Below, in pieces: positions 1-64,000 of a stretch of 64,000 nucleotides of DNA. Below the pieces are notes generated by a model. The model ran no database searches, was not told the origin of the DNA, and was given only the letters and a program-made list of their open reading frames with translations. Made by a program: the position numbers and the translations under genes. Location of the stretch: NCBI RefSeq assembly GCF_007988905.1, contig NZ_BJVA01000001.1, positions 248,001-312,000 of the forward strand. Reading direction: 5' to 3'. How positions within the stretch are numbered: the first letter of the stretch is position 1; each line of letters opens with the position of its first letter. Source of the stretch: Gluconobacter kanchanaburiensis NBRC 103587 (GTDB lineage: Bacteria > Pseudomonadota > Alphaproteobacteria > Acetobacterales > Acetobacteraceae).

Positions 1-1
1 T

Positions 2-850
2 CTTCCGCTTCTGGCGGAAACCCGGGCAGGCGCTGTCATTCTCTCTCCCGCTTTTTCTGATAAGCTACCTCCCGATACTGCGGGGCTGGTTTGTAAAACG
101 CCCTATCTCGCCTGGGCCCGGGTCGCGACGCTGTTTCACCCGGCACCGACCTCAACCGGGCTGCACCATTCGACGGCCTGCATCGCCGACGATGCGGAAA
201 TCGGCGAAAACGTCGAAATCGGTCCTTTTGCGGTGATCGGCAACGGGGTTCGGATCGGTCGGGACAGTGTGATCGGCAGTCATGTCAGTATCGGGCAGAG
301 CGTGGAAATTGGTGCCCGGTGCCGGATCGGTGCGCATGCTGCGATTTCCCATGCGCGCATCGGCGAACGGGTCACCCTTTACCCGGGTGTTCGCATTGGT
401 CAGGATGGCTTCGGGTTTGCGGTTGGCCCCGATGGGTTCGAAACCGTGCCCCAGCTTGGTCTTGTCGTGCTGGAGGATGGTGTTGAAATCGGTGCCAATT
501 CCACAATTGATCGTGGATCGATGCGCGATACCCTGATCGGAGCCGGGACCCGTATCGATAATCTTGTGCAGATCGGGCATAATGCGCGTCTTGGGCGTTG
601 TTGCATTGTGGTCTCGCAGGCGGGTATTTCGGGCTCTACCGAACTCGGCGATTTTGTTACGATTGCCGCGCAGGCTGGACTTATCGGTCATATCAAAATC
701 GGCGCAAAAGCCCGGATTGGTGCTCAGTGCGGCGTGATGTCGGATGTAGATGCTGGAGCCGATGTCATCGGCAGTCCCGCCATGCCGTTCCGTGAGTTTT
801 TCCGGAACGTTGCGACCCTGCGCAGGCTCTCCCGCAAAAGCGCCGACTAG
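2..850 (+). CDS. lpxD: UDP-3-O-acylglucosamine N-acyltransferase LpxD (5' end outside window)
   Basis: Carries the last 282 residues of the enzyme that adds the N-linked 3-hydroxyacyl chain to UDP-3-O-acyl-glucosamine, using acyl-ACP, in cytoplasmic lipid A synthesis. The frame is open from base 2, so about 60 N-terminal residues of a usual 340-350 are missing. From about base 190 it is a continuous run of hexapeptide repeats (left-handed beta-helix). The family's catalytic-type His lies in QIGHNARLG (codon 578-580), followed by [12 protein letters not shown]. The C-terminal helix ends RLSRKSAD at a TAG. fabZ, lpxA and lpxI follow on the same strand, the usual lipid A block of alphaproteobacteria. 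Confidence 0.96.
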
Positions 851-977
851 TACTGGCGACTGGCGCTCCGGCGGCGCGGATGGTAACTCGGCCCTAGGTT
901 TGCTAAGGGAAGCCTTCCGCGCTGCCAGAACGCAGCCTGACTGATTTACAACACCGCTTGAAGGGCATGGTGAAACG

Positions 978-1478
978 ATGGACCGAGTGGACGCTTCAGC
1001 TGAACAGATGACTCCTGCTGCCGCTGACGGCCATCAGGTTCCGGAGAGCATCGACATCCTGAAGATCATGCAGTCGATCCCGCATCGTTATCCGTTCCTG
1101 CTGATCGACAAGATGGTCGAGATCCATGCCGGCCAGTCAGCCATCGGTATCAAGAACGTCACGGTCAACGAGCCTTTTTTCCAGGGCCATTTCCCGTCTC
1201 ATCCTGTCATGCCGGGTGTATTGATCGTCGAGGCCATGGCTCAGACCGCAGCTACGCTGGTCGTCATGACCCTTGGGGCCGCCTTTGAAGGGAAGCTCGT
1301 CTATTTCATGACGATCGAGAATGCGAAGTTCCGTCGGCCGGTCGGTCCGGGGGATCAGCTCCGGATCCATGTGGACAAAGAGCGCTCCCGCGCCAATGTC
1401 TGGAAGTTCAAGGGTATTGCCCGCGTTGATGGCGTGGCTGTCGCCGAGGCGACTTTCAGTGCGATGATTATGGGTTGA
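978..1478 (+). CDS. fabZ: 3-hydroxyacyl-[acyl-carrier-protein] dehydratase FabZ
   Basis: Hot-dog-fold dehydratase that converts 3-hydroxyacyl-ACP to trans-2-enoyl-ACP in fatty acid elongation. It competes with LpxA/LpxD for hydroxyacyl-ACP, hence the common clustering. The motif [20 protein letters not shown] is intact, with catalytic His71 and Glu85. At 166 residues it is slightly longer than the usual 145-155; the extra length is a polar N-terminal tail of about 22 residues before the conserved [16 protein letters not shown] start at an internal codon cannot be excluded, but ATG 978 is the first in-frame ATG. Its TGA overlaps a TTG of the lpxA frame, so lpxA is probably translationally coupled. 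Confidence 0.96.
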
Positions 1479-1483
1479 TTCTG

Positions 1484-2341
1484 ATGCAGATGGCAGGCAA
1501 GCGCCCCGAAACCGCCGAAATCCACGCGACCGCAATCGTTGATCCGCGTGCACGCATCGGCGAGAACGTGCGCATCGGACCCTGGTGTCTGGTTGGCCCC
1601 AACGTCACGATCGGTGACGGGGTCTGTCTGCATGCGTCGGTTCTGGTGGATGGATACACGACCCTGCGCGAAGGCGTGGAAGTCTATCCATTCGTCACAA
1701 TTGGTCTGGCACCTCAGGACCTGAAATATGCAGGCGAGCCGACATTGTGCGAAGTCGGCGCCAACACGGTCATCCGTGAGAATGTCACGATCCATCGTGG
1801 AACCGCGCAGGGGCACGCCCTGACACGGATTGGCGCAAACTGTCTGATTATGGCCAATTCCCACGTCGCCCATGACTGTGTTCTGGGGAATCGCGTCATC
1901 ATCGTGAACAATGTGGTTATGGGTGGCCATGTTGAAATTGATGACGACGCCAAGATCATGGGCTCTGCCGCGCTCCATCAGTTCGTTCGTATAGGGCGTG
2001 GCGCCGTGGTCGGAGGTGTCTGTGGTGTGGAAATGGACGTCATTCCCTATGGAAGCGTGCTGGGTAACCGGGCCCGTCTGGTTGGCCTGAACTGGATCGG
2101 GCTGAAACGGTCCGGGGTGGGGCCGGACGAAATGCAGGCCATGCGTCGCGCGTTCCGGACACTTTATCCCCGTCACGGCGCCACCGAAACCGTGCTGGAA
2201 AGTCGCATCGCGGCGGTGCGTGAGGAATATGGTCATCTGCCGCGCATTGCGGAGATGCTGGACTTCATGGAGGCGCCCAGTCGGCGGGGCCTGACCCGCG
2301 TCGCGCGTCAGGAAGGGCAGTCCGAAACCGAAGGCGCCTGA
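1484..2341 (+). CDS. lpxA: Acyl-ACP--UDP-N-acetylglucosamine O-acyltransferase LpxA
   Basis: First enzyme of lipid A synthesis: transfers a 3-hydroxyacyl chain from ACP to the 3-OH of UDP-GlcNAc. The N-terminal two thirds is a hexapeptide-repeat beta-helix. The catalytic dyad region reads NSHVAHDC (His127 and His130 from ATG 1484). The C-terminal helical domain includes GLNWIGLKRSGV, which is typical of LpxA. Three starts are possible: TTG 1475 (overlapping the fabZ stop), ATG 1484 and ATG 1490. None has a strong Shine-Dalgarno site; ATG 1484 gives 285 residues, longer than the 262 of E. coli mainly at the C-terminus. lpxI begins 2 bases after the stop. Confidence 0.96.
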   Translation: MQMAGKRPETAEIHATAIVDPRARIGENVRIGPWCLVGPNVTIGDGVCLHASVLVDGYTTLREGVEVYPFVTIGLAPQDLKYAGEPTLCEVGANTVIRENVTIHRGTAQGHALTRIGANCLIMANSHVAHDCVLGNRVIIVNNVVMGGHVEIDDDAKIMGSAALHQFVRIGRGAVVGGVCGVEMDVIPYGSVLGNRARLVGLNWIGLKRSGVGPDEMQAMRRAFRTLYPRHGATETVLESRIAAVREEYGHLPRIAEMLDFMEAPSRRGLTRVARQEGQSETEGA

Positions 2342-2343
2342 CA

Positions 2344-3189
2344 GTGGGGGATCGGGGCTGCATTGGAATTCTGGCAGGTTCGGGGCCTCTTCCCGCGCAG
2401 GTCGCCGCCGCAGCTATCGCCAAAGGCCGGAAGGTTTTTGTGGTCGGCTTTCGCGATTTTGCGGATAGCGCCCGGCTTGCGCCCTATCCGCACGAGATCA
2501 TCCGTCTTGCGGCTGCGGGGGATATCCTCGGGGCTCTCAAACGCCATCAATGTCGTGAACTGGTGCTGATCGGGCCTGTCCGCCGCCCGGCATGGCGCGA
2601 TCTGCGTCCCGATGCCGAAGGTGCACGGATTCTGGCACGTCTGGGTCGGGCCATTTTCTCCGGTGATGATGGTCTGCTGGGAGCCGTTGTCCGCGTTCTG
2701 AGCGAAGAAGGATTTCATGTTCGCGGTGCGCATGAATTCCTTGAGCATGCAACAGGACGATCGGGAACGCTGGGGCGGGTGCTCCCTGATGCTCAGGCCC
2801 AGCGGGATATTATTCGTGGCGTTGAGGTCCTCAAGGCCATGGCTGTTCTCGATATTGGTCAGGGATGCGTCGTCCAGAACGGACTTGTTCTTGCTGTTGA
2901 AGCGCTTGAAGGAACGGACGCAATGCTGGGACGGTGTGGACGCCTCATGCAGGCTGGAAGTGGCGGCGTTTTGGTAAAAATGCCCAAAACGGGTCAGGAC
3001 CTGCGTGCTGACATGCCAACGATCGGGCCCGAAACGCTGGAGAATGCGGCCCGGAACGGATTGAGAGGTGTGGCGTTTCAGCCCGGAGTAACGCTCATGA
3101 CGGACCCTGCGGGCTGTGTCAGGCTGGCCGACCGCTACGGACTGTTTTTGTATGGGCTGACGCCGGAAGATCTGAAGGATAGCAAATGA
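2344..3189 (+). CDS. lpxI: UDP-2,3-diacylglucosamine pyrophosphatase LpxI (DUF1009)
   Basis: Hydrolyses UDP-2,3-diacylglucosamine to lipid X and UMP, the fourth lipid A step. LpxI is the alphaproteobacterial replacement for LpxH and is unrelated to it in fold. The 281-residue protein has the family pattern: N-terminal IGILAGSGPLPAQVA, a central GRVLPDAQAQRDI, and a C-terminal domain with GVLVKMPKTGQDLRADMPTIG and GVAFQPG. The start is GTG 2344, two bases after lpxA. The stop overlaps the next ATG (ATGA, 3186-3189), so the following glyoxalase gene is in the same transcript. Specificity is inferred from family and from position beside lpxA. Confidence 0.93.
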   Translation: MGDRGCIGILAGSGPLPAQVAAAAIAKGRKVFVVGFRDFADSARLAPYPHEIIRLAAAGDILGALKRHQCRELVLIGPVRRPAWRDLRPDAEGARILARLGRAIFSGDDGLLGAVVRVLSEEGFHVRGAHEFLEHATGRSGTLGRVLPDAQAQRDIIRGVEVLKAMAVLDIGQGCVVQNGLVLAVEALEGTDAMLGRCGRLMQAGSGGVLVKMPKTGQDLRADMPTIGPETLENAARNGLRGVAFQPGVTLMTDPAGCVRLADRYGLFLYGLTPEDLKDSK

Positions 3190-3575
3190 ATACGTTTCTG
3201 CATACGATGGTCAGAATCCGGGATATCGACCGGAGTCTGGCATTCTACAAACTGCTCGGCATGAAAGAACTGCGCCGGAAGGAAGTGCGGGAAGGGCGTT
3301 ATACGCTGGTTTTTATCGGATTCGCCGATAACGAGCATGGACAGGCCGAAATCGAGTTGACGTATAACTGGGACCAGGAAGGCGATTATGACGTCGGAAC
3401 CGGGTTCGGTCATTTTGCGATCGGTGTTCCCGATGTTGCTGCTCTGGTGGAGGCGGTCCGTGCGGGAGGCGGCAAGGTGACGCGCGAGGCGGGTCCTCTG
3501 AAATTCGGCACAATCATCATTGCTTTCGTCGAGGACCCGGACGGTTACAAGATCGAACTTATTGAGAAGAACTAG
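3186..3575 (+). CDS. gloA: Lactoylglutathione lyase (glyoxalase I)
   Basis: Isomerises the hemithioacetal of methylglyoxal and glutathione to S-lactoylglutathione. The 129-residue vicinal-oxygen-chelate protein has the four metal ligands of bacterial GloA at the expected spacing: His6 (FLHTMVRI), Glu57 (AEIELTYNW), His76 (GFGHFAIGV) and Glu124 (YKIELIE). The E. coli type is Ni-dependent, and the same is likely here. The ATG overlaps the lpxI stop by four bases. Its last 17 bases overlap the end of the convergent H-box mini gene, with no obvious terminator hairpin between them. A glutathione synthetase gene lies at about 40 kb. Confidence 0.94.
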   Translation: MNTFLHTMVRIRDIDRSLAFYKLLGMKELRRKEVREGRYTLVFIGFADNEHGQAEIELTYNWDQEGDYDVGTGFGHFAIGVPDVAALVEAVRAGGGKVTREAGPLKFGTIIIAFVEDPDGYKIELIEKN

Positions 3576-3783
3576 CTTTTTTCAGAAGTTTTAATGCTTT
3601 CTCCAGCGCCGTGACAATTGTCGCGGCGTTTTCTTTTACTGCCGGATCGCTATGGGATTTTAGAATATCCGCACAGAGCAGCGCGGGGGCCAGGGCATTG
3701 CGCAGATCATGCCTGAATGTTGCGATATCCTCTGTCTGCGGGGTGGAGATGTCTGAGGACACGCTTTTGCTGGACTCGGTCAT
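3559..3783 (-). CDS. Orphan 74-residue H-box (histidine kinase DHp-like) protein
   Basis: Small protein that looks like an isolated dimerisation/histidine-phosphotransfer hairpin of a HisKA-type kinase. The H-box-like motif is FRHDLRNALAPALLCADIL with candidate phospho-acceptor His25, followed by a second amphipathic helix from about residue 47 (PAVKENAATIVTALEKALKLL). No ATP-binding domain (N, G1, G2 boxes), receiver or membrane segment exists in or next to it. ATG 3783 is preferred over the upstream ATG 3816 because AGGAAG lies 9 bases before it. The upstream option would also run into the divergent rpmH promoter. It ends 17 bases inside the 3' end of gloA. A role as a phosphotransfer or kinase-binding protein is an inference; there is no partner nearby. 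Confidence 0.7.
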   Translation of the reverse strand: MTESSKSVSSDISTPQTEDIATFRHDLRNALAPALLCADILKSHSDPAVKENAATIVTALEKALKLLKKASSSQ

Positions 3784-3809
3784 TGTCTGAACTTCCTGTA
3801 GGTCTGGCA

Positions 3810-3838
3810 TTGACATGAGTGGCCTGCGTGCTTACAAG
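3810..3838 (+). promoter_or_regulatory. Sigma-70-type promoter for rpmH operon
   Basis: Perfect -35 hexamer TTGACA (3810-3815), 17-base spacer, and -10 TACAAG (3833-3838, 4 of 6 matches to TATAAT). It lies about 90 bases before the rpmH start and is the only consensus-like promoter before the six-gene run rpmH-rnpA-yidD-yidC-engB-argB. Called by eye. Confidence 0.65.
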
Positions 3839-3930
3839 CCCGGGTCTCAATCACCGGGCGTTTCGTGCGCCCGATCGACGCGGATGTCCAGTAACAGAGA
3901 CGTCCGCCTGATTATTTAAGGATCAACGTC

Positions 3931-4065
3931 ATGAAGCGCACGTATCAACCCTCCAAGCTGGTTCGCAAGCGTCGTCACGGTTTCCGTACGCGTAGCGAGA
4001 CCGTCGGCGGCCGCCGCGTGCTTGCCAACCGTCGCGCCAAGGGCCGTAAGAAGCTCTCCGCCTGA
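3931..4065 (+). CDS. rpmH: 50S ribosomal protein L34
   Basis: Very basic 44-residue large-subunit ribosomal protein: begins [18 protein letters not shown] and ends [12 protein letters not shown], matching L34 end to end. It has a good ribosome binding site (AAGGA at 3918-3922) and a strong upstream promoter. Its TGA (4063-4065) overlaps the CTG codon that is the most likely start of rnpA. rpmH-rnpA is one of the most conserved gene pairs in bacteria. Confidence 0.98.
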
Positions 4066-4475
4066 GTTCGCGGAACATCAGCACGACCCATACGCCGCAC
4101 CGCCTGAAAAAGCGGTCGCAGTTTCTGCGTGTAGCCGGGAAGGGGCGTAAGGTCGCCACTCCCGGAATGGTTGTGCAACTCCTGTTAGACGACGCGACTG
4201 AGACCCGCGTTGGTTTCACGGTTACCAAGAAAGTCGGTAATTCCGTCATTCGAAACCGTACCCGTCGTCGTCTTCGGGAAGCCCTGCGCCTTGTCGCGCG
4301 GGAGGACGGGATACCGTCTGGAGATTTCGTCCTGATTGGGCGTGACAAAACCCGGGGACGGGACTTTTCTCTTCTGAAAAACGATCTGCGACATGCCCTT
4401 CGCAAGGGGGGGGATGTCAGCTCTGGCGATAATCCGCGTGCAGAGCCTGCCGGAAAGTCGGTCCGCGCGAAATGA
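4062..4475 (+). CDS. rnpA: Ribonuclease P protein component, non-canonical start
   Basis: Protein subunit of RNase P, which with the M1 RNA matures tRNA 5' ends. The conserved body is clear: [17 protein letters not shown], then [20 protein letters not shown] (the RNR signature) and [11 protein letters not shown]. The N-terminal [11 protein letters not shown] segment is upstream of the first ATG (4167), and the frame back to the stop at 4047 contains no ATG, GTG or TTG. The best candidate start is CTG 4062, which overlaps the rpmH TGA as CTGA and gives 137 residues; CTG 4104 (123 residues) and ATC 4077 are alternatives. The 102-residue version from ATG 4167 would lack conserved substrate-binding residues. 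The stop overlaps the yidD start (ATGA). Confidence 0.88.
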
Positions 4476-4723
4476 TTGCGCCCATGATCAGGCAAGCTGT
4501 CACGGCCCTGATGCTTTCATTGATCGACGCCTACAAGCTTTTCATCAGTCCCTTCATAGGCACCAACTGCCGTTTTGATCCGACGTGCAGCAGTTATGCG
4601 CTGACAGTGATCCGGGAGCATGGTCCTTTCCGGGGTGGATGGCTGGCTATTTGCCGGATCGCACGTTGTCATCCCTGGGCCAAAGGTGGAACGGATCTGC
4701 CTCCGAAGCCACACCATCATTAA
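4472..4723 (+). CDS. yidD: Membrane protein insertion efficiency factor YidD
   Basis: Small membrane-associated protein (83 residues) that helps YidC insert inner-membrane proteins. The family motif is complete: [20 protein letters not shown], then the [20 protein letters not shown] block ending in GGTDLPP. An amphipathic N-terminal helix precedes it. ATG 4472 overlaps the rnpA stop; ATG 4484 (MIRQAV) is an alternative start. yidC follows about 100 bases downstream, the standard order. Confidence 0.96.
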
Positions 4724-4825
4724 AAAAGCCCGGCAAAACATGCGCCGCCTATTGTTTTGAACGCGCTTTTCGGCCACTTGAGGCGCAAGCCCTATCCAGT
4801 GAGACGAAAGACCGGCATCCGCCCG

Positions 4826-6550
4826 ATGGACATCAAGCGCATTATTGCGGCCACCATTCTCTCGGCCCTTATCCTGATCGGTTTCGACTATTTCATGCCG
4901 AAACCCCATCAGGATGATCCCCATCCCGACACTCATGTGACCGCACAGGTCCAGAAGAGCGCTCCTGTCCCACCTGTTTCCGCGGCCGAGGCCGCGCCAG
5001 GGCCGGTCAGTGCACGACGTATCTCCATTACCGGGCCGGACGTTCAGGGGTCTCTCAACCTGCAAGGTGCAGTGCTGGATGACCTGATTCTCACGAAGTA
5101 TCGTGAGACGCTCGCCAAGGACAGCCCGCTGGTGCGTCTTTTGGACAAGGCTGGGAGCGCGCATCCGACCTTTGTCGCGGTCGGTTGGACCAATGCGCCA
5201 GGCTCGAACGTACGGGTGCCGGACCTGAACACCGTTTGGGAAAGTGCGGATGAGGCGCTGACGCCGGATCATCCTGTCACCCTTCACTGGGATAACGGGG
5301 AGGGACTGGTGTTCTCAATCCAGATCGGATTGGACGCGCATTACATGTTCGCGGTGAGCCAGGCGGTGGAGAACCATTCGGGCCAGCCTGTGGCGCTTGT
5401 GCCCTTCCAGCGTGTACAGCGTGATTACGATGCGCCGGAAGGAGCCTTCACCGCCCATGAAGGTCCGATCGCCGTCGTTGGTGGCCGGATGCAGGACGAA
5501 AGCTACAAGAACCTGCGTAAAGGGGCGGACCACCCGGATCACGTCTCCTGGTCTTCCACAGGCACCAGTGGGTGGGACGGCATTAGCGACAAGTTCTGGC
5601 TGACGGCTGTGGCGCCCGCTGACGGAACGCCCGTTACCGCGAGCTTTGCCTATGTCCCGGGGAGCACATCCGGGTCCTATCAGGTGGGTATGTCGGCACA
5701 GACCGCCCAGCAGATCATGCCGAACGGCTCCATTACTGCGAAGAGCCACGTCTTTGCGGGTGCGAAGGTTGTCAGCCTGCTGCAGGGCTACAGCAAACAG
5801 CTCGGTATTCCGGACCTGGACAAGGCGATCGACTTCGGCTGGTTCAGCTTCCTGACCCGGCCGCTGCTGACGCTTCTGCACTGGCTGTATCTGCATATCG
5901 GCAATTTCGGCCTCGCGCTGATGGCGCTGACGCTGATCGTCAAGATCGTTCTTTTCCCGCTGGCCTCCAAGGCGGCGCAGTCTTCGGCGCGCATGCGTCT
6001 GCTGGCGCCGAAGGTCAAGGAAATCCGGGAGAAGAACAAGGACGATCCGATGGCCATGAACCAGAAGGTCATGGCGCTGTATCGTGAGGAGAAGGTGAGC
6101 CCGGCGAGCGGCTGTCTGCCGATGCTGATCCAGGCGCCGATTTTCTTCTGCTTGTACAAGATCCTGAACATCAGTATCGATGCACGCCATGCGCCGTTCT
6201 TCGGCTGGATCCATGATCTGTCGATGCCGGACCCGACGAACGTGTTCAATCTGTTCGGACTGCTGCCATTCGATCCGACGCATTATTCATCGTTCCTGCA
6301 TGTTAGCATCTGGGGTACGGCGCTCGGCTTGACGTTCTGGCTGTTGCAGCGCCAGACCAGTTCAACGGCGAGCCTTGATCCGGCACAGGCACGGATGATG
6401 CAGTTCATGCCGCTGGTCTATGTGTTCTTCATGTCCGGCTTCCCGGCCAGTCTTCTGGTCTATTACACTTGGAACAACCTGCTGACGGTTGCGCAGCAGA
6501 TCTTCATCCAGCGCCGGACGGGTCTGCCCGTTCCGGTATCGCGGACCTGA
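4826..6550 (+). CDS. yidC: Membrane protein insertase YidC
   Basis: Inserts and folds inner-membrane proteins alone or with SecYEG. From ATG 4826 (MDIKRIIAATILSALILIGF) it is 574 residues: one N-terminal membrane helix, a large periplasmic beta-sandwich domain to about residue 310, and the conserved five-helix core starting FLTRPLLTLLHWLYLHIGNF. The hydrophilic loop SKAAQSSARMRLLAPKVKEI and the segment GCLPMLIQAPIFFCLYKIL are typical. The frame extends upstream to TTG 4757, but that gives an unlikely charged extension. The engB start lies 14 bases after the stop. Confidence 0.97.
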   Translation: MDIKRIIAATILSALILIGFDYFMPKPHQDDPHPDTHVTAQVQKSAPVPPVSAAEAAPGPVSARRISITGPDVQGSLNLQGAVLDDLILTKYRETLAKDSPLVRLLDKAGSAHPTFVAVGWTNAPGSNVRVPDLNTVWESADEALTPDHPVTLHWDNGEGLVFSIQIGLDAHYMFAVSQAVENHSGQPVALVPFQRVQRDYDAPEGAFTAHEGPIAVVGGRMQDESYKNLRKGADHPDHVSWSSTGTSGWDGISDKFWLTAVAPADGTPVTASFAYVPGSTSGSYQVGMSAQTAQQIMPNGSITAKSHVFAGAKVVSLLQGYSKQLGIPDLDKAIDFGWFSFLTRPLLTLLHWLYLHIGNFGLALMALTLIVKIVLFPLASKAAQSSARMRLLAPKVKEIREKNKDDPMAMNQKVMALYREEKVSPASGCLPMLIQAPIFFCLYKILNISIDARHAPFFGWIHDLSMPDPTNVFNLFGLLPFDPTHYSSFLHVSIWGTALGLTFWLLQRQTSSTASLDPAQARMMQFMPLVYVFFMSGFPASLLVYYTWNNLLTVAQQIFIQRRTGLPVPVSRT

Positions 6551-6564
6551 GGTCTGGCAGAGAC

Positions 6565-7248
6565 ATGATGAAAGAAATCCCGGGTCCTCCGACCGAGGCC
6601 CAGATCGAGGACGGGCGACTTCTGTTCGCGGGGGAATGTGAGTTCTTCTTCGGCTCGCAGAAGATCGACCAGCTTCCGCCTGTGGGCCGGCCGGAAGTGG
6701 CGTTCGCGGGCCGTTCCAATGTCGGCAAGTCCAGTATCATCAATGCCCTGACGGGACGGCGCGCGCTGGCGCGGGCCTCGTCTGAGCCGGGACGGACGAA
6801 GCAGCTCAACTTCTTCAATCTGGCGGACCGGCTGTCTCTCGTGGACATGCCGGGCTACGGGTTCGCCAAGGCAGCGAAGTCGGTCAAGGAAGACTGGCAG
6901 GACATGATGTTCGCCTATCTCCGCGGTCGGACCACGCTGGAACGAGTTATTCTGCTTTTAGATGCGCGGATCGAGCTCAAGGCATCGGACAAGGATGTCA
7001 TGGAGTTGCTGGATCGCGCGGCCGTGGTGTTCCAGATCGTGCTGACCAAGTGCGATCAGGTGAAGCCGAAGGCACTGGCTGCGAAGATCGCGGAAGTCGA
7101 GGCGCTGGCGCTCAAGCATGCCGCCGCCTACCCGCGCATCATTGCTACGAGCAGTGAAACCGGCTTTGGAATCGAGGATCTGCGGGCGGAAATCGCCCGT
7201 TTTGCCGTGCCACTTCAGGCGTCAGGGGAAGGACAGTCCGGATCATGA
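6565..7248 (+). CDS. engB: Ribosome biogenesis GTPase EngB (YsxC/YihA)
   Basis: TRAFAC GTPase for assembly of the 50S subunit. The 227-residue protein shows the G motifs in order: P-loop [19 protein letters not shown] (switch I), DMPGYGF (G3), TKCDQVK (G4) and TSSETGFG (G5). The start is taken at ATG 6565 (MMKEIPGPP), 14 bases after yidC; the longer frame inside yidC is not needed. Its stop overlaps the argB ATG (ATGA). Linkage to yidC is usual in alphaproteobacteria. Confidence 0.95.
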
Positions 7249-8192
7249 CCAGCAAAACCCCCAACAGCACTCACAGCGACAAGCTGCCCGAGGTGCCTCC
7301 CGTCGTGAATGCCGAAGAGGCCCAGCAGCAGGCAGCCATCCTGTCCAGTGCGCTGCCATTTCTGCGGCGCTATGCCGGCGACACCATCGTCGTCAAATAT
7401 GGTGGCCATGCCATGGGCGAGGGCAAGCTGGCGCATGCATTCGGTTATGACATTGCCCTGCTCAAGCTCGTCGGCATCAATCCGATCGTGGTGCATGGTG
7501 GCGGACCGCAGATCAGTGCCATGCTCGACCGACTCAAGATTCGTTCCGAGTTCATTGATGGTCTGCGTGTAACTGACAAGTCGATGGTCGATGTGATCGA
7601 GATGGTCTTGTCGGGCAGCGTCAACAAGCAGGTTGCGGAACTCATCAACCGGGCCGGAGCGCTGGCTGTCGGCCTGTCAGGCAAGGATGGTGGCCTGATC
7701 AAGGCGAGGCGTCTGACGCGGACGAGACGGGATCCCGGAAGCGAAATCGAGAAGGTCATCGACCTTGGGTTTGTGGGGCAGCCCGAAAAGATTGATCCGC
7801 GCGTTCTTTACGCTCTTCTTGGCGCAGGGCTGATTCCCGTCATTGCGCCGGTCGGTGTCGGTGAGAATGGCGAGACCTATAACATCAACGCGGACACGGC
7901 AGCAGGTGCGATTGCGGGAGCCGTTCACGCATCGCGTCTTCTGATGCTGACGGACGTTCCGGGTGTTCTGGATGAAAATGGCAAGCTGATTGAGGAATTG
8001 AGCGCGGAAGAAGCTCGTCGTCGTATTGCGGATGGGTCGATTTCAGGGGGAATGATTCCCAAGGTCGAGACGTGTCTCGAAGCTGTTCAGAAGGGCGCGA
8101 AGGCTGCGGTCATTCTGGATGGCCGCGTGCCGCATAGCTGCCTTTTGGAGCTGTTTACGCGGGCTGGGCCGGGTACGCTCATCAAGGCCTGA
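7245..8192 (+). CDS. argB: Acetylglutamate kinase
   Basis: Phosphorylates N-acetylglutamate in the second step of arginine synthesis. The 315-residue amino-acid-kinase-fold protein has VVKYGGHAM (phosphate-binding lysine), [31 protein letters not shown] and [10 protein letters not shown]. An extra N-terminal tail of about 40 residues precedes the first conserved helix, as in arginine-inhibited ArgB enzymes. Feedback inhibition by arginine is therefore possible but not shown. It is the last gene of the rpmH run; a hairpin about 30 bases after its stop is a candidate terminator. Confidence 0.97.
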
Positions 8193-8218
8193 CGAAGGCC
8201 ACGTGCTTTTAGAAGGGA

Positions 8219-9604
8219 TTATGGCGCTTCATGTGAGAAGCGCCATTTCCTGTTTTCGGCCAGGCCTTCCTGCATGGCCTGAAGACCCCGTTCAAGCAGG
8301 CTCTCCGGTGTTTCGTCGGCATTGGACTCACGCGAGACCAGTCCAAGCTGGAGCGGCAGGTGGACGGGGGGATCAATCAGGATGGGCACGCCATGGGCGG
8401 TCATCCGTTCCGCACGTTCCGCCGCAGCGAAGCGGTCTCCGCCATCCATCCACAAAGCGAACGTATTATTGCTGAGGCGGCCGATCGCATCTGTTGGACG
8501 CACGGCCTTGCGCAGAAGCGCCACGCACTGGCGGAGAGCCTGTTCACTGGCTTCAAAACCGCGGCTTTTCGACAGTTCCGTGAGGCCCGGGACGCGTGCA
8601 AGGATCAATGTGGCGGCCATGGCTTCCTGATCCAGCCTGCGGCAACGCCGTTCGATTTCCGCTTTCAGCCCGTTCCAGTTCAGCAGATTGGATGAAATGT
8701 CATAATCGGAATCGGTGAGGATCCGACGGTGAATTCCATCCAGTTCCCAGAAGCCCGCAAGGAGCGAGCAGGCTGTTTGGCAGAGTTGGCGTTCTGGCAC
8801 CGACCATGGGGCGTGACGCCACAGGACGAGACAGAGCTGCTGAAGGCTGCGGACGCTTTCCCGACAGATCAGGACATGGGAGTTGCCGGCTATGAACATG
8901 CTAATGCCGGGATCGAAATGTGTTGCGAGGACGCTCTCGATGTCAGGGGAGAGAGGTGACGAAACGAAGAGAGGGCTTTTCGGACTGCCCGTGTCGATAA
9001 GGGCTCCTTCAGCCCCGAGCGGGGTCACAAGGGCTTCCATGGCCGTGGCTGACGCCAGACGGGGAACGATTGCTTTGCGCAGGGCGGCCGTAACCTCTGC
9101 GAGTACGGACAGTCCGTCTGTATCCGGGAGCGGGTGAACGCCCGGCAGGTGTGATCCGGGGATGGGGGGACCCAGTTCGATTGAGGCTGAAGGGGAAACC
9201 GCTTTGAGGGTACCGCGTGCGCCGGTGACTCTGCCTTCATGATCGCTGAAGGGCGCGGCGGAGAGAATGGCAGTCAGAGAGGTTCCCTGCGGAGTCATGA
9301 TTTGTAGGAGAGTACCAACATGCGGGCGGAGGATGTCGACGCCTTCGCAAAAGGTGCTGAATGGATGTCCGATCAGCGGGGTTGTCGGTCCACCAAGCCA
9401 TGTATCCGGCGAGATCAGGATGATCCGTCCCTGAGTGTCGGTTTCGAAAATAAGGTCGACGGCCTGGTATAGCAGGGATCGCCAGCGCTCGCGGCTTTCC
9501 AGCGTCGACGCCAGCAGGTTCCGCAGTTCCTGCGGGCTTTCGTCGGACGTGGATCCGCTTGTGAGCTGGGACAGCAAGGTACGCATATCAGGCAAAGGCG
9601 ACAT
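8219..9604 (-). CDS. PAS sensor protein with degenerate GGDEF domain
   Basis: Soluble 461-residue signalling-type protein. Residues about 40-140 look like a PAS domain (LLYQAVDLIFETDTQGRI ... GARGTLKAVS). The middle part (150-290) has no recognised motif. Residues 300-461 follow the GGDEF fold: the TGLxNR element is reduced to NLLNWNGLKAEIERR. The position of the active-site GGDEF is occupied by SNNTF (RLSNNTFALW, residues 376-385). Catalytic and GTP-binding residues are therefore missing, and diguanylate cyclase activity is not expected; a sensor or c-di-GMP/GTP-binding role is speculative. No signal peptide or membrane helix is seen. ATG 9604 is used; ATG 9586 is possible. It is convergent with argB and divergent from dapD. 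Confidence 0.75.
   Translation of the reverse strand: MSPLPDMRTLLSQLTSGSTSDESPQELRNLLASTLESRERWRSLLYQAVDLIFETDTQGRIILISPDTWLGGPTTPLIGHPFSTFCEGVDILRPHVGTLLQIMTPQGTSLTAILSAAPFSDHEGRVTGARGTLKAVSPSASIELGPPIPGSHLPGVHPLPDTDGLSVLAEVTAALRKAIVPRLASATAMEALVTPLGAEGALIDTGSPKSPLFVSSPLSPDIESVLATHFDPGISMFIAGNSHVLICRESVRSLQQLCLVLWRHAPWSVPERQLCQTACSLLAGFWELDGIHRRILTDSDYDISSNLLNWNGLKAEIERRCRRLDQEAMAATLILARVPGLTELSKSRGFEASEQALRQCVALLRKAVRPTDAIGRLSNNTFALWMDGGDRFAAAERAERMTAHGVPILIDPPVHLPLQLGLVSRESNADETPESLLERGLQAMQEGLAENRKWRFSHEAP
8221..8256 (+). terminator. Candidate argB transcription terminator inside the 3' end of a convergent gene
   Basis: Perfect 10-bp stem (8221-8230 with 8237-8246, arms ATGGCGCTTC / GAAGCGCCAT) with a 6-base loop, followed by a weak T-rich tail ending in TTTT at 8256. 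It overlaps the last codons of the minus-strand PAS/GGDEF-like gene, so the same bases serve two functions. Rho-independent function is likely but the T tract is interrupted. Confidence 0.5.
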
Positions 9605-9728
9605 ATCCCGCAGAAAGCTCCTGGTCGGGGTGGCCGATAAAGGCTTACTGTCCTCTTAAGCAGGGTGGATTAAGAAGTCATTAACAACGCGGGTCGTCTG
9701 CTGCGGGTCATGACGGCATAAAGATGCG

Positions 9729-9757
9729 TTGACATGCTCCGCACGGAACCGCATGGT
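9729..9757 (+). promoter_or_regulatory. Candidate promoter of dapD-dapE
   Basis: TTGACA (9729-9734) followed after 17 bases by CATGGT (9752-9757; 3 of 6 matches). It lies 38 bases before the dapD start in the 190-base gap between dapD and the divergent PAS/GGDEF gene. The -35 is perfect and the -10 is poor. Confidence 0.4.
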
Positions 9758-9794
9758 CCGGCGGATTTCTGCTTCCTGTTACCGGACCGATCTG

Positions 9795-10625
9795 ATGCCG
9801 AATGCACCTCTTCGTACTGCCATCGAAGCTCTGTGGGAGCGCCGCACGACTCTCAGCGCCCGCACGGAAGGCGAAGATCGGGACGTCGTGGAGAAGGCCC
9901 TGTCCGCTCTGGATTCGGGAAGCCTTCGCGTTGCTGAGCCCACTACGGACGGGTGGGTTGTTCATGAGTGGCTGAAAAAGGCCGTCCTGCTGTCTTTCCG
10001 CCTGAATGATAGCCGCGTCATGGAGCGGGGTTGTGGTGGCGAGCCTGCTTTCGACAAGGTTCCTTTGAAGTTCGATGGCTGGGACCAGTTCCGTTTTGCC
10101 GAGGCCGGGTTCCGGGCGGTTCCGGGTGCGATCGTGCGTCGCTCCGCCTTTATCGCGCCGAATGTGGTGCTCATGCCGAGCTTCGTAAACGTGGGTGCCC
10201 GCGTGGACAGCGGAACCATGATCGATACATGGGCCACCGTCGGATCCTGCGCGCAGATTGGCAAGAACTGCCATATCAGCGGCGGCGCCGGTATCGGCGG
10301 CGTTCTGGAGCCGCTGCAGGCTGCACCTGTCATCATCGAGGATGACTGCTTCATCGGGGCGCGCTCCGAAGTGGCTGAGGGCGTTGTCGTGGAAAAGGGC
10401 TCCGTCCTGTCGATGGGTGTCTTCCTCGGGGCCTCCACGAAGATCGTGGACCGTTCAACGGGTGAAGTCTTTATGGGACGCGTTCCGGCGTATTCCGTCG
10501 TTGTGCCGGGTACGCTGCCCCCCAAAGAGCCGGGGATGCCGTCGCTGGCCTGTGCGGTCATCGTGAAGCGCGTGGACGAGCGGACACGCTCCAAGACATC
10601 GATCAACGATCTTCTGCGCGACTGA
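9795..10625 (+). CDS. dapD: 2,3,4,5-tetrahydropyridine-2,6-dicarboxylate N-succinyltransferase
   Basis: Succinylates tetrahydrodipicolinate in the succinylase branch of lysine/meso-diaminopimelate synthesis. From ATG 9795 ([17 protein letters not shown]) it is 276 residues, the usual family length (about 275). An N-terminal helical domain is followed by a hexapeptide beta-helix with the family block [20 protein letters not shown] and [12 protein letters not shown], and then ISINDLL-type ending [10 protein letters not shown]. Upstream in-frame codons give an unsupported extension. dapE starts 4 bases later. Confidence 0.97.
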
Positions 10626-10629
10626 TCTG

Positions 10630-11775
10630 GTGTCGGGGCCGTCTCTGCCAATCGATCCTGTCGCACTGGCGCGGGATCTGCTGCGCTGTCCCTCCGTGAC
10701 GCCAGCCGATGGAGGCGCGCAGAGCCTTCTGGCAGATGTTTTGGAAGGGATGGGGTTTCGAACAGTCCATCTGCCTTTCGGGCCGGTGGAGGCTCCCACT
10801 CCGAATCTCTATGCCCGGTTGGGAGAAGGCCACCCGCTGCTCTGTTTTGCCGGGCATACCGATGTCGTGCCCCCGGGAGATGGCTGGGCGCATGATCCGT
10901 TTGCTGCCGAGATCCAGGACGACCGGCTTTATGGCCGGGGTATAGCGGACATGAAGGGGGGCGTTGCCTGCTTCGTGGCAGCCGTGGCGCGACGTCTGGA
11001 GCAGGGGCCGCTGAACGGTTCGATTGCCCTTCTCATCACGGGTGATGAAGAAGGCCCTGCCCATTTTGGTACAAAGCCGGTGATCGAGTGGCTCGCGGAG
11101 CGGAACGAGCTTCCGGATTTCTGTCTGCTGGGGGAGCCCACCAATCCCCAGGCGCTTGGGGATGTCATCAAAATCGGCCGACGCGGGAGCATGAATGCTG
11201 TCGTGACCGTGGCGGGCACTCAGGGGCATGTGGCCTATCCGCATCTGGCGGATAACCCTGTTCACCGGCTTCTGGCCGCTTTTTCCGAACTGACTGCGCC
11301 GGAACTGGATCAGGGGAGTGAATGGTTTGAGCCATCATCGCTTCAGGTGACGAGCATTGATGTCGGGAACATGGCGACCAATGTTATCCCGGGAGAGGCT
11401 GTCGGTCGGTTGAACATCCGCTTCAACGATCTGCACACGGGTACTGGCCTGACGCAGTGGATTGAGAACGTTGTGCAGCGTCATGCACCGCAGGCTGACG
11501 TGGCGGTGTCGGTCAGTGGTGAGGCGTTTCTGACGCAGCCGGGTCCGACTGTGGCGTGTCTGTCGGAAGCGGTCCGGACGGTGACGGGCCGGGTTCCCAA
11601 ACTTGATACAGGGGGCGGGACGTCAGATGCGCGATTTATTTCGCGTTACTGCGATGTCGCCGAATTCGGGCTCGTGGGTGCGACCATGCACAAGCGTGAC
11701 GAGCATGTGGAACTTCAGACGCTGGAAGATCTGACGCGGATCTATCTGGCGTTTATGGAAGGATACGGCGTGTGA
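10630..11775 (+). CDS. dapE: Succinyl-diaminopimelate desuccinylase
   Basis: Di-zinc M20-family hydrolase that releases succinate from N-succinyl-LL-2,6-diaminopimelate. The 381-residue protein has metal-binding AGHTDVVPPGDGW (His and the catalytic Asp), YGRGIADMKGG (bridging Asp), and TGDEEGPA with the catalytic Glu. The C-terminal LDTGGGTSDARFI and the metal His in GATMHKRDEHV are also present. It starts at GTG 10630, 4 bases after dapD, and its TGA overlaps the GTG of the next gene (GTGA). Pathway context with dapD is complete for these two steps. Confidence 0.97.
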   Translation: MSGPSLPIDPVALARDLLRCPSVTPADGGAQSLLADVLEGMGFRTVHLPFGPVEAPTPNLYARLGEGHPLLCFAGHTDVVPPGDGWAHDPFAAEIQDDRLYGRGIADMKGGVACFVAAVARRLEQGPLNGSIALLITGDEEGPAHFGTKPVIEWLAERNELPDFCLLGEPTNPQALGDVIKIGRRGSMNAVVTVAGTQGHVAYPHLADNPVHRLLAAFSELTAPELDQGSEWFEPSSLQVTSIDVGNMATNVIPGEAVGRLNIRFNDLHTGTGLTQWIENVVQRHAPQADVAVSVSGEAFLTQPGPTVACLSEAVRTVTGRVPKLDTGGGTSDARFISRYCDVAEFGLVGATMHKRDEHVELQTLEDLTRIYLAFMEGYGV

Positions 11776-12395
11776 CTTCCGGACGACCGGGTCCTTTTCC
11801 ACCGAATGGCAACATGGCCATTCCACTGGGCGTATGGCTGCTGGGACGGGGACGCTCCGAAGGGATCAGCTGCTTTGCCCCGGGTGCCGGAGCGCTCCTT
11901 GCCGCCCTGGCCCCCACGATCGCGCTTGCGGTTATCGGGGTATGGATGGCGTTCATGGTGCCGTCCTCCGAGCGTATCATGGGTCTGACACGGGCCGTGG
12001 TGCCGCTTGTCTGCACCTTGCTGCAGCTTGTCGTTTCAGAACTTTATGCCCGGATGCTGAACAGAACGGGGCTCTGGAGCCGCTATGCTACGGCGTCACT
12101 ATGGTGTGGATGGCTTCCGTTGGCGATGCTGATCGTGGCACAGGGAGTTCTTCACCTTGTTCTGCCCGGAACCGCGGTTTCCGATCAGGCGCTGGCCGGG
12201 CTTGCCTTTGGAGCCCAGCTCTACACGCTGTGGCTGACCTGGTATGTGACCCGGGTCGGGCTTGTGACAACGGGCTGGCAGGCGTTTGTCATGACAGCAT
12301 TACAGACCGCGCCTGTGGGAATACTTCTCTGGGTGCTTTGGCTTTTGCCACCACACTATAACGCCGTCGTGGATCTGCTCGGACTGTCGTCCTGA
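11772..12395 (+). CDS. Hypothetical polytopic membrane protein
   Basis: I do not recognise a family with confidence. The 207 residues contain about five hydrophobic segments (near 36-60, 72-88, 108-130, 142-160 and 172-192), small connecting loops and no signal peptide. It resembles Yip1-like membrane proteins in layout only. The GTG start overlaps the dapE stop by four bases, so it is co-transcribed and probably translationally coupled with dapE. It is convergent with truA, 20 bases away, and no clear terminator hairpin is visible between them. Confidence 0.75.
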   Translation: MTSGRPGPFPPNGNMAIPLGVWLLGRGRSEGISCFAPGAGALLAALAPTIALAVIGVWMAFMVPSSERIMGLTRAVVPLVCTLLQLVVSELYARMLNRTGLWSRYATASLWCGWLPLAMLIVAQGVLHLVLPGTAVSDQALAGLAFGAQLYTLWLTWYVTRVGLVTTGWQAFVMTALQTAPVGILLWVLWLLPPHYNAVVDLLGLSS

Positions 12396-12414
12396 ACGTG
12401 GAGTGGGATCGGAC

Positions 12415-13227
12415 TTAAGAACCCCTTCCGAACGGATTGTCGGGGTAGCCGACATCCATCAGGCACAGGCCTTCGGGAGGGGCGGTCTGTCCCGCTGCAC
12501 AGCGGTCCCGCGCTTCCAGAACGGCAATGATTTTTTCGACCGGCCAGAGGCCCGCGCCGATCATCATCAGGGTGCCCGCCATATTGCGGACCTGATGGTG
12601 TAGGAAGGAGCGCGCCTTCGTATCGATTAGGACAAGCTCGCCGTCACGCTGGACGTTCAGGACGTCCAGCGTGCGAACGGGGCTTCTGGCCTGACACGCG
12701 ACCGCGCGGAAGGACGTGAAATCATGAGGGCCGAGAAGATGGTTCGCGGCCTGCTGCATGAGATCCACATCCAGCGGGCGCTTGATGTGCCAGACGCGGT
12801 TTTCCATCAGGCCCGGGCGGGCGGGACGGTTGAGGATCGTGTAGCGGTAGCTGCGCCATGTCGCGGAGAAGCGAGCATTCCACTCTGGCCCGACCTTTAC
12901 CGTTTCCAGAACGACAACGCGGTGCGGCTTGAGATGATATCCCATGCCGTCGCGGATCTGCCGGGCGTCGATCGGTGCGTCATCCGGGAAATCGAGATGG
13001 ATGACCATGCCGGCCGCGTGAACGCCGGCATCCGTGCGCCCGGCAGTGATGCTGGGGACGGGACGGTTGCGGACCAGTTTCGAGGCGGCGGCTTCGATCA
13101 GGCTCTGAATGGAGGGGCCGTCACTTTGTTTCTGCCAGCCGAGATAGCCAGTGCCGTCATATTCGATGCGTAAGGCCCAGCGGTTCAGGCCGGAAGGCTC
13201 CTGGACCGGAGCCTGCGCGTCAGACAA
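12415..13227 (-). CDS. truA: tRNA pseudouridine(38-40) synthase TruA
   Basis: Modifies uridines 38-40 in the anticodon arm of many tRNAs. The 270-residue protein carries the N-terminal RIEYDGTGYLGWQKQ, the catalytic aspartate in TAGRTDAGVHA, the FHARFSA-equivalent WNARFSATWRSYRY, and SFLHHQVRNMAG near the C-terminus. Its ATG lies inside the last codons of fmt (8-base overlap, 13220-13227), so the def-fmt-truA order on this strand is a tightly packed unit transcribed from def towards truA. Confidence 0.97.
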   Translation of the reverse strand: MSDAQAPVQEPSGLNRWALRIEYDGTGYLGWQKQSDGPSIQSLIEAAASKLVRNRPVPSITAGRTDAGVHAAGMVIHLDFPDDAPIDARQIRDGMGYHLKPHRVVVLETVKVGPEWNARFSATWRSYRYTILNRPARPGLMENRVWHIKRPLDVDLMQQAANHLLGPHDFTSFRAVACQARSPVRTLDVLNVQRDGELVLIDTKARSFLHHQVRNMAGTLMMIGAGLWPVEKIIAVLEARDRCAAGQTAPPEGLCLMDVGYPDNPFGRGS

Positions 13228-14134
13228 GGAGTGTCCCTTTCGGCACGGGCTGACCGCGCAGGAAATCTGCGGCGGATATCATGCTGCGTCCGGGTTTCTG
13301 AACGCGCTCGATGCGAATCGCACCGGTGCCACAAGCGATCGTCAGCGCGTCGTCGATCGTAGTGCCGGGGGAGATGGCAGCAGCAGTACCCGGAAGTGGG
13401 GTAGCTGTGCCGATTTTCAGCACGACACCATCGAGCGTCGTGAACGCACCGGGCCAGGGCGTGAGACCACGGATCTGCCGGTCGATCTCGGTGGCGCTGC
13501 GTCTCCAGTCGATACGGCCATCTTCGCGTGTCAGGCGTTCGGCGTAGGTGACGCCTTCTGAGGGTTGCGGAACCGGCGTCGGGTGTTCAGCCAGCGCACG
13601 AACGACCAGCCGGCCACCGATTTCTGACAGACGGTCATGCAGTGTGCTGGCGGTATCGGTCGCGCTGATGGGCGTGGCCTCCTCCAGCAGCACTGCGCCG
13701 GTATCGAGACCTTCATCCATCTGCATGATGGAGACGCCGCTCTGGCTGTCTCCGGCAAGAATAGCGGACTGGATGGGGGAGGCGCCACGCCAGCGGGGCA
13801 GAAGGCTCGCATGGATGTTCAGGCAGCCCAGACGCGGGGCGTCGAGCATCTCTTTGGGTAGAATGAGACCATAGGCGGCGACCACGGCGGCATCGGCATT
13901 CAGGGCGGCGAAAGCTGCGTGCTCCGCCGTGTCGCGGCGGACGCGCGAGGGGGTTCGTACTTCGATCCCGGCGGCCTCTGCGGCTTCATGAACCGGCGAG
14001 CGACGGAGCGCCTTGCCCCGACCTGCCGGACGCGGCGGCTGCGTATAGACCGCGACAACGTCGTGACCGGCGGCAAGCAGGGCGTGCAACGCCGACACTG
14101 AGAAGTCCGGTGTTCCCATGAAGATCAGCCGCAT
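13220..14134 (-). CDS. fmt: Methionyl-tRNA formyltransferase
   Basis: Formylates initiator Met-tRNA with 10-formyl-THF. The 304-residue protein begins MRLIFMGTPDFSVSAL, with the formyltransferase signature LNIHASLLPRWRGASPIQ (catalytic Asn/His and the SLLP loop) and the downstream Asp in MDEGLDTGAVL. The C-terminal OB-fold tRNA-binding domain starts about residue 205 (GRIDWRRSATEIDRQIRGL). def lies 6 bases upstream. The pair acts at the two ends of N-formylmethionine metabolism. Confidence 0.97.
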   Translation of the reverse strand: MRLIFMGTPDFSVSALHALLAAGHDVVAVYTQPPRPAGRGKALRRSPVHEAAEAAGIEVRTPSRVRRDTAEHAAFAALNADAAVVAAYGLILPKEMLDAPRLGCLNIHASLLPRWRGASPIQSAILAGDSQSGVSIMQMDEGLDTGAVLLEEATPISATDTASTLHDRLSEIGGRLVVRALAEHPTPVPQPSEGVTYAERLTREDGRIDWRRSATEIDRQIRGLTPWPGAFTTLDGVVLKIGTATPLPGTAAAISPGTTIDDALTIACGTGAIRIERVQKPGRSMISAADFLRGQPVPKGTLLV

Positions 14135-14140
14135 CGGAGA

Positions 14141-14695
14141 TCAGCGCCTTCCGAGTTTCTGCTCTTTGGCGAGGCGGCGCATGATTATGTTGCGCTTGAG
14201 AGTCGAGAGGTGGTCGACGAACAGGATGCCATCAAGATGGTCCATCTCGTGCTGGATGCAGGTGGCGAGCAGGCCGGACGCATCACGCTCGATCGTTTCG
14301 CCCGCGAGGTTGCGGTAGCGCACGCGGATCGATTCGGGGCGAACGACTTCGGCATACTGGTTCGGCAGGGAAAGACAGCCTTCCTCGCGCGCGGCCATCT
14401 GCTCGGCTTCCGTAACGATTTCCGGATTGATCAGAAGCATGGGCTCTCGCGGGGCATCCTCTTCGGCTACGTCCACCAGAGCAAAGCGCATGCCCAGACC
14501 GACCTGCGGCGCGGCCAGTCCGATACCGGGAGCCTTGTACATCGCGGAAAACATGCCCGGAAGCTGGTCGCGGATGAAGGCGATATCCTCGGGACGAACC
14601 TCGCGGGCGACCTCCCGCAGGACAGGTTGGGGGGCGATCAGGATCGGGGTGGGGGGCACATCGTCGATGCCAGACAGGAAATCGAATTCGCTCAT
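14141..14695 (-). CDS. def: Peptide deformylase
   Basis: Fe(II)/metal enzyme that removes the formyl group from nascent N-termini. All three PDF motifs are intact: GIGLAAPQVG (motif 1), EGCLSLP (motif 2, metal Cys) and HEMDHLDG (motif 3, metal His residues and catalytic Glu). From ATG 14695 (MSEFDFLSGIDDVPP) it has 184 residues. A longer frame to 14737 adds 14 residues with no support. It is the first gene of the def-fmt-truA run; hsp20 diverges from it, leaving a 214-base gap. Confidence 0.97.
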   Translation of the reverse strand: MSEFDFLSGIDDVPPTPILIAPQPVLREVAREVRPEDIAFIRDQLPGMFSAMYKAPGIGLAAPQVGLGMRFALVDVAEEDAPREPMLLINPEIVTEAEQMAAREEGCLSLPNQYAEVVRPESIRVRYRNLAGETIERDASGLLATCIQHEMDHLDGILFVDHLSTLKRNIIMRRLAKEQKLGRR

Positions 14696-14806
14696 GTCCT
14701 GCGATGTAGCGAGGGCGGGCGCCAAATGCCAGTGCAAATCCCTGCCCGGATCGCGGCCTTGCAGTACGGCGACAGGGAGGTTCCGTGCGCTTCGGAAATG
14801 GCGGAA

Positions 14807-14834
14807 CTTGCATCCGGAGGGGAAGGCACCATAT
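14807..14834 (+). promoter_or_regulatory. Sigma-32 (RpoH)-like heat-shock promoter of hsp20
   Basis: CTTGCA (14807-14812), 14-base spacer, then CACCATAT (14827-14834). This compares well with the RpoH pattern CTTGAA-N13-15-CCCCATNT: one mismatch in the -35 hexamer and one in the -10. It is placed 75 bases before the start codon of a small heat-shock gene, which makes the call plausible. Confidence 0.55.
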
Positions 14835-14909
14835 TCTGACCGGATCGGTTGCCGCTGGAAGGGGCCGGTTTTCTTTGTATGTCTCGCTCATGGAGGAGGC
14901 TTTAGCCCT

Positions 14910-15422
14910 ATGTCCGGTCGTCTGTTCACGTCCCCGATGTTTCTCGGTTTCGATCACCTCGAGCAGATGCTCGAGCGTGCGGCCAAATCGACGTCTGACG
15001 GGTATCCTCCCTATAATATCGAGCAGCTCAGCTCCACGGCCCTGCGGATTACGCTGGCGGTGGCGGGGTTTGTCATGGATGACCTTCAGATCACGCAGGA
15101 AGACAACCAGCTCGTGATCCGCGGCCGTCAGGCGGATGACAGTCAGGGGCGCATTTTCCTTCATCGTGGCATTGCCGCGCGCCAGTTTCACAAGGCTTTC
15201 GTGCTGGCGGAAGGAATCGAAATCGGCGGCGCCTGGCTTGATAATGGCCTGCTGCATATCGATCTTCATCGTCCCGAGCCTGAAGTGCGCGTGAAACGGA
15301 TCGCTATTTCGCAGGGACGGCGCGGCCCCATGCCGGGGCCTGCCGTTCACCATGAGGCAGTGCCGCCTGTGGTGAAAACCCGCAGGACCATCCGGCCCGC
15401 GCGCGATCTCGATGAAGAATAG
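14910..15422 (+). CDS. Small heat-shock protein of the Hsp20/alpha-crystallin family
   Basis: ATP-independent chaperone that holds unfolding proteins. From ATG 14910 (MSGRLFTSPMFLGFDHLEQM) it has 170 residues: a short N-terminal arm, an alpha-crystallin domain about residues 35-125 (ALRITLAVAGFVMDDLQI ... QLVIRGRQ ... LHIDLHRPEP) and a basic C-terminal tail. The N-terminal FDHLEQMLE matches the HspA/IbpA class of alphaproteobacteria. GGAGGAGG at 14892-14899 is a strong ribosome binding site about 10 bases before this ATG, so the long upstream extension of the frame is rejected. An RpoH-like promoter precedes it and a DUF1150 gene follows, a standard pairing. Confidence 0.93.
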   Translation: MSGRLFTSPMFLGFDHLEQMLERAAKSTSDGYPPYNIEQLSSTALRITLAVAGFVMDDLQITQEDNQLVIRGRQADDSQGRIFLHRGIAARQFHKAFVLAEGIEIGGAWLDNGLLHIDLHRPEPEVRVKRIAISQGRRGPMPGPAVHHEAVPPVVKTRRTIRPARDLDEE

Positions 15423-15511
15423 CGTTCCGCGCGTTCTTCCGAACCCGATTTTGCTGACATGTCTCTCTGCCCGCACGGTATCAGCCGCGACGGCATGTAA
15501 AGGAACCTGAG

Positions 15512-15763
15512 TTGAACAATCCCTTCGAAAACGGTGATCGTTCTGATGAAAAACTGCCTGCGGATCTGCGGCGCATTACCGGACCGCAGCTTCTGACGCT
15601 GGGGATGTCCCATCTCGCCTATGTCAAATCTGTCATGCATGACGGCGAGATGGTCGTCGCGATTCACGCGGCCGATGGCACGCCCATGGCGGTCGCGGAA
15701 GACGAGGAAAGCGCCCTTGATGCGATCCTTGAGCATGAGATGATCCCGACCCTGCTCCAGTAA
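15512..15763 (+). CDS. DUF1150 family protein
   Basis: Small acidic protein of 83 residues (LTLGMSHLAYVKSV ... AIHAADGTPMAVAEDEESAL) matching the DUF1150 family, whose members sit directly behind hsp20 in many alphaproteobacteria. Function unknown; the context suggests stress response. It starts at TTG 15512 with AAAGGAAC upstream as ribosome binding site; no ATG or GTG occurs early in the frame. It lies 89 bases after hsp20 and 23 bases before the RidA gene, probably one transcript. Confidence 0.88.
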   Translation: MNNPFENGDRSDEKLPADLRRITGPQLLTLGMSHLAYVKSVMHDGEMVVAIHAADGTPMAVAEDEESALDAILEHEMIPTLLQ

Positions 15764-15786
15764 ATCCAGCCAGAAAGTCCACGCCC

Positions 15787-16149
15787 GTGAGCAAGAACGC
15801 CGATATTTCCCGTCACCTCGAAGAAGAGCGCCTTGCGGGCGTGGTCGTCCATAACGGGCTAGCCTATCTGGCAGGTCAGGTTGCGGATGATGCAAGTCTC
15901 GATACGGAAGGGCAGACGGTCGATATTCTGCGTCAGATTGATGCGCTTCTGGCCTCTCTGGGAACGGATAAAAGCCGGATTTTGTCGGTGCAGATCTTCC
16001 TGACGGATATCGGGGAAATCGGTGCGATGAACCGGGCCTGGGATGCGTGGCTGGATCCGGCGAGCAAGCCAGCACGTGCTACGGTTGAGGCAAAGCTGGC
16101 CGTGCCGGAATGGCGTGTCGAGATGACAGCGATTGCTGCGTTGAAATAA
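15787..16149 (+). CDS. RidA/YjgF family protein
   Basis: Member of the Rid family (120 residues). RidA proteins hydrolyse reactive enamine/imine intermediates made by PLP enzymes. It has LVVHNGLAYLAGQV-type N-terminal strands (VVVHNGLAYLAGQVADD), the QTVDILRQIDALLASLGTD helix, and PARATVEAKLAVPEWRVEM, where the arginine of PARAT corresponds to the conserved substrate-carboxylate-binding Arg. It starts at GTG 15787. It is distinct from classic RidA in lacking the GPYSQA-type N-terminus, and fits the YjgH/Rid2-like subgroup better. A strong terminator follows. Confidence 0.88.
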   Translation: MSKNADISRHLEEERLAGVVVHNGLAYLAGQVADDASLDTEGQTVDILRQIDALLASLGTDKSRILSVQIFLTDIGEIGAMNRAWDAWLDPASKPARATVEAKLAVPEWRVEMTAIAALK

Positions 16150-16174
16150 GGGCCTGCTCCTGGAGCACTGAAAA

Positions 16175-16205
16175 GCCGTCTTTCGATCGGGAAGGCGGTT
16201 TTTTT
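16175..16205 (+). terminator. Rho-independent terminator between RidA gene and pabC
   Basis: Stem GCCGTCTT (16175-16182) with AAGGCGGT (16192-16199), two G-U pairs, followed by a run of seven T (16199-16205). An AAAA tract before the stem lets it also work for the convergent pabC gene on the minus strand. Confidence 0.8.
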
Positions 16206-16223
16206 GTGCCGATACGGCCCGGT

Positions 16224-17030
16224 CTAGACAGAGAACAGAAACTCTCTCAGCTGCCTGTCCAGTTCTTCATGCAGCGATAGACCATGTGCGTCGATACCCG
16301 ATACGGCGGTCAGCGATAATGCATTGACCAGCCATGCGCCTGTGAGCGTTTTGAGATCCTGCGGCAGAAGACTGCATTCCGTGCAGAATCCGCCTTCCAG
16401 CAGTCTGGCCCGGGACGTTCCCGGCAACGCGCCGTCATGGACGGGAGGCGTGTGCAGACGTCCTTCCCGCAGAAACAGGATGTTTGCAGCGCTGGCTTCG
16501 GCAACGGCGCCCGTCATTCCCAGAAGAAGCGCATCCTCCATTCCTGCTGCGATGGCTTCCATGCGGCTCATAACAGAGGGGAGGGAAGCCAGCGATTTGA
16601 CGCGCGCCAGTGGAGAAGCCCCGTCTCGCCGGTAGCGGCTGAGACCCAGGCGGACCGGAGCAGACACAGTCATTGTGGAAGCTGTGGTCTGAATGAGAAC
16701 TGTCGGATGCGGCATAGCGGGGGGCACAAGGCCACGCGGTCCGGTGCCCCGTGTGACTGTCAGGCGCAGCGATCCGTCCGAGAGTTTCGTAGCGTGCAAC
16801 AGGTCAGAGATGGCCTGTGCCAGCAGCCTCCGGTCCGGCGCAGGCAGGCGAAGAATCGCGCATCCTTCCTCCAGCCGTGCGAGATGCCGTGCCAGATGCG
16901 GCGTTTGTCCGTTAGCAACGCGGATTGTTTCAAATAGACCGTCGGCAAGCAGAAAACCCCGGTCATTCGGGGCAATTTGTGCATCTGCAATGTCCCGAAG
17001 GCGCCCATTGAGCCAGACTGTCGCGCTCAT
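16224..17030 (-). CDS. pabC: Class IV aminotransferase, probably 4-amino-4-deoxychorismate lyase
   Basis: PLP fold-type IV enzyme of 268 residues. It has the family pattern WLNGRL...DRGFLLADGLFETIR, the PLP lysine in LARVKSLASLPSVM, and GAVAEASAANILFL followed by PPVHDGALPGTSRARLLE. D-amino-acid or branched-chain aminotransferases share this fold. The lyase assignment rests on the 4-base overlap with pabB (17027-17030), which lies immediately upstream in the same orientation and supplies its substrate aminodeoxychorismate. Together they make p-aminobenzoate for folate. Confidence 0.88.
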   Translation of the reverse strand: MSATVWLNGRLRDIADAQIAPNDRGFLLADGLFETIRVANGQTPHLARHLARLEEGCAILRLPAPDRRLLAQAISDLLHATKLSDGSLRLTVTRGTGPRGLVPPAMPHPTVLIQTTASTMTVSAPVRLGLSRYRRDGASPLARVKSLASLPSVMSRMEAIAAGMEDALLLGMTGAVAEASAANILFLREGRLHTPPVHDGALPGTSRARLLEGGFCTECSLLPQDLKTLTGAWLVNALSLTAVSGIDAHGLSLHEELDRQLREFLFSV

Positions 17031-18361
17031 GCTTCAAACGCGTTCAGGATCGGGGCGACTTTCAGGAGCATTTCCTCATATTCCCGCATCGGATTGGACA
17101 GCACAGTGATGCCGCCCCCTGCGCCGACAGAGAGGGTGTCACCTGCTCTCGCCATGCTGCGGATGATGACGGAACTGTCCATCGCACCATCATTCCCGAT
17201 ACAGAACAGGCTGCCGCAATAGGCACCACGGGCAGAGGCTTCCAGAAGGTCGATAATCTCCATCGCCCGTTTTTTCGGTGCCCCGGTGACAGAACCCGGC
17301 GGAAGCGTGGCCTGAAGCAGATCAATGGCATCCAGTTCGGGGCGGAGTTGTCCCTGAATGGCCGAGACCAGATGCAGGACGTGAGGGAACTGCTCAACTT
17401 TCGAGAGTTGTGGAACACGGACGGAGCCGATCTGCGAGACACGACCAATATCGTTCCGCATCAGATCCGTAATCATCAGGTTTTCGGCGCGTTCCTTCTC
17501 GTCCGCAGCCAGTAATCGGCTGTTCCGGAGTGTTTCTTCCGCCGTATGCCCAAGGGAAATAGTGCCCTTGATGGGACGCGTCTCGATCAATCCATCCTGC
17601 GAAAGTGAAATGAAGCGTTCTACCGAAGCACTGAGCAGCGAGAAATCCGGTGTTTTCAGATAGGCTCCGAATGGAGCTGGGGAAGTCTGGCGCAGTGTCC
17701 GGTAGGCAGCTAGTTCATCGAAATTGTCAGTACAGTCCGCAATCCAGCGCATCGTCAGATTGGCCTGAAAAATATCTCCCGCCCGAATGAAATCGACAAT
17801 GCTGCGAACCGCATCCGTCCAGACATCCTGGGACTGTTCAGGCGCAAAGTGCAGAGGAGGTCTCGTGGAACGGACGGTGGACCGGGTCAGGTCAGGGGCC
17901 GGGTTTCCAGTCTGGCTGATCCACCAGCAGCGTTCTTCACGCCGGTCGAAAGCCAGTACGTCTGTGAAGGAGGCCGCTATCAGTCTGGGGGCAGGAGAAG
18001 TATGGCGGGACGAGACGTTTTCAAGCGCCATGCCCGCTTCGTAGCTCACCATTCCGATCATCCCGCCCGTAAAGGGGATGATACCTTCGCCCTTGGGGGG
18101 GCGACGCGCGGAAGCGCTCATATCGCGCAGATGAGTCCAGACATCCCCCGCGACGGGTACGCCGTTCCTGCATAGGCTTTCCCCCTGCCAGTTGAGGGTT
18201 TCGTCAGGAGACAGACACAGAAAGGACCAGCGTGCGCGTTCTTCTGTGTCCGGGCCTCCGCTATCGAGAAACGCGGCCCAGGGGGCAGCCTCCAGGGCGG
18301 ACAGCGCCTGCTCAGGAGGTCTCCAGGGAATTTCAGTGAGAGGCGGCGAAACGCGAGACAT
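17027..18361 (-). CDS. pabB: Aminodeoxychorismate synthase component I
   Basis: Uses ammonia and chorismate to form 4-amino-4-deoxychorismate. The 444-residue protein has a degenerate N-terminal half and a chorismate-binding C-terminal half. The active-site PIKGT (in ETRPIKGTISLG) distinguishes PabB, with its nucleophilic lysine, from TrpE, which has PIAGT. Downstream are ENLMITDLMRNDIGRV, PPGSVTGAPKKRAMEIID and SVGAGGGITVLSNP. No glutamine amidotransferase (pabA) gene is in the window, so the amidotransferase must be shared or encoded elsewhere. It starts at ATG 18361; 60 bases separate it from the rpoN stop. Confidence 0.93.
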   Translation of the reverse strand: MSRVSPPLTEIPWRPPEQALSALEAAPWAAFLDSGGPDTEERARWSFLCLSPDETLNWQGESLCRNGVPVAGDVWTHLRDMSASARRPPKGEGIIPFTGGMIGMVSYEAGMALENVSSRHTSPAPRLIAASFTDVLAFDRREERCWWISQTGNPAPDLTRSTVRSTRPPLHFAPEQSQDVWTDAVRSIVDFIRAGDIFQANLTMRWIADCTDNFDELAAYRTLRQTSPAPFGAYLKTPDFSLLSASVERFISLSQDGLIETRPIKGTISLGHTAEETLRNSRLLAADEKERAENLMITDLMRNDIGRVSQIGSVRVPQLSKVEQFPHVLHLVSAIQGQLRPELDAIDLLQATLPPGSVTGAPKKRAMEIIDLLEASARGAYCGSLFCIGNDGAMDSSVIIRSMARAGDTLSVGAGGGITVLSNPMREYEEMLLKVAPILNAFEA

Positions 18362-18421
18362 TCAGGCTCCGTAAGGGAAGTTCTGCCAACCTGTCAAAGC
18401 CTTGCATCTCTGCTTGAGGTG

Positions 18422-19738
18422 TCAGGACGTGCGGCGCAACCGCTTGCGCTGGCTGGATTTTGCAATACCAAGTCCCTCGCGGTATTTCGCAACGGTGCGG
18501 CGCTGGATGGAGAAGCCCTCTTTTTGCAGAAGGGTCGTCAGGGCATCGTCGGACAGGATGTCGTCGCCTTCAGCAGCCACCAGCGCCTGAAGACGATGCT
18601 GGATGGCGTGAGCGCTCTGGGCGGTGCCGTCTTCAGATGTCAGGGCTGTTGAGAAAAACAGTTTGAGCGGGACGGTGCCCTGCGGAGTGTCGATGTATTT
18701 GCTGCTGACGATGCGGCTGACCGTGCTTTCGTGCAGATCCGTTTTCTCGGCGATTTCGCGCATTGTGAGCGGCCGAAGGGCTGAGGCACCGTCATGGAAG
18801 AAAGCGGCCTGATGTTGGATGATGGCGCGCCCTATGGTGAGGAGGGAGTGTTTTCGGCTCTGGAGAGCACGAATGAGCGCGTTAGCCTCACTGGCATAGC
18901 CAAGAAGGATTTTTCCCGCTTCCGTCTGCTCATTGATTCGGGAGCGGAGCGTGGTGTCGAGGCTGACGTTCGGAAGGAGGCGCGTGTTAAGCGTTAGACG
19001 GAAGCCGCTGCCATGAAGGCGGACAATCAGGTCGGGTTCTATCGGGGGAGCTGGGGGCGGAAGGCGGAGCCCGGGACGCGGATCAAGCGCCTGGATCTCG
19101 GCCAGCATGTCCAGAAGGTCATCCTGCTCAAGCCCGCATTTTTCGCGCAGCCTGCGCCATTCCCGTCTGGCCAGAAGATCCAGATGATCCAGCAGGGTCT
19201 GCATTGCGGGATCAAGGCGATTGCGGACCCGGAGCTGGGCGGCCAGACATTCTTCAAGCGACCAGGCAAAGAGTCCGATGGGCTCGAAATGCATGAGGGT
19301 CTGGCGGAGGGATTCGAGCTTTGTAATCTCCATCCCCAGTTCGGTTGCGAGGTCTGCGACCGAAACGGAAAGACGCCCGCTTTCATCCAGACTGTCCAGC
19401 AGGTGGAAGGCGGCCGTCTGCTCGGTCTGTGGCACGGCGAGACGGATCTGGAGGATCAGGTCCTCACGCAGGGTGGGAGGCGGGGCGGCAGCTTCAGGCC
19501 GTTCGGATCCGCTGGTGAAGCGGTCCGGATCATCGTCATGAAACTCTTCCGGAGTGGTGGCGGCCTCGGGGGCTGTATCGCCGGGCTCCAGAACAAGAAG
19601 CGGATTCGTTTCGCAGACCTGCCGGAGATGCTGGGCGAGATCGGCCTGCGTATATTGCAGCAGTGCGATTGCCTGACGCAGTTGAGGCGTCATGACGATA
19701 GACTGCGACTGACGCTGGATCAGGCCCGGGACAAGCAT
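18422..19738 (-). CDS. rpoN: RNA polymerase sigma-54 factor
   Basis: Sigma-54 for -24/-12 promoters that need AAA+ activators. Region I is intact (SQSIVMTPQLRQAIALLQYT), followed by an acidic region II (about residues 50-85). The core-binding region starts near LREDLILQI, the HTH-like segment reads MREIAEKTDLHESTVSRIVSS, and the RpoN box is QRRTVAKYRE (residues 412-421, one change from ARRTVAKYRE). At 438 residues it is somewhat shorter than the 470-510 common in proteobacteria, mostly in region II. It follows lptB by 9 bases. No bEBP activator gene is in the window. Confidence 0.96.
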   Translation of the reverse strand: MLVPGLIQRQSQSIVMTPQLRQAIALLQYTQADLAQHLRQVCETNPLLVLEPGDTAPEAATTPEEFHDDDPDRFTSGSERPEAAAPPPTLREDLILQIRLAVPQTEQTAAFHLLDSLDESGRLSVSVADLATELGMEITKLESLRQTLMHFEPIGLFAWSLEECLAAQLRVRNRLDPAMQTLLDHLDLLARREWRRLREKCGLEQDDLLDMLAEIQALDPRPGLRLPPPAPPIEPDLIVRLHGSGFRLTLNTRLLPNVSLDTTLRSRINEQTEAGKILLGYASEANALIRALQSRKHSLLTIGRAIIQHQAAFFHDGASALRPLTMREIAEKTDLHESTVSRIVSSKYIDTPQGTVPLKLFFSTALTSEDGTAQSAHAIQHRLQALVAAEGDDILSDDALTTLLQKEGFSIQRRTVAKYREGLGIAKSSQRKRLRRTS

Positions 19739-19747
19739 CCCGGCATG

Positions 19748-20503
19748 TTACAGCGAGAAATTCTCTCCGAGATAGACCCGGCGGACGTCTTCGTTCGCAA
19801 CGATGGCTTCAGGCGTACCTTCCATCAGGACCTGACCGCCATGCATGATGTAGGCGCGGTCGATGACTTCGAGCGTTTCGCGGACATTATGGTCCGTAAT
19901 CAGCACGCCAATCCCGCGATCTTTCAGGTGCGAGACGAGATCGCGGATCTCTCCGACCGCGATCGGATCAATGCCGGCGAGTGGTTCGTCAAGCAGGATG
20001 TAGTTCGGCTGGCTCGCCAGCGCCCGGGCGATTTCCAGACGGCGGCGCTCACCACCGGACAGGGCGAGCGAAGGGGAGCGGCGCAGATGGGTAATGCCGA
20101 ACTCGGCCAGTAGACCGTTGAGCATCAGATCGCGCTTTTCCGGGTCGGGTTCGACGACCTCAAGAGCGGCCATGATGTTCTGCTCGACATTCAGGCCACG
20201 GAAAATACTGGCTTCCTGCGGCAGGTAGCCGACGCCGAGGCGCGCACGGCGATACATCGGAAGCTGCGTGATGTCTGCGCCGTCCAGCGTGATGGTCCCG
20301 GTGTCGGGCTGCACGAGGCCGACGATCATGTAGAAACTCGTCGTCTTGCCGGCGCCGTTCGGGCCGAGCAGGCCAACGGCTTCGCCACGCTGGACCTGAA
20401 GCGAGACGTTCCGGACGACGGCACGCTTTTTGTAAGTCTTGCCGATCCCGCTGGCGACGAGACCGGTCGAAGGAGGCGGGGGAGGAATTTGACTGTCTGT
20501 CAC
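19748..20503 (-). CDS. lptB: LPS export ABC transporter ATP-binding protein LptB
   Basis: ATPase of the LptB2FGC complex that extracts LPS from the inner membrane. The 251-residue protein has Walker A GPNGAGKTT, the Q-loop near YLPQEASIF, signature LSGGERRRLEIARAL, Walker B ILLDEPLAGIDP and the switch His in LITDHNVRE. The LptB-typical C-terminal VYLGENF is present. The start overlaps the lptA stop (20500-20503). It sits in the standard lptC-lptA-lptB-rpoN order. Confidence 0.97.
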   Translation of the reverse strand: MTDSQIPPPPPSTGLVASGIGKTYKKRAVVRNVSLQVQRGEAVGLLGPNGAGKTTSFYMIVGLVQPDTGTITLDGADITQLPMYRRARLGVGYLPQEASIFRGLNVEQNIMAALEVVEPDPEKRDLMLNGLLAEFGITHLRRSPSLALSGGERRRLEIARALASQPNYILLDEPLAGIDPIAVGEIRDLVSHLKDRGIGVLITDHNVRETLEVIDRAYIMHGGQVLMEGTPEAIVANEDVRRVYLGENFSL

Positions 20504-21444
20504 TTGGGTGCCTGACTGCTGTTGGCCTCGTTCGGCACGACCAGTCCCTGGATCGGGGAGTCGGTGCCTGGCAGCATGGTTGCGATGCCGGTCTTCATGT
20601 TAACGATGGCCTGCGAACCGTTGTTCTGGTTCTGACCCTGCGTGACATGCACATGTCCGATCAGACGGGCAATCTCGGTATCGAAGACATAGACGCCACG
20701 GTCTCCCGTTGCCGTCTGCGTCTGTGTCCGCAGAATGACGTGGCCCCAGCCATAGGCGCGGTCGAGTTTGGACGAGCCGCCGCCCATCGGGTTGGAGGCA
20801 TCCGCGGCGGGCTGTCCGGGGGCCGGGGCGTCGCTGGCCTTGCTGAACGAGACCAGCACATCCGCCTTGACCTGCTTGCCGTCATTGGTCGTGACGGTGG
20901 CGTCTCCACGACCGACCGACATGCGCGTCTTGGAGTGATATTCCATCACATCCCGCGCGGTCAGCACGTCTTGCGGTGTCGTCAGCTTCAGGTGCTTGCC
21001 CGTCATGACCATGACGGCCTGATCCATGTCGTAAAGCGCGTGATCGCCCCAGCCCTGATCGGTCTGGTTATAGATATGAACGTTTCCGCGCGCCTCGATC
21101 CGGTAGAGCTCCAGCGAGCCCCCCATGGGGTCAGAACTGCTGCCTGTCTTTGCGTCAGCGGGGGGAGGGGCGGCCTGCTGTCCGGGGGCAGGCGCTTTTT
21201 TGCGAAGATATCCGATAAGGGTATCCGCATCGACCGTCACGTCTCCACGGACCGCGCGCCCCCCCCCGGTCAGGGTCACGGTCTGGGCATTGCGGTCGTA
21301 GACTTCCTCGTTTTTCCAGAAAAGCTGGACAGCTTCGCCGTGGGACATGTCCAGTCCGTCCGCGAGTGCCGGGCCTGCGGGAAGGGCGAGGGTCAAGGGA
21401 AAAGCGAGGAGGAAGGGCAGGAAAGCTGCGGGGCGGGCTGTCAT
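20500..21444 (-). CDS. lptA: LPS transport periplasmic protein LptA (OstA-like, internally duplicated)
   Basis: Periplasmic bridge protein of the LPS transport machine. Residues 1-29 are a signal peptide (hydrophobic core LLAFPLTLALPAGPALA). The mature part carries OstA-type beta strands (RNAQTVTLTGGGRAVRGDVTV). At 314 residues it is far longer than E. coli LptA (185). Two Pro/Ala-rich linkers of the same pattern, APAPGQ...DPMGG at 84-109 and APAPGQ...NPMGG at 206-222, each precede similar strands, indicating an internal tandem duplication of about 122 residues. It overlaps lptB and lptC by 4 bases on each side, so it is translationally coupled. Identity rests on these neighbours. Confidence 0.9.
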   Translation of the reverse strand: MTARPAAFLPFLLAFPLTLALPAGPALADGLDMSHGEAVQLFWKNEEVYDRNAQTVTLTGGGRAVRGDVTVDADTLIGYLRKKAPAPGQQAAPPPADAKTGSSSDPMGGSLELYRIEARGNVHIYNQTDQGWGDHALYDMDQAVMVMTGKHLKLTTPQDVLTARDVMEYHSKTRMSVGRGDATVTTNDGKQVKADVLVSFSKASDAPAPGQPAADASNPMGGGSSKLDRAYGWGHVILRTQTQTATGDRGVYVFDTEIARLIGHVHVTQGQNQNNGSQAIVNMKTGIATMLPGTDSPIQGLVVPNEANSSQAPK

Positions 21445-22241
21445 TTCTCGGTCTTCAGTCCTTGCAGGTGCAGGCGGGCCGCCGCACTCGGAGGGCCGTT
21501 GTCATCGTTGCGGACCGTCAGTCCTGGTCCTGTAAACTGCATGATACCTGCATGCTGGTCCAGAAAATAGCCTTGGGCGTCCTGTCTGCCGAACGGACCC
21601 TCCGCATGGACCCAGTCCCGGGAGGCAATGACGTCGGCTTTCAGATCCAGATCGGCGGAAGGACCGTTCATTAGCAGTCCGTCGTCCCGGTAGAGCACCA
21701 CGTGATCGTCCAGGGTGAGGGTCTGTTCATGCTGCATGTAAACGCCCCGATCGGAGCGGATATGGGCCCAGGAATTGCCCGAAAGCTGGATGTCGGCAAC
21801 GGGATCGACAAGATCCACGCGGTCCGGACCCTGCTGGTGGGTGGTGCGGGCGGTGATCATGTAGAGATGGTCGTGGGCATCGAGGCCGCGATAGGTGGCC
21901 TGCTCCATGTTGCCGCTCTCCACCCGCAGTTGGGCCATCTCTTTCAGCGCCGCGCGGTTCTGGTTCAGGAGGTGGGAAATTTCGGGCCACGCGGCGATGG
22001 AACTCAGCAGTACGAGCGCCAGTCCCGGAAGTGCCCATTTAGCGAAACCAAGCAGGGAACGCCTGCGGGCGAGCTGTCCGGCGTCGGGGGCCTGGCGGAT
22101 CCGCTGGAAAGCCGCCCGGCGCATTGCGTCAAGACGGGCCAGACTCTCGGCCCGGTCCGGGTCGAAATCTTCCCGGCGGATACGGGGCTGTTCCTGATCG
22201 GAGGGGGGCGGTGCGGATTTGGACGTTTCGGACGTGCTCAT
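21441..22241 (-). CDS. lptC: LPS export system protein LptC
   Basis: Bitopic inner-membrane protein that passes LPS from LptBFG to LptA. Of 266 residues, about 1-65 are cytoplasmic and charged, one membrane helix follows (ALPGLALVLLSSIAAWPEI, about 69-87), and the periplasmic part has the LptC/OstA-type strand pattern (GLDAHDHLYMITARTTHQ, GVYMQHEQTLTLDDHVVLYRDDG). The long cytoplasmic N-terminus is unlike the short E. coli protein, but is common in alphaproteobacteria. Overlaps lptA (21441-21444) and kdsD (22238-22241). Confidence 0.9.
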   Translation of the reverse strand: MSTSETSKSAPPPSDQEQPRIRREDFDPDRAESLARLDAMRRAAFQRIRQAPDAGQLARRRSLLGFAKWALPGLALVLLSSIAAWPEISHLLNQNRAALKEMAQLRVESGNMEQATYRGLDAHDHLYMITARTTHQQGPDRVDLVDPVADIQLSGNSWAHIRSDRGVYMQHEQTLTLDDHVVLYRDDGLLMNGPSADLDLKADVIASRDWVHAEGPFGRQDAQGYFLDQHAGIMQFTGPGLTVRNDDNGPPSAAARLHLQGLKTEK

Positions 22242-23236
22242 GACAGGCCGCTCCGCAGGAGATCGTGAATGTGGACGATTCCCCGGGGCTGGCGGGTTTC
22301 GTCCAGAATGAAAAGGCTCGTGATGGGACGTTTGCGCTGGTTCATCAGATGCAGGACGTCCTGGGCGAGCATGTCGGTGGTCGCAGTAACCGGGGCGCGG
22401 TTCATGACATCCTCCGCCGTTGTCCGGTCGAGGTCGCCGGAAATGGCGTGGCGGAGATCGGCGTCCGTGATGAGGCCCTGAAGTACACCTTTGTCATCAA
22501 CGACACCCATGCACCCGAATGACTTGCGTGTCATCTCGAGAATGACGGAGCGGAGGGGGAGGCTGCCTTGTCCAAGCGGCAGGGCATCGCCGGTATGCAT
22601 CAGGTCGCTGATGGGGCGCAGGCGTGCACCCAGCAGTCCGCCCGGATGGAATGCGCCGAAGTCGCGGGCCGTAAAGCCGCGTTTTTCCAGCAGGGCGATG
22701 GCGAGCGCGTCCCCCAGCGCGAGTTGGAGAAGGGTGCTTGTGGTTGGGGCCAGACCCATGGGGCAGGCTTCGGTACTGCGGGGCAGGACCAGCGAAATGT
22801 GTGCGGCACGCGCAAGAGCTGATGTGGCGACCGACGTGAGGGCGATAACGCGGTGTCTCTGGCGGGCGGCGTAGGTCAGGATCGCTGCAAGTTCCGCGGT
22901 TTCGCCGGAGTTGGAGATGGCCAGAATGATATCGCCCGCAGCGATCATGCCGAGATCGCCATGCGATGCTTCCGCGGGATGCAGAAAAAGCGAGGGCGTT
23001 CCGGTTGAGGCGAGGGTGGCCTGGATTTTTCGAGCGATATGACCGGACTTGCCGATTCCCGTAACCACAAGTCTGCCCGGACTTTCGGCGATGCAGTTGA
23101 CGGCGGCGACGAATGTGTCACCGAGAGGTCCTGAAAAAGCCTGTTCAAGCGCATCCAGTCCGCGCCGTTCTATGGCGAGGGTCTGGAGAGCCGAATCGAG
23201 CGGTGCGCGTGCGGACGAGGGCGACGGACGGTGCAT
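22238..23236 (-). CDS. kdsD: Arabinose-5-phosphate isomerase (KpsF/GutQ/KdsD family)
   Basis: Converts ribulose 5-phosphate to arabinose 5-phosphate, precursor of Kdo for the LPS inner core. The 332-residue protein has an N-terminal SIS domain (VVTGIGKSGHIARKIQATLAS; HPAEASHGDLGMI; ILAISNSGETAEL; LAPTTSTLLQLALGDALA) and two C-terminal CBS domains from about residue 205. It lies directly upstream of lptC with a 4-base overlap, the standard Kdo/Lpt arrangement, although kdsC is not present here. Confidence 0.95.
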   Translation of the reverse strand: MHRPSPSSARAPLDSALQTLAIERRGLDALEQAFSGPLGDTFVAAVNCIAESPGRLVVTGIGKSGHIARKIQATLASTGTPSLFLHPAEASHGDLGMIAAGDIILAISNSGETAELAAILTYAARQRHRVIALTSVATSALARAAHISLVLPRSTEACPMGLAPTTSTLLQLALGDALAIALLEKRGFTARDFGAFHPGGLLGARLRPISDLMHTGDALPLGQGSLPLRSVILEMTRKSFGCMGVVDDKGVLQGLITDADLRHAISGDLDRTTAEDVMNRAPVTATTDMLAQDVLHLMNQRKRPITSLFILDETRQPRGIVHIHDLLRSGLS

Positions 23237-23256
23237 GGGGCCAGCCGGACCGGAAT

Positions 23257-23901
23257 TCAGGCGCGGTGAGAAAAGATGTCGGGCTCTTCATAGCCCAGCA
23301 GATCCAGCCGGCAGCGGGCAGGCAGGAAATCATAACAGGCCTGAGCCAGGTCACGGCGGTTTTCGCGGATCAGCATGGCTTCGAGCTTATCCCAAAGCGC
23401 GTGAAGATGCAGCACGTCCGATGCGGCATAGAGACGCTGTTCCGGAGTGAGGACATCCGCACCCCAGTCCGAACTCTGCTGGTGTTTGGAGATTTCGACG
23501 CCGAGAAGGTCGCGGCACAGATAGGCCAGACCGTGACGGTCTGTGAAGGTATAGACCAGCCGGGCCGCGATTTTCGTGCAGATGACCGATGGGATCGTGA
23601 TGTTGAAGGCGTTCTGCAGGACTGCGACGTCAAAGCGTGCGTAGTGCATCAGCTTGGTGACGGAATCGTCGGTCAGGAGCGCCTTGAGGTTCGGGCAGTC
23701 ATAGCCGCGGCCGCCCATGGAGACCGGTTTGATCTGCACGAGGTGGGCTTCGCCGTCGCCGGCTGAGAGCTGGACAAGGCAGAGGCGGTCACGATGGGGG
23801 TTGAGACCCATGGTCTCGGTATCGATGGCGACAACAGGGCCAAGATCGAAATCGTCTGGCAGATCGCCGTCATAAAGATGGATGGCGTTCTGCTGGCTCA
23901 T
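23257..23901 (-). CDS. rnd: Ribonuclease D-like 3'-5' exonuclease
   Basis: DEDDy exonuclease that trims tRNA and other RNA 3' ends. It shows Exo I VAIDTETMGL, Exo II with HYARFDVAVL, and Exo III LYAASDVLHLHAL (Tyr and Asp). From ATG 23901 (MSQQNAIHLYDGD) it is 214 residues: only the exonuclease domain, without the HRDC domains of E. coli RNase D (375). Such single-domain forms are common in alphaproteobacteria. The frame extends upstream to 24009 but would run into the tRNA gene. It lies 65 bases downstream of the tRNA-Leu gene and 20 bases before kdsD. Confidence 0.92.
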   Translation of the reverse strand: MSQQNAIHLYDGDLPDDFDLGPVVAIDTETMGLNPHRDRLCLVQLSAGDGEAHLVQIKPVSMGGRGYDCPNLKALLTDDSVTKLMHYARFDVAVLQNAFNITIPSVICTKIAARLVYTFTDRHGLAYLCRDLLGVEISKHQQSSDWGADVLTPEQRLYAASDVLHLHALWDKLEAMLIRENRRDLAQACYDFLPARCRLDLLGYEEPDIFSHRA

Positions 23902-23965
23902 TCTATTGTCACCAAGTTTTTTTTGATCACCAGAGGATCGAGGCGATATGTCGCCTGATCGTCTG

Positions 23966-24052
23966 TGGTGCCCAGAAGAAGACTCGAACTTCCACGTCCT
24001 TTCGGACACAGGTACCTGAAACCTGCGCGTCTACCAATTCCGCCATCTGGGC
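23966..24052 (-). tRNA. tRNA-Leu (anticodon CAG)
   Basis: An 87-base class II tRNA read on the minus strand. It has acceptor stem GCCCAGA paired with TCTGGGC, a D arm with GGCGGAATTGGTAGACGC, and an anticodon stem around the loop TTCAGGT (anticodon CAG, reading CUG). A long variable arm (TGTCCGAAAGGACGTG) and T loop TTCGAGT follow, and 3' CCA is encoded. The variable arm and anticodon both identify leucine. rnd follows on the same strand. Confidence 0.97.
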
Positions 24053-24161
24053 TCAGAAAGCACCGGGTTTTTTCAGTTTCCTGAGGCATCCCGGCTCGGT
24101 GAAGAGGCGTTTACCCCTGCACGTGTGGGGCGTCAACAGCCAAACTGAAAGAAAAGCAAAA

Positions 24162-25148
24162 ATGCGTACAAATTTTTCCGTAGAGGGGAGCGGCCCTGAC
24201 AGGGCCGAGCAGTCCGTGGGACGGGTTGTGGCGGTTTTGGGCGGTGGGGGCTTTGTTGGTCGCGAACTGGTGAGCCGACTGGTGGCGTTGGGGCATGTGG
24301 TGCGCGTGGGTAGCCGCAATCCCGAGGGTGATCAGGCGCTGGCCCGCTTTCCCGGTGACGGGCGTGTGGAATTCATCAAAGCGTCCGTGAATGACGCGCA
24401 CTCGCTTGAGCGTCTGTTCAGCGGGGCTGATGCGGGAATCAATCTCGTGTCGATCATGTCGCCGGATGTGAAGGTGATGCATCGCGTCAATGTGGAAGGT
24501 GCACGTCTGGCGGCGCTTTTGGCGCGGCGAGAGGGCGTGGGGCAGTACCTGCATATGTCTGCGATTGGTGCGTCAGTGACGTCCGCAGGGAATTACGGGC
24601 GGAGCAAGGGGCTGGCGGAACAGGCGGTGCGGGAGGTGTTCCCTGAAGCGGCTCTGTTGCGGCCTTCGGTGATTTTCGGGCCGGCGGACAGTTTCTTCAA
24701 CATGTTTGCGCTGATTGCCAAGCTATCGCCCGTGCTGCCGGTTTTTGCTGCGGGGACGTATTTCCAGCCGGTGTATGTGGGGGATGTGGCGCAGGCCGTC
24801 ATGGCACTGGTTACGCCGGGCCATGAAGGCGTGACGGTCGAAGCTGGTGGGCCGGATGTGCTGACGATGAAGGCGCTGATGGCGTTTGTGCTGGAGGCGT
24901 CAGGGCGTCGTCGGCTGCTGTTGCCGGTACCGGACTGGGGGGCGAAGTTGGGGGCGGAAATCCTTGAGCCGTTGCCGGGGCATCTGCTGACGCGGGATCA
25001 GGTCGTGATGATGGGGCTGGATAATGTGGTGCAGCCGGGGGCGGGCACGCTCCAGTCGCTTGGGATTGTGCCGACGGCGATGCGGAGTGTGGTGCCGGAC
25101 TATCTGGCGGGGAGCATTTGCGAGAGCTGGCGGCGCTTCCAGAAGTAA
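24162..25148 (+). CDS. NDUFA9-like atypical SDR (complex I NDUFA9 subunit family protein)
   Basis: NAD(P)-binding extended/atypical short-chain dehydrogenase-like protein of 328 residues from ATG 24162. The nucleotide-binding motif is VVAVLGGGGFVGRELVSRL, with ...YLHMSAIGAS, NYGRSKGLAEQAV (the YxxxK position is retained as YGRSK) and LRPSVIFGP. These features and the YFQPVYVGDVAQAV block match the NDUFA9-like family found in alphaproteobacteria. The role is unclear: an assembly or quinone-binding accessory of complex I is suggested by homology only. ATG 24162 is preferred over GTG 24099 because of the GAAAGAAAAG purine stretch before it. It is divergent from tRNA-Leu/rnd. Confidence 0.85.
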   Translation: MRTNFSVEGSGPDRAEQSVGRVVAVLGGGGFVGRELVSRLVALGHVVRVGSRNPEGDQALARFPGDGRVEFIKASVNDAHSLERLFSGADAGINLVSIMSPDVKVMHRVNVEGARLAALLARREGVGQYLHMSAIGASVTSAGNYGRSKGLAEQAVREVFPEAALLRPSVIFGPADSFFNMFALIAKLSPVLPVFAAGTYFQPVYVGDVAQAVMALVTPGHEGVTVEAGGPDVLTMKALMAFVLEASGRRRLLLPVPDWGAKLGAEILEPLPGHLLTRDQVVMMGLDNVVQPGAGTLQSLGIVPTAMRSVVPDYLAGSICESWRRFQK

Positions 25149-25181
25149 TTGGTCCGTTTCGGACCTAAAAAACTCTATGAA

Positions 25182-25214
25182 AAATGACCCATGCAGCGGG
25201 AACATAGGTCATTT
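25182..25214 (+). promoter_or_regulatory. Inverted repeat upstream of gltD
   Basis: Perfect 8-bp inverted repeat AAATGACC (25182-25189) and GGTCATTT (25207-25214), arms 17 bases apart, 125 bases before the gltD start. A further GGTCA lies at 25224-25228 and a small GTCAG/CTGAC hairpin at 25225-25239. This could be an operator or an mRNA hairpin; the regulator is not identifiable from the sequence. Confidence 0.4.
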
Positions 25215-25338
25215 CGCATGAAAGGTCAGTGACGCTGACTATTATTGAAGAAACTGACGGAATAGCAGCTTTCGTACAGGTCTGATGTGCGTCCGGGGTT
25301 TGTGGTCGGGCGGGCATGTTTTGCAGGAGACACGACGC

Positions 25339-26778
25339 ATGGCCGAACGGATGTTGCAGTTCGTCACCCACCCCCAGGTGCTTCCGGAGAAGCGCGACGC
25401 GGAAGAACGCCGTCAGGACTTCGGGGAGATTTATCGTGGGTTCGCGCGCAGCCGGGCGGAAGAGCAGGCGTCGCGGTGCTCGCAGTGCGGGATTCCGTTC
25501 TGCTCCGTGCATTGTCCGCTGGGGAACAACATTCCCGACTGGCTGAAGCTGACGGCGGAAGACCGGCTTGAGGAAGCGTATGAAATGTCGTCCGCGACGA
25601 ATACGTTTCCGGAGATCTGCGGGCGGATCTGTCCGCAGGACCGGCTGTGCGAAGGCAACTGCGTCATCAACAAGGGCTTTGAGAGCGTCACGATCGGCGC
25701 TGTCGAGCGCTTCATTACCGAAAATGCGTTCGAGCAGGGCTGGGTGAAGCCAGCACTCCCGGACCGGAATCTGGGGCGTAGTGTCGGGATCGTGGGCTCC
25801 GGCCCGGCGGGTCTGGCCTGTGCGGAGCGGCTGCGGGCGCAGGGTTATGAGGTTCATGTCTATGAGCGTCAGGACCGTGTGGGTGGACTGCTGACTTACG
25901 GGATTCCGAGCTTCAAGCTGGAAAAGCATGTGGTGGCGCGGCGTCATGCACTGCTGGAGGCGCAGGGGATCGTGTTCCATCTCTCCACGCCTGTTGGTTC
26001 TGGTGAAGGCGAGACGTCCCTTGAGGATCTGCGGGCGCGGCATGATGCGGTGTTTCTTGCGACGGGTGTGTATCGCTCGCGCGATGTGAAGGTGCCGGGG
26101 GCCGGGCTTGAGGGGGTTGTCGATGCGATCGACTTCCTGACGGCGTCCAACCGTCGTGGCTATGACGAGGATCCGGGCGAGGATGCGGCGCTTCATGCGA
26201 AGGGCCGTCGGGTTGTGGTCATTGGCGGTGGTGACACGGCGATGGACTGCGTGCGCACGTCGATCCGTCAGGGTGCCGAGCGTGTGACCTGTGTTTATCG
26301 TCGGGACCGGGCGAATATGCCGGGGTCGCGGCAGGAAGTTTACAATGCCGAGGAAGAAGGCGCGCAGTTCGAGTGGCTGGGCTCGCCGGAAGCGTTTCTG
26401 GGCGATGGCAGTGTCTCGGGCGTGCGGGTGCTGAGGATGCGGCTTGGGGCTCCGGATGCGTCGGGGCGCCGGTCCATCGAGGGCACCGGGCAGCATGACG
26501 TGATTGAGGGCGATCTGGTCATCAAGGCTCTGGGCTTTGATCCTGAGGATCTGCCGGGGCAGTTTGCGGCTCCTGATCTGGCTGTGACGCGCTGGGGTAC
26601 GCTGACGGTGCCGCCGGGCGGTTTTGAGACGAGCCTTCCGGGTGTGTTCGCCGGTGGCGATATCGTGCGCGGCGCGAGCCTGGTCGTCTGGGCGATCAAG
26701 GATGGCCGGGATGCGGCCGATGCGATCCATCATCATCTGACTGAAATAATGACCGGTGCTCTGGAGGCCGCGGAATGA
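25339..26778 (+). CDS. gltD: Glutamate synthase (NADPH) small subunit
   Basis: Transfers electrons from NADPH through FAD and [4Fe-4S] clusters to GltB for glutamate formation. From ATG 25339 (AGGAG at 25325-25329) it has 479 residues. An N-terminal cysteine-rich region binds the clusters (CSQCGIPFCSVHCPLGNN and CGRICPQDRLCEGNC). The FAD motif is VGIVGSGPAGLACAERL, the NADPH motif VVVIGGGDTAMDCVRT, and the end is GVFAGGDIVRGASLVVWAIK. gltB follows with a 4-base overlap. Confidence 0.97.
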   Translation: MAERMLQFVTHPQVLPEKRDAEERRQDFGEIYRGFARSRAEEQASRCSQCGIPFCSVHCPLGNNIPDWLKLTAEDRLEEAYEMSSATNTFPEICGRICPQDRLCEGNCVINKGFESVTIGAVERFITENAFEQGWVKPALPDRNLGRSVGIVGSGPAGLACAERLRAQGYEVHVYERQDRVGGLLTYGIPSFKLEKHVVARRHALLEAQGIVFHLSTPVGSGEGETSLEDLRARHDAVFLATGVYRSRDVKVPGAGLEGVVDAIDFLTASNRRGYDEDPGEDAALHAKGRRVVVIGGGDTAMDCVRTSIRQGAERVTCVYRRDRANMPGSRQEVYNAEEEGAQFEWLGSPEAFLGDGSVSGVRVLRMRLGAPDASGRRSIEGTGQHDVIEGDLVIKALGFDPEDLPGQFAAPDLAVTRWGTLTVPPGGFETSLPGVFAGGDIVRGASLVVWAIKDGRDAADAIHHHLTEIMTGALEAAE

Positions 26779-29700
26779 CCCAGGATCGTGACATGACTCA
26801 CAATAACGATTTCATCCGCGCGTATGCTGAGAACGTCGAACGGCTGAAGGGGCTGTATGATCCGTCGCAGGAGCGCGATTCCTGCGGTGTGGGTCTGGTC
26901 GCGTCGCTGGATGGCAAGCCGTCGCGCAGCGTGGTGCTGGCGAGCATCGAGGCGCTGGGCAATATCTGGCATCGCGGTGCGGTCGATGCCGATGGCAAGA
27001 CCGGCGATGGTGCGGGCATCCATGTTGAGATCCCGCAGGATTTCTTTGCCGAGGCGATCCATAACAGTTCCAGCGACGATACGATTGATGGTCGTATCGC
27101 AGTGGGTATGGTGTTCCTGCCCAAGACCGATCTGGGCTCGCAGGAGCGGGGCCGACAGATCATCGAGACGGAGATCCTGAACTTCGGTTACGGGATCTAT
27201 GGCTGGCGTCAGGTGCCAATCGATACGGCGTGTATTGGCGAGAAGGCCAACCAGACGCGGCCGGAAATCGAGCAGATCATGATCCGCAACCGGCTTGGCC
27301 GGTCCGAGGACGAGTTCGAGCGTGACCTGTATGTGTTGCGTCGGCGGATCGAGAAGCAGGCGACGGCGCAGCAGGTTGATCTGTATGTGTGTTCGATGTC
27401 CTGCCGCTCGGTGATCTACAAGGGCATGTTCCTTGCTGAAAACCTGACAGATTTTTATCCGGATCTTCTGGATGAACGGTTCGTGTCGCGGTTTGCGATC
27501 TACCATCAGCGCTATTCGACTAATACGTTCCCGACCTGGAAACTCGCCCAGCCGTTCCGCAAGGTGGCTCATAACGGCGAGATCAATACGATTTCGGGCA
27601 ATACGAACTGGATGCGCTCGCATGAAACGCGGCTCGCCCATCCGGATCTGGACCCGTACATGGCGGATCTGAAGCCTGTGGTGCAGGCTGCGGGTTCCGA
27701 TACGGCGGTTCTGGACAATGTGTTCGAACTGCTGACATTCGCTGGGCGGGATGCGCCGATGGCGAAGACGATGCTGGTGCCGGCGTCTGGCGGTGCGAAC
27801 TCGGCGATGTCGGATGCGGCGCGCGCGCTGTTTCGGTACTGCAATGCGGTGATCGAGCCCTGGGATGGTCCGGCGGCGCTGTGTGCGACGGACGGGCGTT
27901 GGGTTGTGGCGGGGCTGGATCGCGCCGGGCTGCGTCCGCTGCGGTATAGCATCACGCAGGATGGTCTGCTCATCGTGGGCTCCGAGACGGGGATGGTCCG
28001 GGTGCCGGATGCGCGGGTTAAAAGCCGTGGGCGCCTTGGTCCGGGGCAGACGCTTGCGCTGGATCTGAAGGAAGGGCGGCTTTACCAGTCTGAAGAGTTG
28101 CTCGAGATGCTGGCGTCACGTCAGGATTTCCAAGGCTGGGTGAAGCGCATCCGCGATATCGAGCCGATCGTGCGCGATGTTGTGGAGCCTGAGGCGCTGG
28201 ACCCGGATGTGCTGCGGCGGCATCAGGTGGCAGTCAGTCTGACGCATGAGGAGCTGGAGACCATTCTGCATCCGATGGTGGAGAATGCGGCCGAGGCTCT
28301 GGGCTCGATGGGCGATGATACGCCGCTTCAGGTGTTGTCCACGATCTATCGCGGGCTGGCGCATTATTTCCGTCAGGGGTTCAGTCAGGTAACGAATCCG
28401 CCGATCGACTCCCTGCGCGAGACGCGGGTGATGAGCCTGATTACGCGGCTCGGTAATTTGGGGAACATTCTCGATCAGGCGCCGGAGCAGTGCGATCTGT
28501 TGCAATTGCCGAGCCCGGTTCTGACGATCGGTGAGTTTGACGAGCTGCGGAAGGTCTGCGGCGACAATGCGGGCGTGATCGACTGCACTTTCCCGGCCGA
28601 AGAGGGTGAGGAAGGTCTGCGGGCAGCGATTGCCTCCATCCGGGCGCAGGCGGAGGATCATGTTCGCGGCGGATGCACGCATCTGTTCCTGACGGATGAC
28701 AATACGGATGCGGCGCGGGTTGCGATTCCGATGATCCTCGCCACCGCAGCTGTGCATATCCATCTGGTGCGCAATTCGCTGCGGACGTTCACGTCGCTGA
28801 ATGTGCGGACGTCCGGAGCGATTGATGTTCATGCGATTGCTGTGACGATCGGCGTCGGTGCGACGACGGTGAACCCGGCTCTGGCCCAGTATTGCGTTGC
28901 GGACCGGCTGCGCCGTGGATTGTTCGGCAAGATGTCGCTGCGTGAGGCGATGGAGCGGTATCGCAAGGCCGTGGACAAGGGTCTGCTGAAGATTATGTCC
29001 AAGTCGGGCATTTCGATCATCTCGGCCTATCGAGGTGGGTATAATTTCGAGGCGATCGGACTGTCCCGCGCGCTGGTGGCGGAGTTCTTCCCGGGCATGC
29101 CGTCGCGGATTTCGGGGATCGGCCTGCCGGGCATTGCGCGTAACATCCTTGGAGCCCATGCGGCGGCGTGGGACCGGAAGGTCGAGGCGCTGCCTGTTGG
29201 CGGGCGCTACAAGCTGCGGCGTCAGGGTGAGACGCATGCGTTCTCGGGGCAGCTCGTACATATGCTTCAGAGTGCGGTGACGGCGAACAGCTTTACGCTG
29301 TACCGGCGTTATGCGGATGCGGTGCGTCAGATGCCACCTGTGGCGCTGCGAGATCTGCTGGATTTCAAGCCGGCCCATGCGCCGGTTCCGGTGGATGAGG
29401 TCGAGAGCATCACGCAGATCCGGCGTCGTCTGGTGGCGCCGGGAATTTCGCTGGGCGCGCTCAGCCCCGAGGCGCATGAGACGCTGGCGATTGCCATGAA
29501 CCGGATTGGTGCGAAGTCCGATTCCGGTGAGGGTGGCGAGGATGCCGAACGGTCCAAGCCGCGTCCGAACGGGGACAATGCGTCTTCGGCGATCAAGCAG
29601 GTCGCGTCCGGGCGTTTTGGTGTGACCGCGCAGTATCTGAATGACTGCCGCGAAATTGAGATCAAGATGGCGCAGGGTGCGAAGCCCGGCGAGGGCGGGC

Positions 29701-31313
29701 AGCTTCCGGGCTTCAAGGTGACGGAGCTGATTGGGCGTCTGCGTCATGCGACGCCGGGTGTGACGCTGATTTCGCCGCCGCCGCATCATGACATCTATTC
29801 GATCGAGGATCTGGCGCAGCTCATTTATGATCTGAAGCAGATCAATCCGACGGCGACCGTCACGGTCAAGCTGGTGGCGCGGACAGGCATTGGTACGATC
29901 GCGGCTGGTGTGGCGAAGGCCAAGGCGGATGCGATCCTGATTTCCGGCCATTCGGGCGGAACGGGTGCCAGCCCGCAGTCTTCGATCCATTATGCGGGTC
30001 TGCCGTGGGAAATGGGGCTGTCGGAAGCGCATCAGGTGCTGATGCTGAACCGGCTGCGGCATCGTCTGGTGCTGCGGACGGATGGCGGCATCAAGACGGG
30101 GCGCGACGTTGTCATGGCGGCGATGCTGGGTGCGGAAGAATTCGGTATCGGCACGGCGGCGCTCGTGGCGATGGGCTGCATCATGGTGCGTCAGTGCCAC
30201 TCCAACACCTGCCCGGTGGGCGTGTGTGTGCAGGACGAGAAGCTGCGGGAGAAGTTCGGGGGATCGCCGGAGAAGGTCATCAACCTGTTCACGCTCATTG
30301 CGGAAGACATCCGGCATATTCTGGCGGATCTGGGCGTGCGGTCGCTTGAAGAGGTGATCGGGCGGACGGACATGCTGCGCCAGGTGTCGCGTGGTGCGGA
30401 TTATCTGGACGATCTGGATCTGAACTCACTGCTGGTTCAGGCCGATCCGGGCGAGCATGCGCGGTTCTGCACCCGTGAGGGGCGTAACGAAGTGCCGGAG
30501 ACGCTGGACGGGCAGATCATCCCGGATGCGACCGCGCTGTTCGAGCGTCGGGAGAAGCTGCACCTGCATTACACGGTGCAGAATACGCATCGTGCGATCG
30601 GTACGCGGGTTTCGGGGCTGATTACGCGCAAATTCGGCATGAAGGAGCTTCCGGAAGGGCAGCTTACGCTGTCGCTGCGCGGGTCTGCCGGGCAGTCTCT
30701 GGGGGCGTTCGGTGTGCAGGGCCTCAAGATTGAAGTCGAGGGCGATGCCAACGACTATGTCGGCAAGGGGCTTTCGGGGGCGACGATTGTTGTCCGCAAG
30801 TCACCGGCCGCGCAGTGGGCGTCCGAGCAGAGCGCGATCATTGGCAATACGGTGTTGTACGGGGCGACGGCGGGGACGCTGTTTGCGGCCGGACAGGCGG
30901 GTGAGCGCTTTGCGGTGCGGAACTCCGGCGCGACGGCGGTGGTCGAGGGCTGTGGCTCGAATGGCTGCGAATACATGACCGGCGGTACGGTCGTGATCCT
31001 TGGAGAAACGGGTGACAATTTCGGCGCCGGTTTCACGGGGGGCATGGCCTATGTTCTGGATATGAAGGGGCGGTTCGAGGCGCAGATCAATCCCGATACG
31101 GTGATCTGGAGTCGTGTGCAGGCTGGCAGCCGCTGGGATCAGGAGCTTCGGGCGCTCGTGGAGCGGCATGTGGCGGAGACGGGCAGCACCTATGCTGCGG
31201 ATCTGCTGCATTGCTGGGAGCGGACGCTGGAGCAGTTCTGGCATGTTGTGCCGCGCGATTATGCGCGGATCATCGGCTACGTTCAGGAAGACCTGTCGCA
31301 GCTTTCGGCCTGA
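26775..31313 (+). CDS. gltB: Glutamate synthase (NADPH) large subunit
   Basis: Forms two glutamates from glutamine and 2-oxoglutarate. The 1512-residue protein is full length. A short propeptide ends at Cys37 of ERDSCGVGLVASLDG, where Cys is the class II amidotransferase nucleophile exposed by cleavage. After the central domain comes the FMN domain (ISGHSGGTGASPQSS; LRTDGGIKTGRDV) with the [3Fe-4S] cysteines in CIMVRQCHSNTCPVGVC. The C-terminal GXGXG beta-helix follows (GCGSNGCEYMTGG; GDNFGAGFTGGMAYV). It starts at ATG 26775, overlapping the gltD stop, with GGAGG 9-13 bases upstream; ATG 26793 is possible. It works with GlnD-regulated nitrogen assimilation (glnD at 52.7-55.5 kb). Confidence 0.97.
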   Translation: MTQDRDMTHNNDFIRAYAENVERLKGLYDPSQERDSCGVGLVASLDGKPSRSVVLASIEALGNIWHRGAVDADGKTGDGAGIHVEIPQDFFAEAIHNSSSDDTIDGRIAVGMVFLPKTDLGSQERGRQIIETEILNFGYGIYGWRQVPIDTACIGEKANQTRPEIEQIMIRNRLGRSEDEFERDLYVLRRRIEKQATAQQVDLYVCSMSCRSVIYKGMFLAENLTDFYPDLLDERFVSRFAIYHQRYSTNTFPTWKLAQPFRKVAHNGEINTISGNTNWMRSHETRLAHPDLDPYMADLKPVVQAAGSDTAVLDNVFELLTFAGRDAPMAKTMLVPASGGANSAMSDAARALFRYCNAVIEPWDGPAALCATDGRWVVAGLDRAGLRPLRYSITQDGLLIVGSETGMVRVPDARVKSRGRLGPGQTLALDLKEGRLYQSEELLEMLASRQDFQGWVKRIRDIEPIVRDVVEPEALDPDVLRRHQVAVSLTHEELETILHPMVENAAEALGSMGDDTPLQVLSTIYRGLAHYFRQGFSQVTNPPIDSLRETRVMSLITRLGNLGNILDQAPEQCDLLQLPSPVLTIGEFDELRKVCGDNAGVIDCTFPAEEGEEGLRAAIASIRAQAEDHVRGGCTHLFLTDDNTDAARVAIPMILATAAVHIHLVRNSLRTFTSLNVRTSGAIDVHAIAVTIGVGATTVNPALAQYCVADRLRRGLFGKMSLREAMERYRKAVDKGLLKIMSKSGISIISAYRGGYNFEAIGLSRALVAEFFPGMPSRISGIGLPGIARNILGAHAAAWDRKVEALPVGGRYKLRRQGETHAFSGQLVHMLQSAVTANSFTLYRRYADAVRQMPPVALRDLLDFKPAHAPVPVDEVESITQIRRRLVAPGISLGALSPEAHETLAIAMNRIGAKSDSGEGGEDAERSKPRPNGDNASSAIKQVASGRFGVTAQYLNDCREIEIKMAQGAKPGEGGQLPGFKVTELIGRLRHATPGVTLISPPPHHDIYSIEDLAQLIYDLKQINPTATVTVKLVARTGIGTIAAGVAKAKADAILISGHSGGTGASPQSSIHYAGLPWEMGLSEAHQVLMLNRLRHRLVLRTDGGIKTGRDVVMAAMLGAEEFGIGTAALVAMGCIMVRQCHSNTCPVGVCVQDEKLREKFGGSPEKVINLFTLIAEDIRHILADLGVRSLEEVIGRTDMLRQVSRGADYLDDLDLNSLLVQADPGEHARFCTREGRNEVPETLDGQIIPDATALFERREKLHLHYTVQNTHRAIGTRVSGLITRKFGMKELPEGQLTLSLRGSAGQSLGAFGVQGLKIEVEGDANDYVGKGLSGATIVVRKSPAAQWASEQSAIIGNTVLYGATAGTLFAAGQAGERFAVRNSGATAVVEGCGSNGCEYMTGGTVVILGETGDNFGAGFTGGMAYVLDMKGRFEAQINPDTVIWSRVQAGSRWDQELRALVERHVAETGSTYAADLLHCWERTLEQFWHVVPRDYARIIGYVQEDLSQLSA

Positions 31314-31319
31314 AGAGCG

Positions 31320-32453
31320 TTACCCCTGCCTGGGACGGAGTTTCAGGCAGGGGCGTTCCACGAGGTGCCATGACAGGATCGCGCCGCCGATGGTGGTGAG
31401 GATCGTGAAGATCACGGCCTGTCTGCGGCCGAGGCCGTAGCGGGTCTGAAGGTCGCCAGCCATCATCACGAGCGGAAGATGGCACAGATAGAGCCCATAG
31501 CTGTGGGTGCTGATGCTGCGGACTGCCGGACCGATCAGGGGCGGCTGGGTTCGCAGGCGCATCATGGCGGGCATGCAGAGTGCGTAGCCGAAGCCCACGA
31601 CATCGAAAATCGCTATGGCCTGAAAATGGTCTGTCCAGAGCGGGACCGGCAACAGGTCTGCCAGCCATGCCATCAGGACGATCCCTGTACCGACGAGGGC
31701 TAATGGGATGTGCAGGCGGGAGACGAATTTCTCGTATCGGGTGAGGCATGCAGCGGTAATGCCCCATGCAATCGAATCAAAGCGGCAGGGGACGATTTTG
31801 CTGGTGACCTCGTCCCAGTTGACGTCCGTGGGGAGCGACAGGCGCCAGCAGAGCGGGACGATGAAGAAGGCCGCAAGCGTGCTTCCAAAGGCCAGGGCCG
31901 GTTTGACGCGGCAGGCGAGAAGGGTGAGCAGCAGGGCGGGGAAAATGATGTAGAACCATTCCTCCACGCAGAGCGACCATGTAACGCCATACCAGTTCGA
32001 GACCATGGGCCAGCCGAGGTTTTGCGTCAGGGTCAGGAACCAGGGCAGGGCGTGGCGGGCTTCGTTCCAGACCACGCCGTAGGGACCGAAATAAGCGAGT
32101 GGGATGAGCAGGAAGAACAGCCACGCATAATAGGCGGGCAGGGTGCGCATCCATCGGCGGGCCAGGAAAATGCCCCAGCCTTTCATGGAGGTTCCGCGTT
32201 CCAGCAGGTCCAGCATGATCGTGCCGATCAGGAAGCCGCTGAGGACGAAGAACAGCATCACGCCGTAAAAGCCCAGCACCGCGAGATGAAACGGGAGTGT
32301 GCGGTGCCACCAGTCCAGAAACAGACTGCCGTCGTGGCAGATCAGGACCTCGAGAATGGCGACCGAGCGCACCAGGTCGGGGCCTGCGATTCGTTCGCGC
32401 AGGTTTTCAAAGGAGGTCAGGGGGGCAGATGCCTTGGGGGGGTATTTCTGCAT
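31320..32453 (-). CDS. Acyltransferase 3 family (OafA/YrhL-like) membrane protein
   Basis: Integral membrane O-acyltransferase of 377 residues with about ten hydrophobic segments. It has the family features: N-terminal RSVAILEVLICHDG (the usual R-x10-H motif, with the His in place), GVMLFFVLSGFLIGTIM, a conserved ARRWMRTLPAYY block, and TWSLCVEEWFYIIFPALLL (the SLxxEEQFY motif). Such proteins acylate sugars of O-antigen, exopolysaccharide or other envelope glycans; the substrate here is unknown. It stands alone: convergent with gltB, divergent from pepF, with no polysaccharide genes nearby. Confidence 0.87.
   Translation of the reverse strand: MQKYPPKASAPLTSFENLRERIAGPDLVRSVAILEVLICHDGSLFLDWWHRTLPFHLAVLGFYGVMLFFVLSGFLIGTIMLDLLERGTSMKGWGIFLARRWMRTLPAYYAWLFFLLIPLAYFGPYGVVWNEARHALPWFLTLTQNLGWPMVSNWYGVTWSLCVEEWFYIIFPALLLTLLACRVKPALAFGSTLAAFFIVPLCWRLSLPTDVNWDEVTSKIVPCRFDSIAWGITAACLTRYEKFVSRLHIPLALVGTGIVLMAWLADLLPVPLWTDHFQAIAIFDVVGFGYALCMPAMMRLRTQPPLIGPAVRSISTHSYGLYLCHLPLVMMAGDLQTRYGLGRRQAVIFTILTTIGGAILSWHLVERPCLKLRPRQG
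31323..31353 (+). terminator. Stem-loop after gltB, weak terminator candidate
   Basis: Perfect 10-bp stem CCCCTGCCTG (31323-31332) with CAGGCAGGGG (31344-31353) and an 11-base loop, starting 10 bases after the gltB stop. No T tract follows, so a Rho-independent role is uncertain. It overlaps the last codons of the convergent acyltransferase gene. Confidence 0.4.
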
Positions 32454-32569
32454 GACGTGGCGGAAGATCCGAGGTTGCGGCTGTGGCGCTGTTGGGCGGC
32501 GGTTTTACACTACGGATTTGTCATCAACATCCCGTTTGACTGGGGGGATTGTGGCTTTAAGGTCAGGAT

Positions 32570-34384
32570 ATGACCATGCTTTTTTCTGCCGCTGACGGCA
32601 CGCCCAATTCACTCTCCGGGGAGCAGACACCGCCCCGCTGGGATCTTTCCGATCTCTATGCTTCGCCGGAAGATCCTGTTCTGGGTGCGGATTTTGATCG
32701 CTGGGCGGGAGAGGCGCGCCGTTTCTGCGGGACGTATAAAGGGCATCTGGATAGCCTGAATGGTGCCGGGCTCGCGGCGGCCTTTGCCGAATATGAGGCG
32801 ATTGAAGAAGGTCTCGGGAAGATCGGGTCGTTTTCCAGTCTCGGTTTTGCCGCGCATACCACTGATCCGGTCTGGGGGCGGTTTGCACAGGGTGTGCAGG
32901 AGCGGATGACGGAGGTGGCCTCCGATCTGATGTTCTTCACGCTGGAGCTGAACCGCATTCCCGACGAGACGCTGGCGCTGATCTGTGAGGCGCCGGAGAT
33001 GCGTAAATGGGATGCGTATCTGCGGGATCTGCGGATGTACCGGCCGTATCAGCTTTCCGATGAGGTCGAGCAGGTGCTGATGGATAAGTCGGTAACGGGG
33101 CGTAATGCCTGGAACCGGCTGTTTGATGAGACCATGGCGACGTTGAGTGTCACGATTGACGGCGAGGAAAAGCCGCTGGGCGAGGCGTTCAATCTGCTGA
33201 CGAATGCGGATCGTACGAAGCGCGAGGCTGCGGCGCAGCAGATCAGTGCGGTGCTGGGCGAAAATTCGCGCCTGCTGACGATGATTACCAACACGCTCGC
33301 CAAGGACAAGGCGATCGGGGACAAGCTGCGGGGTTATCCGCGCCCGACGAGTTCGCGCAATCTGGCGAATATGGTCGAGGACAAGGTTGTTGATGCGCTT
33401 GTGGGCGCGGTAGACGAGGCTTATCCTCGGTTGGCGCACCGGTATTATGCACTCAAGGCGAAGTGGCTCGGGCTTGAGACGCTGGAGCACTGGGACCGCA
33501 ATGCGCCGCTTCCGGGTGTGGACGTGCGCAAGATCGACTGGGAGCAGGGCAAGGAGATCGTGCGGAACGCCTATGCCGGGTTTGATCCTGCGCTGGGTGA
33601 GATCGTTCAGGAGTTCCTGACGCATCCGTGGATTGATGCGGCTCCGGTCGCGGGGAAGTCTTCGGGGGCTTTCTCCCATTCCTGTGTACCGTCGGTTCAT
33701 CCGTATATTCTGATGAACTATCGCGGGCAGCCGCGTGACGTCATGACGCTGGCGCATGAGCTGGGGCATGGCGTGCATCAGACACTCGCGGGGAAGGCGC
33801 AGGGCTATCTGAATGCGTCTACGCCGCTGACGCTGGCGGAGACGGCCTCGGTGTTTGGCGAGATGCTGACGTTCCAGTCGCTGCTGGACGCGGAGAGCGA
33901 TCCGAAGCGTCGCCGTCACATGCTGGCGGCGAAGGTCGAGGATATGCTGAACACGGTTGTCCGGCAGATCGCGTTCTACCAGTTCGAAGTGAAAGTTCAT
34001 GACGAGCGGGCGAAGGGTGAACTTTCGCCGGAGCGTCTGGGAGAAATCTGGCGTGAGGTTCAGGTGCGGAGTCTGGGGCCCGTGTTCCACTTCACACCGG
34101 ATTATGATCTCTACTGGTCCTATATCCCGCATTTCGTGCATTCGCCGTTCTATGTGTATGCGTATGCTTTCGGGGATTGTCTGGTGAATGCGCTTTATGG
34201 CGTTTATCAGGAAAAACCTGAGGATTTTGCAGCGAAATACCGCACCATGCTCGAAGCGGGCGGGACGCTGCGGCACAAGGAACTGCTTGCGCCGTTCGGA
34301 CTTGATGCGACAGATCCGGGTTTCTGGCGTAAAGGACTTGATGTGATCTCGGGGCTGATCGATCAGCTCGAGCAGGAGGACTGA
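32570..34384 (+). CDS. pepF: Oligoendopeptidase F family zinc peptidase (M3)
   Basis: Cytoplasmic metallopeptidase that cleaves short peptides. The 604-residue protein carries the gluzincin motif HELGH at 396-400 (TLAHELGHGVHQTLAG), with the downstream Glu ligand in TLAETASVFGEML. The M3B/PepF N-terminal helical region is also recognisable (WDLSDLYASPEDPVL). It starts at ATG 32570. The upstream 116 bases separate it from the divergent acyltransferase gene. An ABC1 kinase gene begins 8 bases after its stop, so the two are probably co-transcribed up to the terminator at 35.8 kb. Confidence 0.94.
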   Translation: MTMLFSAADGTPNSLSGEQTPPRWDLSDLYASPEDPVLGADFDRWAGEARRFCGTYKGHLDSLNGAGLAAAFAEYEAIEEGLGKIGSFSSLGFAAHTTDPVWGRFAQGVQERMTEVASDLMFFTLELNRIPDETLALICEAPEMRKWDAYLRDLRMYRPYQLSDEVEQVLMDKSVTGRNAWNRLFDETMATLSVTIDGEEKPLGEAFNLLTNADRTKREAAAQQISAVLGENSRLLTMITNTLAKDKAIGDKLRGYPRPTSSRNLANMVEDKVVDALVGAVDEAYPRLAHRYYALKAKWLGLETLEHWDRNAPLPGVDVRKIDWEQGKEIVRNAYAGFDPALGEIVQEFLTHPWIDAAPVAGKSSGAFSHSCVPSVHPYILMNYRGQPRDVMTLAHELGHGVHQTLAGKAQGYLNASTPLTLAETASVFGEMLTFQSLLDAESDPKRRRHMLAAKVEDMLNTVVRQIAFYQFEVKVHDERAKGELSPERLGEIWREVQVRSLGPVFHFTPDYDLYWSYIPHFVHSPFYVYAYAFGDCLVNALYGVYQEKPEDFAAKYRTMLEAGGTLRHKELLAPFGLDATDPGFWRKGLDVISGLIDQLEQED

Positions 34385-34392
34385 GGAGCATC

Positions 34393-35754
34393 ATGGCGAG
34401 GGATCTCGACAACACCGGCCTTATGGGGGAGCTGCGTCGTATGGCGCGGACCTCCGGCGCGGTTGGCGGTATTGCGGCACGGATGGCGGGTAATCGTCTG
34501 GGCTTCAAGACGGACAAGGGCGTTCATGCAGAGGGCTTGAAGTCGGCGTTGGGAAACCTCAAGGGGCCACTGATGAAGGCGGCTCAGCTTCTCTCCACTA
34601 TTCCCGGTGCGTTGCCGGATGAGTATGCCGAAGAGCTGGCGCATCTGCAGTCCAATGCACCGCCGATGGGTTGGAGCTTCGTGCGCCGTCGCATGCAGGC
34701 CGAGCTTGGCGCTGGTTGGGAAAAGCATTTCCGTTCTTTTAGCCATGAGGCCGTGGCGGCGGCGTCGCTTGGGCAGGTGCACCGGGCGCGTCTGGTCGAT
34801 GGGCGGGAAGTGGCGTGCAAGTTGCAGTACCCGGACATGCAGGCCGCTGTAGATTCGGATCTACGGCAGTTCCGGGCGGCTTTGGGTATTTACAAGCAGT
34901 TCGAGACGACGATCCGTCAGGATGAGGTTTACACCGAACTTGCGGACCGACTGCGCGAAGAGCTGGATTATCGGCGTGAAGCGAGCCATCTGCGGCTTTA
35001 TCGGGACATGCTTTCCGAAACGCCCGAAGTCACGGTTCCGGCGCCGGTTGAAGAACTGTCCACCGGGCGGCTGCTGACGATGGGTTGGGTGAGCGGGCGC
35101 AGCATGCGGACGGTTCTGGGAGAGAATCTGCCGCTTGAGGATCGCAATGCGATGGCGACCGCGCTGTTCAAGGCCTGGTACACGCCGGTTTATCGTTATG
35201 GTGTCATTCACGGCGATCCGCATATGGGTAATTTTACCGTGCGGGACGATTATGGCCTGAATCTGCTGGATTTCGGAGCTGTTCGGATTTTCTCGCCGCG
35301 CTTTGTGGAGGGGATCATTGATCTGTTCAAGGCGCTGCGGGAGAATAACGAGGAACTGGCGTTCCACGCTTACAGTAAGTGGGGATTTGTCGGGATTTCG
35401 CGTGAAACGGCGAATGTCTTGAATGAATGGGCGCGGTTCTTCTACCGGCCGCTGATGACGGACCGCGTGTGTTCCATGCAGGAAAGTAATGATCCGGCGG
35501 AGGCACGTCAGGTTCTTGAGAAGGTCTATGACGGGCTCAAGCGAACGGGGGGGGTGAGGCTGCCACGTGAGTTTGTGCTGATGGATCGTTCGGCGATCGG
35601 GCTGGGGAGCGCGTTCCTGCGTCTGGAGGCGCGTCTGAACTGGCACAACATGTTTGAAGAACTGATCGAGGGCTTCGATGTGAATGTGCTTGCTGCGCGT
35701 CAGAAGGAGGCTTTGGAGAAGGCAAAGGTGCCACCGGCGCTGTCTACGCTCTGA
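34393..35754 (+). CDS. ABC1/AarF (UbiB-like) family atypical kinase
   Basis: Atypical protein-kinase-like ATPase of 453 residues. It has the family features: KGPLMKAAQLLS, an analogue of the KxGQ inhibitory motif read here as KAAQ; an Ala-rich nucleotide loop AAASLGQVHRA; catalytic HGDPHMGNF; and metal-binding LDFGAVR. Bacterial relatives act in ubiquinone synthesis or lipid/quinone handling. No C-terminal membrane helices like those of E. coli UbiB are seen, so it is not a clear UbiB orthologue. It follows pepF by 8 bases and ends just before a strong terminator. Confidence 0.9.
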   Translation: MARDLDNTGLMGELRRMARTSGAVGGIAARMAGNRLGFKTDKGVHAEGLKSALGNLKGPLMKAAQLLSTIPGALPDEYAEELAHLQSNAPPMGWSFVRRRMQAELGAGWEKHFRSFSHEAVAAASLGQVHRARLVDGREVACKLQYPDMQAAVDSDLRQFRAALGIYKQFETTIRQDEVYTELADRLREELDYRREASHLRLYRDMLSETPEVTVPAPVEELSTGRLLTMGWVSGRSMRTVLGENLPLEDRNAMATALFKAWYTPVYRYGVIHGDPHMGNFTVRDDYGLNLLDFGAVRIFSPRFVEGIIDLFKALRENNEELAFHAYSKWGFVGISRETANVLNEWARFFYRPLMTDRVCSMQESNDPAEARQVLEKVYDGLKRTGGVRLPREFVLMDRSAIGLGSAFLRLEARLNWHNMFEELIEGFDVNVLAARQKEALEKAKVPPALSTL

Positions 35755-35776
35755 GGGGTTTTGGGTCATGAAAGAA

Positions 35777-35810
35777 GGGCGCTTCCTTTGCGGGAAGCGT
35801 CCTTTTTTTT
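35777..35810 (+). terminator. Rho-independent terminator of pepF-ABC1 kinase unit
   Basis: Stem GGGCGCTTCC (35777-35786) with GGAAGCGTCC (35793-35802), including one G-U pair, 6-base loop, then eight T (35803-35810). It marks the border between ordinary high-GC DNA and the AT-rich islet downstream. Confidence 0.88.
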
Positions 35811-35949
35811 GATGTAAGGCAGGTCTTCTAGGGGAAGTCTTCAGAAGTATTTCCATTGGTGTATGAATTCTGGAGTAGTATCCTGATCTTCATACGTGCG
35901 AGTCTTTTTTATTTTTTTTGATTTCAGGTGTGGAAATGGAGATAAGAGT

Positions 35950-36513
35950 ATGTCGGGTGATGAGAATAATGATTTCTATAAAAATCTGTTAATTGGTCGG
36001 ATTGGCGAGCAGATTCTGGAAAGCATATTTGCCGAGGCTGGTGCTCCGCTTGCTCGATTTGGGATCGAAGCGAATTTCCCAACATTACAATATGGTCTTC
36101 AAAGGAAGATGACTGGCTGTGAGGAAAAGGGAACGAATTTATTTTTACGAAGGATGCCAGATTATGCGTTTGATAGTAAAGGTGCGCCTCTCCTCATTGA
36201 AGTGAAAACTTCTGCCTCAAGGCAGTACAAAACCCTCAGTGTAGAAGACTACAAAGCATATGAAGCCTGGGGTTCATTAATATTCATTATTTATTTGGGC
36301 GAGGATGCCCCCGGGATTTATGTCGTCCGTGATTGGGGAAAAAATCATGGAGGCGGTTATTATGCTGCTGCCCAGAGCGAAAAATATGGGCAATCCCAAT
36401 CAGTTGCGATCTATGAAGATGATCGGTTCAAGGACCTGATTACCAAGGATCTTGTCGACAGGCACATTGGTTATTTCTGGGAAATCGTTACGACCCTTAA
36501 TAACGATTCCTAG
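35950..36513 (+). CDS. PD-(D/E)XK nuclease-fold protein in an AT-rich islet
   Basis: 187-residue protein, no exact family recognised. The elements of a PD-(D/E)XK nuclease core are in order: Glu20 in the first helix (LIGRIGEQILESIF), Pro70-Asp71 (RRMPDYAFDSKG), and Glu84-Val-Lys86 (PLLIEVKTSAS). This resembles the restriction/resolvase-type fold; DNA cleavage is inference only. ATG 35950 has GGAG in GTGGAAATGGAGATAAG before it; the longer GTG 35896 start is Phe-rich and unlikely. Three 60-base lines counted by eye (36001-36180) give 43% GC, well below the neighbours, suggesting transfer. It stands alone between a terminator and a minus-strand gene, with no methylase or partner. Confidence 0.75.
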   Translation: MSGDENNDFYKNLLIGRIGEQILESIFAEAGAPLARFGIEANFPTLQYGLQRKMTGCEEKGTNLFLRRMPDYAFDSKGAPLLIEVKTSASRQYKTLSVEDYKAYEAWGSLIFIIYLGEDAPGIYVVRDWGKNHGGGYYAAAQSEKYGQSQSVAIYEDDRFKDLITKDLVDRHIGYFWEIVTTLNNDS

Positions 36514-36571
36514 AATTTATGAGGCCGGAAGTTCTGAAAAATAACCACTATCGGTATGTGCGGGCCTGACC

Positions 36572-36599
36572 CTGCCCAAAGAGTGTTTTCTTGGGGCAG
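36572..36599. other. Stem-loop between PD-(D/E)XK gene and coiled-coil gene
   Basis: Arms CTGCCCAAAGA (36572-36582) and TCTTGGGGCAG (36589-36599) pair with one mismatch around a 6-base loop. No T tract follows on the plus strand, so it is only a possible terminator between two convergent genes. Confidence 0.35.
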
Positions 36600-36610
36600 T
36601 GAAAGGGCAT

Positions 36611-37024
36611 TCAGAAGATTTCCTTGATGAGGTCGTTGCCGATGCTGAAACCGGCACCGGCTTCTACAGACCGGGCGAAGCCGGAATTCAGGATGTTTGA
36701 GATGAAGCTGTTATCCGGCACCGGCTGTACGGCCTGAACAGGAGCCTGCGGGTTGGGAGCGGCATAGACTGACTGTGCGCCATAATCGGGTTGGGCGTTG
36801 GACAGGGCAGCGTGGAGTTGCTGAAGCAGGTTCGTGACCTGCTGCTGTTCGGCCTGGAAGGCGAGGGCGAGTTCGCGCAGGTCGAGGGACCATTCGCGGG
36901 CCTGCATGTCGCCGGTCTGGGCAGCGGCCTGCATTTTGGAGCCGAGAGCCTGAAGCGCCTGTGCGGATTGCTGGGCCTGCTGCTGGAGCTGGTTGTAGGT
37001 CTGTTCGATCGTCTGGACGTCCAT
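36611..37024 (-). CDS. Hypothetical Gln/Ala-rich coiled-coil protein
   Basis: 137 residues, no family recognised. The first 90 are Gln- and Ala-rich and predicted helical (EQTYNQLQQQAQQSAQALQ ... FQAEQQQVTNLLQQLHAAL), probably a coiled coil. A Pro/Ala linker (YAAPNPQAPVQAVQPVPD) and a conserved-looking Gly-rich tail follow (GFARSVEAGAGFSIGNDLI). ATG 37024 is preferred since GAAGGAAAAA precedes it by 6 bases; a longer frame to 37084 is unsupported. It is divergent from uvrB, with 164 bases between the starts. A surface or envelope role is guesswork. Confidence 0.75.
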   Translation of the reverse strand: MDVQTIEQTYNQLQQQAQQSAQALQALGSKMQAAAQTGDMQAREWSLDLRELALAFQAEQQQVTNLLQQLHAALSNAQPDYGAQSVYAAPNPQAPVQAVQPVPDNSFISNILNSGFARSVEAGAGFSIGNDLIKEIF

Positions 37025-37191
37025 GACGGTTTTTCCTTCAAAGAGACATGGGCGTTGATACCGCCGGGTCGCGAGTCTCTCCATACCTTTCAGAAATAAA
37101 ATGTCATAAAGATACGCAGGCGGAATGCTGGCAGCCAGAGTCTCTCAGCGTGCCTCTTGCCCTGCGTGCTGCTGTTTCCCATCTTGCCATG

Positions 37192-39405
37192 ATGGCCACA
37201 AAACCGACTTCTTCCGTTCGCAACGCTGCCTCCATGCCGCTGACGCAGTTTCTTCCCGAGAGGCAGCCCGTCAAACCCAAGACGCGCAGGCTCGTCGTCA
37301 AGTCGGATTACGAGCCCGCGGGCGATCAGCCGACGGCGATTGCGGAGCTTGTGCAGGGCGTTGAGGGCGGTGAGCGGGACCAGGTCCTGCTGGGTGTCAC
37401 GGGATCTGGTAAGACGTTCAGCATGGCGAAAGTCATTGAGGCGACGCAGAAGCCGACGCTGATTCTGGCGCCGAACAAGACACTTGCGGCGCAGCTTTAC
37501 GGGGAGATGAAGCAGTTCTTCCCGGATAATGCGGTCGAGTATTTTGTGTCTTACTACGATTACTACCAGCCGGAGGCGTATGTGCCGCGGTCGGACACGT
37601 ATATCGAGAAGGACAGCCAGATCAACGAGCAGATCGACCGGATGCGCCATGCCGCCACGCAGGCTCTGCTGGAGCGTAATGACGTTATTATCGTGGCGTC
37701 CGTCTCCTGTATTTACGGCATTGGCTCGGTCGAGACGTATTCGAAGATGGTGGTGCGGCTTGAGGTTGGCGGGTCCATTGACCGAGAGCGGCTGATCAAA
37801 GCGCTGGTGGAGTTGCAGTACCGACGCAATGACGCGGCGTTCGAGCGCGGGACGTTCCGGGTGCGGGGCGAGCAGATCGATATTTTCCCGGTGCAGAACG
37901 AGGACCGGGCCTGGCGCGTGTCGCTGTTTGGAGACGAGATCGATCAGATTGTCGAGTTCGATCCGCTAACGGGGAACAAGACGGCGGATCTGGCGGAAAT
38001 CAGCGTTTATGCGAACTCGCATTACGTGACGCCGCGGCCGACGCTCAATCAGGCGATGATCGGGATCAAGAACGAGCTTCGGCAGCGTTTGGCGCAGTTT
38101 ACCGAAGACGGAAAACTGTTGGAGGCGGAGCGTCTGTCGCAGCGGACCGCTTTCGATCTGGAAATGATCGAGACGACCGGGGCGTGCAAGGGGATCGAGA
38201 ACTACTCGCGCTATCTGTCGGGGCGTGGGCCAGGGGATCCGCCGCCGACATTGTTTGAATACCTACCGGAAGATGCACTGCTGATCGTGGATGAAAGTCA
38301 CGTCACGGTACCGCAGATTGGTGGCATGGAGCGTGGGGACAGGGCGCGGAAAAGCGTGCTGTCGGATTATGGGTTCCGCCTGCCGTCCTGCATCGATAAC
38401 CGTCCTTTGGCCTTCGGGGAGTGGAATGCGTTTCGGCCACAGTCGATTTTCGTGTCGGCGACGCCGGGGCCGTGGGAAATGGAGCAGACAGGCGGTGTGT
38501 TTGCCGAGCAGATCATCCGTCCGACGGGGCTGATTGATCCGGTGACGGATGTACGGCCTGTCGAAGGTCAGGTCGATGATCTGCTGCATGAATGTCGGGA
38601 TGCGATCAGCAAGGGTGGTCGCGTACTGGTGACGACGCTGACCAAGCGGATGGCCGAGGATCTGACGGACTATCTGGGTGAGGCGGGCGTCAAGGTTCGG
38701 TATCTGCATTCGGATGTGGATACGCTGGAGCGGATTGAGATCATTCGTGATCTGCGGCTCGGGGCGTTTGACGTGTTGGTGGGGATTAACCTGCTGCGTG
38801 AGGGGCTGGATATTCCGGAATGTTCGGTCGTAGCCATTCTCGATGCGGATAAGGAAGGGTTCCTGCGGTCCAAGACGTCGCTGATCCAGACGATCGGGCG
38901 TGCGGCGCGCAATGTCGATGGGCGTGTGCTGCTTTATGCGGACAAGATGACGGACAGTCTGAAATACGCGATCGAGGAGACGGCGCGGCGTCGGGCCAAG
39001 CAGACGGAATGGAATGAGGCGCACGGGATTACGCCGATGACGGTGCGTTCGAAGATTGGCGATGCGCTGTCGTCGGTGTTCGAGCAGGACTATGTCACCG
39101 TCGCGCCGGATGGGGCCGGGGATACGGAGCAGTTTGTTGGCAAGTCGCTGCCGGCGACGATTCAGGATCTGGAAAAGCGAATGCGGGAGGCTGCGGCCAA
39201 TCTGGACTTCGAGCAGGCCGCCCGGTTGCGTGACGAGGTCAAGCGTCTGGAAGCGATCGATATGGGGCTGGAGCCGCCGCCGATTGCCAACTCGACCGCT
39301 GGAAGACCCGGTGCGCGTAAGGCTCCGAAGACGCCTGTGCCTTTGGGGCCGGGTGGGGGCGGGTATGATCCTGCCAAGAAGAAACGCGGTCGGGGAGGCC
39401 GCTGA
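37192..39405 (+). CDS. uvrB: Excinuclease ABC subunit B
   Basis: Damage-verifying helicase-like subunit of nucleotide excision repair. Motifs: Walker [14 protein letters not shown], the beta-hairpin [16 protein letters not shown] box [10 protein letters not shown], motif [17 protein letters not shown] and QTIGRAARN, and a UvrC-binding UVR domain near the end ([25 protein letters not shown]). ATG 37192 or 37189 gives 737-738 residues with a short Ser/Thr-rich N-terminus before [12 protein letters not shown]; the frame continues to 37048 without support. The basic Gly-rich tail ends RGRGGR. No LexA-type box was recognised upstream. greB begins one base after the stop. Confidence 0.97.
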
Positions 39406-39406
39406 T

Positions 39407-39910
39407 ATGGCTGAAAAGACGCCGCTTTCGCATTATCTGTCGCCGAAAGGTGCGGCGGTGATGCGCGCTGAACTGAAGGAACTGGCGCAGAAGGAACGGC
39501 CACGTATTGTGGAGATCGTGTCCTGGGCGGCCAGCAATGGGGATCGTTCGGAGAACGCCGACTATCAGTACGGTAAGCGCAGGCTACGGGAAATCGACCG
39601 GCGGATGCGGTTTCTGGGCAAGCGTCTGGAAAATGCGGTGATTGTCGATCCCGCAGGGCAGACCACGCGGGACCGTGTGTTTTTCGGTGCGACCGTGACC
39701 TATGTGGACGAAGATGACGTCGAGCACACGGTGACGATCCTCGGCGTGGACGAGTCCGATTTGGCGCGTGGCGAGGTCAGTCTGGTCTCGCCGGTGGCGC
39801 GGGCACTGATGCGGACGCGCGTCGGAGACGTTGCGATGTTGCAGACGCCGCGCGGACCGGTCGAGATCGAAATCCTGAAGATCTCCTATCCCGTGGCGGT
39901 AGCGGCCTGA
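39407..39910 (+). CDS. greB: Transcription elongation factor GreB
   Basis: Stimulates cleavage of backtracked RNA in the polymerase active site. The 167-residue protein has the N-terminal coiled coil with the acidic tip in ASNGDRSENADYQYGKRRL (Asp/Glu pair near residues 45-48). The GreB-type sequence RRLREIDRRMRFLGKRLE follows, then the FKBP-like C-terminal domain. This block separates it from GreA. ATG 39407 follows the uvrB stop by one base with GGGGAGG (39392-39398) upstream. Confidence 0.94.
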   Translation: MAEKTPLSHYLSPKGAAVMRAELKELAQKERPRIVEIVSWAASNGDRSENADYQYGKRRLREIDRRMRFLGKRLENAVIVDPAGQTTRDRVFFGATVTYVDEDDVEHTVTILGVDESDLARGEVSLVSPVARALMRTRVGDVAMLQTPRGPVEIEILKISYPVAVAA

Positions 39911-40004
39911 CGTTTGACGCGTGGCAGGGGCGTGGCTTTGAAAAAGTACGACCTGCGTTTACACAGACTGTTCCACTCCCATTTCCCCGGACCGGAGTTT
40001 CCTG

Positions 40005-40982
40005 ATGTCCCGTTCTCTTCGCGTTGCTGTTCAGATGGATCCCTTGGAGTCCGTCAATATTGATGGTGACTCCACGTTTGCGATGATGCTTGAGGCGCAG
40101 GCGCGCGGCTATGAACTGTGGGTCTATCCGGTGACGACGCTGAGCCTTGTCGAAGGACAGGGACGTGGCGGGCGTGTTCAGGCGCGGGCGCGGCCGGTTG
40201 AAGTACGGCGCGAGCGTGGTAATCATGCGACATTCGGCGAAGAGCAGGTTCTGGATCTGGGGCAGACGGATGTGATCCTGATGCGTCAGGACCCGCCGTT
40301 CGACATGGGCTACATTACCGCGACGCACATACTCGAGCATATTCATGGCGTGGGTGAGGGGTGGTCGCTGGTGGTGAATGACCCGGTGGCTGTTCGGAAT
40401 GCACCCGAAAAGCTGCTGGTGACGCATTTCCCGCATCTGATGCCGCCGACGCTCGTGACCTGGGATGCGCGCGAAATTCTGGCCTTCCGGGAAAAATATC
40501 ACGATCTGATTGTCAAGCCACTGTTCGGCAATGGCGGGGCCGGAATTTTCCGGATCAAGCCGGATGATGAAAACCTGGGGGCGCTGCTGGAAATGCACTT
40601 CGCCCGCTCACGCGAGCCCCTCATGATCCAGCGTTATGAGCCAGCCGTCCGTCAGGGCGACAAGCGGATCATTCTGGTCGATGGAGAGGCGATTGGAGCG
40701 ATCAATCGCGTCCCGGCCACCGGCGAGGCACGTTCGAACATGCATGTGGGCGGTCGGGCCATGAGTGTAGAACTGACGCCGCGGGATCGTGAAATCTGTG
40801 AAGCGATCGGGCCGTATCTGCGGGATCACGGACTGATTTTCACGGGGATCGATGTAATCGGCAACTGGTTGACGGAAATCAACGTGACGTCCCCCACAGG
40901 CTTGCAGGAACTGGATCGTTTCGACGGGATCAACAGCGCGGGGCTGATCTGGGACGCGATTGAAAGACGCGTCAGGGAATAA
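40005..40982 (+). CDS. gshB: Glutathione synthetase
   Basis: ATP-grasp ligase joining gamma-glutamylcysteine and glycine. The 325-residue protein has LRVAVQMDPLESVNIDGDST at the N-terminus, RQDPPFDMGYITATHIL, the ATP-grasp elements IVKPLFGNGGAGIFRI (Gly-rich loop) and VDGEAIGAINRVPATGEARS, and the metal-binding ITEINVTSPTG-type ending (WLTEINVTSPTGLQEL). Length matches the family (about 315). It is separated by 94 bases from greB. Glutathione users in the window include glyoxalase I and a glutathione-peroxidase-like protein. Confidence 0.96.
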   Translation: MSRSLRVAVQMDPLESVNIDGDSTFAMMLEAQARGYELWVYPVTTLSLVEGQGRGGRVQARARPVEVRRERGNHATFGEEQVLDLGQTDVILMRQDPPFDMGYITATHILEHIHGVGEGWSLVVNDPVAVRNAPEKLLVTHFPHLMPPTLVTWDAREILAFREKYHDLIVKPLFGNGGAGIFRIKPDDENLGALLEMHFARSREPLMIQRYEPAVRQGDKRIILVDGEAIGAINRVPATGEARSNMHVGGRAMSVELTPRDREICEAIGPYLRDHGLIFTGIDVIGNWLTEINVTSPTGLQELDRFDGINSAGLIWDAIERRVRE

Positions 40983-41025
40983 GTCGCGTCCTGATCCGTG
41001 CTTACGGGCGGGCGTTCCGCGCGGA

Positions 41026-41220
41026 TCAGTTGTGCTTCTGGGTTTCTTTTGACGGAGGGGCGTAATTCAGCGGTTCAACCGTGTCGTCATCTGTTTGAGG
41101 AAGGGGCGTGTCTTTCTCGAAGCGGTTGACAAACCAGGCCCTGATTGGCTCACGGAAATAGAGACTGTAGAGCGCTGCCCAGATGACAAATGTGATGAAA
41201 GCAAGAAAATAGGTCGTCAC
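41026..41220 (-). CDS. Small hypothetical single-pass membrane protein
   Basis: 64 residues; one N-terminal membrane helix (TYFLAFITFVIWAALYSLYF), a basic stretch (REPIRAWFVNRFEKD) and an acidic, proline-containing tail. By the positive-inside pattern the tail is probably cytoplasmic. The GTG start at 41220 has GAGGACAG before it. No family recognised. It is convergent with gshB (43 bases) and divergent from pmtA. Confidence 0.6.
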   Translation of the reverse strand: MTTYFLAFITFVIWAALYSLYFREPIRAWFVNRFEKDTPLPQTDDDTVEPLNYAPPSKETQKHN

Positions 41221-41386
41221 GACTGTCCTCTCTGGTCTGCTTCGAGATGCGCCTTCGAAACGTCATGCGCACTGCGTGTCTTGCCAGATGCATGTCCGGG
41301 AGGGCAAGAAGGTGCCAATTGAACATGTTCCGGACAGCTTTGGCCCCCTTTGCGGGCAGAGCGGACAGAGAAGGTCTCATATCACC

Positions 41387-42067
41387 ATGTCCTCAACCCT
41401 ATCCCCGCGCTCGGCACTGGACGCGGAAGCCGTCAAGACGGCCTATCGTCGTTGGGCCCGCGTTTACGACACTGTTTTTGGCGGTATTTCGGGATACGGA
41501 CGCAAGAGGGCAGTCGCCGCGGTCAATGCACTGCCGGGCGAGAGGGTTCTGGAAGTCGGGGTTGGAACGGGGCTTGCCCTGCCGTCTTATTCCCAGAGCA
41601 AGCGCATTACGGGAATCGATCTGTCTGAGGATATGCTTGAGCGTGCACGCATGCGCGTTCTGCAGGAGCATCTGACCAATGTCGATGATCTCCTTGAAAT
41701 GGACGCAGAAGCGACGACTTTCGAGGACGACAGTTTCGATATTGCCGTTGCGATGTTTGTCGCCTCGGTCGTCCCGCATCCGGACCGCCTGCTGGCCGAG
41801 CTGAAACGGGTCGTAAAGCCCGGCGGCCATATTCTGTTCGTTAATCATTTTCTGGCCACTGGCGGATTGCGTCTGTCTGTCGAACGCGGCATGGCGAGAG
41901 CCTCCCGTTCCCTGGGCTGGCATCCCGATTTCGCCATTGAGTCGCTTCTCCCCCCCGAAGATCTGCGTCGCGCGACGCTGACACCGGTTCCACCCGCCGG
42001 ACTGTTTACACTCGTGACATTGCCGCAATGCGAGAGTAAAAGCGACGCAGCAGCCCTGGTCGCCTGA
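41387..42067 (+). CDS. pmtA: Phosphatidylethanolamine N-methyltransferase
   Basis: SAM-dependent class I methyltransferase that makes phosphatidylcholine from phosphatidylethanolamine. From ATG 41387 (MSSTLSPRSALDAEAVKTAY) it has 226 residues. Motif I is VLEVGVGTGLALPSY, followed by ITGIDLSEDMLERAR and the post-I acidic loop. The N-terminal YRRWARVYDTVFGGISGYGR matches the Rhodobacter-type PmtA signature and separates it from UbiE. Phosphatidylcholine is a major lipid of acetic acid bacteria, which fits the organism. The upstream frame to 41276 is unsupported. Confidence 0.88.
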   Translation: MSSTLSPRSALDAEAVKTAYRRWARVYDTVFGGISGYGRKRAVAAVNALPGERVLEVGVGTGLALPSYSQSKRITGIDLSEDMLERARMRVLQEHLTNVDDLLEMDAEATTFEDDSFDIAVAMFVASVVPHPDRLLAELKRVVKPGGHILFVNHFLATGGLRLSVERGMARASRSLGWHPDFAIESLLPPEDLRRATLTPVPPAGLFTLVTLPQCESKSDAAALVA

Positions 42068-42153
42068 TCGGCGTTTGGTTCCGCACGTGTGTCGGCGCCG
42101 AGTATTCCGACGCTCGCTGCGGTATTCCTAAGTTAGGGACCGACTACGCGATC

Positions 42154-43344
42154 ATGATTTATCCGGCCGTCGATACTGCTCCAGATACTGCCTCGCTCCG
42201 TTCCGGCCGCCGAGTCGGAACGTCTTTTATTCTGCTGGCATTATTCGCCGGACTTCTGGGCGGCTCTCTTGCTCTGCCGGTTCTTCAGCAGCACCCGACA
42301 AGTGGGCAGGCTTTTTGCCACGGAATTCTGATGACGTTCTTCGTCATGTGTCCTGCGGCGCTGGGTGGGTTTGGGCAATGGCTTCTTCCCTCAGCTCTTG
42401 GTGTGGATCGCACGATGTTGCGAGGCATGACCATGGCCGGTTTCGGATTTCTTTCCGCGGGTGTGGTGCTTCTCCCGGTACTGCCTTTTGTCGCTCTTCT
42501 ACTCTGGTCCGTCGGAATTCTGGCCGTCGCAATTGATGTCATCACAACCTGCCTTGAAAGCCGGACGTGCCGCTTCCGGGACATGGCACCGCTTGTCTGG
42601 TCGCTGCTTGCGACGGCATGCAGTGTGGTTCTTGTGGCACCGGTGCTGGCAGCCGTCGTGACGCGCGGCATGATGGACGGCATAACCACTACCGCTTTGA
42701 TCGAGACGCTCCATTTGCCTGAAATGGCCCTGATGCTGACACCGGCCCTCGGTCTGGTGACGTCCGCTCTGCTGCCGCGTTCCGATGCTTCGGGCGTGAC
42801 CTCCGCGGTCTCACCCTATGTCTTCGGGATGATGGGCGTCGGTGGTCCTCTTCTGTGGATGGACGGCCTGTATGGGGCGCTTCCGGCAACGGTAGGGTCC
42901 AGTCTGTTGGTTGTTACACAGGTCGTTCCATCAATTGTTCTGATCGCTGCGCTGTGCCGGGATGTCTGGCGTCACAAACGCGACCTTGACGGTGCGGTGC
43001 TCTGGGCAAGCGGCAGTATCCTGCTGTTTGCGGCCGGTTGGCTTTCGGACTGGTTTCCGGCCCATTCCAGCGACCATTCCGCTGTCGCATTTGGCGGTAT
43101 CATGGCGCTTTGCGGTGGGTTCTATGCTTGGGTCGAGATGCTGCTCCCCGGTCGTATTCCAGCGATGATGAACCGTCTCCATGCTGCTCTGATGCTGACC
43201 GGGGCGTTCTGCTCGATCGTGCCAGCTTTCATGGTTTATGGAGAAATCCTCATGGGTATTAGCCTGCTGGCTTTTGGTCTGCTGGGGTTGTTTCTGTTGA
43301 GGGAGAGCGGACGTACCCGAATTTCTATTCGGGTTTCCGCATGA
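42154..43344 (+). CDS. Degenerate heme-copper oxidase subunit I (CtaD-like), probably not an oxidase
   Basis: 396-residue membrane protein with about 11-12 hydrophobic segments that follows cytochrome c oxidase subunit I in order. RRVGTSFILLALFAGLLGGS and FCHGILMTFFVMCPAALGGF (His56 at the low-spin heme position of TAHGLIMIFF) are clear. MAPLVWSLLATACSVVLVAP matches too, as does GGFYAWVEMLLPGRIPAMMN near the end. HPEVY has become HLPEM, the CuB pair of AHHM is replaced by WMDG, and the K-channel lysine block is missing. HFHYV reads SSDHS, so the high-spin heme His is lost while His308 may keep the low-spin ligand. It is intact, about 130 residues short, and overlaps ctaB by 4 bases. A reused heme or assembly protein is inference. 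Confidence 0.75.
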   Translation: MIYPAVDTAPDTASLRSGRRVGTSFILLALFAGLLGGSLALPVLQQHPTSGQAFCHGILMTFFVMCPAALGGFGQWLLPSALGVDRTMLRGMTMAGFGFLSAGVVLLPVLPFVALLLWSVGILAVAIDVITTCLESRTCRFRDMAPLVWSLLATACSVVLVAPVLAAVVTRGMMDGITTTALIETLHLPEMALMLTPALGLVTSALLPRSDASGVTSAVSPYVFGMMGVGGPLLWMDGLYGALPATVGSSLLVVTQVVPSIVLIAALCRDVWRHKRDLDGAVLWASGSILLFAAGWLSDWFPAHSSDHSAVAFGGIMALCGGFYAWVEMLLPGRIPAMMNRLHAALMLTGAFCSIVPAFMVYGEILMGISLLAFGLLGLFLLRESGRTRISIRVSA

Positions 43345-44291
43345 GCGACATGACGACACCTCTGGCGCCTTCGGGGGTCTTTTCTGTTCCGGGCAAAGAT
43401 GGTGATCCTTCGCTAAGAGAGTGGCTTGCACTTCTCAAGCCACGCGTTATTTCGCTGGTGGTGTTTACCGGGGCAGCAGGCATGGCAGTAGCGCCGCACT
43501 GGCCCTCCATCCCCATCGGCCTCATTACCATACTGTGCATCTGTATTGGTGCGGGGGCGGCTGGCGCGATCAATATGTGGTATGATCGCGATATTGATGC
43601 GATCATGAAACGTACAGTCGTCAGACCCATCCCGGACGGCCGGATGCCTGAGCAGGCCGCCTTGGTTTATGGCGTCGTTCTCTCGGTTCTTTCCGTCGTC
43701 GTACTGTGGCTAGCGACAAATGCGCTTGCGGCCGGGATCCTCGCGTTTTCGATTTTTTTCTACAGCGTTATTTACACGATGTGGCTCAAGCGCAGCACAC
43801 CTCAGAACATCGTCATTGGTGGTGCTGCGGGCGCTTTCCCGCCGATGATTGGTTGGGCGGCCAGCATGAACTCCATGGCTGTGCTGCCGGTCGCTATGTT
43901 CGCCATCGTGTTTCTGTGGACGCCGCCACATTTCTGGTCGCTGTCGCTGTATGCATGTAAGGATTACGACAAGGCGGGAATCCCAATGCTGCCGGTCGTG
44001 AAGGGCGCGCGTCATACACGTTGGCAGATCCTGATCTACACGTTCATTCTGACGGCCGTATCTCTTGTTCCGAGTGTTGTTCATGAAGTCGGCCTGACGT
44101 ACACGATTGTCACCAGCCTTCTGGATCTCGGCTTCATTCTCTGCGCCGTGCGAGTGCTCAACGATAAGCAGGATGCAGAAGGCGTCAGTCTGACCAAGGA
44201 CAAGCCGGCGCGCTTCGCGTTCCGCTATTCGCTGGCCTATCTGTTTTTGCTGTTCTGCGGGCTTCTGGTTGATCGGGTGCTGCTGGCATGA
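43341..44291 (+). CDS. ctaB: Protoheme IX farnesyltransferase (heme O synthase)
   Basis: Adds a farnesyl group to heme b to form heme O for terminal oxidases. This UbiA-family membrane protein (316 residues, about nine helices) has the two Asp-rich motifs, NMWYDRDIDAIMKRT and YACKDYDKAGIPMLPVVKG, and the WTPPHFWSL signature. It starts at ATG 43341 inside the ctaD-like stop. Acetic acid bacteria use a bo3-type ubiquinol oxidase that needs heme O, which explains its retention even though the neighbouring oxidase gene has decayed. The stop overlaps the next ATG. Confidence 0.96.
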   Translation: MSDMTTPLAPSGVFSVPGKDGDPSLREWLALLKPRVISLVVFTGAAGMAVAPHWPSIPIGLITILCICIGAGAAGAINMWYDRDIDAIMKRTVVRPIPDGRMPEQAALVYGVVLSVLSVVVLWLATNALAAGILAFSIFFYSVIYTMWLKRSTPQNIVIGGAAGAFPPMIGWAASMNSMAVLPVAMFAIVFLWTPPHFWSLSLYACKDYDKAGIPMLPVVKGARHTRWQILIYTFILTAVSLVPSVVHEVGLTYTIVTSLLDLGFILCAVRVLNDKQDAEGVSLTKDKPARFAFRYSLAYLFLLFCGLLVDRVLLA

Positions 44292-44404
44292 CCACCGACA
44301 TGCATCTTGCCCGCAAGCGCCGGCTCAGCCGTATTACGGGGATTGTCGGCGGTGTCGTACTGCTGGCTGTGATTTTCTATGTGATTACGCTGCTGCGGCT
44401 TTAG
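44288..44404 (+). CDS. CoxF-like small membrane protein
   Basis: 38 residues: a basic N-terminus (HLARKRRLSRITG) and one membrane helix (IVGGVVLLAVIFYVITLL). Its size, pattern and position directly behind ctaB match the small CoxF-type protein of alphaproteobacterial ctaB-coxF-ctaG clusters. Its ATG overlaps the ctaB stop (ATGA). No ctaG, ctaC or ctaE follows; a strong terminator comes next. Function unknown. Confidence 0.68.
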   Translation: MTTDMHLARKRRLSRITGIVGGVVLLAVIFYVITLLRL

Positions 44405-44430
44405 GGGCTGGAGCAGGTTTCAATAAAAAA

Positions 44431-44460
44431 GCCCGGGAGCGAGCTCCCGGGCTTTTTTTT
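44431..44460 (+). terminator. Strong Rho-independent terminator after the ctaD-like/ctaB/coxF-like unit
   Basis: Perfect 9-bp GC-rich stem GCCCGGGAG (44431-44439) with CTCCCGGGC (44444-44452), 4-base loop, then eight T (44453-44460). A run of A before the stem makes it usable from the minus strand as well, for the convergent Tim44-like gene. Confidence 0.95.
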
Positions 44461-44473
44461 GTGCAGGGAAGGT

Positions 44474-45427
44474 CTATCCTGCCTGCTGGATGGCGGAGAG
44501 GATCCAGTTGCCGCGCCCATCTGCGCGAACGAAAGTCCAGAGTTCGGTCACGGTGACAGGCTCGGTTGAACTGCCATCGATTACGTTCCCCAGGGAATCC
44601 GTCGTCACGTCCGTCATGGAATAGTTCATCGCAACCGTTGCGTAGGTCAGAGTCCCCTCACGCCAGGCTTCGGAAAGATCACCGCGAAGAAAACGAACGT
44701 TTGAGACAATGTTGCGGGCGCCACGGCTGGCAAGATCGGAAAGCTGGGCGTTGAAATAACCCGTCATTTCCGGTGTTGCCATGCTGGAGAGTGCGCGCAT
44801 GTTCTGGGCGCTCCACGCGGCCTGGATATCCAGAAGCAGCCTTTGGAAGCTCAGGTAATCGTCATTGTTCAGCGTGACAGGGGTGCTTCCCGATGCGCCA
44901 CTAAAAGGCGTCGTGCCTCCTGTGGAAGACAGGCCAGTCGGAATGGTCTGACCCCGGTTGCCACCAAGTCTGCGCAAAAAGAAGGCGATCAGGCCGCCGA
45001 TAATGAGAACCTGAAGCAGAAAGCCAAAAAACGACGTCCCGCCGCCCATGCCGCTCATAAAGCCGTGCCCGCTGAGGAGACCGAACAGCCCGGCCCCAAG
45101 AAACCCTCCTGCAAATCCGCTCAGGAAAGGATGGCGGACAGGATAGGATTGGCGGTACGCCGGAGCCCCAAATCCGGGCATCGGGCGCGGGGCCGCATAG
45201 CCGGGTGTGTTCCCGTAATTGGGCGACGGGCGTGGAGTGGCAGACTGGTCCATCGGGCGTGCCCAGCCGGGCGTGATGGAGGTGCGCGGCGGGGCGCTCC
45301 AGGTATGGGAGCCGCGGCTTCCGATGGAGCTGCCGCCGCCCGGGCGTGCATCCGCTGTTCCCAGTGCGCCGAGGCTGACAGCGCAGAGGAGGGCGAGGGT
45401 GGTCGTAGAAAGTCGGAATTTACGCAT
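44474..45427 (-). CDS. Tim44-like domain membrane protein
   Basis: 317 residues: signal-like N-terminus (STTTLALLCAVSLGALGTADA), a long Gly/Pro/Ser/Tyr-rich segment to about 95, glycine-rich hydrophobic stretches at about 103-150 (FLSGFAGGFLGAGLFGLLSG, FFGFLLQVLIIGGLIAFF), and a C-terminal Tim44-like domain from about 185 (YLSFQRLLLDIQAAWSAQNM ... ELWTFVRADGRGNWIL). Bacterial members are predicted import-inner-membrane or transporter-associated proteins; the function is not settled. ATG 45427 overlaps the pmbA stop and has GCAGGACT upstream; ATG at the second Met is equivalent. Confidence 0.85.
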   Translation of the reverse strand: MRKFRLSTTTLALLCAVSLGALGTADARPGGGSSIGSRGSHTWSAPPRTSITPGWARPMDQSATPRPSPNYGNTPGYAAPRPMPGFGAPAYRQSYPVRHPFLSGFAGGFLGAGLFGLLSGHGFMSGMGGGTSFFGFLLQVLIIGGLIAFFLRRLGGNRGQTIPTGLSSTGGTTPFSGASGSTPVTLNNDDYLSFQRLLLDIQAAWSAQNMRALSSMATPEMTGYFNAQLSDLASRGARNIVSNVRFLRGDLSEAWREGTLTYATVAMNYSMTDVTTDSLGNVIDGSSTEPVTVTELWTFVRADGRGNWILSAIQQAG

Positions 45428-46758
45428 CAAAGTCCTGCAATGCTCATGCCATCTATCCGGATACTCGGCGCGTTAACGCTTTGCCGGAACATTAGATCAC
45501 TGCCCGGAATCATGCGGGCAAACATGTCTTTGAGGTTCCCTGCCACAGTGAGTTCGGCGACGGGTTCGGCAATCTCTCCGTTGCGGATCATGAAGCCTGA
45601 AGCGCCTCGGCTGTAATCTCCCGTCAGCATATTGACGGATGAACCCATGAGCTCCGTGATCAGGATCCCTTCAGTAATATCGGAACGTAAGGCTTCCGAA
45701 GAAAGGGTTCCGGGCGCGAGATGAAGATTTGTCACACTTGGTGATGGCGGAGAGGCTACACCTCGGCTGGCCCGGCCATTCGTAGGCAGACCCAGCTGAC
45801 GGCCACTGCGGGAGTCGAGCAGCCACGACTGAAGAACGCCGTCCTGGACCAGATCCATGGCGAGCGCGGCACAGCCTTCGCCGTCGAAAGGGCGGGAGGC
45901 CGCGCCACGGATGCGGCGCGGGTCGTCATGCACGGTCAGTCCGGCAGAAAGGATCCGTTGGCCGAGGCTATCCTTGAGGAATGAGGTGCCGCGTGCGATG
46001 GCCGCCCCATTAATCGCACCGACCAGATGGCCAAGAAGCGAGGCGGAAACACGCGGGTCATACACGATGCTGTAAGTGCCGGTGCGTGGACGTGCGGGAT
46101 TGAGACGGGCCAGCGCACGCTCGGCAGCCTCACGGCCAATGATGCGTGCATCGTCCAGATCTTCCAGATGCACGGCGCTGCGATAGGCATAGTCGCGCTG
46201 CATCGTTGCCGCCTCTCCGGCGAGGACACTGGCGCTGGTGGAGTGTGAGGTGCGGCTGTAGGCGCCGAAAAAAGCTGCCGAGGTGCCGAGTGCGACCGAT
46301 GTGCGGCCGTGTCCGGCAGAGGCGCCGTTGGTGTTGGTGATGCCCTCGAAAGACAGGGCGATATCCTCGGCTTCGCGGGCGCGGGCAAGGAGGTCGTCCA
46401 TGCCCGGCGTGGCGCTGCATTCCAGATCCAGTCCGGCTGCATCGAAACGACCTTTCAGAGCGGTTTCGGCGAGGCCTGCGTAACGGTCTTCCGGAACCAC
46501 CAGGGCCATAGCGCAGGCCTGTTCGGCCAGACGGTCAAACTCGGATTCGTTCAGCACGCTTGTCGAAACTGTTGCCGCCCGTTTGCCCCGGAAGACGCGC
46601 AGGCCGAGGGCAACGCTCTCGGACCGCTCGATGCCTTCAGGGACGCCTTTGCGGACCAGCGCGGACTCGGACTCGTCACGGACAAGAATGGCGTCCGCAT
46701 GGTCCGCGCCATGACGGCGGGCTGCGGCGAGAAGGGCTTCGACAGGCGTGAGGGTCAT
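45427..46758 (-). CDS. pmbA: PmbA/TldE family metalloprotease subunit
   Basis: TldE-type partner of TldD in a peptidase used in maturation or turnover of small modified peptides. The 443 residues show the family layout: LRVFRGKRAATVSTS at the N-terminus, a central ANTNGASAGHGRT-like turn (GITNTNGASAGHGRTSVALG), and the C-terminal FMIRNGEIAEPVAELTVAGN. TldE lacks the HExxxH metal site that TldD carries, and none is visible here. No tldD is in the window. It overlaps the M16 peptidase gene upstream by 4 bases. Confidence 0.92.
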   Translation of the reverse strand: MTLTPVEALLAAARRHGADHADAILVRDESESALVRKGVPEGIERSESVALGLRVFRGKRAATVSTSVLNESEFDRLAEQACAMALVVPEDRYAGLAETALKGRFDAAGLDLECSATPGMDDLLARAREAEDIALSFEGITNTNGASAGHGRTSVALGTSAAFFGAYSRTSHSTSASVLAGEAATMQRDYAYRSAVHLEDLDDARIIGREAAERALARLNPARPRTGTYSIVYDPRVSASLLGHLVGAINGAAIARGTSFLKDSLGQRILSAGLTVHDDPRRIRGAASRPFDGEGCAALAMDLVQDGVLQSWLLDSRSGRQLGLPTNGRASRGVASPPSPSVTNLHLAPGTLSSEALRSDITEGILITELMGSSVNMLTGDYSRGASGFMIRNGEIAEPVAELTVAGNLKDMFARMIPGSDLMFRQSVNAPSIRIDGMSIAGL

Positions 46759-48020
46759 GCGACGAGCCTTGCTGTGATGTCCTCCAGAGAGGGCATGTTG
46801 CTGACGGGGCCGATCGCGGTGAAGGTCGGCGTGCCGGAGAAAATGGTCCGGGCCACGCGGAGGATGTCGGCTTCCGTTACGGCATCGATTTTCGCGACGG
46901 TCTCGGAGGTCGGGACCGGGCGGTTATGAACCTGGATCTGACGCGCGAGCTGTTCACACCGGCTGCCGGTACTTTCCAGCGACATCAGGAGCGAGGATTT
47001 GAGCTGGGCGCGGGCGCGGGACAGCTCCTCGGCACTTAGCCCGTCCTGAAGACGTTTGAGTTCGTCGATCATGACGGGAACGAGTTCGGCGGTCTGATCT
47101 TCGCCCGTCCCCGCGTAGAGGCCGAACAGTCCACTGTCGCTGAAAGGGGAGGCGAAGGAATAGACGCTGTAGACCAGACCGCGGCGCTCGCGGATTTCCT
47201 GAAACAGGCGCGAGGACATGCCGCCGCCGAGCAGCGTCGAGAGAATCATGACCGCGTAATGGTCGGGGTGCAGATAGCTGACCGACGGAAAGCCCATGAC
47301 CAGATGGGCCTGATCCAGGTCGCGCGTCGTGCGAAGTTCGCCGCCTTCATAGGCTGCTGCCCGGGGGCGGGGGGTCTGATGATCGGGGAGGTCGCGGAAA
47401 TGTTCTTTCACCAGATCAACCACCTGCTGGTGGTGCAGGTTTCCGGCGGCGGCGATGGTGATGTTGTGGGTCGTGTAATGCTCGCGCATGTAGGACATGA
47501 GCGTGTCGCGCGTCATGGTCGAGACGAGTTCTTCCGAGCCCAGTGTGGGGCGGCCCATAGGCTGTTCGGGGAAGGCGCGTTCCTGGAACTGGTCGAAGAT
47601 GATGTCGTCCGGGGTATCGTTAGCCTGACCGATTTCCTGAAGGATCACGCCACGTTCGCGCTCTATTTCGGCGTCCAGGAACGTGCTGTGGGTCAGGATG
47701 TCGCCAATGATGTCCACGCCGAGTGCCAGATCGTTCTTCAGCAGCTTGACGTAATAGGCCGTTGTTTCACGGGCAGTATAGGCGTTGATGTAGCCGCCCA
47801 CATTTTCGATTTCCTCCGCGATTTGGGAGGCGGACCGTCTTGTGGTGCCTTTGAAGGCCATGTGTTCGAGAAAATGGGAGACGCCGTTATTCGCGGCGGT
47901 CTCGTCGCGCGTACCAATGGAGACATAGGCTCCAAAGGAAACGGTTTCGACGCGGTCCATCCGTTCGGTGATGATGGTCAGGCCGTTATCGAGTCTGGTG
48001 ACTTCAATCGTATCGGGCAT
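46755..48020 (-). CDS. M16 family zinc peptidase (processing-peptidase-like)
   Basis: 421-residue inverzincin peptidase related to the mitochondrial processing peptidase beta subunit. The inverted motif HFLEH at 49-53 (VSHFLEHMAFKGT) and the downstream Glu region (ERERGVILQEIGQANDTPDD) are both intact, so it is probably active. Two M16 domains of about 200 residues each follow, with GGGMSSRLFQEIRERRGLVY in the second. Alphaproteobacterial members often sit next to thrC, as here (thrC is 63 bases upstream). Substrate unknown. Confidence 0.92.
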   Translation of the reverse strand: MPDTIEVTRLDNGLTIITERMDRVETVSFGAYVSIGTRDETAANNGVSHFLEHMAFKGTTRRSASQIAEEIENVGGYINAYTARETTAYYVKLLKNDLALGVDIIGDILTHSTFLDAEIERERGVILQEIGQANDTPDDIIFDQFQERAFPEQPMGRPTLGSEELVSTMTRDTLMSYMREHYTTHNITIAAAGNLHHQQVVDLVKEHFRDLPDHQTPRPRAAAYEGGELRTTRDLDQAHLVMGFPSVSYLHPDHYAVMILSTLLGGGMSSRLFQEIRERRGLVYSVYSFASPFSDSGLFGLYAGTGEDQTAELVPVMIDELKRLQDGLSAEELSRARAQLKSSLLMSLESTGSRCEQLARQIQVHNRPVPTSETVAKIDAVTEADILRVARTIFSGTPTFTAIGPVSNMPSLEDITARLVA

Positions 48021-48083
48021 GAGATTCCGTAATGTCGAAGGAAGGCACCCTCTCCGGCTGGAGAGGGCGTAAATCTTGAGGAA

Positions 48084-49484
48084 TCAGCCGCGTTTGATGT
48101 GCGCGCGGACAGCATCCTGAAGACCGGCGATCTGGCTGTCGCGGCAGTCGTAGCGTTCGGTGCGCTCGAACAGGTCGGACAGATGCGGCGGTAGTTTCGG
48201 GTGGATGCCAGTGGCGGCGATGACGGCATCCGGGAACTTGGCTGGGTGGGCCGTGGCAGCGGCGACCATCGGGGTGCCGGGTTCCTGAAAGCGCTTGCCG
48301 ACGGCGAGGCCGATGGCGCTGTGCGGGTCCGCGAGATAGAGACTTTCGTTGTAGAACAGACGCATGGCCTCGCTGGTCTGTTCGTCAGTGAGGGTCATTC
48401 CCTCGAAGACGTCCTTCATCCGGCTCCAGGCATCGTGTGGGACGGCCATGCGACCCGTCTCGCGGAATTCGCGCATGATGGCGGCACACCGCGTAGCGTT
48501 ACGATCCAGCAGTTCGAATAGCAGGCGTTCGAAATTGGATGAAACCTGAATGTCCATCGACGGCGACAGACTCGGTTCGACCGTGCGGACGCTCATGTCG
48601 TTGTCGATGACGAAGCGCGTGAGAATGTCGTTGCGGTTGGAGCCGATGCAGAGCTTCTTGATGGGCAGTCCCATCTGTTTTGCGGCCCAGGCGGCGAGAA
48701 CATTGCCGAAATTACCGGTTGGGACCGAGAACGAGACTTCCCTCTCCGGTGCACCGAGAGCAAGCGCAGCACGGACGTAATACGGGATCTGGGCGGCGAT
48801 GCGGGCCCAGTTGATGGAGTTGACGGCCGAGAGCGAGACTTCGTCACGGAATGCATGGTCGGCGAACATTGCCTTCACCAGATCCTGACAGGTGTCGAAA
48901 TCGCCTTCGACGGCAATGTTGAGGATGTTGTCGTCCTGAACCGTCGTCATTTGACGGCGCTGGACATCAGACGTGCGGCCCTTCGGATGAAGGATGACGA
49001 CCGACAGGCGCTCCCGCCCCCGGCAGGCTTCGATCGCCGCTGAACCGGTATCGCCGGACGTGGCGCCGACGATCGTAACATGACGGTTGCGCTGGGTCAG
49101 GACGTGGTCGAACAGCCGTCCCAGCATCTGCATCGCCATGTCTTTGAAAGCGAGCGTCGGGCCGTGGAACAATTCGAGTGAGTAAAGGTCCTGCTCGACT
49201 TCCACGAGGGGGACCACGGCTGCGTGGTCAAAACCTGCATAGGCATCCCGCGTCATGTCCCTGAGGGTATCGACGTCGATTGCCTCTTCCGTAAAGAGGG
49301 CGATGACCTCTGCGGCGAGGTCCGGATAAGACAGCGCACGCCATTCCCGCAGGGTTTGTGGACTGATCTTCGGCCAGCTCTCCGGCATGTAAAGTCCGCC
49401 GTCTCCTGCAAGTCCTGCAAGAAGGATGTCGGAAAAATTCGGGGCGTCGGCGGTCAGCTCGCCGCGGGTAGATCGGTAGCGCAT
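48084..49484 (-). CDS. thrC: Threonine synthase
   Basis: PLP fold-type II enzyme turning O-phosphohomoserine into threonine. The 466-residue protein has YRSTRGELTADAPNF at the N-terminus, the PLP lysine in TLAFKDMAMQMLGR, GATSGDTGSAAIEACRG, and SVPTGNFGNVLAAWAAKQMG. Length and motifs fit the long (class I, fungal/proteobacterial) threonine synthase. It starts at ATG 49484, 22 bases after the Yellow-like gene, and is followed by the M16 peptidase gene. Confidence 0.96.
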   Translation of the reverse strand: MRYRSTRGELTADAPNFSDILLAGLAGDGGLYMPESWPKISPQTLREWRALSYPDLAAEVIALFTEEAIDVDTLRDMTRDAYAGFDHAAVVPLVEVEQDLYSLELFHGPTLAFKDMAMQMLGRLFDHVLTQRNRHVTIVGATSGDTGSAAIEACRGRERLSVVILHPKGRTSDVQRRQMTTVQDDNILNIAVEGDFDTCQDLVKAMFADHAFRDEVSLSAVNSINWARIAAQIPYYVRAALALGAPEREVSFSVPTGNFGNVLAAWAAKQMGLPIKKLCIGSNRNDILTRFVIDNDMSVRTVEPSLSPSMDIQVSSNFERLLFELLDRNATRCAAIMREFRETGRMAVPHDAWSRMKDVFEGMTLTDEQTSEAMRLFYNESLYLADPHSAIGLAVGKRFQEPGTPMVAAATAHPAKFPDAVIAATGIHPKLPPHLSDLFERTERYDCRDSQIAGLQDAVRAHIKRG

Positions 49485-49506
49485 GGGAGAATTATATCAT
49501 GACCTG

Positions 49507-50487
49507 TCAGGGCAAGGCGATGCGAAGAATGTGCGTTGTCCCATCTTCCGTGACAAGAACGCCCAATTCGTGACTGTTGGAAAGCGCAGGGGCACCGGCA
49601 TTGACGAGGCGTGGATCCCGGAGGATGCGCAGCGGAATACGGTCGCTGCCGAATTTGAGTAGACTGCCCCCTTCGATGTCGGACAGGTAAAATGTGTCCG
49701 TCGAAGTCAGTGTTGCGCCGCCGAGACTGGGTGTTGTGCGCCATTCCGTAATGCCGTCAAGCTGCTCTACGGGTGTAAAAGCAGGATCGGTCAGTAGCGC
49801 GGTATCGATCCGGTACATTGGCCCGCAGGCAGGCTGATAGAAAAGCCATTGTCCTCTTTTATCAAGCATCAGGAATCGTACATTTCCTCCCGCGATGGGG
49901 TGACCATCGGGGCCGATACTGGGCTGCCCATTCCGCAGAAGGGGGTGTCGGCCGGTCAGGGATGGGTCATAGGCAAGAAAACGGGAGGCTTTGCCAGTCT
50001 GAAGGTTGGCCACGATGAGCGCAGCTTTCCCCTCGTCTGCCAGATAGGCGTGCGTTCCGTGAATTTGCAGGGCGACCAGATTGCTGCCGGTAACTGCGGC
50101 TCCATCCAGAAGAGTCCGTGAAACAACGGTTCCCTCCCGCGACATGCGGATCAGCGTAGGGACGGCGCCAGAGGTCAATGCCCACAGTTGCCCGTCAGAC
50201 GTCGTCAGTGCCGCTAGGCGCTCGGTTGGAGCACCGGACGCGTTAAGAGGTGTCGCGCCTGTGACTGTAATGCGGACGGGATGTCCGTTTTCGTCAAGGG
50301 CGAGATAGTTACCGTCTTCTTCCGCCAGGAGCGTGGTGGGCTGTATTTGGGGGAGTATCGCATCAGTCGTGATCGAAGCCTGGGTAGGTGCGTCCTGCCA
50401 GGGGTGATCGGCTTTGGCGGGAGTGACGCTAAAGGCCAGGGCTGTCAGCCCGGCCGCGGTGGCGGCATGCAGAAGACGGGTTCTCAT
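49507..50487 (-). CDS. Major royal jelly / Yellow family secreted protein
   Basis: 326 residues with a clear signal peptide (HAATAAGLTALAFSVTPAKA, cleavage about residue 26). The mature part has the Yellow/MRJP beta-propeller pattern: LVALQIHGTHAYLADEGKAALIVANL, then a GRQ/K-type WLFYQPACGPMYRIDTALL block and TFYLSDIEGGSLLKF. Bacterial Yellow-like proteins are secreted or periplasmic and mostly of unknown role; ligand binding rather than catalysis is usually suggested. Upstream of thrC by 22 bases on the same strand, so possibly co-transcribed, though no functional link is apparent. Confidence 0.8.
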   Translation of the reverse strand: MRTRLLHAATAAGLTALAFSVTPAKADHPWQDAPTQASITTDAILPQIQPTTLLAEEDGNYLALDENGHPVRITVTGATPLNASGAPTERLAALTTSDGQLWALTSGAVPTLIRMSREGTVVSRTLLDGAAVTGSNLVALQIHGTHAYLADEGKAALIVANLQTGKASRFLAYDPSLTGRHPLLRNGQPSIGPDGHPIAGGNVRFLMLDKRGQWLFYQPACGPMYRIDTALLTDPAFTPVEQLDGITEWRTTPSLGGATLTSTDTFYLSDIEGGSLLKFGSDRIPLRILRDPRLVNAGAPALSNSHELGVLVTEDGTTHILRIALP

Positions 50488-50556
50488 GGTTCTGACATTG
50501 CCCCGAAGGGCGCATTTGGCAAGTCAGAACTGGGAACGAAGACGTTCCATTCAGGA

Positions 50557-50874
50557 TTACGTCTCTACTTTGGTCGGGGTCTGCACGGTTTCCGAGCCAC
50601 GGGCAAGGAGTTCAACAAGCGGTGGCGCGGGCTTTGGATTCGAAAGCCACGGAGAAAGTTCATGTTCCACCGGGAAAAGGACGGCGGCATGCATGAGGAG
50701 AGCGGCTTCGATGGTCAGGCACTCGATGGACCAACGGTTGTCGGGCATGCGTGAAATAAAGTGACCTGATGCTGTCCGGCGCACCTCAATCGGAAATGTC
50801 CGAGTAGTCATTCCCTGTCGTACTGTCGCGTACACTAGCCCTGGGACCGGACCGGTTCTCTGTTCAAGATGCAT
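50557..50874 (-). CDS. Hypothetical 105-residue protein
   Basis: No family recognised. Predicted soluble, with alternating strands (GLVYATVRQGMTTRTFPIEV; SGHFISRMPDNRWSIECLTI) and a central hydrophobic helix (EAALLMHAAVLF), then a Pro-rich tail. ATG 50874 is the first start of the frame. It is 69 bases before the Yellow-like gene on the same strand and divergent from the TPR gene. Coding-type codon use and the tight packing support it, but it could be a lineage-specific gene. Confidence 0.6.
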   Translation of the reverse strand: MHLEQRTGPVPGLVYATVRQGMTTRTFPIEVRRTASGHFISRMPDNRWSIECLTIEAALLMHAAVLFPVEHELSPWLSNPKPAPPLVELLARGSETVQTPTKVET

Positions 50875-50989
50875 TGTCTGAAAACCTCTGACACCGTCTT
50901 AGATTTGCGATATTGGCCAAATAAGGGTGAAGACTTCGTTAACGGACAGGGAACTGGATTTTCTGGACGTTTCGGCGCACCAAGCTCCA

Positions 50990-52693
50990 ATGACATCTCC
51001 GTTCTCTTCCGATCCGACAGAACCGGCTTTTGCCCGCTTTAGAGCGGGGGATCTTGCGGGAGCAGAAGCAGGGTTTCGAAAGATTCTCGATGCATTGCCC
51101 CTTCAGCCGGATGCCTTGCACGGAATGGCCTGTCTGGCTCGGGCGCGGGGGCAGCATGCGACTGCAATTTCCTTGACGGGGCGTGCCCTGCAGCAGGGTG
51201 GTATTTCGCCTGTTCGGAAAGCGCGGATGCATATCACACTCGGACTTGCGCTTCTGGCGCGCGGCCATGTGGAACCTGCGCGGGCGGCTCTCGCGGTCGC
51301 GATCCTGTTGCAGCCCTCCGATCCAAGAGCCCATGCCGCACTGGCGGATGTGTTCCTGCAGCTCGGACGACGGGAAGAGGCACGCGATGCACTGAAGCGG
51401 GCGGCTGATCTTTCAGCGCGGGACGATGAGATCCGGACCCGGCTCGGTGCCCTCCTGCTGGAAGACGGTCTTGTTGAGCAGGCCATCGGCCAGTTTCGGC
51501 AAATCGTGGCCCGAAGACCGGGGGACGGTGTGGCGTTGGCTAATCTTGGAGCGGCGCTGTTCGCAGACAATGCGTTCGACGAAGCCCGTCAGACATTGCT
51601 TCAGGCTTGCGGACTTGGAACGCGAACAGCCGAAACATTGAACAGTCTCGGGTTGGTGGAAATGGCATCGGGTGACCTTGGGGCGGCCTGCGAAACGTTA
51701 CATAACGCGCTTGAACTCAGCCCTCTGGATGGGCGGATCGCGAACAGCCTGGGGACGGCCCTGATGGAAGTAGGGCGGCTGAGAGATGCGGAAGCCCTGT
51801 TTCGGGAAATCATGACCCGTGAAAGCGGCCAGGAACGGGATCGGGCACGCTTCAATCGTTCCACCATTCTTCTCGGGCAGGGACGTTTTTCCGAAGGTTG
51901 GAGTGAATTCGAAAGTCGTCTGGCGCTGTTGCACATTTCCACGGCGGCAGCCCCGGCATGGGATGGGTCATCGGGACTGGAACCGGTGGCGATAACGGGC
52001 GAACAGGGGCTTGGGGATGAGGTGCAGTTCCTGCGATTTCTGTTGGAAGCATCGCGACGCCGCCCTCTTAGGCTTCGTTTCCGAACGGCGGATCTTGCTC
52101 GGTGGATGCCTGAACTGGATCAGAGACAGATTTTGTCTCCTGATGGTCCGGTGGTGGCGGAAACCTCTTTGTTGAGTCTTCCGGCTGTTCTTGGGCTGGA
52201 GAGCGCTCCTTCATCCCGTCCTTATCTGGGGATTCCAGCAAAGCCTGAAGCAGGACGAATCGGCGTCTGCTGGTCAGGAAATCCGACTTACCGGTTCGAT
52301 CGCAGGCGTTCGGTACCGGTGGATTATCTGGGGGGCCTGCAACATGTTTTGGGCGCGAAGTTCATTGCCCTGCAACGCGGTCATGTTCCTGGGTGGATGG
52401 AGCAGCCTTCTCTCGAGACACCGGTGGATCTGGCGCGGGAGGTCAGCCGGTGTGCTCTGGTCATCAGCGTGGATACTTTCACGGCGCATCTCACCGGGGC
52501 TGTCGGACGACCTCTCTGGCTGCTTAATCGTGAAGGGGGCGACTGGCGGTGGAAAGACGTCGCCTGGTACGAAGACGTCCGGCAGTTCAGGCCTCCTTCG
52601 GACGTGACTGTCGCCGTCGGATGGGAGGCTGTGATGCGCGACGTGGCGACGGCGCTCAGCCTGTGGTTACGGGCACCGCAGGGCGGCTTGTAA
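50990..52693 (+). CDS. TPR protein with glycosyltransferase family 9-like C-terminal domain
   Basis: 567 residues from ATG 50990, or 588 from GTG 50927; neither has a good ribosome binding site and the ATG leaves room for a divergent promoter. Residues to about 300 are tandem tetratricopeptide repeats (for example GDLAGAEAGFRKILDALP, GRLRDAEALFREIM). The C-terminal part begins at ITGEQGLGDEVQFLRFLLEA and contains GRIGVCWSGNPTYRFDRRRS and LVISVDTFTAHLTGAVGRPL, the heptosyltransferase-like half found in many TPR proteins of alphaproteobacteria. Sugar transfer is possible but substrate unknown. Its last 38 bases overlap the convergent glnD. Confidence 0.82.
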   Translation: MTSPFSSDPTEPAFARFRAGDLAGAEAGFRKILDALPLQPDALHGMACLARARGQHATAISLTGRALQQGGISPVRKARMHITLGLALLARGHVEPARAALAVAILLQPSDPRAHAALADVFLQLGRREEARDALKRAADLSARDDEIRTRLGALLLEDGLVEQAIGQFRQIVARRPGDGVALANLGAALFADNAFDEARQTLLQACGLGTRTAETLNSLGLVEMASGDLGAACETLHNALELSPLDGRIANSLGTALMEVGRLRDAEALFREIMTRESGQERDRARFNRSTILLGQGRFSEGWSEFESRLALLHISTAAAPAWDGSSGLEPVAITGEQGLGDEVQFLRFLLEASRRRPLRLRFRTADLARWMPELDQRQILSPDGPVVAETSLLSLPAVLGLESAPSSRPYLGIPAKPEAGRIGVCWSGNPTYRFDRRRSVPVDYLGGLQHVLGAKFIALQRGHVPGWMEQPSLETPVDLAREVSRCALVISVDTFTAHLTGAVGRPLWLLNREGGDWRWKDVAWYEDVRQFRPPSDVTVAVGWEAVMRDVATALSLWLRAPQGGL

Positions 52694-55508
52694 GCGAGGC
52701 GAGCAACGTCTCGCGCAGACGTGCCAGACGGACGGGATCAGTGATTTTCAGGCCCAGCAGGTCCCGGACATAGAACACGTCCACCGCGCGCATGCCGTAA
52801 GTCGTGATGTGCGCGGAGGAGACCTGAAGGGATTCGCTGCTGAGCGCGGATGTGATGTCGTGGAGGAGGCCGGGCCGGTCGCGCCCGTTGACTTCGATGA
52901 CAGTGTGCCGGTCTGAGGCCGTATTGTCGATGACGACACGGGGCGGGACGTGGATCGCCCGCATCCGGCGGGACGTGCTGTGATGGCTGGCGTCCTCGAT
53001 ACCCTTGCGGATGTCGAGATGACCGGAGAGGGCTTGTTCCACAAGATGATTGAGGCGACCGAGCTGGTGAGGCTCTTCAAAAGAACAGCCTTCTCCATCC
53101 TGCACCCAGAATGTGTCCAGCGCCATGCCGTCACTGAGTGTGTGGATGCGGGCGTCGACGATGGAAGCGCCTGCAACGGCCAAGGCTCCCGCGATCTGCG
53201 AGAACAGGCCAGGATGGTCGGCACATAGGACGGTCAGTTCGGTGACGCCGCGTTCGGGTAGCGGGAACGCTTCCACCGTCACGGGAGAGCGGTACCGGTC
53301 CGAATCGTGGACCATGCGGGCATGACGCATTTGGGTATCGGTGTCGAAGCCGAGCCAGTAGCTGGGGTAGCCGAGGTCCAGAAAGCGGTCGATGCTGTTT
53401 TCGGGGAGAGTGCCGGTGAGGCCATCCCGGGCAAGATCGCGGGCATGGCTTACGCGGCTGTCCCGTTCGGTCGCGGCCAGTCCGCCTTCCAAAACCTCGG
53501 CGACGCGGGAGAAAAGCTCGCGCAGGAGGGTAGCTTTCCAGGCGTTCCAGACCTTCGGGCTGACGGCCCGCATGTCGGCGATGGTCAGGAGCAGGAGGAG
53601 GCGCAGGCGTTCGGGAGACTGGATGGTGTCGGCGAGGTCGAGGATCGTACGGGGATCGTCGATGTCGCGGGTGAAGGCGGTCTGCGAGAGCAGAAGATGG
53701 TGCAGGACCAGCCAGGAGACGGTGTCGGTTTCTTCGGGATCGAGGCCGAGTTGCGGACAGATGGTCAGCGCGAGGTCAGCACCGATTTCAGAATGGTCGC
53801 CGCCACGTCCCTTGCCAATATCGTGCAGCAGGACAGCGACATAGAGCGCACGGCGGGACCGGAGGTCGCTGGCCAGAGTGTAGGCTAGCGGGATTTCGTC
53901 CGCCATGCGACCGGCTTCGATCTGGCCCATCATGCGCACAGCTTCGACGATGTGCTCGTCAACCGTATAGATATGGTAGCTGTCGAACTGCATCTGACCG
54001 ACCACGCGGGACCAGTCTGGCAGAAGACGACCAAGAAGGCCGGTTTCGTTGAGGATCGGGAGCCAGAAGGGGACGGCTTTCGTGTCGTCCGCACTGGGTT
54101 CGCAGAGCAGGTCCAGAAAGATTTTCGCGGTTTCGACATCGTCGCGCAGGGTGACGGCATGACGTTCGTTGCGGATGATTTGCTGCATTGCGATGGGATG
54201 CAGGGGCAGGTCATGGCGCCGGCCGCAGTCAAGTAGACGGAACATTTCACGGGGCTGTGCCGCGAACGTTACGGGCTCGATGGGGCAGATGCGGCCGGCA
54301 ATGGTCTGGAAGTCTTCGGGGCCGAGGACAACCTGGGGTGGTTCTCCGGTCGTCTGGTCCTGAAGATGCATCAGCACGACGGGCTGTAGGACGCTGGTGA
54401 GGCGCATGACATCGCGGGCAGTCAGGAAATAGTGCCGCATGAAACGTTCGACGCCGCGTTGTCGGCCGTGGGTTGCATACCCCATGCGTCCGCCAATGAC
54501 GGGCTGGACGTCAAAGGTCAGGCGTTCTTCCGCGCGGCCGGTGATGTAGTGCAGGTGCAGGCGGACGGTCCACAGGAAGTCCCATGAGCGCCGAGCACGA
54601 TGGGCTTCGCGGTCTGTAAGAAGCCCGAAAGATGCGAAAGACGGTGTCTGTGGGGCCTCGGCCGGGCCGCCGCTCCGTTCGGGACTGGACACCGCGCAGC
54701 CTAGTGCTGCGCGCCCCATCCAGTTCAGGGTTTGCAGATCGCGCAGTCCGCCACGGCCTTCTTTGATATTGGGTTCAACCATGTAAGGATTGTCGCCAAA
54801 TCGGCGATGACGCTGTTCGCGTTCGCCGATTTTTCCCATTACGAAGGCGCATAGCCGATCGTTTTGGAGATCCGCGCCGAGAGCACAGCGCAGGTCACGG
54901 GCGAGGCCACGTTCCCCGTGGAGAAACCGCAGGTCCAGCAGGGCGGTCCGGATGGTGAGATCGGTCTCTGCGTCGCGGACGCATTCGGCGATGGAGCGCG
55001 TGGCATGCCCGACGCGCAGTCCGAGGTCCCACAGGGCGTAGAGAATGAACTCGATCCGCGCGGTCATGGCCGGGGTCGGGTCGCCGGGAATGAGGAAAAG
55101 GATGTCGATGTCGCTGAAAGGGGCAAGAAGGCCCGCTCCATAACCACCAGTAGCGCACAGACAAAGGGTATCGCCGGGAGCGTCGTATTTATGGGCAGCC
55201 AGATCGGCGAGAGCACAGACCATCGCGTCGGCCTGATGTGCGAGGGCGCGGGCTGCGTCGATTCCCGAGATGTGGCGCTTTTCAAACTGTTCCCGGACCA
55301 GAGCATGACCACTTCCAAGATGCCGCCGCAGGACAGAAAGGACATCTTCGCGGTTCGTGAGCCCCTGTGCCGCGGCTGTCTGGAGGGCGAGCGTCAGCGA
55401 TGAGGCCGGTTCGCACGAAGGGGAGGCGGTTCGGTCAGACAGGGGCTTATCCGTATCGTCAGCGAAGGGGGGAAGAGAAGTTTCGCCTGAGAAAGAGTTT
55501 TCTTTCAA
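52656..55508 (-). CDS. glnD: [Protein-PII] uridylyltransferase/uridylyl-removing enzyme GlnD
   Basis: Nitrogen sensor that uridylylates PII when glutamine is low and reverses this when it is high. Domains in order: nucleotidyltransferase (GGYGAGLLAPFSDIDILFL), then the PNPNIKEGRGGLRDLQTL-like block (EPNIKEGRGGLRDLQTLNW), HD hydrolase (VLLHDIGKGRGGDHSEIG), and two C-terminal ACT domains (TELTVLCADHPGLFSQIAGA; EVNGRDRPGLLHDIT). The usual GGYGRGEL reads GGYGAGLL, but the SDxD aspartates are intact. The start is TTG 55508, which overlaps the mutS TGA and has CAGGAAAC about 7 bases upstream, giving 950 residues. Upstream ATG options lie inside mutS. Confidence 0.95.
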   Translation of the reverse strand: MKENSFSGETSLPPFADDTDKPLSDRTASPSCEPASSLTLALQTAAAQGLTNREDVLSVLRRHLGSGHALVREQFEKRHISGIDAARALAHQADAMVCALADLAAHKYDAPGDTLCLCATGGYGAGLLAPFSDIDILFLIPGDPTPAMTARIEFILYALWDLGLRVGHATRSIAECVRDAETDLTIRTALLDLRFLHGERGLARDLRCALGADLQNDRLCAFVMGKIGEREQRHRRFGDNPYMVEPNIKEGRGGLRDLQTLNWMGRAALGCAVSSPERSGGPAEAPQTPSFASFGLLTDREAHRARRSWDFLWTVRLHLHYITGRAEERLTFDVQPVIGGRMGYATHGRQRGVERFMRHYFLTARDVMRLTSVLQPVVLMHLQDQTTGEPPQVVLGPEDFQTIAGRICPIEPVTFAAQPREMFRLLDCGRRHDLPLHPIAMQQIIRNERHAVTLRDDVETAKIFLDLLCEPSADDTKAVPFWLPILNETGLLGRLLPDWSRVVGQMQFDSYHIYTVDEHIVEAVRMMGQIEAGRMADEIPLAYTLASDLRSRRALYVAVLLHDIGKGRGGDHSEIGADLALTICPQLGLDPEETDTVSWLVLHHLLLSQTAFTRDIDDPRTILDLADTIQSPERLRLLLLLTIADMRAVSPKVWNAWKATLLRELFSRVAEVLEGGLAATERDSRVSHARDLARDGLTGTLPENSIDRFLDLGYPSYWLGFDTDTQMRHARMVHDSDRYRSPVTVEAFPLPERGVTELTVLCADHPGLFSQIAGALAVAGASIVDARIHTLSDGMALDTFWVQDGEGCSFEEPHQLGRLNHLVEQALSGHLDIRKGIEDASHHSTSRRMRAIHVPPRVVIDNTASDRHTVIEVNGRDRPGLLHDITSALSSESLQVSSAHITTYGMRAVDVFYVRDLLGLKITDPVRLARLRETLLASLTSRPAVPVTTG

Positions 55509-58156
55509 GTGTCGTTTCCTGAGGCGAGACGTTTCAGATCGTATAACGCCCGCAGGGCGTCCCGGGGAGAGAGATCGTCGGGGTTCAGCGCTCGGATTGC
55601 GTCCTCCAGAGCGGTGGCCACGGGATCGGGTGCAGGCGTAGAAGAAGGATGTGATTGCGGCTCCGCCACGGCTTCGAAAAGCGGGAGCGAGGAGCGGGAA
55701 TCGGCCTGTTCGCGCTCGAACTGTGTGAGAAGGCGGCCAGCACGATTGATGACGGAAGCAGGGATTCCCGCCAGTTTTGCTACATGCAGCCCCCAGCTCT
55801 TGCGGGCGGCACCGGGACGGACCTCGTGCTGGAAAATGACTTCGCCGCGCCATTCCTTCACGGCCATCGTGTATGGCGCCAGACGAGGCAGGAAATCGGT
55901 TAGGGCACCAAGTTCATGGAAATGTGTGGCAAAGATTGTCCGCGAGCCAAGCTGTGTGTGCAGGGCTTCGAGCGTGGCCCATGCGATGGACAGACCATCA
56001 AGAGTCGCAGTGCCCCGACCGATCTCGTCCACAACCACGAGGGATTTTGGACCAGCCTGATTGAGAATCGCGGCGGTCTCGGTCATTTCGACCATGAAGG
56101 TGGAGCGACCACGGGCCAGATCGTCCGCGCCGCCGACGCGTGAGAACAGGCGGTCCACGACGCCGATCTGGGCGGATTTTGCCGGAACGGGAAGACCGGC
56201 CTGTGCAAGAATGACGGCAAGAGCGGTCTGACGCAGGAATGTCGATTTGCCCGCCATGTTCGGGCCCGTGAGCAGCATGGCGCGGTGTTCGGGCGGCAGA
56301 GCGCAGTCATTGGGAATAAAACGGGCGTCCGCGCTTCCCGATTCGGCCAGTGCGGCTTCGACGACCGGGTGGCGGCAGGCGATGAGGCTGAACTCCGTGC
56401 CCTCCGTGACGGTGGGGCGGCACCATGCGCCACCTTCCGCGAGCAGGCCGCAGGAGCGCAGGACGTCTGCGAGGGCCAGGAATTCCGCGACATCATCGAG
56501 CGCCGGAGTTTGCAGGATATGGGCGCAGAGTTCGGCGAAGATGCGGCGTTCGAGTGCAGAGGCTTTGTCGGCGGCTTCGAGGATGGCGCGGTCCAGACCG
56601 GCAAGCTCTTCTGTGGAGAAGCGGGCGAGGCTGGCCGTGCCCTGACGGAAGGACAGCTCCGGGTTATCGCGGAGTTTTGTGCCGGCTGCGGACGGGACTT
56701 CGATGACGTAGCCGAGCTGCGCATGGTGTTTGATCTTGAGGTTTGAGACGCCGAATTTTTCGGACAGGTCACCCTGCATGGCGGCGATGATGCGGCGGCT
56801 TTCGTCACGCAGGCCGCGATAGCGGTCCAGTTCCGTATTGTAGCCGGGGGCGGTGAAGCCGCCATCTTCGATGCGGGCAGGAAGAGTTTCGGCGACGGCG
56901 GCCTGAAGCTGCTCCAGCAGGGTGTCGGCGCGGCCGTATAGGCCTGCGGTGAGGGTGCGGATCAGCGTGGGGGTGGAGGCGTCGCAGACGGGCTGGAACA
57001 GGGCTGTGATGTCGTTGGCGGTGATCAGCGTGTCACGGATGGCGGCGAGATCGCGTGGCTGGCCACGTCCGGCGGAGATGCGGCCCAGCGCGCGTGCGGG
57101 ATCTGGGGTGCGGCGCAGGATATCGCCGAGTGCGCTGGATAGGCCGGGAATGGACTGAAGCCACAGCCAGCCGTTCTGGCGGTCCGTAATGGCGGTGGCA
57201 TCCGTCAGCGGAGAGGCGAGCCATTGTGCAAGGAGGCGGGAGCCTGCGGCCGTGGCGGTGCGGGTGACGGCACCGAGAAGGCTGTGTTTCGTCTCGCCGT
57301 CGCGGGTGCGGAGGATGTCAAGGCTGGCGCGGGTGGCGGGGTCGATGCCCAGCACACCGTCCGTGCCCTGCGGGATGGGACGCGACAGGCGCGGGAGTGC
57401 TCCGGCCTGACTGCGCTGGACGTAGTTCAGGGCGATGGCACAGGCGACAGCCTGTTCAGGCGGGAAGTCTCCGAGGGCGTCGATCTGGGCCACGCCATAG
57501 GCGCGGGCGACGAGGGTGCGGGCGCTGTCGAGTGTCGGCGGGACCGCGACTGGAGCTAGGCGGGATGCGTAATCTGGCGCGATCAGGTCGGGTTCGGACA
57601 GGATTTCGGCGGGGTCCAGCCTCGCCAGAAGCTCCGGCAAAGCGGCATCGCTGACCGAAGCCGTTTCGAAAGCCCCGGTGGAAATATCGATCCAGGCCGC
57701 GCCGATCGTTTTTACACGTTTTTCGGGGCTGCGGGCGAGGGCGAGCAGGAGATTGGCACGTCCGGCTTCGAGCAGTTCGTCCTCCGTCAGGGTGCCAGGA
57801 GTGACCACGCGAACGATGGCACGGGCGAGCGGGCCTTTCTGGGGCTTTTCGCCCTTTTTCGGCGGGGTCTGCGTCTGTTCAGCGACGGCGACGCGAAAGC
57901 CGCGACGGATCAGCCGCGAGAGATAGGCCGGGGCGGCCGCGACCGGGACGCCGCACATGGGGATCGGCTCGCCCTGATGCGTGCCGCGGGCTGTCAGTGC
58001 GATGTCGAGCGCCATGGCGGCGGCCTGTGCGTCGGCGAAGAATAGTTCGTAGAAATCGCCCATGCGGAAAAAGAGCAGGGCATCGGGTTCGCGGTGTTTG
58101 AGATCGAACCACTGGGCCATCGCGGGGCTGGCATTTTCGGCGGTAGGCAGGGGCAT
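55505..58156 (-). CDS. mutS: DNA mismatch repair protein MutS
   Basis: Recognises mismatches and small loops. The 883-residue protein has the mismatch-binding N-terminus with the Phe-x-Glu motif in RMGDFYELFFADA, the connector, lever and clamp domains, and the ATPase: Walker A TGPNMAGKSTFLRQ (about residue 630), Walker B LVVVDEIGRGTATLDGLSIA, and the ATFATHFHEL-type His (TIFATHFHELGAL). It is full length. It is followed by glnD with a TTGA overlap, and murJ lies upstream on the same strand. Confidence 0.97.
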   Translation of the reverse strand: MPLPTAENASPAMAQWFDLKHREPDALLFFRMGDFYELFFADAQAAAMALDIALTARGTHQGEPIPMCGVPVAAAPAYLSRLIRRGFRVAVAEQTQTPPKKGEKPQKGPLARAIVRVVTPGTLTEDELLEAGRANLLLALARSPEKRVKTIGAAWIDISTGAFETASVSDAALPELLARLDPAEILSEPDLIAPDYASRLAPVAVPPTLDSARTLVARAYGVAQIDALGDFPPEQAVACAIALNYVQRSQAGALPRLSRPIPQGTDGVLGIDPATRASLDILRTRDGETKHSLLGAVTRTATAAGSRLLAQWLASPLTDATAITDRQNGWLWLQSIPGLSSALGDILRRTPDPARALGRISAGRGQPRDLAAIRDTLITANDITALFQPVCDASTPTLIRTLTAGLYGRADTLLEQLQAAVAETLPARIEDGGFTAPGYNTELDRYRGLRDESRRIIAAMQGDLSEKFGVSNLKIKHHAQLGYVIEVPSAAGTKLRDNPELSFRQGTASLARFSTEELAGLDRAILEAADKASALERRIFAELCAHILQTPALDDVAEFLALADVLRSCGLLAEGGAWCRPTVTEGTEFSLIACRHPVVEAALAESGSADARFIPNDCALPPEHRAMLLTGPNMAGKSTFLRQTALAVILAQAGLPVPAKSAQIGVVDRLFSRVGGADDLARGRSTFMVEMTETAAILNQAGPKSLVVVDEIGRGTATLDGLSIAWATLEALHTQLGSRTIFATHFHELGALTDFLPRLAPYTMAVKEWRGEVIFQHEVRPGAARKSWGLHVAKLAGIPASVINRAGRLLTQFEREQADSRSSLPLFEAVAEPQSHPSSTPAPDPVATALEDAIRALNPDDLSPRDALRALYDLKRLASGNDT

Positions 58157-58231
58157 GAAGGTGCCGATGGGTCCGGTCTCCGGGCTGTCAGGTCGGGGAA
58201 GGGGAAAACAGTGCCTTGGCCATACCGCCTT

Positions 58232-58255
58232 CCTGCCGGTGTGTGAACCGGCAGG
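58232..58255. other. Stem-loop between murJ and mutS
   Basis: Perfect 9-bp stem CCTGCCGGT (58232-58240) with ACCGGCAGG (58247-58255) around a 6-base loop, between the murJ stop (58262) and the mutS start (58156) on the minus strand. No T tract, so it may be a weak or Rho-dependent terminator or an mRNA-stabilising hairpin. Confidence 0.4.
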
Positions 58256-58261
58256 GCAGGG

Positions 58262-59818
58262 TCAGTGGGTGCGTCTGCGGTTCAGGCGTGACTGGAAAGC
58301 CACGGCGACGTCACGCAGGCGCACCACCTTTAAGGCATCAAGAGTCATAACGTAGACCAGCATGCCGAAGATGATCAGCGCCATGAGCATGCTGAAGCGC
58401 CACACGCCGTGCCAAGAGGGCAGGTCGGGTGCCACGAATTTTTCTGATGCTGCGACCCAGAGCGCCATCATGATCGCGGCGCCTGTAATGCGCAGGGCGC
58501 GACCTTTGAGAAGTGGGTCCGTAACAAACAGGCCGCGCCGGTGCAGGATGACGGCGAGGAGGGTGCAGTTGACGAAAGCGGCAACCGTGCTGGCCAGCGG
58601 CGGGCCGATATGAGCCAGCGGTCGGTACAGCAGGAGGTTGAGGACAAGGTTCAGTCCCAGCGTGAAGAACCCGATGCGGACTGGCGTGACGGTGTCGCCT
58701 TCTGCGAAAAAGGCTGGAGAGAGAACCTTGATGAGAACGAAGGCAGGCAGGCCGAGCGCATAGGCCTGAAGGCACTGGCCTGCAAGGAAAGCGTCAGCGA
58801 CGGTGAAATGACCATAGCTGAAAAGAGCGGCCATGATGGGGAAGGCGAGAACGATCATGCCGATCATGGCGGGCAGCGTCAGGAGCAGCGTGTAGTCGAT
58901 GGCGCGGTTGACGCTGGAATGGACGGCGGCGCGGTCGTTGTTGGCGATATGGCGGGTCAGGAGCGGCAGAAGAGCCGTCCCGGCAGCCGAGCCGAGAACG
59001 CCGAGGGGAAGCTGGTTGATGCGATCCGCGAAATACAGGATCGAAGGCGTTCCCACAGGCAGGTGGGTTGCGATGATCATGTCCACGGTCAGGTTGATCT
59101 GCGTGACGCCGGAGCCAACAAGGCCCGGCCCCATGCGGCGCAGAAGGGCCCGCATATCTGCCGAGAGGCTGGGCCATGTCAGGTGCGGCGCCATGCCTGC
59201 GCGGTGTGCGGCCCAGTAGAGGGCGCCGAACTGCACGAGGCCCGAGAGCGTCACCCCCCAGGCGCTCACGACGGCGGTATTGTGCCAGACCAGAGCGCCG
59301 AGAAGGATCGCCGCGATACCGATGATGTTGAAGGTGACATAAGCGGCGGCGGCGGCGGTGAATTTCCCAAGTCCGTTGAGAATGCCCGAGACGAGGGCCG
59401 CGCCACAGATCAGCAGCATGTAGGGGAACGTGATGCGCGACAGATGTACCGCAATCTCAAAACGGGTTCCGTTGAGGCCGGAGCCGATGAAGCTCACGAC
59501 CAGCGGCATGAAGATTTCGGCAAGGACGGTCAGCAGGGCAAGCCAGAGCATCAGGCCGGAGAGCGCCTGACCGGCGAAGCGCAGGGCGGGTTGTGGGCCT
59601 TTTGTTTCGTAACGTTCGGTGAACATTGGCACGAAAGCTGCGTTGAACGCGCCTTCGCCGAAAAGACGCCGGAACATGTTGGGCAGTCTGAGCGCGATCA
59701 GGTAGGCGTCCTGAACGGGGCCGGCACCAAGGAACGCGGCGAGAAGCTGATCACGAACGAGGCCAAGGACACGCGAAAGCATTGTCCAGCTGCCGACTGT
59801 CAGGAAATTGCGAAGCAT
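58262..59818 (-). CDS. murJ: Lipid II flippase MurJ
   Basis: MOP-superfamily flippase that moves lipid II across the inner membrane for peptidoglycan synthesis. The 518-residue protein has about 14 hydrophobic segments. It has the N-terminal MurJ block LTVGSWTMLSRVLGLVRDQL, DAYLIALRLPNMFRRLFGEG with the essential arginines, GAFNAAFVPMFTERYE, and ITFPYMLLICGAALVSGILN. It starts at ATG 59818; the 76 bases upstream separate it from a small membrane-protein gene. Confidence 0.96.
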   Translation of the reverse strand: MLRNFLTVGSWTMLSRVLGLVRDQLLAAFLGAGPVQDAYLIALRLPNMFRRLFGEGAFNAAFVPMFTERYETKGPQPALRFAGQALSGLMLWLALLTVLAEIFMPLVVSFIGSGLNGTRFEIAVHLSRITFPYMLLICGAALVSGILNGLGKFTAAAAAYVTFNIIGIAAILLGALVWHNTAVVSAWGVTLSGLVQFGALYWAAHRAGMAPHLTWPSLSADMRALLRRMGPGLVGSGVTQINLTVDMIIATHLPVGTPSILYFADRINQLPLGVLGSAAGTALLPLLTRHIANNDRAAVHSSVNRAIDYTLLLTLPAMIGMIVLAFPIMAALFSYGHFTVADAFLAGQCLQAYALGLPAFVLIKVLSPAFFAEGDTVTPVRIGFFTLGLNLVLNLLLYRPLAHIGPPLASTVAAFVNCTLLAVILHRRGLFVTDPLLKGRALRITGAAIMMALWVAASEKFVAPDLPSWHGVWRFSMLMALIIFGMLVYVMTLDALKVVRLRDVAVAFQSRLNRRRTH

Positions 59819-59894
59819 TTCCTGATCCTAGCCTAACATTCAGCGCTGCGACATATGGTCCGTGACAGGAAAAACACGCCGTAGCTGATTGGCT

Positions 59895-60140
59895 TCAGCG
59901 CAAAATTGTTTCGCGATTGTACGGGGTCGTGGTGGTACGCTGCGACTGGCCAATGCTGGGGCGAACCGCGGCGAGACCGATGCAGAGCAGCGTGACTTCC
60001 AGCATCAGCATGGCGCTGGCCCAGAAAATGCCGGACAGGCCGAGGAATGTCGTGACGTGATGGGCTACGGCAGGCGTTAAGGCACCGAGGGCCGCAACCA
60101 CCAGGAGCGGCAGGATCGGGCGGAGGAGTGAGTCCTTCAT
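59895..60140 (-). CDS. Small hypothetical membrane protein
   Basis: 81 residues with two hydrophobic helices (PILPLLVVAALGALTPAVA; FWASAMLMLEVTLLCIGLAA) and a basic, Thr-rich tail ending NRETILR. From ATG 60140, with AGGAG 8-12 bases upstream in CAGGAGCCACATC, which decides against the longer frame to 60227. No family recognised. It lies upstream of murJ on the same strand. Confidence 0.65.
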   Translation of the reverse strand: MKDSLLRPILPLLVVAALGALTPAVAHHVTTFLGLSGIFWASAMLMLEVTLLCIGLAAVRPSIGQSQRTTTTPYNRETILR

Positions 60141-60247
60141 GATGTGGCTCCTGTCACATTTCTGACATGGACTGTGCCGGGTTTTGATACGGATGTTCAA
60201 GGAAAAAAGATAAATTCCCAGCTCCATTTTGCGTGATAACGGGTGCC

Positions 60248-60536
60248 ATGAAGGATTTTTCGACGCTTTCCACCCTTGTTGATGCTCCCACCGGCATTGC
60301 CGATCTCCAGCACAGGCTGGATCGGATCCGCCTTATCGCTTTACGTCGTCTGGAAAGGGAAGCGGATGGGTGCGGACCATCAGATCCTGCAGCGGATGCT
60401 GGGAAATGTGGCGGTCGAGGCCTTGGTTGGACGTGTTCCGCTGGCCGGGGATCTGTTCGATACGGTTTTCAAGGCCGATTTGCGGAATATCGGCATGATG
60501 GAGAAAGCCCTTGCTTCGCGCCTCGGCTCTCAGTGA
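60248..60536 (+). pseudogene. DUF4112 family gene with an apparent frame-breaking internal deletion
   Basis: The C-terminal half of a DUF4112 protein is clear in one frame to the stop at 60536: ALSLYVVWKGKRMGADHQIL, RMLGNVAVEALVGRVPLAGD, LFDTVFKADLRN. The expected N-terminal half (an LDsrfxiPGT...GLDallGLiPgvGD-type segment) is absent. A plausible start, ATG 60248 (MKDFSTLSTLVDAPTGIADL ... HRLDRI), is in a different frame, and the two halves meet around GGATCCGCC (about 60325-60333). This looks like an out-of-frame deletion of roughly 30-35 codons. A short product from ATG 60282 in the second frame is possible but would lack half the domain. Confidence 0.6.
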
Positions 60537-61024
60537 TCTAGCAGGACTTTGCGGATTGCCTCTTCCACGCGGTTTGATGCCGGTTTTGCTAGCGGAGTGA
60601 ACCAGTTGACGAGTTTTCCATCACGATCCGTCAGATATTTATAGAAATTCCAGCGGGGACGGGCCAGAAAGCCGCCTTCGCTGTCCAGCCACCGGAAAAG
60701 AGGTGTCGTTTCGGGACCGCGGACATGCTGGCGCGCGGCCATCGGGAAGCTGACCCCGTAATTGCGATGACAGAAAGTCTTGATTTCTTCCGACGAGCCG
60801 GGCTCCTGCTGCCCGAAGTCATTGGACGGAATCCCAAGGATGACCAGCCCGTCCGGATAGCCCCGTCCATACCGTGACCAGACATGCTGAAGGTCTTCAT
60901 ATTGCGGCGTAAAGCCACATTTGGAGGCCGTATTGACGATCAGCAGCGGGCGACCACGCCAGGCGGAGAGGTCGATCGTATCTCCGGAAAGTCCGGGGAG
61001 GCTGAAATCGTAGGCGCAGGTCAT
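60530..61024 (-). CDS. Glutathione peroxidase family thiol peroxidase
   Basis: Reduces hydroperoxides using a catalytic cysteine. The 164-residue protein from ATG 61024 (MTCAYDFSLPGLSGDTIDLS) has LLIVNTASKCGFTPQYEDLQ with Cys in the position of selenocysteine, ILGIPSNDFGQQEPGSSEEI, and WNFYKYLTDRDGKLVNWF (active-site Asn/Trp region). Bacterial Cys-type enzymes often use thioredoxin rather than glutathione. GGGAGA in TAGGGAGAATCCCG precedes the start; the frame extends to 61288 without support. Its end overlaps the last 7 bases of the DUF4112 remnant. Confidence 0.93.
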   Translation of the reverse strand: MTCAYDFSLPGLSGDTIDLSAWRGRPLLIVNTASKCGFTPQYEDLQHVWSRYGRGYPDGLVILGIPSNDFGQQEPGSSEEIKTFCHRNYGVSFPMAARQHVRGPETTPLFRWLDSEGGFLARPRWNFYKYLTDRDGKLVNWFTPLAKPASNRVEEAIRKVLLDH

Positions 61025-61211
61025 CGGGATTCTCCCTATTGGTCGGCCGGATCCTAGCGTCTTGGAGGGATTCGGGCGAGAGAGGAGGGGTGGACAGAAC
61101 GTGACATGATGGACAGGTTCACGTCGTTTCGGGTTTAGCTGATCTGTTCCGCGGTCAGTGTCGCGTCCGTGCTGTTGTGCCGTTGCGTTTTTGGGTGAGG
61201 AGTTTGCCTGC

Positions 61212-62417
61212 GTGATCCTGCGCGTCCTTGTCGGCATGGCCGGCCTTTTGCTTCTTGGGGCGCTCCTGTCCACCAATCGCCGGGCCATTGACTGGGCTCT
61301 GGTGGCGCGGGCCCTGCTGTTACAGGTCCTGATCGCGGCGGTCGTGCTCTGGGTGCCTGCCGGAGCTCATGGGCTGCATGTCGTGTCCGATGCGGTAACA
61401 AAGGTGCTGTCTTTCGGGGATGTGGGAAGCGCGTTCCTGTTTGGCGGGCTTGTGGGGCCGAAAATGAATGGTCTGTTCGGCAATGAGAGCTTCGTCTTTG
61501 CGCTGAAAGTCCTGCCCGAGATCGTCTATGTCGCAGCGCTTCTGGGGCTTTTGCAGCACTGGGGCGTGTTGCAGTTTCTCTCGAAACTCATCGGGGGGGC
61601 TCTGTCGCGGGTTCTGGGGACGACAGGACTTGAATCATTCTCGGCGGTGCTGACGATCTTTCTCGGACAGAGCGAGATGCCCATCGCGCTTCAGACCTGT
61701 CTGGCAGAAATGTCGACCGGCGAACTGGCGACGGTGCTGTGCAGCGGAACCTCCTCCATCGCGGGGTCCGTTCTGGCGGGATATGCATCGCTAGGCGTGC
61801 CGATGGAAAATTTGCTGGCGGCGTCTTTTATGGCGATACCGGGCGGCCTGCTGTTTTCACGCATCCTGTTTCCGGGGCCGCGCCACTCCGGCGCGCAGAT
61901 TGCCGGGGCGGATCATGGCCATCACAGCATGTTCGAGGCCATTGCGGACGGCGCCATGAACGGGGCGAAAATCGCGGTGGCGGTGGGCTCGGTGCTGATC
62001 GCATTTGTGGGGCTGATTGCTCTGGCTGACGGTCTGCTGGGTGCGGTCGGACTGTCACTGGCCCACGTGCTCGGCACGGTGTTCGCGCCATTCGCCTGGC
62101 TTCTGGGGGTGCCGTGGAACGAGTGCGTGGTGGCCGGTGGACTGCTGGGGCAGAAGATCGCCTTCAATGAGTTCGTGGCCTATGTGAACCTGTCGCCGTT
62201 GATCCATGCCCATGCGCTGTCGCAGCGGACGATCACGATCCTGTCCTTCGCGCTGTGCGGTTTTGCGAACATCTCCACCATCGGGATTCTGATCGGGGCG
62301 TTCGGAAGTGCTGAGCCGCGTCGGCGGACGGATGTGGCGTCGCTGGCGGTACGGGCCGTCGCTGCGGGGACGTTATCCAATGCGATGAGCGCGGTTATCG
62401 CAGGTCTGTTCGTTTGA
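61212..62417 (+). CDS. Concentrative nucleoside transporter (CNT/NupC family)
   Basis: Proton- or sodium-coupled nucleoside uptake protein of the inner membrane, 401 residues with about ten hydrophobic segments. Family motifs: FGGLVGP-like FLFGGLVGPKMN, IFLGQSEMPIALQTCLAEMS (nucleoside-binding GQTEAP-type loop), LLGQKIAFNEFVAYVNLS (NEFVAY signature) and ALCGFANISTIGILIG. GTG 61212 is chosen since GAGGAG (61197-61202) lies 9 bases before it; the frame runs to 61158 with a Cys-rich unlikely extension. It diverges from the glutathione peroxidase gene. Ion and substrate preference cannot be told. Confidence 0.93.
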   Translation: MILRVLVGMAGLLLLGALLSTNRRAIDWALVARALLLQVLIAAVVLWVPAGAHGLHVVSDAVTKVLSFGDVGSAFLFGGLVGPKMNGLFGNESFVFALKVLPEIVYVAALLGLLQHWGVLQFLSKLIGGALSRVLGTTGLESFSAVLTIFLGQSEMPIALQTCLAEMSTGELATVLCSGTSSIAGSVLAGYASLGVPMENLLAASFMAIPGGLLFSRILFPGPRHSGAQIAGADHGHHSMFEAIADGAMNGAKIAVAVGSVLIAFVGLIALADGLLGAVGLSLAHVLGTVFAPFAWLLGVPWNECVVAGGLLGQKIAFNEFVAYVNLSPLIHAHALSQRTITILSFALCGFANISTIGILIGAFGSAEPRRRTDVASLAVRAVAAGTLSNAMSAVIAGLFV

Positions 62418-62472
62418 TTTTATTTGCGCTCACGAATGTCTGATCTCACAAGAGGCATGATTTCAGTAAAGT

Positions 62473-62491
62473 GAGAATGATTATCATCTTT
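62473..62491 (+). promoter_or_regulatory. Fur-box-like palindrome upstream of sodC-like gene
   Basis: GAGAATGATTATCATCTTT matches 14 of 19 positions of the classical Fur box GATAATGATAATCATTATC, with a perfect core palindrome ATGAT-T-ATCAT. It lies 24 bases before the ATG of the sodC-like gene, where a bound repressor would block transcription. Iron control of this gene is an inference from this site. Confidence 0.5.
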
Positions 62492-62514
62492 GTGCCTGAA
62501 TTGTGAGTGTCACC

Positions 62515-63039
62515 ATGCGTCGTTCCGGATTTCTGTCTCTTGTGCTCGCTTCTGCCTTGGCCGTTCCTTCGCTTGCGTGCGCGGCGGATCATGTCACGGG
62601 TGCACTTAAGGGTACTAATGGCGCGGTCCATGGGATTGTGGACGTGACGGGCGCGCCGAAGGGTGTTCTGCTGCGCCTTCAGGTTCAGGGGCTGACGCCG
62701 GGCTGGCACGGAATCCATTTCCACGAGAAGGGAAGCTGCGCGCCTCCGAAGTTCACAAGCGCGGGTGCGCATGTTCATGCGGCGACGCCAGTTGTGCATG
62801 GTCTGTTGAACGCTGATGCCAATGATGCCGGAGATCTGCCGAACCTGTATGTTGCGGCAGACGGAACAGCGACGGTGGAACTTTATTCCACGCTGGTTTC
62901 GCTGAAGGGCGGCAATAATCTGCCCGCACTGATGGACGCGGATGGAGCGTCTGTGGTGATCCATGCCAAGCCGGACGACTATCAGACCCAGCCGATCGGC
63001 GGTTCGGGAGACCGGGTGGCCTGCGCCGTTCTCCACTGA
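62515..63039 (+). CDS. Cu/Zn superoxide dismutase family protein with altered Zn site
   Basis: Secreted SodC-like protein of 174 residues from ATG 62515; signal peptide FLSLVLASALAVPSLACA. The copper ligands are present: His68 and His70 (WHGIHFHEKGSC), bridging His86 (SAGAHVH) and His150 (VVIHAKPDDY). So are the disulfide cysteines (Cys75, Cys170) and guiding Arg167. Of the zinc ligands, His95 and Asp107 remain, but the His of the usual AHAGDLPN-type loop is Asp104 (NANDAGDLPN-like loop, read DANDAGDLPN). The fold is clear; full zinc binding is uncertain. GTG 62503 is an alternative start. A Fur-box-like site lies directly upstream. Confidence 0.88.
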   Translation: MRRSGFLSLVLASALAVPSLACAADHVTGALKGTNGAVHGIVDVTGAPKGVLLRLQVQGLTPGWHGIHFHEKGSCAPPKFTSAGAHVHAATPVVHGLLNADANDAGDLPNLYVAADGTATVELYSTLVSLKGGNNLPALMDADGASVVIHAKPDDYQTQPIGGSGDRVACAVLH

Positions 63040-63048
63040 ACCGCGTCG

Positions 63049-64000
63049 TTATTCCCGGGTCGGGGGGCGGTCCAGTAGAAGATGGCGCGCTTCCTCGATT
63101 GAAACGCCTTCGTTGAGAAGGCGGGTGACGGTTTCGATGATCGGCACCCGTACGTTGTGTCTGCGGGCGAGGGCGAGCATGGCGGGCGCGGTCAGAACGC
63201 CTTCCGCGACCGTCGTGCGTGAGGCGAGAATATCCGCGAGTGATCGACCTTCACCGAGTTCCAGTCCGACACTGTAATTACGGGAGCCGCGACTCGTACA
63301 GGTCAGAATAAGGTCTCCCATGCCCGCGAGGCCGGCAAGCGTGCTGGCGCGACCTCCAGTGGCTTCGGCGAGGCGGCCGATTTCGGCGACTGCCCGGGTG
63401 ATAAGGGCTGCGCGGGCATTTTCGCCCAGTCCCGCACCGATCGTAATACCCGCGCCGATGGCGATGACGTTCTTGGCGGCACCCGCAAGCTGGACACCGG
63501 CAGCATCATCGCTGGCATAGAGACGGAAGCTGGATGTGTTGAGAAGCGCCGTGAGAGCCTGTGCAAGCGCAATGTCCGCGCAGGCCAGCGTTGCTGCAGC
63601 GGGGAGGCCCTTGGCGATTTCTATAGCGAAATTCGGACCAGAGAGGACGCCCGTCGGGCGGTTTGGCATGGTCTGCGCTAGCACATCGAGTGGCAGGAGG
63701 GATGTGGCCTGTTCTAGCCCCTTGCAACAGGTCACGACCGGAACCGTGGGATCAAGAACGGTCTGAAGGCGCGTTGAGACGTCGCGGGCGGTCTGCACCG
63801 GGGTCACGAGCAAAACGACATCGGCTGTACGCGGAAAATCGCCCGTGATGGTGATGGTGTCGGGCAGGATGACGTCCGGCAGGCGCGGCAGGGTTCGGGT
63901 TGCCGGCGGAACGGGGTTTCGCATCCAGAGGGTGACGTCCGCGCCGGTGGCCGCCATGGCGCAGGCCAGTGCGGTTCCCCAGGCTCCGGCGCCGATAACG
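63049..64000 (-). CDS. gpsA: NAD(P)+-dependent glycerol-3-phosphate dehydrogenase (5' end outside window)
   Basis: Makes sn-glycerol 3-phosphate from dihydroxyacetone phosphate for phospholipids. The frame runs to the window edge, where the Rossmann motif VIGAGAWGTALACAMA is visible at about 63950-64000; only a few N-terminal residues are missing. Further motifs: ADVVLLVTPVQ, VVTCCKGLE, LSGPNFAIEIAKG, the catalytic lysine in AGAAKNVIAIGAGI and GLAGMGDLILTCTSRGSRNY. The stop is 9 bases past the convergent sodC-like gene, without an obvious terminator between. Confidence 0.96.
   Translation of the reverse strand, partial: VIGAGAWGTALACAMAATGADVTLWMRNPVPPATRTLPRLPDVILPDTITITGDFPRTADVVLLVTPVQTARDVSTRLQTVLDPTVPVVTCCKGLEQATSLLPLDVLAQTMPNRPTGVLSGPNFAIEIAKGLPAAATLACADIALAQALTALLNTSSFRLYASDDAAGVQLAGAAKNVIAIGAGITIGAGLGENARAALITRAVAEIGRLAEATGGRASTLAGLAGMGDLILTCTSRGSRNYSVGLELGEGRSLADILASRTTVAEGVLTAPAMLALARRHNVRVPIIETVTRLLNEGVSIEEARHLLLDRPPTRE

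Follow-up and report, generated by a model that had tools for sequence, protein, structure and literature searches.

The window, i.e., the whole stretch of 64,000 nt that was analyzed, contains a compact unit of three genes on the forward strand, cox1*, ctaB and a CoxF-like ORF (Table 1). The frame of cox1* is intact, and ATGA overlaps were found at both junctions, in line with the chain of overlapping genes that the first-pass annotation had described. The hairpin that closes the unit has a folding energy of -26.4 kcal/mol (z = -6.1 versus 200 shuffles); it is palindromic and may serve both strands, and it was missing from the output of a consensus terminator scan. The ctaB product exceeded the cut-offs of both profiles (TIGR01473: 318.1 bits versus 210.3; NF003349: 327.3 bits versus 246) and is the only heme O synthase found in the genome (one match at E <= 1e-30). 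The match of the pmtA-like gene to NF045882 had 152.7 bits, under the cut-off of 390 bits, and its true start is probably downstream of position 41276. The name CoxF for the small ORF is putative and follows the first-pass annotation; such ORFs were located after ctaB with a profile made for this purpose. The nearest named loci are 13 from Gluconobacter, with proteins that are 82-86% identical, and the only other named genus is Saccharibacter (two loci). On the reverse strand, a Gln/Ala-rich, coiled-coil-like ORF of 157 aa (36611-37084) adjoins uvrB.

Table 1. Features of the cox1*-ctaB-coxF unit and its upstream neighbour (positions within the window).
Feature	Position	Strand	Basis or remark
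pmtA-like methyltransferase, neighbour upstream of cox1*	41276..42067	+	NF045882 match below cut-off
cox1* (cox1-like gene, degenerate ctaD orthologue), 396 aa	42154..43344	+	PF00115 match
His56 codon CAC, equivalent to low-spin heme ligand H94 of Paracoccus CtaD, TM2	42319..42321	+	
His308 codon CAT, equivalent to low-spin heme ligand H413 of Paracoccus CtaD, TM10	43075..43077	+	
ctaB, heme O synthase, 316 aa	43341..44291	+	NF003349 and TIGR01473
CoxF-like microprotein ORF, 38 aa, one hydrophobic stretch	44288..44404	+	ATGA overlap with ctaB
Terminator-like hairpin and T run, closes the cox1*-ctaB-coxF unit	44425..44461	+	folding energy

The homology of the cox1* product to COX1, which had first been proposed by eye, is established. 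The protein matched PF00115 with 50.3 bits (cut-off 34.8, E = 2.3e-13) over positions 1-400 of the 436 profile positions, and the family profile of cox1* (A2) matched the CtaD of Paracoccus (1ar1) with an E value of 8.3e-83. It failed the CtaD equivalog profile TIGR02891 (31.2 bits versus a cut-off of 670.75). Two PF00115 matches are present in the genome, cox1* and a full-length match in a frame of 667 aa that is taken to be CyoB. An AF2 model of the cox1* product, based on 16 sequences, contained 12 long helices and was weak (pLDDT 59, pTM 0.61); its best matches in the PDB were COX1 chains (7o37_a, E = 1.2e-6, TM 0.67 by query length). His308 is located in a segment under pLDDT 50 and His56 beside one, which is too weak for ligand geometry. 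The model would support no more than the COX1 fold.

The ligands were compared in 79 degenerate relatives, no two of them identical, and in 19 genuine CtaDs of the same bacterial family, and the residue numbers of Paracoccus CtaD refer to the alignment to 1ar1, counted along the printed alignment. The catalytic centre was found to be gone, in agreement with the first-pass annotation. The CuB ligand H276 and the active-site Y280 are replaced by Leu188 and Ala192 in the window protein, and none of the 79 relatives has retained the His or the Tyr. The second and third CuB ligands, H325 and H326, correspond to Asp237 and Gly238, so that the pair is indeed replaced; His is kept in 29 and 7 of the 79 relatives, respectively, and all 14 Gluconobacter sequences that were checked have Asp in the H325 column. 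The high-spin heme ligand H411 aligns with Ser306, as had been read from the sequence, and is His in one of the 79. The K-channel residue K354 is Leu in the window protein, with Lys in none and Leu in 36 of the relatives. Two details of the earlier reading had to be modified. The CuB His of the HPEVY motif, now HLPEM, is lost, but the remaining His187 sits one residue off the CuB position; and the K-channel Lys is lost, but the segment reported as absent is present. No full set of ligands at shifted positions was seen in the alignments to CtaDs. The loop with R473/R474 is missing from 77 of the 79 degenerate sequences, and the R54 column contains Arg in only nine of the 79; we take these residues to contact heme a in CtaD. 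The His that persists in the H325 column of 29 relatives (e.g., L101, L102, L103, L048) is the first of the CuB pair and part of a W-x-H motif; H276 is gone in all.

Both axial ligands of the low-spin heme, which had been suspected to remain, were found to be conserved throughout the family. His56 is His in all 79 degenerate and all 19 CtaD sequences, and His308 in all 78 degenerate sequences that extend this far; the remaining one is truncated by a contig end. Both codons are used at both positions (His56: CAT 42, CAC 37; His308: CAT 66, CAC 12). While 264 columns are invariant in the 19 CtaDs, four of these remain invariant in 78 degenerate sequences, namely H94, H413 and two Trp (W149 and W235 in the window protein), and when 48 diverse members were aligned separately (mean column identity 32%), these four were again the only invariant columns. 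The chance that the two named columns are both among four of 264 is 1.7e-4, a value that ignores shared ancestry. An alignment-free analysis of the spacing yielded H-x10-P in 74 and H-x15-Y-x-W in 75 of 78 sequences, compared with 9.8 and 0.2 in composition shuffles. Apart from H94 and H413, only two columns contain His in more than 30% of the degenerate set, H325 (28 of 78) and a CtaD-invariant His nearer to the C-terminus (69 of 78), and therefore, His187 and His304 are not family-wide. The fraction of CtaD-invariant residues that are kept is 0.56 around H94 and 0.22 around H413, with an average of 0.27.

The cox1* gene is under purifying selection. The median dN/dS in 91 Gluconobacter pairs was 0.083 (0.029-0.153), compared with 0.063 for ctaB, the gene is distributed over 21 genera, and no disrupted copy was found among the matches listed, all of which is in line with the earlier argument for selection rather than decay. 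Two stops were considered as pseudogene signs and rejected: that in G214 is located upstream of the start codon, and that in G250 is the end of the gene itself, with the match running on for two more codons. Matsutani (2014) reportedly explained the non-functional state of ctaD by mutations that had accumulated.

The origin of cox1* was analyzed by phylogeny and gene order. In a COX1 tree, which was calculated with a quick method and has flagged long branches, all 48 sampled cox1* sequences form one clade (SH-aLRT 100) that is nested within CtaD and adjoins the CtaD of genome G086 (91). An origin from CyoB was rejected, because the family groups inside CtaD and CyoB is the outgroup. The order in G086, which has an intact locus, is uvrB-greA-gshB-pmtA-ctaC-ctaD-ctaB-coxF-ctaE, with tim44 further on, and the degenerate order is uvrB-greA-gshB-pmtA-cox1*-ctaB-coxF-tim44-pmbA-M16-thrC. 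In 71 wide degenerate loci, matches were obtained for gshB and pmtA in 71, greA in 66, tim44 in 65, pmbA and M16 in 64, thrC in 58 and uvrB in 57, and the counts under 71 partly reflect the ends of sequence stretches. The pmtA match (E <= 1e-5) was also found in 13 of the 19 CtaD loci, which may include other methyltransferases. A recent duplication as the source was rejected, because cox1* is located at the chromosomal position where G086 has ctaD. Judged from the shared site and order, cox1* is the original ctaD gene, altered at its native position, and ctaC and ctaE have disappeared from this locus; together with the single clade inside CtaD, this indicates that the gene arose once from ctaD, and it bears out the descent from subunit I that had been assumed. 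In G100, a genuine ctaC-ctaD-ctaB-coxF cluster (L118) directly precedes tim44-pmbA-M16-thrC, and Cox11 is encoded elsewhere in the genome; this locus has the appearance of a transitional stage in the break-up of the operon.

The gene content was compared in 68 cox1* genomes of 21 genera, which were hand-picked among the matches listed (long matches, mostly in frames below 530 aa) from 299 genomes, an even draw of the bacterial family. The set includes G009, which is cut by a contig end, and G214 joined later (69 of 299). Among the matches listed, no short cox1* homologue was found outside the family. The coupling to ctaB and to the CoxF-like gene, as claimed for the window, is a general feature: in 78 of 79 loci, the end of ctaB lies 914-990 bases beyond cox1*, the 79th being cut by a contig end, and a CoxF-like ORF follows ctaB in 78 of 78 degenerate and 18 of 18 CtaD loci, but in none of four loci with ctaB only, as judged with its own profile of 24 seeds taken from the loci tested. 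The absence of coxF from all four ctaB-only loci hints at a role of CoxF for subunit I and not for CtaB, and cox1* may be more closely tied to CoxF than to CtaB. The CoxF-like microproteins have about 30-70 aa, a basic N-terminal part and one hydrophobic stretch (window ORF and loci L108-L126). A comparable gene is SEP20 of Sinorhizobium meliloti, a small protein gene right after ctaB with one predicted helix; according to the accessible part of PMC10117765, it lies between ctaB and ctaG in an intact ctaCDBGE cluster, and the likeness to CoxF considered here is that of position.

Exactly one heme O synthase (E <= 1e-30) was found in each of the 68 genomes. Neither Cox11/CtaG (PF04442) nor SURF1 (PF02104) yielded a match in the window's genome or in any of the 68; as a positive control, Cox11 was detected in 182 of the 299 genomes of the bacterial family, always outside the cox1* set, and the control for SURF1 was confined to named controls (two of 14 matched). 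Between the conserved flanking genes, ctaC, ctaE and ctaG were not seen, in agreement with what had been noted for the vicinity of the window genes. Heme A synthase was found in 35 of the 68 genomes and not found in 33, including the window's genome and all seven of its genus, and thus, heme a in the cox1* product is unlikely there. All 68 genomes hold a further strong COX1-family match (best E <= 2.3e-138), with one to eight matches per genome that were counted without individual typing.

Forty-nine family genomes had neither Cox11 nor cox1* in the first search, one of which (G214) later proved to have cox1*; 10 of the 49 gave no hit with the COX1-type profile, and 13 had no ctaB. Five small genomes (G210, G029, G116, G066, G070) contain neither cox1* nor ctaB and gave no hit with the COX1-type profile; in other genomes, this profile detects quinol oxidases as well. 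These five, chosen as small and complete, fall inside the cox1* clade on a UvrB tree, which implies at least two losses. Five further genomes that were left off the tree (G002, G050, G076, G198, G258) also had no profile match, and G050 has a ctaB. Genome G001, which is sister to the cox1* clade (86/83), has the order pmtA-ctaB-tim44 at the same site and lacks cox1* and coxF; this locus (L170) is a natural comparison for the role of the pair. Three genomes outside the clade (G053, G077, G190) and three of the same genera (G179, G249, G227) also keep ctaB without cox1*. Among the four ctaB-only loci, the same site was shown for G001 only; G053 shares pmtA alone, and ctaB of G077 and G190 is located elsewhere. 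The sister genome G001 thus indicates that CtaB can do without cox1*, and a strictly required chaperone role is disfavoured.

Both the gene and its link with ctaB have already been described in the literature. In the part of PMC10715153 (2023, citing Matsutani 2014) that was available, a "deranged COX1-like protein" of Acetobacter is described, which is clustered with ctaB in acetous bacteria, is said to lack all residues that bind metal cofactors, and is proposed to be a scaffold that stabilizes CtaB in the membrane. The degenerate COX1 beside ctaB is shared with the family described here (78 of 79 loci), but both low-spin ligands are present in the latter. Judged from the 79 aligned sequences, the statement that all metal ligands are missing, as worded in that part of the source, is contradicted and needs to be corrected. 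The six sequences of genus g31 all keep both low-spin His, and g31 may be Acetobacter, because the spacing of ctaA and cyoB, 17-20 kb in four of six genomes (different contigs in the other two), resembles that in A. pasteurianus, where the two loci are 12 locus tags apart in the available section of PMC5158111. In the same section, the Acetobacter genes APT_01775 and APT_01774 are annotated as "ctaD" and ctaB, respectively, and such a "ctaD" label can mislead respiratory models. Acetic acid bacteria are stated to have no aa3 oxidase in the accessible part of PMC4007555, and ctaB and ctaA are regarded as still functional remnants of the oxidase cluster in that of PMC6915089, which reports that A. 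pasteurianus ctaB is functional; CtaB therefore does not seem to need cox1* for catalysis. The degenerate B-family oxidases in the accessible part of PMC6431628 are also oxidase homologues that lack an O2-reducing residue; however, they belong to another family, the catalytic Tyr is missing and NO reduction is suspected there, whereas nearly the whole binuclear centre is gone in cox1*. In the literature searched, including that on catalytically inactive oxidases, we found no description of the two preserved low-spin ligands, of how well they are conserved, of the connection to CoxF or of the coordinated loss.

Compared with a genuine aa3 subunit I, cox1* thus shares the orthologous site, the profile, the low-spin ligands and a weak model that matches COX1 chains, but it is devoid of a complete CuB site, the high-spin ligand, the active-site Tyr, the K-channel Lys and, nearly always, the R473/R474 loop, and its genomes lack Cox11 and SURF1. 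We hypothesized that a clade of acetic acid bacteria lost the aa3 cytochrome c oxidase, with Cox11 and SURF1 gone and ctaC and ctaE gone from the site, and that subunit I lost its O2-reducing centre and kept both axial His of the low-spin heme within the unit cox1*-ctaB-coxF. The product can no longer reduce oxygen, and it probably has a second job in heme handling, because the two heme His are preserved beside the gene for heme O synthase. It would be a membrane hemoprotein with one heme (b or o) at a bis-His site, which works with CtaB and CoxF to hold, stabilize or transfer heme O that is destined for the quinol oxidase. This low-spin hemoprotein in heme O handling is the preferred reading, a reasonable possibility that is put forward tentatively. 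It is favoured by H94 and H413 among the four invariant columns, the spacing, the dN/dS values, the use of both His codons, the single ctaB per genome and the joint absence. Against it count ctaB without cox1* in G001 and outside the clade, the functional ctaB of A. pasteurianus, the loss of R473/R474 and R54, the surroundings of H413, which are no better kept than average, and the weak model. A more specific version, in which COX1 has turned into a dedicated holder of heme O (or b), a "frozen" assembly stage that forms a unit with CtaB and CoxF and feeds the replacement quinol oxidase, is conceivable but doubtful on present comparisons.

The same coupling to ctaB would also be expected if cox1* were a structural partner without heme, a COX1 scaffold kept only to stabilize CtaB in the membrane, as proposed in the available part of PMC10715153, and the fast overall divergence with its long branches fits this as well. 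We consider it rather unlikely, as it leaves unexplained why two heme ligands are among four invariant positions when on average 27% of the CtaD-invariant residues are kept, and its source assumes that all metal ligands are missing, which is untrue of the 79 sequences. The product could also be a low-spin heme redox protein, i.e., a one-heme cytochrome b or o for electron transfer that is located beside ctaB mainly by history or for its heme O. In heme-copper oxidases, the bis-His low-spin heme serves as the electron relay, and the 12 long helices of the weak model are compatible with such a role; yet no obvious gene for an electron-transfer partner is found among the conserved neighbours, and cox1* is absent jointly with ctaB and the COX1-type profile matches in five clade genomes, so that this alternative is unlikely. 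Slow decay of a relic that is held open by translational coupling to ctaB, for which the ATGA overlaps, the sister genome without cox1* and the very long branches might speak, is highly improbable in view of dN/dS values of 0.03-0.15 in Gluconobacter, the lack of a disrupted copy among the matches listed, two His and two Trp that are invariant in 78 sequences, and a single origin followed by presence in 21 genera.

To our knowledge, the passage of heme O or heme A from the synthase into subunit I of the oxidase is not well understood. If the hemoprotein reading is true, a natural COX1 with only the low-spin site left, linked to CtaB and CoxF in 21 genera, one of which is convenient for laboratory work, would isolate this heme-transfer step.
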